From a virus: a stretch of DNA of 22,248 bases. Position numbers and translations under genes: made by a program. Where the stretch lies: IMG/VR virus record IMGVR_UViG_3300037507_003024, positions 1 to 22,248 of that record, one strand, 5' to 3'. Below, piece by piece: positions 1 through 22,248 of this stretch. The stretch's first letter is position 1, and each line of letters starts with the position of its first letter. Under the pieces are notes generated by a model. That model ran no database searches and was not told the origin of the DNA. It worked only from the letters and a program-made list of their open reading frames with translations.

Positions 1-5
1 GTACT

Positions 6-146
6 TCATAGAATTATTTTGAAAGTTGAAAGTATTTTGGGTTTACCTCTTTTTTGTTCAAGTGCTTTGTTTCCTTCTTCGTGTGTAGCTTCAGGATTAT
101 CTCTAAACCATCTATCTAACCATTCTACTGCTGTTTGTTGTGCCAT
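6..146 (-). CDS. Small protein of unknown function (46 aa)
   Basis: A short reading frame begins MAQQTAVEWLDRW and ends just inside the window edge with TGA. It is hydrophilic, with an acidic centre (NPEATHEEGN) and a basic end (KRGKPK). Small proteins starting with a TAVEWL-like motif are common in phages of Bacteroidota, which is why I accept so short a frame; no function is known to me. Its start lies 3 nt after the stop of the upstream leftward gene, so the two are probably cotranscribed and translationally linked. Confidence 0.65.
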   Translation of the reverse strand: MAQQTAVEWLDRWFRDNPEATHEEGNKALEQKRGKPKILSTFKIIL

Positions 147-149
147 AGT

Positions 150-368
150 TTATTTGTTTGTAGTGATACTTAATATAATGTGTCTTAGAAAAGCCTTCTT
201 ATTCTCTATGCTTAAAGCTTCCTCTTTTGTACGTTCTTTCACTCCCATACGATACTCTGTTATACCACCGTATAATCTCCTACCCTGACTATCATATCCA
301 GGAAGAGATGTTCTGAGGTAGACACTATCTTTGTGCTTTCCTTTGGTGACATATGCGCTTATCTTCAT
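150..368 (-). CDS. Conserved phage-type small basic protein (72 aa)
   Basis: The protein starts MKISAYVTKGKHKDSVYLRT and is rich in Lys, Arg and Tyr, which would fit a small nucleic-acid- or host-protein-binding early protein, but I recognise no domain. It is the first gene downstream (on the minus strand) of two operator-like inverted repeats at 389-442, only about 20 nt from its start codon, so it is the likely target of that control. It is followed after 3 nt by the 46-residue gene. The opposite-strand frame over the same bases has no protein-like character. Confidence 0.7.
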   Translation of the reverse strand: MKISAYVTKGKHKDSVYLRTSLPGYDSQGRRLYGGITEYRMGVKERTKEEALSIENKKAFLRHIILSITTNK

Positions 369-388
369 AACTGACTGATTTGACTATT

Positions 389-442
389 TATAGCTCACAT
401 ATGAGCTATAATGTGACTTATATAGCTCAAATATGAGCCAGA
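389..442. promoter_or_regulatory. Tandem operator-like inverted repeats
   Basis: Two copies of an inverted repeat lie 32 bp apart. The first (389-410) is perfect: TATAGCTCA, 4 nt, TGAGCTATA. The second (421-442) is TATAGCTCA, 4 nt, TGAGCCAGA. The whole 32-bp units match at 26 of 32 positions, and a much weaker third copy may begin at 453. Paired dyads three helical turns apart just upstream of a start codon (gene at 150-368, minus strand) are typical of sites bound cooperatively by a dimeric repressor. No binding protein can be named. Confidence 0.6.
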
Positions 443-491
443 AAGTGCCTTTTATGACACATTATGCAGTAAATTATATGCAAATGCAATG

Positions 492-513
492 GAATGCATA
501 TAATAGTGCATTC
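492..513. repeat. Inverted repeat in leftward promoter region
   Basis: GAATGCA and TGCATTC form 7-bp arms around an 8-nt AT-rich spacer. It lies between the minus-strand terminator at 532-569 and the tandem operator at 389-442, in the gap where a leftward promoter for the gene at 150-368 should be. It could be a regulator site; no further support is visible. Confidence 0.35.
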
Positions 514-531
514 TTATACTCTTTAGCATAT

Positions 532-569
532 AAAAAAAGGAACAGCCCATATTTCAGGGCTGTCCTTTT
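532..569 (-). terminator. Intrinsic terminator, leftward
   Basis: On the minus strand GGACAGCCC pairs with GGGCTGTTCC (one bulged base) around an 8-nt loop, followed by seven T. It lies directly after the stop of the small lipoprotein-like gene at 597-731. On the plus strand the same hairpin is followed by TTTT, so it may work both ways. Confidence 0.85.
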
Positions 570-596
570 GTACTTACTAACCCAACAACTCAATTC

Positions 597-731
597 TTAC
601 AATGCCTTCCATTTCTTGCCTATTGTGCCCGTAGGTTCTTTAGCTCTACCCTTGCATCCATAGCCATTTGTGGCACAGGACTGGCACATAAATATAGCAA
701 TTATGAGGCAAATGGCCAAATATTTTCTCAT
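597..731 (-). CDS. Small lipoprotein-like or membrane-anchored protein (44 aa)
   Basis: The protein has a short basic N-terminus (MRKYL), a hydrophobic segment at about residues 4-16, then CQSCATNGYGCKG and a basic tail. This matches a signal peptide with a weak lipobox ending at Cys19, so a phage lipoprotein or a single-span membrane peptide is likely. Similar GYGCKG peptides occur in Bacteroidota phages and hosts. The frame can be extended upstream, but the start at 731 is preferred: it places the hydrophobic segment at the N-terminus and lies one base after the stop of the neighbouring small gene. The extended start would run through that gene. No function is known. Confidence 0.7.
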   Translation of the reverse strand: MRKYLAICLIIAIFMCQSCATNGYGCKGRAKEPTGTIGKKWKAL

Positions 732-732
732 A

Positions 733-909
733 CTATCTAGTTTTTCTGAGGAACTCATCTTTGTCATCACTGAGTGCTGTATAAACACCATGACAGGCAT
801 TATCCCAATATGTGTCATTCCACATAATGAGGCTAACAATTCCACTCCATGTAATAAATGGCACAGCAGCTACCAGCGCTACACCATAATAGATCCATCT
901 TAATAACAT
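733..909 (-). CDS. Small single-span membrane protein (58 aa)
   Basis: The frame begins MLLRWIYYGVALVAAVPF, has a hydrophobic stretch from about residue 5 to 30, and ends in a charged tail (LSDDKDEFLRKTR). It ends with TAG one base before the start of the lipoprotein-like gene, so the two form a pair of envelope-directed peptides read from one message. Such pairs in phages can be lysis, superinfection-exclusion or host-takeover proteins, but nothing in the sequence decides between these. It is a clean frame with a protein-like composition. Confidence 0.65.
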   Translation of the reverse strand: MLLRWIYYGVALVAAVPFITWSGIVSLIMWNDTYWDNACHGVYTALSDDKDEFLRKTR

Positions 910-929
910 AACTATTTGATTTTAAATTG

Positions 930-968
930 TTTAATTAATAAAAGCTCCCAGTGTAGACACACAGGAGC
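930..968 (-). terminator. Probable leftward terminator
   Basis: On the minus strand GCTCC, T, GTGT, GTCT, ACAC, TG, GGAGC folds into a two-part hairpin, followed by TTTTATTAATT. It lies after the stop of the gene at 994-1176 and before the small membrane-protein pair. The U tract is imperfect, so it may attenuate rather than stop transcription. Confidence 0.6.
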
Positions 969-993
969 GTAAACGATTGCTTGCCATATGAAA

Positions 994-1176
994 TCAATCG
1001 AGCATCATGGCTAATTGAACAGCCTGCTCATAACTTACAGCCCAATATGGATGACCATCTATAATCCATAATTGTTTCTGTGTAACTTTTTCTTCTTCCA
1101 AATCAATGGAAAGCTTGAGAGCATCTGGGCCCTCATCATAATCAGACAATTGCTGTCTGTTAAATGATTTTCTCAT
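994..1176 (-). CDS. Small acidic protein of unknown function (60 aa)
   Basis: From the chosen start the protein runs MRKSFNRQQLSDYDEGPDAL and later KQLWIIDGHPYWAVSYEQAV. It is acidic in the middle and ends in a helix-like AVQLAMMLD. I do not recognise a family. The start is uncertain: an ATG at 1236 or a TTG at 1242 would add 20-22 hydrophobic, Gln-rich residues and sits about 10 nt or less behind an AGAGG stretch. I kept the shorter start because the added residues are low in complexity. It is flanked by terminator-like hairpins. Confidence 0.6.
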   Translation of the reverse strand: MRKSFNRQQLSDYDEGPDALKLSIDLEEEKVTQKQLWIIDGHPYWAVSYEQAVQLAMMLD

Positions 1177-1287
1177 GTGAATTAATTTAAGTTGTTGATT
1201 AATAAGGGATTGTGTAAAAAGTATGGTTTGATGCATCACCAAAAAGCCTCTATTCTTTGAAGTAGAACACCTCTAAATAACAGAAAT

Positions 1288-1518
1288 CTATTTTAATCTC
1301 TTTTGTATACGTGAATAACAAGCATGTTGATTGGAATGTAATAGTTTATGTGCAACGATTAAAGCTTTCTGATCTTTTGTAGCATTGTGATAGAAAACAG
1401 CCTGATGGCTAAACCCTAAAAAGCGTATACAACACTCCTGAATAGTATAACCATCCTCTATACCTCTAAGAATAATGTTTATATGGCTATCTGTAATGAT
1501 TGTTTTAGGCTTAGGCAT
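1288..1518 (-). CDS. Small helix-turn-helix-like protein (76 aa)
   Basis: The protein MPKPKTIITDSHINIILRGI continues with DGYTIQECCIRFLGFSHQAV and TKDQKALIVAHKLL. The pattern of one helix, then GYTIQECCIRFLGFSHQAVF, resembles a homeodomain-like HTH of the resolvase/terminase-small-subunit kind, in which the second half would be the recognition helix. A DNA-binding role is therefore plausible but inferred only from this pattern. It follows, in the leftward direction, the 48-residue gene and its terminator, and ends with TAG. Confidence 0.7.
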   Translation of the reverse strand: MPKPKTIITDSHINIILRGIEDGYTIQECCIRFLGFSHQAVFYHNATKDQKALIVAHKLLHSNQHACYSRIQKRLK

Positions 1519-1530
1519 AAATTAGTGCAT

Positions 1531-1560
1531 TAAAAGAAAAGAGCCCTGTTACAGGCTCTT
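1531..1560 (-). terminator. Intrinsic terminator overlapping a stop codon
   Basis: On the minus strand AAGAGCC and GGCTCTT form a 7-bp stem (extendable by inner GT/AC pairs), followed by TTCTTTT. The stem begins within the TAA stop of the gene at 1559-1705, so ribosomes finishing that gene would disturb the hairpin. This may couple translation to termination. Confidence 0.75.
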
Positions 1561-1705
1561 AATAATGTATCTCATAGTCAATGATATCATCCCAATTAAC
1601 ACCAGATGCACTAACTATCTGACTGTCCATAGGATATCTATCTGATATCAATGTAAACTCCTTACATCCTAACTTATGCCATAGGATTACTAAATACTTT
1701 TTCAT
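1559..1705 (-). CDS. Small protein of unknown function (48 aa)
   Basis: A clean frame reads MKKYLVILWHKLGCKEFTLI then SDRYPMDSQIV and ends NWDDIIDYEIHY. It alternates hydrophobic and charged residues like a small beta-strand-rich domain (MKKYLVILWHK looks like an edge strand). I recognise no family. Its stop overlaps a strong terminator. Upstream on the minus strand a hairpin (1717-1730) lies about 12 nt before the start codon, and further upstream is an AACCAAAAA leader motif also found before the gene at 1935-2330. Confidence 0.65.
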   Translation of the reverse strand: MKKYLVILWHKLGCKEFTLISDRYPMDSQIVSASGVNWDDIIDYEIHY

Positions 1706-1871
1706 AACAAGCGCTTGCCTGTGTACAGGCTTTTTGGTTAATTAATGCTATATGTATGACATAGCTTTTTGAATATGCTCACGGTGTGAAAAAGTGGCTA
1801 TTTGTGGGAATGTAGTACACTGCACCTCTCATCTCTCTGTAAATCAATGAGTTGTGATGCGTTTTCTAGAG

Positions 1872-1897
1872 CCCACCCTATCTTGGACCCACCCTAT
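1872..1897. repeat. Direct repeat CCCACCCTAT, 16-bp period
   Basis: The 10-mer CCCACCCTAT occurs at 1872-1881 and again at 1888-1897. On the minus strand it reads ATAGGGTGGG twice, so the downstream transcript would carry two G-rich boxes. It lies just beyond the terminator of the gene at 1935-2330. A regulator site or part of a promoter is possible; no match to a known site. Confidence 0.5.
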
Positions 1898-1902
1898 ATA
1901 TA

Positions 1903-1929
1903 AGGAAAGAGCCCCGAAGGGCTCTTCCT
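1903..1929 (-). terminator. Intrinsic terminator, leftward
   Basis: On the minus strand AGGAAGAGCCC, loop TTCG, GGGCTCTTTCCT folds into a near-perfect 11-bp stem closed by a stable tetraloop, followed by an A/T-only stretch (TATATATA). It begins 5 nt after the stop of the gene at 1935-2330 and so ends its message. Confidence 0.85.
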
Positions 1930-1934
1930 GTTCA

Positions 1935-2330
1935 TTAGAACGCTACCAAATCATCAAGCTCGATTGCAGCAGGCTCGAACTCAGTGATTTTCAAGCTGTC
2001 AACAGACTGCTCGATCAGCTGACCACCACTGTTAGGCATTGTAATGACGTAGATTGTCTCACCTTTAGTAGTGAGCTGTTCTGTCACGACAAATCCCAAC
2101 AGGTTGCTAACTGTGATTTCTTTAGCACGCACACCTTTGCTGACTGCCTCTGAGCACAGAATCATGGCACTGTCACCATTCTTCTTAGTGAGAATCACTG
2201 CCACACGCTTGTCTTCATCAGCAAGGTTTTTAGGAATTAAGGCAATTTTACCGCCTTTACCCACTAATGAGTGAACTGTCCCAAGTTCAACTCTGTCTTG
2301 TCTTTCGTACTTTCCAAACTTCAAAGCCAT
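1935..2330 (-). CDS. Possible single-stranded DNA-binding protein (131 aa)
   Basis: The protein starts MALKFGKYERQDRVELGTVH and looks beta-rich throughout (RVAVILTKKNGDSAMILC, ETIYVITM), about the size of one OB-fold domain. Its C-terminus is acidic and ends with a hydrophobic tip, IELDDLVAF, much like the DDDIPF tip of SSB proteins. On that basis I suggest SSB; I see no direct sequence match. The frame could extend upstream, but the start at 2330 follows an A/T-rich leader (AACCAAAAAAC, 13-23 nt upstream), and the longer version would translate GC-rich hairpins. It is the first gene of the leftward block and has its own terminator, suggesting strong, separate expression. Confidence 0.75.
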   Translation of the reverse strand: MALKFGKYERQDRVELGTVHSLVGKGGKIALIPKNLADEDKRVAVILTKKNGDSAMILCSEAVSKGVRAKEITVSNLLGFVVTEQLTTKGETIYVITMPNSGGQLIEQSVDSLKITEFEPAAIELDDLVAF

Positions 2331-2360
2331 TTTAAAATGTTTTTTGGTTAATAATTGATC

Positions 2361-2423
2361 GGGGGATACCCCCAACCCTGGCCAAACTAGGAGGGGTTGC
2401 TGTTGGAAGTACCCTCCCCTCCT
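2361..2423 (-). promoter_or_regulatory. Two GC-rich hairpins in the leader of the leftward gene
   Basis: GGGGG and CCCCC enclose a 3-nt loop (2361-2373). AGGAGGGG (2389-2396) and CCCCTCCT (2416-2423) form an 8-bp stem with a 19-nt loop. Both would be in the 5' leader of the gene at 1935-2330 if its promoter lies further upstream. They may stabilise the message or sense its product; no known riboswitch is recognised. Confidence 0.45.
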
Positions 2424-2458
2424 ATGCACACGATTGATTTTCAACTATATATGGGAAT

Positions 2459-2523
2459 GGGGGGCTTGTTCCACGTGAAATCTGAAAGGGGGGAATGTCA
2501 ATATATAGGCTTACCTAGGGGGG
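2459..2523 (+). repeat. Three phased G6 tracts
   Basis: Runs of exactly six G start at 2459, 2488 and 2518, that is 29 and 30 bp apart. The first and third sit in similar contexts: TCAACTATATATGGG upstream of the first, TCAATATATAGG upstream of the third, and a T/G-rich stretch after each. This looks like a degenerate iteron-type repeat close to three helical turns in period. Confidence 0.5.
2467..2482. promoter_or_regulatory. parS-like palindrome
   Basis: TGTTCCACGTGAAATC matches the well-known ParB target TGTTCCACGTGAAACA at 14 of 16 positions, including the whole central GTTCCACGTGAAA. It lies between the first and second G6 tracts of the divergent region. No parA or parB gene is visible in the window, so if functional it would be read by host ParB or by a phage protein encoded elsewhere. 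One site only, so chance cannot be excluded. Confidence 0.5.
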
Positions 2524-2591
2524 TGTTTTGTCAAGCTATGCCCTTACTAAAAAAATAAATTTGGAAATATCATTCTCACCACAGTACCTTT

Positions 2592-2607
2592 GGGGTGGTG
2601 GGTGGGG
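2592..2607 (+). other. G-quadruplex-forming motif
   Basis: GGGGTGGTGGGTGGGG has four G runs joined by single T residues, a sequence type known to form very stable parallel two-layer quadruplexes. It lies about 65 bp upstream of the -33 box of the rightward promoter, on the coding strand for the rightward operon. An effect on replication or transcription is inference. Confidence 0.5.
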
Positions 2608-2672
2608 AAGTGTATTGTTGCTTCTGGTGAGAGGAAATGGGACATAATATAGCATTCGTGTAAATAATTGTG

Positions 2673-2704
2673 TTTGAATATGTTAGAAACATTCCCTATC
2701 TTTG
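2673..2704 (+). promoter_or_regulatory. Bacteroidota-type promoter of the packaging operon
   Basis: TTTG at 2673-2676, a 20-nt spacer, then TATCTTTG at 2697-2704 fit the Bacteroidetes consensus TTTG / TAnnTTTG exactly. Transcription would start around 2708-2711, leaving only about 6-9 nt before the ATG at 2717, so the first message is nearly leaderless. This suggests reading by host RNA polymerase. Confidence 0.75.
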
Positions 2705-2716
2705 CTCTAACTAATT

Positions 2717-3067
2717 ATGGAAAGAAAGACGATATTACAGAGAATGAGAAGAGCTGAAGCTGATAGTTTCTTATTAGCTCAGAAGTATTATTCTATATTG
2801 TCTTCTGTAAACAATCTACAGCTTACGAAAAGAGAAATAGAGCTGATTGCGTTTACAGCTGTTAGGGGAAATATGAGCTACGCCTCTGTAAGACAGGAGT
2901 TTTGTGAGAAGTATGGAACAACAGGTCCTACGATTAATAACATCATCTCCAAGCTTAAGAAGATGGGCATCCTGATAAAGGATGGCTCTAAGGTGAAGGT
3001 GAATCCTGTCATTGTCCTAGACTTCTCTAAAGACATCACCCTAGAAATCAAGCTAGTAAATGGATAA
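2717..3067 (+). CDS. Winged-helix-like DNA-binding protein (116 aa)
   Basis: The first rightward gene. An N-terminal helical part (MERKTILQRMRRAEADSFLL) is followed by LTKREIELIAFTAVRG at about residue 36, an HTH-like unit with SYASVRQEFCEKYG and TTGPTINNIISKLKKMGIL as the likely recognition helix (about 67-86), and a strand-like wing KVKVNPVIVLDF. This fits a winged-helix protein that could regulate the structural operon or bind DNA during packaging. Similar proteins sit ahead of the terminase genes in crAss-like phages. The start lies only a few bases behind the predicted transcription start; ATG at codon 10 is an alternative. It overlaps the next gene by 8 nt. Confidence 0.75.
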   Translation: MERKTILQRMRRAEADSFLLAQKYYSILSSVNNLQLTKREIELIAFTAVRGNMSYASVRQEFCEKYGTTGPTINNIISKLKKMGILIKDGSKVKVNPVIVLDFSKDITLEIKLVNG

Positions 3068-3458
3068 GCCAGTAAGCCTACCAATGAAGGACTGGCTGAT
3101 TAGGAAGCTAGCTCCCAAGATGATGACTAGCGAAAAGACGCTAGAGGCCGTTATAAACCATCAGTTCCAATCAGCCAACGAAGCGCTGCTTAATAATAAG
3201 AGCGTAGAAATCAGTGGGTTTGGAAAGCTCATTTTCAATGACAAAAAAGCTGTCAAGAAGATGGAGATGTATAAGCAGATAGAAAAGGCGCTTTTAAACA
3301 TTCTCTCTCAGCCAGATTTGCCAGAGGCGAAAAAGAGAGCTACAGAAATGAAGCTTCAGACGACGAAAAGTAATATAGAGGCGCTAAAACCAAAATTACA
3401 TGAAAATCAACTTCTCCCAGATATACGAGGGGTGGAGGAACAACCTCATACCGCCTAA
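3060..3458 (+). CDS. HU/IHF-like protein of crAss-like phages (132 aa)
   Basis: The segment SANEALLNNKSVEISGFGKL followed by IFNDKKAVKKMEMYKQ is the HU/IHF signature (helices, then V-x-I-x-GFG), preceded by a leader MKDWLIRKLAPKMMTSEKTL that matches the first two helices. HU/IHF-like genes next to the terminase are typical of crAss-like phages. The usual HU arm motif with Arg-Asn-Pro is missing: after GFGKL the chain turns into a charged, helix-like stretch to the C-terminus. The fold may therefore serve protein contacts or non-bending DNA binding, perhaps in the virion. It overlaps both neighbours, so all are read from one message. Confidence 0.8.
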   Translation: MDKPVSLPMKDWLIRKLAPKMMTSEKTLEAVINHQFQSANEALLNNKSVEISGFGKLIFNDKKAVKKMEMYKQIEKALLNILSQPDLPEAKKRATEMKLQTTKSNIEALKPKLHENQLLPDIRGVEEQPHTA

Positions 3459-3696
3459 GGAGATAAAACAGGCCATCCAGGAAACAAGCGAATATAGGAT
3501 GAAGATTTGTGAAGCTTGTCGCTGGCATTCAAAAAACTACAACTCTGTTCGTCCAGATGATCATTGCACACATTGTGGATGTACATTGGCTGCTAAGACA
3601 AAATGCCTTTCTTGTTCCTGTCCTATAAACAAGTGGGAGGCTGTAGCCACGGAAGAACAGGGTGATGAATTAGAAAAGTATGGAGAGGGAAAATGA
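3400..3696 (+). CDS. Zinc-ribbon protein (98 aa)
   Basis: Cysteines at 37, 40, 56, 59, 61, 69, 72 and 74 are arranged as ICEACRWHS, DDHCTHCGCTL and TKCLSCSCP, consistent with two zinc-binding knuckles. The N-terminus (MKINFSQIYEGWRNNLIPPK) looks helical and the C-terminus is acidic. Proteins of this layout are common small genes in Bacteroidota phages; the function is unknown, with nucleic-acid or protein binding most likely. It starts 59 nt inside the previous gene, an unusually long overlap, in another frame, and overlaps the next gene by 17 nt. Confidence 0.75.
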   Translation: MKINFSQIYEGWRNNLIPPKEIKQAIQETSEYRMKICEACRWHSKNYNSVRPDDHCTHCGCTLAAKTKCLSCSCPINKWEAVATEEQGDELEKYGEGK

Positions 3697-3904
3697 AATA
3701 AGGCTTAAGAAAATACCCCTGTTAGTGCTCTTAGAAGCCCTAAAGGATATATATGAACGTGGTGTGGATTATGTAGATATAATAGGGGTGCCTGGTGAGG
3801 AACAAGACTCAATAGGTATAGCTGTTAAAAGTGAGTATTACGCCACAGAAGAAGAAGATGAAGATAAACCAATAACGGACGAAGATTTAAACCAACTAAT
3901 ATGA
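3680..3904 (+). CDS. Small acidic conserved protein (74 aa)
   Basis: The protein has a leucine-rich helix (KKIPLLVLLEALKDIYERGV), a short strand-rich part (DYVDIIGVPGEEQDSIGIAV) and an acidic tail (TEEEDEDKPITDEDLNQLI). It resembles small proteins found near terminase genes of crAss-like phages; no function is known. It overlaps the zinc-ribbon gene by 17 nt, and its stop overlaps the next start as ATGA. Confidence 0.7.
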   Translation: MERENEIRLKKIPLLVLLEALKDIYERGVDYVDIIGVPGEEQDSIGIAVKSEYYATEEEDEDKPITDEDLNQLI

Positions 3905-4080
3905 ACCCTGTAGTAGAAGCATGGATTGTTATTGAAAAACTGGGAGCCTTGGTGGCTACACCAGGAGTATCCGAAGATGTTAAAACCCTGGCCAACGAAC
4001 AGATTGCCAAGCTTATAAAGGACGTGATTACGCCTGGGCTAGCTAAGCTTTCTGCAAGTACGGCTGGTATTATAGCCTAA
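3901..4080 (+). CDS. Small hydrophobic-helix protein (59 aa)
   Basis: The frame starts at the ATGA overlap with the previous stop and reads MNPVVEAWIVIEKLGALVAT then PGVSEDVKTLANEQIAKLIK and ends LSASTAGIIA. It is predicted to be two or three amphipathic helices without a clear membrane span. The tight start-stop overlap and correct filling of the gap before 4090 support it as a gene. No family is recognised. Confidence 0.7.
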   Translation: MNPVVEAWIVIEKLGALVATPGVSEDVKTLANEQIAKLIKDVITPGLAKLSASTAGIIA

Positions 4081-4089
4081 ATTGTAGAC

Positions 4090-4371
4090 ATGGGAAAACC
4101 CAACGACTATCACAGAATAATTGCCCTTCTTCAGCAATTACATATAAGCTATCCTGATTATAACATGGGTAGACATATAGCCACAGCGCTGGATGAATAT
4201 GGAGATGTGTGGGGGCTTTCTGACAAAGAAATAGTTTTTGCTCTTGAGAAGTATAAGGCTGAGCTAGATATGGACGTGCCTCATACAGATGAGAGTGAAA
4301 TAGACCAAATCATCCGTGATGGTATGAATTTGGAAGACATTCTAAAAGAAGAAGATGGCGAAGACTACTAA
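4090..4371 (+). CDS. Conserved small helical acidic protein (93 aa)
   Basis: The protein reads MGKPNDYHRIIALLQQLHIS, then YNMGRHIATALDEYGDVWGL, SDKEIVFALEKYKAELDMD and an acidic tail DESEIDQIIRDGMNLEDIL. It is mostly helical with net negative charge. Similar small proteins lie ahead of terminase genes in crAss-like phages. It starts 9 nt after the previous gene and overlaps the next by 17 nt. Function unknown; a packaging accessory role is a guess from position. Confidence 0.7.
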   Translation: MGKPNDYHRIIALLQQLHISYPDYNMGRHIATALDEYGDVWGLSDKEIVFALEKYKAELDMDVPHTDESEIDQIIRDGMNLEDILKEEDGEDY

Positions 4372-4687
4372 AACTACATATGTTAATGCTGAGCTAGATT
4401 GGGCTGAGCAACAGCTACAAAGCTGGAAGGCTTATGTAGATGCCAATCCCCTGCATGAACTAAAGGATCGTGTAGAATGGAAACCCACGTCAAAAGGAGG
4501 CATGATACCTATGGTGATTGCTTCTATTGAAGCACAGGGTAAGTTTATACAGGAAACCATGAAGAACTACTTAGCCCTACTTGAGGTGGTGGAAAAGCTG
4601 CGTGAGAAGGAAGAAGCTAAGGTGGAGGTGAGAGGTAGTGGAGAATTAAGCTCCATGGCTGAGGATTTCCTTAGAAACAGACGATGA
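4355..4687 (+). CDS. Helical protein before TerL, candidate small terminase (110 aa)
   Basis: The protein is almost wholly helical: AELDWAEQQLQSWKAYVDAN, then WKPTSKGGMIPMVIASIEAQ, a coiled-coil-like stretch MKNYLALLEVVEKLREKEEA, and a basic end AEDFLRNRR. It lies immediately upstream of terL and overlaps it by 4 nt (ATGA). Small terminase subunits are usually about this size, oligomerise by coiled coils and precede TerL, so TerS is my best guess. No DNA-binding motif is certain; it could instead be a terminase accessory protein. Confidence 0.6.
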   Translation: MAKTTKTTYVNAELDWAEQQLQSWKAYVDANPLHELKDRVEWKPTSKGGMIPMVIASIEAQGKFIQETMKNYLALLEVVEKLREKEEAKVEVRGSGELSSMAEDFLRNRR

Positions 4688-6708
4688 GTGAGCTTATAAG
4701 CATAGACTACAAAGACTGGTATATCAACCAGAAACGTCTGCCTGATAGAGAGTCTGCAGAGTATAAGCCATTCTTTGACTTCCATAGAGAGATATGTCTC
4801 AACGGGTGTATGATGAATGGGGTGTATATCAACCCATTCCTATATTGGCACCTAAACATCTGGCACACAGAGGTGGATGTAATAGATGAACGTGGAAGAA
4901 TCTATCAGAAATATGCCAACCCCTTATTACGTGATAATGAGTGGGTGGTGACAAACGAAATAGACAGAGCTCAGCAAGAAAAAAGAGGCCTAGTGATACT
5001 GGGCATCAGACGTTTTGCTAAGTCTGTTATTGAGGCCAGTTATATCGGATGGGGCGCAACATTTGATGAGAATTCCCAGAATGTGATCGCTGGGTTGAAT
5101 GCTCCAGATATCAAGCTGATCACAGATAAGCTGGACAAAGGCCTCAACTTCCTCCCAGAAGCCTGGAGATGGCAGAGGGTGGAGGATAATTGGAAGAACC
5201 AGGTGACACTGGGAATCAAAACCAAAGGAGGAGAACGTATACCGTTTTCCCAAATCCTCATCCGTAACTTGGATGAAGGTAACAATGAAGAGGCTATTGC
5301 AGGTACCAAACCTCGTAAACTAATTATTGACGAGATTGGTAAGGGTAATTTCCTCAGAGGTTTCCAAGCAGCTGTGCCTGGTTTCACCACCCCTTATGGA
5401 TGGGGGTGTTCTCCTATTCTTACAGGAACAGGTGGTGATATGAAGCGTTTCATGGACGCTAAAACCCTCATGTTTGATGTGGACAATTTTAACTTTCTCA
5501 CTTATAATAACGAGAAAGATGAAAAAAGGGTGCACGGGCTTTTCATTTCCTATAAGTATAGGATGGAAGCCAAAGAACCTTCCACACTTGGAGCCTACTT
5601 AAACCAGCCAGCAGATAGTGACTTACACAATGTCTCTATGCTGGTGAGTAATGAACAGAAGGCTAAAGAAACTACAGAAAGCAACCTAGAACGCCTGAAA
5701 AAGGCTGGTGATAGAGTGGCTTATTTGAAGGAGAAGATGTACTATCCCATTGAGGTGGATGACATCTTCTTAAATGAGGACACGAACATATTTGACATAG
5801 AAGCAGCTAAACGTCAGAAGTTTAGGCTTCAGCAGCAAGAGCGCACAGGCACTCCTGTTATATTGTTCCATGATGAGGATAGGATAAAGCATGAGTTTAC
5901 AGACAAACAACCCATCACCAACTTTCCTCTGAAGAACAGTGATTTGAAGGATGCCCCTGTTGTTATATATGAGTTTCCTATGGAGAACCCTCCTTATGGG
6001 CTGTATGTAGCTGGTGTGGACCCCTATAGACAAGGACAAGCTGCCTATTCTACATCACTGGGATCTGTATACATTTATAAACGTATGCATGACATCACTA
6101 GTGAGAAATATCAGGATATGTTCGTAGCTTCGTATTGTGCACGTCCTGATAAGAAGGAAACCTGGGAAGAACAGGCCAGAATGCTCATCAAGTTTTACAA
6201 CGCTAGAACGCTTTGTGAAAATGATGACATTTCCTTCATAGAATATATGAAAGCCAAAGGGGATGCTCACTATCTAGAGAAGCAACCAGATTGGTTAAAG
6301 GAGATAGTGCCTGGTACCACCGTAAGACGTGAATATGGAGTGCACAGAAGCTCTGACAAAATCAGGGACTATCTGCACAACTGTCTAAAGAAGTATATGG
6401 AAGAAGTGATACACAGAGAGACAGATGCAGATGGGAATGTCACAAAAGAATTTAGAGGAGTGTCAAAGATATTTGATCCAATGCTGTTAGAAGAGATAAT
6501 TCAGTATAACGATCAGGGTAACTTTGACCGAATCATCGCTGCAGAACTAGCTATAGCTCAGGCTCTTAAGATGGACCCCATCCTTGGAAAGGTGGGAGGA
6601 TCTGGAGATGAAAGACTAAAAGCATTGTTCAGACCTAATAAAAAGAACCAACTTTTCACAGAGTCTAGAGGAATGTTCCAAAGAAAGAAAAGTAAATTAT
6701 TCATATAA
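4684..6708 (+). CDS. terL: Terminase large subunit (674 aa)
   Basis: This is the packaging motor: an ATPase that pumps DNA into the prohead and a nuclease that cuts the concatemer. The ATPase domain has a Walker A-like loop GIRRFAKS (107-114), Walker B KLIIDE (212-217) and a coupling motif TGTGGD (247-252). The RNase H-like nuclease domain shows Asp446 in AGVDPYRQG, acidic residues at CEND (511-514) and Asp615 in NFDRIIA as the likely metal ligands. The length is usual for crAss-like TerL. In the Walker A loop an Ala replaces the usual Gly before Lys-Ser. The start overlaps the upstream stop by 4 nt and the portal start overlaps its stop by 1 nt. Confidence 0.95.
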   Translation: MSELISIDYKDWYINQKRLPDRESAEYKPFFDFHREICLNGCMMNGVYINPFLYWHLNIWHTEVDVIDERGRIYQKYANPLLRDNEWVVTNEIDRAQQEKRGLVILGIRRFAKSVIEASYIGWGATFDENSQNVIAGLNAPDIKLITDKLDKGLNFLPEAWRWQRVEDNWKNQVTLGIKTKGGERIPFSQILIRNLDEGNNEEAIAGTKPRKLIIDEIGKGNFLRGFQAAVPGFTTPYGWGCSPILTGTGGDMKRFMDAKTLMFDVDNFNFLTYNNEKDEKRVHGLFISYKYRMEAKEPSTLGAYLNQPADSDLHNVSMLVSNEQKAKETTESNLERLKKAGDRVAYLKEKMYYPIEVDDIFLNEDTNIFDIEAAKRQKFRLQQQERTGTPVILFHDEDRIKHEFTDKQPITNFPLKNSDLKDAPVVIYEFPMENPPYGLYVAGVDPYRQGQAAYSTSLGSVYIYKRMHDITSEKYQDMFVASYCARPDKKETWEEQARMLIKFYNARTLCENDDISFIEYMKAKGDAHYLEKQPDWLKEIVPGTTVRREYGVHRSSDKIRDYLHNCLKKYMEEVIHRETDADGNVTKEFRGVSKIFDPMLLEEIIQYNDQGNFDRIIAAELAIAQALKMDPILGKVGGSGDERLKALFRPNKKNQLFTESRGMFQRKKSKLFI

Positions 6709-9296
6709 TGGCTATTATTAGATATACAAAAGATGCTACCATTAGGTATGCCTATCTTAACATATTTCCTGATCAGTTTAAAACTGAGAAGGAGAAACAG
6801 GATGAGAGTTGGATAAAGAACACCATGGACTACTTTGCAAACAAGTCGTATGCTGAGTATGTAAAAAACCGTGACACCTTTGTTAAGAACTATGATTTGA
6901 TGAAGGGCATCCTACGCATGGAAGACTTTTATCAAGAACCACAGGTGAGAAGTTTTACAGATGTTCTGACAGCTGATTTACAGCTTCCTGCATATGTGAA
7001 GATGTATTCCATCATCACCACTCCTGTTAACGAACTAGTTGGTGAGATTAGCAAACGCCCTGATACATTCAGGGTGAAAGCATTTGATGATGATAGCCAA
7101 GCTGAAGAACTAGAATATAAAACTGGCATTCTTCAGCAATATGTCATTTCTAAAGCCAGAGAAAAGATTTTACAACAAGCAGCTCTTAACGGACAAGAGG
7201 TGGATGAGGAAGAGCTCAACCAGATGACTATGGATGATGTCAAGGATGTCCTTGATAGCTATACATCTGTGGCTGAGAAGTGGGCTAATCATGTGCTCAC
7301 TTGTCAGAAAGCTGAGTTCAACTTAAAAGAGAAATCAGAAGATGCCTTCCGTGACTTATTAATTTCAGCACGTCAGTTCTACCATATATATGAAGACAAC
7401 TCAAAACTTGGATTTAACATTGAGGTGGCTAACCCTAAGAACACTTGGTTTCTTACAACTCCTGATAGAAAGTGGATCTCTGATCCTACAGGTAGAGCTC
7501 AGGGCGCTTATGCCGCTGGTACAGTGCAAGTTATGGAGCTCTCAGAGATTATTGAAAGCATTCCTGATCTCACTAAAGAGGAAATTGATCACCTCAGGAG
7601 CTCACTTCAAGACTATGGACTTATCAATGTTCGTGAGTCTAATCTGGGCAATCCTAACGCTATTCCTGGTATAGACTCTGTAATGTATGATACATATGAT
7701 CCGCTTGTTCTTCAGACACGTATGATCATTGAATCAGAAATGAAGGAGAACAACGATGGACTCAAAGACTTCTTAGGACTCACATCTAACGTATCATCCT
7801 TTGGATATAAATACGTAGTGGTAAGATCTTATTGGATTAGCAAAAGAAAGATTGGTAAACTCATCTATCTAGATGAAATGGGTAATGAACAATCCGTGCT
7901 GGTAGATGAGAATTACAAGTCTGGAACAATACCTACACAACAATCTCTAGAATGGGGCTGGGTAAATCAGTGGTATCAGGGAACAAAGATTGGTCCAGAC
8001 ATCTATCATGTTAAGCCATACAAACTACTCAACTATTGCCCAATCATTGGTACAACATTTGAGGTGAAGAATACAGAGGCCAAGAGTCTTGTAGATTTGA
8101 TGAAGCCTTTCCAGGTGTTGTACAATGTATGTATGAACCAGCTCTATAAGCTGTTGGAGAAGGAAGTGGGTAAGGTGTATTTGACATCTATTAGACACGT
8201 CCCTGTTCCAAAAGATGGTGATGCCCAAGATGCTCTTGATATATGGGAAATGGAAGCACGCAACCGTGGTGTTGTATTCATTGATGACTCTCCAGAGAAC
8301 CTGAAGAGCCCATCTAGCTTCAACCAGTTTAGAGATATTGACCTTACACGTACACAAGAAATCCAGTCTCGTTATCAACTTGCTATGCAACTAAAGAACG
8401 AGTGTTGGGAACTTGTGGGTATGAGTAGACAGCGCCTTGGTTCTGTTACAGCTAGTGAGTCTGCAACAGGTACACAAGCAGCCATCCAACAATCTTATGC
8501 TCAGACAGAACCCTTGTTTGTAGCCCATGAATATGTCCTAGGTCAGCTCTATCAAGCTATAATTGATGCTGCCCTATACGTAGAATCTAAGAAGCCTCAG
8601 TCCACTCTCAGCTACATCACTGATGAGGGAGAGGCTGCATTTGTTACAGTGAATGGATCTGATTTGAAATTCCGTGATTTGAAGGTGTTCCTCACCAACC
8701 GTCCTGAGGATACACAGATGTTCAATGAGCTTCGTCAACTTGCTCAGCCACTTATACAAAATGGTGGAAGCTTGTACGACGTGATTGAGCTGTACAGCAC
8801 CAAGTCTATGAGGGCTATGAAGAAGGTGTTCAAAGAGCTGCGTGATAAGCAAGACGCTATGCAACAACAGCAAATGCAACAGCAACAGCAGCAAATTGAA
8901 CAACAAAGAGAGATTGCAGTGGCTCAGATTCAACAGGCTCAGGTTCAAAAAGAACAGGAGATTGCTAACGAGAACTACCAGAACGAGCTTGATAGAATCA
9001 ACAAGAAAGAGATTGCCCTCATTGCTGCTGAGTCTAAAGCTGGTCCTCTTACAGATATTGATGCAAGCGGTACACCTGATGTATTGGAAATCAGCAAGTT
9101 AGCTGCAGAACAGTCTAAAGCTGGCAGAGAATTTGAAGCAAAGATGGCTGACATCAATAGTAGAAACAAGCTGGCTGCTGAGAAGCTAGCTGTTGAAAGA
9201 GAAAAGCTTCAGGTGGCTAGAGAGAACCAGAAGAATGACCTAGCCATAGCTAAAGAGAATGCGAAGGGAAGAGCGAAGAAACCTAAAAAAGAATAA
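6708..9296 (+). CDS. Portal protein (862 aa)
   Basis: The portal forms the dodecameric ring at one capsid vertex through which DNA passes. Support: its position directly behind terL, its length (crAss-like portals are about 800 residues), and portal-type segments such as FQVLYNVCMNQLYKLLEKEV and ASESATGTQAAIQQSYAQTE (around 583-602). The C-terminal 150 residues are a long charged coiled coil with a Gln-rich part (about 716-735: runs of Q broken by M and I), probably the barrel or a disordered crown inside the capsid. It overlaps terL and the next gene by one base each (TAATG), so translation is coupled. Confidence 0.9.
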   Translation: MAIIRYTKDATIRYAYLNIFPDQFKTEKEKQDESWIKNTMDYFANKSYAEYVKNRDTFVKNYDLMKGILRMEDFYQEPQVRSFTDVLTADLQLPAYVKMYSIITTPVNELVGEISKRPDTFRVKAFDDDSQAEELEYKTGILQQYVISKAREKILQQAALNGQEVDEEELNQMTMDDVKDVLDSYTSVAEKWANHVLTCQKAEFNLKEKSEDAFRDLLISARQFYHIYEDNSKLGFNIEVANPKNTWFLTTPDRKWISDPTGRAQGAYAAGTVQVMELSEIIESIPDLTKEEIDHLRSSLQDYGLINVRESNLGNPNAIPGIDSVMYDTYDPLVLQTRMIIESEMKENNDGLKDFLGLTSNVSSFGYKYVVVRSYWISKRKIGKLIYLDEMGNEQSVLVDENYKSGTIPTQQSLEWGWVNQWYQGTKIGPDIYHVKPYKLLNYCPIIGTTFEVKNTEAKSLVDLMKPFQVLYNVCMNQLYKLLEKEVGKVYLTSIRHVPVPKDGDAQDALDIWEMEARNRGVVFIDDSPENLKSPSSFNQFRDIDLTRTQEIQSRYQLAMQLKNECWELVGMSRQRLGSVTASESATGTQAAIQQSYAQTEPLFVAHEYVLGQLYQAIIDAALYVESKKPQSTLSYITDEGEAAFVTVNGSDLKFRDLKVFLTNRPEDTQMFNELRQLAQPLIQNGGSLYDVIELYSTKSMRAMKKVFKELRDKQDAMQQQQMQQQQQQIEQQREIAVAQIQQAQVQKEQEIANENYQNELDRINKKEIALIAAESKAGPLTDIDASGTPDVLEISKLAAEQSKAGREFEAKMADINSRNKLAAEKLAVEREKLQVARENQKNDLAIAKENAKGRAKKPKKE

Positions 9297-9532
9297 TGGA
9301 TATCAACGAGATATTAGATAATGACATCATGGAGTTTGATCCAACACCTCATGAGGACATTACAGCCTGTATACAAGCAATGGGTGTTGTTGAGGACATG
9401 GACACTGTTTTGTTGTCTGAAGAAGAGGTTGAGATGGTGAGTGGAATAAAAAAGATGTCATTATTAATTACTTATCAGGCTCTTAAAGAAATATTTGAAG
9501 CAAGTCAATATGGAAATAACAAACCCACATAA
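9296..9532 (+). CDS. Small acidic protein of unknown function (78 aa)
   Basis: The protein begins MDINEILDNDIMEFDPTPHE and continues VVEDMDTVLLSEEEVEMVSG before a helical end LITYQALKEIFEASQY. It is strongly acidic in the first half. It starts at the portal stop (TAATG) and overlaps the next gene by 23 nt. No domain is recognised. Position suggests a partner of the portal or prohead. Confidence 0.65.
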   Translation: MDINEILDNDIMEFDPTPHEDITACIQAMGVVEDMDTVLLSEEEVEMVSGIKKMSLLITYQALKEIFEASQYGNNKPT

Positions 9533-9764
9533 GGTAGAGCATCGTAAACTAGGCAGAGAAAAAGCTCATGGACTAGCCTGGGATGATAAGAATAAGATAG
9601 AATTAGATGTAAGACTGAGTGGTTATAGGTATTTACTCACCGCCCTACATGAGCATTTTCACTTAAAACACCCTGACTGGAGCGAGACAAAGGTTAGTAA
9701 AGAGTCCTCCAAGACAGCCAGATTTCTGTGGAAACTTGGTTTTAGATGGGTAGAATTAAAGTGA
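9510..9764 (+). CDS. Small HExxH-motif protein, possible metallopeptidase (84 aa)
   Basis: The protein reads MEITNPHKVEHRKLGREKAH, then ELDVRLSGYRYLLTAL, followed by HEHFHLKHPDWSETKV and a helix SSKTARFLWKLGFRWVEL. HEHFH fits the zinc-binding HExxH signature, preceded by a hydrophobic helix as in real metallopeptidases. Small phage proteins with an HE-x-x-H-x-x-PDWSE motif are common and usually unassigned. The third zinc ligand is not clear; the Glu of DWSE is one candidate. It ends the portal operon, next to the scaffold gene, so prohead maturation is conceivable but unproven. ATG at 9495 is an alternative start adding five residues. Confidence 0.65.
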   Translation: MEITNPHKVEHRKLGREKAHGLAWDDKNKIELDVRLSGYRYLLTALHEHFHLKHPDWSETKVSKESSKTARFLWKLGFRWVELK

Positions 9765-9789
9765 TTTAGTTAGAGTAAATTATATTAAT

Positions 9790-9821
9790 GCTATATTATC
9801 GCCAAAAACAGGCATAATAGC
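9790..9821 (+). other. Hairpin between portal operon and scaffold promoter
   Basis: GCTAT and ATAGC, TAT and ATA, GCC and GGC pair with small bulges around an AAAAACA loop, about 11 base pairs in total. No T run follows, so it is not a classical terminator. It may protect the 3' end of the portal message or weaken read-through. Confidence 0.4.
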
Positions 9822-9831
9822 TACATAACTC

Positions 9832-9862
9832 TTTGTTATTCAATAGGGTTTATCTACTTTTA
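9832..9862 (+). promoter_or_regulatory. Bacteroidota-type promoter of scaffold and capsid genes
   Basis: TTTG at 9832-9835, a 19-nt spacer, then TACTTTTA at 9855-9862, one base off the TAnnTTTG consensus. The expected start near 9866 would give a leader of about 28 nt, A/C-rich and ending AACTACAT before the ATG. It would allow extra transcription of the scaffold-like and capsid genes, which are needed in large amounts. Confidence 0.6.
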
Positions 9863-9893
9863 CACTACATAAACCAATCAAAAACAACTACAT

Positions 9894-11168
9894 ATGGCTG
9901 AGAATGTTGATATGCAGTCGTTTAACTTTAGTATCCAAGACACCATGGAAATGGGACTTGGAAATGCTGAACTTCTAAACGACCTAGTAGGTCCTGAAAC
10001 TGCTAGTGGAAATCCTGATGAACTTAAGGAGATTGTGAAAGAGGCAACCCCTCCCACAGCTCCTGAACCTGCTTCCCCTAAGGGAAAAGAAATTGCTGCT
10101 CCTGCTGGAGAGGCTGATTCACAGGAAACCCTTAAGAACTTCCTTCTGGACGCTACAGATGAGGAAGAGGAAACCACTGATAATCAGGAAGTTACACCAA
10201 AGAAAGCTGCTCCTAAAGCTCCAAAGGCTGGAGAGCTGAAACAAGAAGATGCTCCTGCTGATGAAGAACAACCAGCAGAAGAAGACTCTACACAATTTGG
10301 TGCTTTAGCAAAAGACCTGTTTAAACTAGGTGTATTCTCCAAAGATGAAGAAGAAGAGGATGTAAACATCTCCACTCCTGAAGAGTTTCTGGAAAGATTC
10401 CAGAATGAAAAGAAGAAGGGAGCTGTTGAGATGGTACAAAGCTTCATCGGACAATTTGGTGAAGACTATCAACAAGCATTCGATGCTATATTCGTAAAAG
10501 GCGTTAATCCCAAAGAGTATTTTGGGACATATAATAATGTAGTGAGTTTTGCCGAAATGGACTTGTCACAAGAGAATAATCAAGTGGCAGTGATTAAGCA
10601 AGCTCTGGCTGACCAAGGGTTTGAGCCTGAAGATGTTAACACAGAAGTTGAAAGACTCAAAAACTACGGTGATCTGGAATCTGTTGCTACCAAACACCAC
10701 AAGGTGCTGGTAAAGAAAGAAGCCCAAAAGCTTCAACAGATGGAACAGAAGGCTGAACAAGAACTTCAGCAAAGACAAGCGATTAAAAATCAATACATTA
10801 GTAACGTTCAGCAAGTCCTACAAGATAAGCTGAAAACTAAGGAGTTTGATGGTATTCCTATCAATCCCAAACTAGCTGGTGAACTACAAGACTTCCTACT
10901 GGTGGATAAGTACAAAACAGCGTCTGGAGAAACCCTCACAGACTTTGATAAAACTATCCTGGAATTGAAGAGACCTGAGAATCATGCAACGAAGGTGAAG
11001 GTTGCTCTCCTCCTCAAGATATTGGAAAAAGATCCCACTCTATCCACCATTCAAAAGACAGGCGTTACAAAACGATCTAACGAACTGTTTGGGGAGGTAG
11101 CCAGACAAGTGACAAAGGTTAAGAGCACACCTGCTCAACAGCCTAAGACAAATTCATGGTTCTTATAA
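9894..11168 (+). CDS. Scaffold-like capsid assembly protein (424 aa)
   Basis: The N-terminal third is low-complexity, rich in Ala, Pro, Glu and Asp (for example PPTAPEPASPKGKEIAAPAG and DEEEETT). The middle is acidic and helical (SKDEEEEDVNISTPEEFLER). The C-terminal half has coiled coils rich in Gln and Lys (VLVKKEAQKLQQMEQKAEQE). A disordered acidic, helical protein directly before the major capsid gene is the usual layout of a scaffolding protein, which shapes the prohead and leaves or is cleaved. No protease signature is seen. It has its own predicted promoter and lies 26 nt ahead of the capsid gene. Confidence 0.75.
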   Translation: MAENVDMQSFNFSIQDTMEMGLGNAELLNDLVGPETASGNPDELKEIVKEATPPTAPEPASPKGKEIAAPAGEADSQETLKNFLLDATDEEEETTDNQEVTPKKAAPKAPKAGELKQEDAPADEEQPAEEDSTQFGALAKDLFKLGVFSKDEEEEDVNISTPEEFLERFQNEKKKGAVEMVQSFIGQFGEDYQQAFDAIFVKGVNPKEYFGTYNNVVSFAEMDLSQENNQVAVIKQALADQGFEPEDVNTEVERLKNYGDLESVATKHHKVLVKKEAQKLQQMEQKAEQELQQRQAIKNQYISNVQQVLQDKLKTKEFDGIPINPKLAGELQDFLLVDKYKTASGETLTDFDKTILELKRPENHATKVKVALLLKILEKDPTLSTIQKTGVTKRSNELFGEVARQVTKVKSTPAQQPKTNSWFL

Positions 11169-11194
11169 TTTTCATTAAATAAAAGGATAACAAA

Positions 11195-12748
11195 ATGGCA
11201 ATTCAAACAATCCCAGGATTAACTGGCTTTACTTATGCCCGCGTGGCCTCTATGGACAAGCGTGCTGTAGGTAAACTCACTGATGCTAACCACCTGGAGA
11301 GCTTTCACTCAACTGAGCCTGCTGATTACGACAAGAAAATCATCAGCCTCTATACACAGAGCTCTCTGTATAGCAACGACTTCCTGGACATGATCAACAA
11401 GAGCACGCCTTATTACATTGATAATAATAGCGATGCTTGGAAATGGCAGGTGGCCGTTCCCTACAAATTCCCCAAAATCATTGATGTTCCAACTAGCACA
11501 GCTGAGCTGAGCAAGCCTGGTATTGATGGTCAAGAGTTCCAACTGATCCTCGACACTAACGAGTTCTCTAAGAACGCTATTGTGTCTGTAGGTTCTCGTC
11601 AGTATGGTCCTCGTTTCTATGTGATTAAAGATCCCGTTCCTTGGAACATGGGCTTCTTGTACACATTCACTTTGGTTAGCGACAATCCTACAGTGGATTT
11701 CGTTAGCTCTACATTCCTTCAGTATGGTATTGAGCTTGAGCTGGTAGATGCTGCAATCGGTGAATTCGATCAGGATCTGCTGGGTCTTCCTCGTTTGGGA
11801 GAGCAAATCACTATGTTTGAATCTTTGGGTTCTGCATATGGTTTCGAGCACAAAATCACTGAATGGGCTGATGACAAAATGATGCGTGACTCTGCTGGAC
11901 GTCCTTTGGATATCCTGGTGTATGCTCCTCAGCGTCGCAATCAGCTTCCCCTCACTCGTAATGATGTTAAGTGGGAGCCATTTATTGAGTTCTGGATGCG
12001 TAAGTCTATGCTTGAGTTGAAAGTTAAGCGTATGATTTGGTCTCGTCCTGGTACTGTTAAGACTAACGGTAGCAAGCAAGAACTTAAGCGTACTTCTGCT
12101 GGTGTTTACCACCGCATGCGTAACAACGGTAACCTGGTTCAATACAACCGTGGTGAATTTTCTGCCAACCTGATTCGTTCTGTGTTTGGTGACCTGTTCT
12201 ATCGTCGTGTGGATGTTAAAGATCGTCGTGTTAAAATGTACACTAACGAAGCTGGATTTGACGTGTTCCAACAAGCTTTGAAGACAGACGCTTTGAACAG
12301 TGGTCTCACCTTCATGGCTGATAGCGGAAACCGTTATATGCAGGGAGAAGGACAACACATCACTTACAACTTTGCATTCGATGCAATGGTTACTCGTGAG
12401 ACTGGTCGTGTTGAACTCATCCACCTGAAAGAACTTGACCTGCCTCAGTCTAACCTGGAATTTGGACAGAACAAGAAGTCAACCCCTGTATTCATGGTGT
12501 TTGACGTATCTCCAATGTCTGATGGTTCTTTGGTTAACAACATCCGTGAGGTGCGTATGAAGGGTGCTCCTTCTATGACTTGGGGATATATTGATGGAAC
12601 TCGCCACCACTTAGGCTTTGCTAAGTCTCAGGGTATGAGCTCTGCCAACAAGTTCCCTGGTTACGAGATCTGGATGAAAGACCGTTGTGATGTATTCATT
12701 GAAGACCTGTCTCGTACAGTGTTGATTGAAGAAATCCCACAGTTCTAA
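11195..12748 (+). CDS. Major capsid protein, HK97-type fold expected (517 aa)
   Basis: The protein begins MAIQTIPGLTGFTYARVASM and contains YIDNNSDAWKWQVAVPYKFP and FDVSPMSDGSLVNNIREVRM, in the style of crAss-like major capsid proteins, and has the right length and place (after portal and scaffold). All 30 arginine codons are CGT or CGC, none AGA or AGG, unlike its neighbours, as expected for the most abundant virion protein. It is one of the few genes here with a good ribosome site: AAGGA at 11183-11187, 7 nt before ATG. A long frame on the opposite strand is a by-product of this codon bias. The HK97 fold is known for the family, not visible from sequence. Confidence 0.9.
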   Translation: MAIQTIPGLTGFTYARVASMDKRAVGKLTDANHLESFHSTEPADYDKKIISLYTQSSLYSNDFLDMINKSTPYYIDNNSDAWKWQVAVPYKFPKIIDVPTSTAELSKPGIDGQEFQLILDTNEFSKNAIVSVGSRQYGPRFYVIKDPVPWNMGFLYTFTLVSDNPTVDFVSSTFLQYGIELELVDAAIGEFDQDLLGLPRLGEQITMFESLGSAYGFEHKITEWADDKMMRDSAGRPLDILVYAPQRRNQLPLTRNDVKWEPFIEFWMRKSMLELKVKRMIWSRPGTVKTNGSKQELKRTSAGVYHRMRNNGNLVQYNRGEFSANLIRSVFGDLFYRRVDVKDRRVKMYTNEAGFDVFQQALKTDALNSGLTFMADSGNRYMQGEGQHITYNFAFDAMVTRETGRVELIHLKELDLPQSNLEFGQNKKSTPVFMVFDVSPMSDGSLVNNIREVRMKGAPSMTWGYIDGTRHHLGFAKSQGMSSANKFPGYEIWMKDRCDVFIEDLSRTVLIEEIPQF

Positions 12749-12920
12749 TAAGACAACAGCTTTACGCTGTTCTTATAAACTACCGAGAAGAGAATGCCCC
12801 CCACACTTCAGAGTGGGGGAGCTCTTCTCAAACTACAGAGATGGGGATTGGGAAATTCCCAATTGCCATGAGGTTCAGTCCTCACATCTCTGCAAATAAA
12901 CCAAACAAAATAAACTACAT
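12749..12920 (+). ncRNA. Structured RNA region after the capsid gene, with tRNA-like three-way junction
   Basis: Three structures follow one another. Hairpin 1: AACAGC-TTTAC-GCTGTT (12755-12771). Hairpin 2: outer stem GAGAAGAG/CTCTTCTC (12785-12792 with 12822-12829) and inner stem CCCCCAC/GTGGGGG. Element 3: an 8-bp stem CAGAGATG/CATCTCTG (12836-12843 with 12885-12892) closing two hairpins, ATTGGG-AAATT-CCCAAT and TGAGG-TTCAGT-CCTCA; the second resembles a tRNA T arm. AAACTAC precedes elements 2 and 3 and also the next start codon. It does not make a normal tRNA (one arm missing, no CCA). It may stabilise or process the capsid message, or act as an independent RNA. Confidence 0.6.
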
Positions 12921-13889
12921 ATGGGCAAGATTGGAAAAGTCTCAACAATCAAGAAAGAGTATAACAACTCACAACTTCAGACTATGCAAGGTGGTCTTGC
13001 ATTAAGAGGATTCACACGTATTCCTGGAACAGGGGTGTTTAAGTATCCTTACAGAGAACTAGATGGTAAATACAGAACAGGACTTGATCCTGATGCTGCT
13101 TACATCCGCAGAATTCAAGACCCTCTTGAGAGAGAAATGGAAATTGAGCGTGTTACAGCTCTGAAACAAAGACTTGAAAAAGATCTTGGAGATATTGATT
13201 TAGGTCCTCGTTCTCAGTTTTGGAACTATGGACTTTCTACATCAAACCAAGATTCACTACACGTTCAGCCTGTAAAACTGCTGGATGGTGATAACTTCTT
13301 TGACTTAGGTATTCCCTTCCAAGAGCTAGCTTTTGCATGGTTGCGTGTGCATCCTACAATTGCTTCTAGCTACCAAGCTTGGGAGCGTGGTGAGTTTCCT
13401 GCTGACACTCAGTTCTATGTAGCTGATGATGAAGTGGAAAATGCTGTTCTGTTTAAGAAGAAGCAACTTATCAATAAGGCTATTGTCAAGTTTGACAGTA
13501 TGACTCCTGAGAAGAAAAAGAAAGTGGCACGTTTGTTGGGACTGCCTGTTACAGACAACACTACAGAAGAAGCTGTGTACAACCAGGTTGATAACTTGTT
13601 GAAACAGACAGAGTTCAAGAATGGTAAATACCAGGGACTCTCTCCTGTAGAAGTGTTCAATAGATATGCAGACATGAGAGAAAACTTGCTCCATATTAAA
13701 GACTTGGTTAAACAAGCTCTCACCCACTCCATCTACAGAGCTAGACCTAGTGGTAAGATTTACGAGGGTGAGTTTGAAGTGGCCAAGGATGAAGATGATT
13801 TAATTAAAACGCTTGCTGACGATGATAATCAGGACATGCTCCTGACTCTCGAAGGTAAGCTGAAAACTAAGAAACTAGCTGCCTTATGA
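12921..13889 (+). CDS. Conserved crAss-like virion protein behind the capsid gene (322 aa)
   Basis: The protein reads MGKIGKVSTIKKEYNNSQLQ, later FTRIPGTGVFKYPYRELDGK, a charged helix LEREMEIERVTALKQRLEKD and, near the end, a helical, acidic tail. No enzymatic motif is visible. In crAss-like phages a protein of this type follows the major capsid gene and is taken to be a virion protein; whether it is an inner capsid, cargo or accessory shell protein I cannot say. Its leader (AACTACAT before ATGG) is identical to that of the scaffold gene. It overlaps the next start by 4 nt (ATGA). Confidence 0.7.
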   Translation: MGKIGKVSTIKKEYNNSQLQTMQGGLALRGFTRIPGTGVFKYPYRELDGKYRTGLDPDAAYIRRIQDPLEREMEIERVTALKQRLEKDLGDIDLGPRSQFWNYGLSTSNQDSLHVQPVKLLDGDNFFDLGIPFQELAFAWLRVHPTIASSYQAWERGEFPADTQFYVADDEVENAVLFKKKQLINKAIVKFDSMTPEKKKKVARLLGLPVTDNTTEEAVYNQVDNLLKQTEFKNGKYQGLSPVEVFNRYADMRENLLHIKDLVKQALTHSIYRARPSGKIYEGEFEVAKDEDDLIKTLADDDNQDMLLTLEGKLKTKKLAAL

Positions 13890-14617
13890 TACCAGTAGAT
13901 AGTTTATTGTACAAGATTGACCAACGACTAAATAAACTATCTACCAACGTTCATCAGCAGATCAACCTGGAGGATAAGATTTTAGCCCTCAATGAGTCTC
14001 AAATCAAGCTGATAAAACAAAAGGTTGATGGTATTAGCGTAATTAGTGGACTGGGTCTTGACTCATTTAAGAAGCGTTACGAAGATTTACAAAGTCTCGT
14101 AATCACATATAATCACCAGCCTCTTGACCTACAGGTTAAGAACGCTGAACTACACCAATGGTTCGCTAATCTGCACCTTCTTGTTCCTAAGTACATGTTC
14201 TACATAGACGCTTATGTACTAGCTGACAAGGGGGTGTGTAAGGACAGAAAGATCTGGATAAACAGAGACTTGGCTAAACACGGCGATCTTCAGTTCATTC
14301 TGAATAATGATCACTACAAGCCTTCCTTTGAGTATCAAGAAACATTCAACTTTCTATCTTCTGACGAGATATCAATCTTTACAGATGGTACATTTACCCC
14401 CAGTAAGATATATCTCTCCTACATGAGGTATCCTCAATACATTGATAAGACAGGATATGTAAGGTTTGACGGTGTGCCCTCTGTTGATTCTGACTGTGAA
14501 TTAGAAACCTACCTAGAAGATGAGTTGCTAGACCTAACAGTACAAAACCTGGCTATGTACACTGAAAATCAATCTGCTGTACAAAGCTCTGTGTATAGAA
14601 TTCAAACGAACGAATAA
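13886..14617 (+). CDS. Probable head-tail connector or ring protein (243 aa)
   Basis: The N-terminus MIPVDSLLYKIDQRLNKLST with EDKILALNESQIKLIKQKVD is a helical signature I associate with conserved crAss-like structural proteins. The second half is beta-rich (KIYLSYMRYPQYIDKTGYVR) and ends with an acidic helix LETYLEDELLDLTVQNLAMY, a layout also seen in head-completion and connector proteins that plug onto the portal. I therefore infer a neck ring. It starts within the stop of the previous gene and is followed by a 27-nt A/T-rich leader of the next. Confidence 0.7.
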   Translation: MIPVDSLLYKIDQRLNKLSTNVHQQINLEDKILALNESQIKLIKQKVDGISVISGLGLDSFKKRYEDLQSLVITYNHQPLDLQVKNAELHQWFANLHLLVPKYMFYIDAYVLADKGVCKDRKIWINRDLAKHGDLQFILNNDHYKPSFEYQETFNFLSSDEISIFTDGTFTPSKIYLSYMRYPQYIDKTGYVRFDGVPSVDSDCELETYLEDELLDLTVQNLAMYTENQSAVQSSVYRIQTNE

Positions 14618-14644
14618 CATTTTTAACAATTAAAATAAAGCAAA

Positions 14645-15808
14645 ATGGCTGATTTTTCATTAACTACGCTCTTCGTAGTTCCTGTTGGTAGCGGTATTGC
14701 CAATAGCGGATCTACGCAAGATCTTACCCCTGGAAAAGTGGGTATCTTCAAAGCAGACTATGCTGTAGCCACTGCTGGTAACATTGCTGCCTCTCCCTAC
14801 TTTTATGTAGCTCAGGGACGCACAAACACTTATCTGCAAGGTTCCAAGCGCTCTGACAAGATTAAAGGATGCGCTACCGCTAATTGCACAAGCAATGTAA
14901 CTGAATGGTACAAAACTGTAGGTTGTCCTACTGCTGCCACTCAGGTTACTGATGTATCTGGATGGAACGTACAGTGTGGTGACATTGTTACCCTCACTCT
15001 CCGTGCTCACTCTAGCTACATTGATACATTGTACTTCAACGGTTTCACTCGTAGTGTAACTGTTCAAGCTCCTTGTTGCGAGTGTGGTGGTGATCCTTGT
15101 GATACTGTGGATGTGCCTGCTCTGATTGACCAGTTCATCTATCAATTGGAACTCCAAGCTCCTGGTAACAACCCTGACAACATCTCTTTCAACACATTCT
15201 ATCAGTTCCAGCGTATTGGAAATGATCAGAACGCTATCCTGCGTATTACAGGTAAACCCCTGACTAAGTACGGACAGCCTTGTGATGTTGCAGCGTTCCC
15301 TTGGGAGTATGACCGCATGTGGTTCCGTACATTCGTGTACAATGGACCAGCAACCACAGCTGACTTCATCGTGGCTGATGCTTGTAACATTGTAGCTGAT
15401 GCTACCATTATTCAGCGTGCTTCTTATCCCAGCGGTACATCTGCTGAGATTGCACAACTGGAGAAGAACTTCTACAGCTACCAAGCTGGATATTTGAAGC
15501 ACCTCTACAGAATGAATGGCTACAATGAGAACTTTGAGAGCTGGGTAAGTGATGGTACCACTTACAACACCTTCAACATCCGTTTCAACGAGTATGACAA
15601 AACTGCTTACCAATGGGGTGACTACATCATGGAGGATAGCAGAGTTATCATCGCTGTTCAAAAAGGATCTGCTGAAGAAACTGCTCTTGAAGCTATCCTT
15701 GAGGCTGCGTTGGGAAATGTAGTGGCTGATAATGATTGTGTTACTACCACATCTACCACCACTACCATTTGGCCCACTACTACTACCACATCTACTCTGA
15801 TTCCGTAA
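14645..15808 (+). CDS. Abundant virion protein with Thr-rich C-terminus (387 aa)
   Basis: The N-terminal part (MADFSLTTLFVVPVGSGIAN; VGCPTAATQV; GDIVTLTLRAHSSYIDTLYF) looks like a beta-sandwich. A Cys-rich link QAPCCECGGDPCDTVD joins it to a larger second domain, and the end is a Thr/Ser tail (about 363-386). Arginine codons are mostly CGT/CGC as in the major capsid gene, so high expression is likely: an auxiliary capsid, decoration or tube protein. I cannot say which. The gene ends TAATAGTAG, three stops in a row. A frame of over 400 codons on the opposite strand is an artefact of codon bias. Confidence 0.7.
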   Translation: MADFSLTTLFVVPVGSGIANSGSTQDLTPGKVGIFKADYAVATAGNIAASPYFYVAQGRTNTYLQGSKRSDKIKGCATANCTSNVTEWYKTVGCPTAATQVTDVSGWNVQCGDIVTLTLRAHSSYIDTLYFNGFTRSVTVQAPCCECGGDPCDTVDVPALIDQFIYQLELQAPGNNPDNISFNTFYQFQRIGNDQNAILRITGKPLTKYGQPCDVAAFPWEYDRMWFRTFVYNGPATTADFIVADACNIVADATIIQRASYPSGTSAEIAQLEKNFYSYQAGYLKHLYRMNGYNENFESWVSDGTTYNTFNIRFNEYDKTAYQWGDYIMEDSRVIIAVQKGSAEETALEAILEAALGNVVADNDCVTTTSTTTTIWPTTTTTSTLIP

Positions 15809-15842
15809 TAGTAGGAAGCTAGGAAACAAAATCATATAACCT

Positions 15843-15890
15843 AAGCCAGAGGTGAGAGGATACAAACTCAGATCCTCTGGCTTATTTATT
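15843..15890 (+). terminator. Intrinsic terminator inside the structural block
   Basis: AAGCCAGAGG (15843-15852) pairs perfectly over 10 bp with CCTCTGGCTT (15874-15883); TGAG and CTCA extend the stem inside the loop. TTATTTATT follows. It ends only 10-17 nt before the ATG at 15900, with no room for a new promoter, so it probably acts as a partial terminator reducing transcription of the genes behind it. Confidence 0.8.
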
Positions 15891-15899
15891 TCAAACAAC

Positions 15900-16463
15900 A
15901 TGGCAGATTTGAAATTAGACATATTAGTGATTCCTACATACAATACACTAACATTAGGAATTGCTGATGCTTCTGTCTATCCTACTAATCCCCCTGTTGT
16001 TTCTGGAGCCACTATTGAGATTAACGTTCCTGGTTTTGGTATTGTAATGAGACCATTCAGCGTTAATGACTTCAACATTTTCAACTCTTCAAATCTAGGC
16101 ATCACTGCACCAGGAGTGGAACAACCTCTTCCTGATGGAGTGTACCATCTAAAATACTCTGTAGCACCTGCATACATCAACTTTGTAGAAAAGTCTATCA
16201 TGCGTGTGGAAAAGCTGCAAGAGAAGTTTGATGGTGCATTTATGAAGCTGGATATGATGGAGTGTGATAGGGCTATTAAAACCCAAGCAAAGGTGGATCT
16301 TACATCCATCTATTTCTTTATTCAGGGTTCTATAGCTGCAGCTAACAACTGTGCTACACAGGAAGCTATGAAACTATATGCCCAAGCGGACAATATGTTG
16401 GATAACTTCCTCAAGAACAATTGTGGATGCTCTGGAAACAACTACATAATAAACTTCTCATAA
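15900..16463 (+). CDS. Conserved phage structural protein (187 aa)
   Basis: The protein starts MADLKLDILVIPTYNTLTLG; the first half is beta-rich (SGATIEINVPGFGIVMRPFS) and the second half a helix bundle (KSIMRVEKLQEKFDGAFMKL) ending in a Cys motif NNCGCSGNN. The start at 15900 is chosen rather than an earlier ATG at 15852, which would put the terminator hairpin inside the gene. Proteins with this layout are frequent in structural blocks of Bacteroidota phages; the exact role is unknown. The next gene starts one base after its stop. Confidence 0.7.
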   Translation: MADLKLDILVIPTYNTLTLGIADASVYPTNPPVVSGATIEINVPGFGIVMRPFSVNDFNIFNSSNLGITAPGVEQPLPDGVYHLKYSVAPAYINFVEKSIMRVEKLQEKFDGAFMKLDMMECDRAIKTQAKVDLTSIYFFIQGSIAAANNCATQEAMKLYAQADNMLDNFLKNNCGCSGNNYIINFS

Positions 16464-16464
16464 C

Positions 16465-16617
16465 ATGGCAAGTTGTCGTAATTGTGGAGCTAAATTTGGC
16501 TGTGGGTGCCAGCTTATCAATGGCTTATGCGCAGCCTGTAATGCAGCCACTAAACAAAGCAAAAACTTTATAAGAAATGTTGTCGCCAAGGCTCACAAAT
16601 TGTCCAGAATGTGCTAA
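16465..16617 (+). CDS. Small Cys-rich zinc-ribbon-like protein (50 aa)
   Basis: The frame reads MASCRNCGAKFGCGCQLING and LCAACNAATK, with Cys at 4, 7, 13, 15, 22 and 25 in a zinc-ribbon-like arrangement, then a basic helical tail. It lies one base after the previous stop and overlaps the next gene by 41 nt. The spacing and Cys pattern make it convincing in spite of its length. Function unknown; a small structural or assembly factor fits the position. Confidence 0.65.
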   Translation: MASCRNCGAKFGCGCQLINGLCAACNAATKQSKNFIRNVVAKAHKLSRMC

Positions 16618-16843
16618 CATTCCTTCTCTGATTGCAGAGATAGATTGTAAGATTGCCAACCTGGCTAACAATTTGTATAATAATGTTGTATTTATTTTAA
16701 ACCAACCTGTCCCTGGTGGGACCATGTTGGACCTCCTAAACTATAGGAGGATTCTTGTTTATAAGTATTGCAATCCCCATTATAATGCTGAGTTCACTGT
16801 GAACATGATTGCCAGCAGAGTTAAAATTCTAAAATTTAGATAA
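16577..16843 (+). CDS. Small conserved protein with CPEC motif (88 aa)
   Basis: The protein reads MLSPRLTNCPECANIPSLIA, then EIDCKIANLANNLYNNVVFI and a Tyr-rich second half (NYRRILVYKYCNPHYNAEFT). The pair CPEC plus a downstream Cys suggests a metal or disulfide site; the rest is helical. Similar small proteins are found among structural genes of crAss-like phages. It overlaps the Cys-rich gene before it, and its stop directly abuts the ATG of the collar-domain protein, so all are likely translated together. Confidence 0.7.
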   Translation: MLSPRLTNCPECANIPSLIAEIDCKIANLANNLYNNVVFILNQPVPGGTMLDLLNYRRILVYKYCNPHYNAEFTVNMIASRVKILKFR

Positions 16844-17992
16844 ATGTCTTGTTCAAATTGTTATAACGGCTGTACAGAAATTGTATCAGATCAGTGTGTC
16901 AAATATACAGGAGTGGATGTTCCCATCTTAGGGATTAAAACAGGAGACTCTCTGTCATATGTTGAACAAGCTCTGATTGGATTTCTTGTATCAACGCTCA
17001 ATGGAAGCGGTATTAAGCTAGATATCAACCCACAAATCATTTGTGAGATTGTTAATAAGAATCTAGTGGAGTGTGAAGACCTCACTCTCATTAACGTGAT
17101 TCAGGCACTTATAAAAGCCATCTGTGAACTTGATGAAAGACTCACCACTCTTGAGGGTGAATTCGCAGCTCTAGAAGGAGCTTACACAGTGGATTGTCTT
17201 GATGGTGTAAGTAGCACCTCAGGAACACATGCTATTCTTCAGGCTACCATTACAAAGCTTTGTGATCATATTGTTGATTTTGAGGCTTTTGTGTTAGATG
17301 TTGAGACCAACTATGTAAAGAAATCAGAGCTCTGTGCCCTGGTGGCAGCTTGTGCACCAAGTCCTGGTGCAACGCAGTATAAGGACAGAATGGTTCCTTA
17401 TGCAGTGGTTGAATACTATGGATCTCTGACCAACTTTGATTTGACAGGCGCAGGTATTCCTGCTAACGGATTTGAAGACATCTACCTGTGTAACGGAAAC
17501 AATGGTACTCCTGACAAGCGTGGAAGAATCCCTGTAGGAGCTATTCAAGGTGTTCCTGGTGGTGCTCTCAATCCTGCTGTAGATCCTGCTATTGCTGGTA
17601 ATCCTAACTATGCATTAAATGGAACAACTGGTGCTAACACCATTACACTTACACCTGCTCAGATCCCTGCTCACACTCACACTGCAACTGTAACAATAAC
17701 AGATCCTGGACACACCCACTTTATTGCTAATCCTGGTGACACTAGCACATTGTTAGACTCAACTCACAGTGCTGCCAGAGGACATTCTACAGGTGGAAAC
17801 CTTGGGTATGATCTTGTAAATACAACAGGAACTACAGCCACTGTGGGTCTCACTGATAATAAAACTACAGGTCTTAAAGGTAGTGGCCCTGATCAAAATG
17901 TTTCTGTGGTCAATGCTTCTGTAGGAGGCGGTCAGTCTCACAGCAACATTCCTCCAGTGCTTGCTTGCTACTACATCATGTATATTCCATAA
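16844..17992 (+). CDS. Fibre protein with phage tail collar domain (382 aa)
   Basis: The N-terminal 60 residues (MSCSNCYNGCTEI; CVKYTGVDVPILGIKTGDSL) resemble the start of the protein at 18013-18507 and probably attach it to the virion. A coiled-coil region follows (ERLTTLEGEFAALEGAY). The C-terminal half is a tail-collar-like domain: FEDIYLCNGNNGTPDKRGRI, PVGAIQG, TLTPAQIPAHTHT, DPGHTHF and the end SNIPPVLACYYIMYIP. Collar domains of this type occur in trimeric tail or head fibres that contact the host surface. The His-rich stretches may bind metal. Stop codons TAATAG are in tandem. Confidence 0.85.
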   Translation: MSCSNCYNGCTEIVSDQCVKYTGVDVPILGIKTGDSLSYVEQALIGFLVSTLNGSGIKLDINPQIICEIVNKNLVECEDLTLINVIQALIKAICELDERLTTLEGEFAALEGAYTVDCLDGVSSTSGTHAILQATITKLCDHIVDFEAFVLDVETNYVKKSELCALVAACAPSPGATQYKDRMVPYAVVEYYGSLTNFDLTGAGIPANGFEDIYLCNGNNGTPDKRGRIPVGAIQGVPGGALNPAVDPAIAGNPNYALNGTTGANTITLTPAQIPAHTHTATVTITDPGHTHFIANPGDTSTLLDSTHSAARGHSTGGNLGYDLVNTTGTTATVGLTDNKTTGLKGSGPDQNVSVVNASVGGGQSHSNIPPVLACYYIMYIP

Positions 17993-18012
17993 TAGCTTAA
18001 AATCTTCATATA

Positions 18013-18507
18013 ATGTCTTGCAATTGCACACCCACTACCCCTGTAGATCCCTGTAACGTACAACCTATTGCAACAAATAATGTTTCGTACAGTGGTCCCA
18101 ATCTCTCCTGCACAGGAATTCATACATGTGATACAGTTACTGTTGCTTTTGAAAAGGTGAATGAGGAGATTTGTGACTTACAAAGCGAACTGACTGCTCT
18201 TCAGAACCTTGTAAATAGTTTGACAACTACCACCACAACTTCCACTACAAGTTCTACAACTACCACCACAACAACAATACTTTGTCCTTCTTGCAGTTTC
18301 TACTCTGTGACAAATGAAAACCTCACTCCTGCAGAAGTTATATACTATGCCTGCGGAGGGTTTTACAACACTGCTGTTGTAGGTAGCTTTAGTACAATTT
18401 ACATATGTGCTTGTACAGGCACTGTGGTGATTCCTCCTATTCCTGGCGTATCTTCTGCAGATTTGGGAGATTGTCCTACAACAACAACCACCACAACACT
18501 TATCTAA
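18013..18507 (+). CDS. Fibre-like protein with polythreonine linkers (164 aa)
   Basis: Order: a Cys-rich N-terminal anchor (MSCNCTPTTPVDPCNVQPIA; NVSYSGPNLSCTGIHTCDTV) similar to that of the collar protein, a short coiled coil (EEICDLQSELTALQNLVNSL, residues 50-69), an 18-residue Thr/Ser linker (residues 71-88), a small Cys-rich module (CPSCSFYSVTNEN; YYACGGFYNTAV; YICACTG), and a second short Thr run at the C-terminus. The layout is a trimeric stalk bearing a small tip, on the surface of head or tail. It lies 20 nt behind the collar gene and 6 nt before the next. Confidence 0.75.
   Translation: MSCNCTPTTPVDPCNVQPIATNNVSYSGPNLSCTGIHTCDTVTVAFEKVNEEICDLQSELTALQNLVNSLTTTTTTSTTSSTTTTTTTILCPSCSFYSVTNENLTPAEVIYYACGGFYNTAVVGSFSTIYICACTGTVVIPPIPGVSSADLGDCPTTTTTTTLI
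18223..18276 (+). repeat. Thr/Ser-codon repeat tract
   Basis: Eighteen consecutive Thr or Ser codons, mostly ACA, ACT and ACC, with the pattern ACAACTACCACCACAACT and then imperfect copies. It encodes the linker of the protein at 18013-18507 and is related in composition to the tract at 18742-18798. Confidence 0.7.
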
Positions 18508-18513
18508 TAAACC

Positions 18514-19020
18514 ATGATAGTAACAATTACACTAACAGTTGCAGGGTCTGAAACAGGACCTTTCAACCTGTATTCAGATGTTGATGGATACACAGCAGCC
18601 TTTGAAACAGGTGTGGCTAAAGCATCTCTTTTGGCTGGATATACAAGTAATCTTGTTCCTAACGGAACCACCATTATCAGAGTGATGTCAGACAATCCTC
18701 CTCTGTGTACAAACTTTATTGATATTCCCATAGTGCCCTGCACAACCACCACTACAACCACTACAACCACCACTACAACCACCACTACAACTACCACTGC
18801 TGCTCCTTGTGTTTGCTATTTCATTCTGAATGAAACAGGAGGATCACTGGATTACACTTATACACCTTGTGGAGGTGAGTCTGTGACTAATTCACTGGGT
18901 GCTGGTCAGAACGTACAGGTGTGCTCAGCATCATCTCCAACAGGAGCTTCCTTAACCATAGCTCCTTGCTCTTCTGCTACAAGCTGTACAAGTGACGGAG
19001 AATGTGAGGGTTGCACCTAA
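18514..19020 (+). CDS. Fibre-like protein with 19-threonine linker and Cys-rich tip (168 aa)
   Basis: The N-terminal domain (MIVTITLTVAGSETGPFNLY, SDVDGYTAAF, VPNGTTIIRVMSD) is a beta-rich module often found in phages of Bacteroidota. Then come 19 threonines in a row (residues 77-95) and a C-terminal module CVCYFILNETGG, YTYTPCGGESVT, QVCSASS that aligns in layout with the tip of the protein before it, ending in more cysteines. The linker is built from imperfect 12-bp repeats. The linker may be O-glycosylated by host enzymes; that is speculation. It is the last gene before a double terminator. Confidence 0.75.
   Translation: MIVTITLTVAGSETGPFNLYSDVDGYTAAFETGVAKASLLAGYTSNLVPNGTTIIRVMSDNPPLCTNFIDIPIVPCTTTTTTTTTTTTTTTTTTTAAPCVCYFILNETGGSLDYTYTPCGGESVTNSLGAGQNVQVCSASSPTGASLTIAPCSSATSCTSDGECEGCT
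18742..18798 (+). repeat. 12-bp minisatellite coding for polythreonine
   Basis: The unit ACAACCACCACT repeats nearly five times (one copy lacks a codon, the last has one base changed), giving 19 Thr codons. Unit gain or loss keeps the frame and would change the linker length by four residues. Confidence 0.85.
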
Positions 19021-19035
19021 TAAATGAATATACAA

Positions 19036-19098
19036 AAGCCCTGTTTGTTGGTTTTCAGGGCTTCTCCCTGGGGTTTCTACCCTGGGGAGTTTTTATTT
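19036..19098 (+). terminator. Tandem terminator closing the fibre genes
   Basis: Two adjoining hairpins: AAGCCCTG/CAGGGCTT (19036-19043 with 19056-19063, 12-nt loop), then CTCCCTGGGGT/ACCCTGGGGAG (19064-19074 with 19079-19089, 11 pairs including two G-T, loop TTCT). TTTTTATTT follows the second. Together they make the strongest stop signal in the window. Confidence 0.9.
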
Positions 19099-19143
19099 AT
19101 AACCAAAAATGTTATCATGGATAACGAGAATTGTTTAAATAAT

Positions 19144-19175
19144 TTTGGGAAATATCAAAATGTTTCTTACCTTTA
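19144..19175 (+). promoter_or_regulatory. Bacteroidota-type promoter of the last unit
   Basis: TTTG at 19144-19147, a 20-nt spacer, then TACCTTTA at 19168-19175, one base off the consensus TAnnTTTG. The spacing equals that of the promoter at 2673. It lies behind the tandem terminator and 29 nt ahead of the ATG at 19205, where a new promoter is needed. Confidence 0.6.
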
Positions 19176-19204
19176 CTGCAATTTTAACTAAACCAAAAAT
19201 ATAA

Positions 19205-20455
19205 ATGCCTGAAAATCAATCCCTTCTGCACCAATTGGAACAAATGCTCCATTGGAAAAAGAGCAAGAAGTTCTACGCAGAAAAGCTAAACATTACAGAG
19301 GCTGAGGTGGATGAGCTGATGAAAGAGCTAAAAAGCTCAGAAGATGCTCAAAATGAGGCAGAAGTTGGAAACTATATTGGAGACCTAGAAAATCAAGTGG
19401 TAAGATTCTTTGAGGACATTCAGAAGGGAACAGGTGAGGTGGTGTTCAACTCTAAAGAAGAAATCAAGAGTTTGGACGAACTGATTGAAAAGTGTAACAT
19501 AGATACGGACAAGTGGGAGATAACTAAATACGTCCAAAACTACTGGGGAAATGCTGAACAGCCTCACTACCAAGTGAAGGCATGGTTAGGCAAAAAGAAA
19601 GATGAGCAGATATTTCAAGATAGTTTTGTTTCCTTCCTGGAAACCTATCAACCCTGCTCCCCTGAGATAGTAGCTCCTAAGTTTGATGTGGGTAAGAGAG
19701 ATGCCTGCCTGATTATAAACAAGCAGGATTCCCACTTAAATAAGTTAGACATAGGAGGAGATAATGACATCAGTCAGAGGTTTGGTGATTTTATTCAAAG
19801 GGTGGAAATCATCCTGAACCAAGCTTCTCTGGCAAACAATTTAACAGATATTAAATACATCATTGGGTCTGACGAGTTTAACAGCGAGTTCACCAATACA
19901 ACTACAAAAGGCACACCCCAGCAAAACATCCTTTCCTATCACAGTGCTTTCCAAGCTATATGTGAGCATGAGGTGAGCGTGATAAACCTGCTTCTTCAAA
20001 GAGGTGAGCACGTTGAGGTGATATTTGTAGCTGGTAATCATGATGAGTTTGTAGGCTGGCATCTGGCTAGCTGGTTGCAAACTTATTTTAGAAATGAAGA
20101 TCGTGTGGTGTTTGACATCTCTCCGAGATACAGAAAGTATGTGAGCTATGGCTATTCAGCCATGATGTTCAATCACGGAGATGCTCTCAAACCTGCCAAA
20201 CTTGCCCATCTGTTTCCTATGGAATACAAGAATGATTGGTCAAGTCATGAACACTTCTACATCTTCACAGGAGATAAGCATCATGAGATGAGCCTTGATT
20301 TCAACGGTATTAAGTTCTATCAACTACCAGCTTTTTCAACAGCAAAGAGTGGTTGGGATGATAAGAATGGATATACAATAAGTAGAGGTGAGGTAACAGG
20401 CTTTCTCCTAGATTCCGATGATGGAATGACAAACATCTTCAAACAGTATATATAA
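19205..20455 (+). CDS. Calcineurin-like metallophosphoesterase with N-terminal HTH-like segment (416 aa)
   Basis: The metal-binding motifs of calcineurin-like phosphoesterases are all there: KQDSHL (Asp175, His177), GSDEFN (Asp223), GNHDE (277-281), NHGD (323-326) and TGDKHH (355-360). Members hydrolyse phosphomonoesters or phosphodiesters, including DNA. The first 45 residues (HWKKSKKFYAEKLNITEAEV then DELMKELK) look like a helix-turn-helix, so it may bind nucleic acid. Standing among virion genes and having its own promoter, it may process DNA ends, counter a host nucleotide defence or be carried in the particle; the sequence does not decide. Its stop overlaps the next start (TAATG). Confidence 0.85.
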   Translation: MPENQSLLHQLEQMLHWKKSKKFYAEKLNITEAEVDELMKELKSSEDAQNEAEVGNYIGDLENQVVRFFEDIQKGTGEVVFNSKEEIKSLDELIEKCNIDTDKWEITKYVQNYWGNAEQPHYQVKAWLGKKKDEQIFQDSFVSFLETYQPCSPEIVAPKFDVGKRDACLIINKQDSHLNKLDIGGDNDISQRFGDFIQRVEIILNQASLANNLTDIKYIIGSDEFNSEFTNTTTKGTPQQNILSYHSAFQAICEHEVSVINLLLQRGEHVEVIFVAGNHDEFVGWHLASWLQTYFRNEDRVVFDISPRYRKYVSYGYSAMMFNHGDALKPAKLAHLFPMEYKNDWSSHEHFYIFTGDKHHEMSLDFNGIKFYQLPAFSTAKSGWDDKNGYTISRGEVTGFLLDSDDGMTNIFKQYI

Positions 20456-21183
20456 TGGCCACGTTAAGGAAATTAGTTTCAGATGTACGCTCTGCCCACA
20501 AGCTTCTGTCTACAGATAGCTTGATTACGGACAGAGCTATTGCTTCTGAAATTAGGAACAATTCTCTCTTACTTATTAAGAGAGAAACCAATCTCAGAAA
20601 GTTGTGGGCAACTGACACGTTGTTCACAACCATCCCTTGTTTGGAGATGGTGCAAGTTCCTATTTCCGAATGTTGTGACTATGTTGATCCTTGCACTGTA
20701 GCTAGGAGTAAATATAAGCTTCCTCGTATTTCTGAGGGTAACTACCAGTATGTAATACAGGGTGTCTACTCAATTAATGCTATGAGTGGGCAAGGAAAGA
20801 AACTTAAGGAAATAACCATCAATAGGTATATAAACCTTCTAAAACTTCCCATCATTAAGAAGGAAGAGTATTATTGGATAAGTAATGGTTATCTATACGT
20901 TAGCAACCCCCTTTTACAAGCTATCAGATTTGTAGCTCTGTTTGAGGAGGATGTTCCTAACGAAATACTCTATCCCGAATGTGATTGTGGTACTCCTCAA
21001 TATACAACAGAACAGTTGTGTATGAATCCATTAGACAAGGAGTTTGCTCTTCCAGGTTATTTGGAGAAGCAGGTATTGGAGCTCACCTCTCAAAAACTTC
21101 TGGCTACATACTTCTCATTGAAGACAGATATGACAGCAGAAGGTATTGATGGTCAGGCGCCCAATACTAAACCAACAAACTAA
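20455..21183 (+). CDS. Conserved crAss-like structural protein, probable neck or tail ring (242 aa)
   Basis: The N-terminal helix region MATLRKLVSDVRSAHKLLST, DSLITDRAIASEIRNNSLLL and IKRETNLRKLW is a signature I recognise from strongly conserved crAss-like virion proteins. The rest is beta-rich with cysteine pairs (SECCDYVDPC; PECDCGTPQ). A ring or adaptor in the neck fits the context: it is followed by two further conserved genes of the same set. No enzymatic motif is seen. It overlaps both neighbours by one base (TAATG), indicating strict cotranslation. Confidence 0.75.
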   Translation: MATLRKLVSDVRSAHKLLSTDSLITDRAIASEIRNNSLLLIKRETNLRKLWATDTLFTTIPCLEMVQVPISECCDYVDPCTVARSKYKLPRISEGNYQYVIQGVYSINAMSGQGKKLKEITINRYINLLKLPIIKKEEYYWISNGYLYVSNPLLQAIRFVALFEEDVPNEILYPECDCGTPQYTTEQLCMNPLDKEFALPGYLEKQVLELTSQKLLATYFSLKTDMTAEGIDGQAPNTKPTN

Positions 21184-21659
21184 TGCGAACCAAGGTAGAT
21201 TGGAGAAGTTCAAGCAAAGACAACTACAACAATTTCTGTAAGAAGCATCCAACCATCAAGCTTTCTTTTGATGAGTGGAGAAACATCATCTATTCCTACA
21301 CAGATGGTTTCAAGGAGTATATTCTTGAAACAGGGGAGAAAGCAAAGCTCCCTTTTGGGTTTGGTGAGTTTTCCATCAATAAGAAGAAACGCAGAAAGAT
21401 GAAGGGTGTAGATGGTAAAGAGTTCATCAACCTCCCTGTAGACTGGAAAAAGACAAGGGAAAAGGGTAAAATCATTTACAATTTCAACTTCCATACAGAA
21501 GGATATTTCTTTGGATGGATGTGGTTTAAGGACTCAGCTAGACTGAAACAGACAGACCTTTGGTACTTTAAACCATCCAGAACAACCTCCAGACTTCTAT
21601 CCCACTACTTAAAAACTGATAGTAAGTATCAGAATATCTATCGTGAATGGAAAAGATAA
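21183..21659 (+). CDS. Conserved crAss-like protein, probable virion component (158 aa)
   Basis: The protein is basic and aromatic: SFDEWRNIIYSYTDGFKEYI, then LPFGFGEFSINKKKRRKMKG, a Trp-rich stretch YFFGWMWFKDSARLKQTDLW and YFKPSRTTSRLLSHYLKTD. The part LPFGFGEFSINKKKRRK recalls the GFG turn of HU/IHF proteins followed by a basic arm, but the rest does not fit that fold well. It is conserved with its neighbours in crAss-like phages as far as I recall; a DNA-contacting structural role is a guess. It begins at the previous stop (TAATG). Confidence 0.65.
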   Translation: MRTKVDWRSSSKDNYNNFCKKHPTIKLSFDEWRNIIYSYTDGFKEYILETGEKAKLPFGFGEFSINKKKRRKMKGVDGKEFINLPVDWKKTREKGKIIYNFNFHTEGYFFGWMWFKDSARLKQTDLWYFKPSRTTSRLLSHYLKTDSKYQNIYREWKR

Positions 21660-21665
21660 TCCACT

Positions 21666-22248
21666 ATGTCATACTACTATAAATACAACTTCATCAGTCC
21701 TGAGATCATTTATTCCACTGTAAAAGAGGAGTTTAAGAGCTATTTTGATACAGGGGCTGTTGATGATTTGATGTTCCCCACCTACTTAGACAAGTGTCTA
21801 AGAAAGCTGGGTAGAACCACTTATGTCATCCAAGAAGAAGTTCTTCACATCTGTGACTATGAAGCTAGGCTTCCAGACAACTTCTATGCTGTTCGTGAGG
21901 CTTGGATGTGTACAGCTGTAAATGGTTTCCCCTATCAATCTGCCAACTCATTCTATTCTCAAGCTGCTACAGCCACCACAATTCAGGTGAGTCCAATTGT
22001 AACTGATTGCTCCATCCCAAGTCCCTGTTGTGGAAATGTTGGATGTGATGGATCATGTATGCCTGAGATTATACAGACGGTGTACAAAACTAATAATCAG
22101 GCCCCTGTTCTCTATCGTAGGGAATATCTCCTAAAACCTGGTAACATCTCTGTTCAGAAGAACTGCACAGTGAACTACACAAACACTTGGGAGTTCTATC
22201 AAGAAGCCCCTCCTCTACGTGAGTTTACACCAGGGTCTTCTGGGTATG
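21666..22248 (+). CDS. Conserved crAss-like neck or ring protein, partial at window end (194+ aa)
   Basis: The frame starts at ATG 21666, six bases after the previous stop, and stays open to the window edge. It reads MSYYYKYNFISPEIIYSTVK, EEFKSYFDTGAVDDLMFP, EARLPDNFYAVREAWMCTAV, and later a Cys motif IPSPCCGNVGCDGSCMPE. The start and the LPDNFYAVREAWMC segment resemble highly conserved crAss-like structural proteins, likely a head-tail ring. The C-terminal part is missing, so length and final domains cannot be judged. Confidence 0.75.
   Translation, partial: MSYYYKYNFISPEIIYSTVKEEFKSYFDTGAVDDLMFPTYLDKCLRKLGRTTYVIQEEVLHICDYEARLPDNFYAVREAWMCTAVNGFPYQSANSFYSQAATATTIQVSPIVTDCSIPSPCCGNVGCDGSCMPEIIQTVYKTNNQAPVLYRREYLLKPGNISVQKNCTVNYTNTWEFYQEAPPLREFTPGSSGY

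Follow-up and report, generated by a model that had tools for sequence, protein, structure and literature searches.

A T-loop-like three-way-junction RNA behind the major capsid gene in a group of crAss-like phages

The T stem and the acceptor stem of a tRNA together make up 12 layers, and the T loop is 7 nt long, of the pattern UUCRANY, closed by the pair G53-C61. In the T-loop fold residues 1 and 5 form a U..A pair, residue 3 finds its partner in a G from a different loop and a purine sits between residues 4 and 5 (PMC4810234). RNase Z grips the elbow of the tRNA and cuts precursors that lack CCA, CCA being an anti-determinant (PMC4810234, PMC4919913). In crAss001 the host polymerase is believed to transcribe the late genes (PMC8375218). 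Behind the major capsid protein (MCP) gene of crAss001, cr10_1, csAssE-Sib and phi17:2, and of the relatives L088, L089, L091 and L092, we found by eye a hairpin with T-rich sequence after it. Lbo-JY46, L085 and L087, also judged by eye, have neither a terminator nor a strong structure there, so a phage can do without a 3' device behind this gene. The locus described here, on a 22-kb virus contig from IMG/VR (the window, 22,248 nt), carries a three-way junction behind its MCP gene.

The gap behind the capsid gene and its fold

The sequence-only reading had called this phage crAss-like, which holds in the broad sense because of its MCP family and its terminase. The MCP belongs to phrog_11589, as does that of Bacteroides phage crAss001, and the terminase is 39% identical to that of Leptolyngbya phage Lbo-JY46, 32% to that of Cellulophaga phi17:2 and ~25-28% to those of crAss-like phages. 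By MCP, Lbo-JY46 is the sole match among GenBank phages (26%), and blastn against GenBank phages gave no match. The genes run in the order terminase, portal, putative scaffold (a guess from gene position), MCP and then more head genes. No RNA polymerase (PF04997) was found in four large contigs, a result of little weight since these may be fragments and phage polymerases diverge. The features around the capsid gene, all on the + strand, are as follows.

11195-12748, + strand: MCP gene, 517 aa, phrog_11589 major head protein (E 1.5e-31), directly upstream of the element
12749-12775, + strand: H1, a hairpin over a second in-frame stop codon, from the minimum free energy (MFE) fold; variable and dispensable
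12785-12829, + strand: H2, a long hairpin with outer stem GAGAAGAG/CTCTTCTC and a C-rich inner stem
12830-12834, + strand: unpaired linker AAACT from H2 to H3; a similar short linker in most relatives
12835-12893, + strand: H3, the three-way-junction RNA with its flanking bases A12835 and C12893; matched by covariance model R2 at 65.1 bits
12836-12843/12885-12892, + strand: stem P1 of H3
12844-12867, + strand: stem P2 of H3
12865, + strand: invariant G that bulges from the 3' strand of P2
12869-12884, + strand: stem P3 of H3
12874-12879, + strand: T-loop-like hexaloop UUCAGU of P3 (consensus UUCRRU), nearly fixed
12880-12892, + strand: 13-nt 3' strand from the hexaloop to the end of P1
12894-12920, + strand: A-rich unstructured leader AAACCAA...AACTACAT, with conserved tails in relatives and a motif shared with the leader of the gene at 9894
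12921-13889, + strand: next gene, 322 aa, phrog_16383 (function unknown), the downstream neighbour in relatives too

A gap of 172 nt separates the MCP stop codon (12748) from the start codon of the next gene (12921), and it folds far more stably than shuffled sequence. Its MFE is -62.7 kcal/mol, against -33.9 +- 3.9 kcal/mol for 200 dinucleotide shuffles (z -7.3), and among 554 windows of 120 nt along the sequence the lowest z falls on this gap. Folded alone, H2 has a z of -5.4 and H3 of -4.1. Three structures in succession, the last a 57-nt three-way junction with a perfect 8-bp closing stem and a hairpin TGAGG-TTCAGT-CCTCA, had been described from the letters. That description and its coordinates are correct: the MFE fold shows all three, with the junction at 12836-12892 and the closing stem P1 formed by CAGAGATG/CATCTCTG. 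It holds seven of the eight P1 pairs, because the eighth G can pair in P2 instead.

The three structures are unequal among relatives, and in this respect the early description needs to be narrowed. H1 is not conserved, being absent in L069 and missing or swapped for unrelated hairpins in some other relatives. H2 is kept in most relatives, with 12-19 predicted pairs across the gaps, often an internal loop, and two-sided changes at 10 of its 13 pairs; unrelated hairpins stand in its place in a few (L095, L118). L078 carries an insertion of ~110 nt between H2 and H3 (about 1825-1935), which contains inverted repeats and has no Rfam match. Since H1 may be absent, H2 may be replaced and ~110 nt may be inserted between H2 and H3, the core of the element is H3.

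Two observations concern the flanking parts. The H2 loop (12804-12811 in the window) is composed in relatives of C 0.47, T 0.27, A 0.22 and G 0.04, and CCUCC, the anti-Shine-Dalgarno core, occurs in 18 of 94 such loops. The leader AAACCAA...AACTACAT-ATG occurs twice, at 9865-9893 and at 12894-12920, before the genes at 9894 and 12921, and AAACCAA also precedes 19205 and 21183; this shared A-rich leader is probably a translation-start leader without a Shine-Dalgarno sequence.

Conservation, strand and place of H3

Relatives were collected by MCP searches of IMG/VR, which gave 269 loci, many of them repeats of the same contigs, and hence 110 distinct gaps behind the MCP gene. The MCP proteins of L001-L080 are at least 95% identical to that of the window. 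While the MCP DNA identity falls to 80%, the gap diverges far more and keeps its fold: each of the 110 distinct gaps contains the three-way junction. A descriptor that asks for P1 around a hairpin with a T-loop-like hexaloop matches 108 of them, and the remaining two (L050 and L069) were caught by the covariance model. The stricter descriptor, which allows a TTCRRT loop only, has 99 matches in 109 real gaps versus 0.05 per 109 shuffled ones.

Pairing is maintained by compensatory change. P1 itself has UA, GC and AU at one position; its outer pairs CAGA/UCUG are nearly fixed and its inner pairs covary among 73 distinct sequences. In the alignment of these 73 H3 copies, which was made by fitting them to the model and is biased in its favour, two-sided pair changes number 286 cells versus 74 +- 7 in shuffles, and 93.8% of the cells are paired versus 34-50% for slid pairings. 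A plain MAFFT alignment of 24 diverse sequences gave 137 two-sided changes over H2 and H3 versus 40.5 +- 4.9 in shuffles. On the MCP tree, parsimony counts ~167 double changes over 21 pairs versus 16-44 for slid pairings, where recombination between the MCP gene and the gap would inflate both the real and the slid figures. The original description would have fallen had P1 carried substitutions without compensation, or had the gap been unconserved and no more stable than shuffled sequence; both were examined, and neither was seen. G-U pairs in H3 outnumber A-C pairs by 115 to 16, therefore the selected molecule is the + strand RNA; the same count opposes a minus-strand element or a DNA cruciform.

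The fold extends beyond the reach of the model. L084 (MCP 89%), L095 and L118 were missed by R2, and their folds have P1, a P3 with UUCGAU and, counted by eye, ~12 nt between this loop and the P1 end. The bulged G is seen in L095 and is not clear in L084 and L118. The L084 contig sits in a Tissierellales MAG, which is weak host evidence as the binning may be contamination. No cellular homologue was found in 149 genomes of the phylum of that MAG, a weak test because the phylum may not be that of the host.

H3 is a single-copy element with a fixed place. A search for further copies had been proposed with the original description, and the H3 model matches exactly once in each of 45 records of up to 115 kb, so that we reject a repeat or mobile element. 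Scanning IMG/VR with a pattern turned up 68 stretches; the MCP end lies upstream in 67 of them, the match in the 68th lies 33 nt from the contig start, and the N-terminus of the same downstream gene follows all 68. These observations bear on whether H3 might be freed as a separate stable small RNA that acts in trans, either as a structural RNA of the head like phi29 pRNA or as a regulator. The compact, self-contained fold with its invariant unpaired bases, the adjoining head genes and the variation of H1, H2 and the linkers independently of H3 would all suit such an RNA. We nevertheless regard it as rather improbable, as the module has no convincing promoter or terminator of its own and is tied to the MCP 3' end in all tested records, which an RNA acting in trans would not need.

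Likeness to tRNA and to known RNA families

The idea that H3 is a tRNA lacking one arm is partly borne out. The junction, a T-arm-like hairpin with UUCRRU and a fixed distance of 12-13 nt are there; a D arm and an anticodon arm are not, and the loop has 6 nt. The hexaloop reads U in 72, U in 73, C in 70, a purine in 73, A or G in 72 and U in 69 of the 73 sequences, with A in 49 and G in 23 at position 5. It is held under C-G, G-C, U-G, U-A and A-U closing pairs (CG 54, GC 14, others 5). P3 has 3-5 bp in nearly all copies, and the base after it is a purine (A 66, G 7). P2 has two parts, a short lower one and an upper one of 7-8 bp that is free to vary, and the bulged G lies on its 3' strand (73/73). 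The bases flanking P1 are A in 69 and C in 72 of the 73. Along the 3' strand, the distance between the loop and the P1 end is 12 nt in 31 sequences and 13 nt in 42, with no other value, and P1, P3 and the linker trade lengths while this distance stays the same; it agrees with the 12 layers of T stem plus acceptor stem.

Measured against the T-loop anatomy, H3 has the U at loop position 1, the C at position 3 and, in the bulged G, a candidate partner for the latter. Since residue 3 of a T loop pairs with a G elsewhere in the tRNA (PMC4810234), the bulged G is the obvious partner of the loop C, and this contact is a prediction; the three copies with U at position 3 would still allow a G-U pair. 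The classical reverse-Hoogsteen U-A pair of the T loop would be weakened, because position 5 is G in one third of the copies.

Membership in the tRNA or tmRNA families does not hold. ARAGORN finds no tRNA or tmRNA in the window, and neither does Rfam even at E 10 locally; the consensus of 73 sequences has P1, P2 and P3 only and leaves no place for a D arm, an anticodon arm or a tmRNA tag frame, the closing pair is not fixed as G53-C61 and no CCA follows H3. Model R2 matched none of the phi17:2 tRNAs in L083. No Rfam family, ribozymes, viral tRNA-like structures and mascRNA included, matches in the window, nor in L078, L084, L095 and L118 at E 1. SNORA55 reached 30.1 of 45 bits, below the gathering score, and is read as a chance match. 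Several explanations of the loop were also rejected: kissing of a palindromic UCGA loop, as the UUCAGU, UUCAAU and UUCGGU copies lose the palindrome; a cUUCGg tetraloop, for most copies (UUCGAU, UUCAGU); and pairing of the hexaloop elsewhere in the gap, as AYYGAA occurs only 5 times in 109 gaps.

The same constraints weigh on two further explanations. An unrecognised self-cleaving ribozyme of the three-way-junction type would account for a small junction with a few invariant unpaired bases between two messages; we consider it highly improbable, with too few invariant core bases and no Rfam ribozyme match. A plain 3' barrier, in which hairpin stability alone would count (an RNase III site with an exonuclease block, or a weak terminator without U) and the tRNA likeness would be incidental, fits H2, which alone is very stable and can be replaced by unrelated hairpins. 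Stability does not explain the G bulged in 73/73 copies, the UUCRRU loop under differing closing pairs or the 12-13 nt ruler, and we find this explanation improbable.

We found no description of such an element in a search of the open literature. On its sequence and fold, with no Rfam entry and no tRNA identity, we classify H3 as a new RNA family, and as a device it would be a variant of the tRNA-like or 3'-end elements. It is universal in this mostly uncultured group of crAss-like phages, and the group is common: at least ~600 IMG/VR stretches matched the capsid patterns. Such a junction, T-loop-like and with its bulged G fixed, may also serve as a useful small model of tRNA-elbow mimicry.

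A putative role at the 3' end of the capsid mRNA

An intrinsic terminator can be ruled out for this place, as none of the 110 distinct gaps has a hairpin with a U-tract, and none lies on the + strand of 12749-12920. The window has a strong intrinsic terminator at 19064-19089 (CTCCCTGGGG...CCCTGGGGAG TTTTTATTT), behind the gene ending at 19020, hence the phage uses U-tract terminators elsewhere. A perfect 11-bp inverted repeat TAAGCCAGAGG/CCTCTGGCTTA at 15842-15884, between genes and followed by TTTATTT, is likely another terminator. The region 18013-19020 holds two adjacent genes with long threonine runs, like low-complexity linkers.

The reading with the best support gives the element a task at the capsid mRNA 3' end, because most of the inspected counterparts have terminator-like hairpins there and the gaps of this group have none with a U-tract (0/110). 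We lean, a little beyond even chances, towards a cis-acting element that ends or insulates the capsid mRNA. The proposal that the structure sets the 3' end of that message had been made from the sequence; the place fits it, given the terminator-like hairpins at the same place in crAss001, cr10_1, csAssE-Sib, phi17:2 and uncultured relatives, and the function itself we infer.

The mechanism we envisage would run as follows. During transcription of the late operon, the RNA behind the MCP stop codon would fold into H2 and H3. P3 would stack on P1 into a minihelix of 12-13 layers like that of the tRNA acceptor and T arm, and the invariant bulged G of P2 would hold the T-loop-like hexaloop. The compact fold might then either stop exonucleases from the 3' side or be cut beside P1 by a host enzyme. 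The capsid message would thereby end at a defined and stable 3' terminus, and the genes downstream would go on as a separate RNA with its own leader. RNase Z would be the best tRNA-type candidate because H3 lacks CCA and is followed by A/U-rich sequence, with RNase III acting at H2 as an alternative; H3 is a poor match to RNase P determinants, lacking CCA and having A at -1 and C in the discriminator position.

Hairpins in the messages for coat or ribosomal proteins can be bound by those very proteins, and H3 could instead be a cis-regulatory leader of the downstream gene, an operator at which a phage protein or some other ligand would adjust how much of the next head protein is translated. 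This is the main rival because H3 mostly ends 24-32 nt before the start codon, a fairly constant spacing that would suit a leader and counts against the 3'-end reading. The fixed loop, bulge and outer P1 pairs also resemble a binding site, and the same gene always follows. However the spacing tolerates insertions up to ~114 nt, the A-rich leader at 9894 works without such a structure, and related phages have terminators at the same place; we judge a leader function unlikely.

Within the 3'-end reading, the boldest form would be that a DNA phage carries a mimic of the tRNA minihelix in its late message, which a host tRNA-processing enzyme would cut and which would replace a terminator in forming the 3' end of the capsid mRNA, a counterpart of mascRNA-type 3'-end formation. 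We put this forward tentatively and with more doubt than belief. It raises a specific question, open to a cheap test, namely whether a phage message is cut by a tRNA-processing enzyme. The data suggest that in this group capsid output is set at the RNA level in a manner not shared by its relatives.

H3 shares with the tRNA acceptor/T-arm minihelix and its T loop a short stem, a U-U-C-R-(A/G) loop at a distance of 12-13 nt to where the closing stem ends, and a G available for loop residue 3. It differs from a tRNA in having no D and anticodon arms and no CCA, in the 6-nt loop and in the variable closing pair, and P2 with its bulged G stands in the place of the other arms. Viral tRNA-like structures and the mascRNA of MALAT1 likewise have a tRNA-like fold at a 3' boundary that is a candidate substrate for tRNA enzymes, but their covariance models do not match and H3 lies between two cistrons of a DNA phage. 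The pRNA of phi29 is likewise a phage-encoded RNA that has a three-way junction and is connected with head functions, whereas H3 is tied to the MCP 3' end, is not a separate gene and has no Rfam match. H2 resembles the RNase III hairpins in phage messages such as those of T7 in being intercistronic, of 12-19 predicted bp and often with an internal loop; it differs in not being the conserved core. The terminator hairpins behind the MCP gene of crAss001, cr10_1, csAssE-Sib and phi17:2 are, as here, a stable structure that comes straight after the MCP stop codon and precedes the next head gene, but none of the 110 gaps of the window group has a U-tract, and the structure there is a specific three-way junction with a near-invariant loop and bulge.
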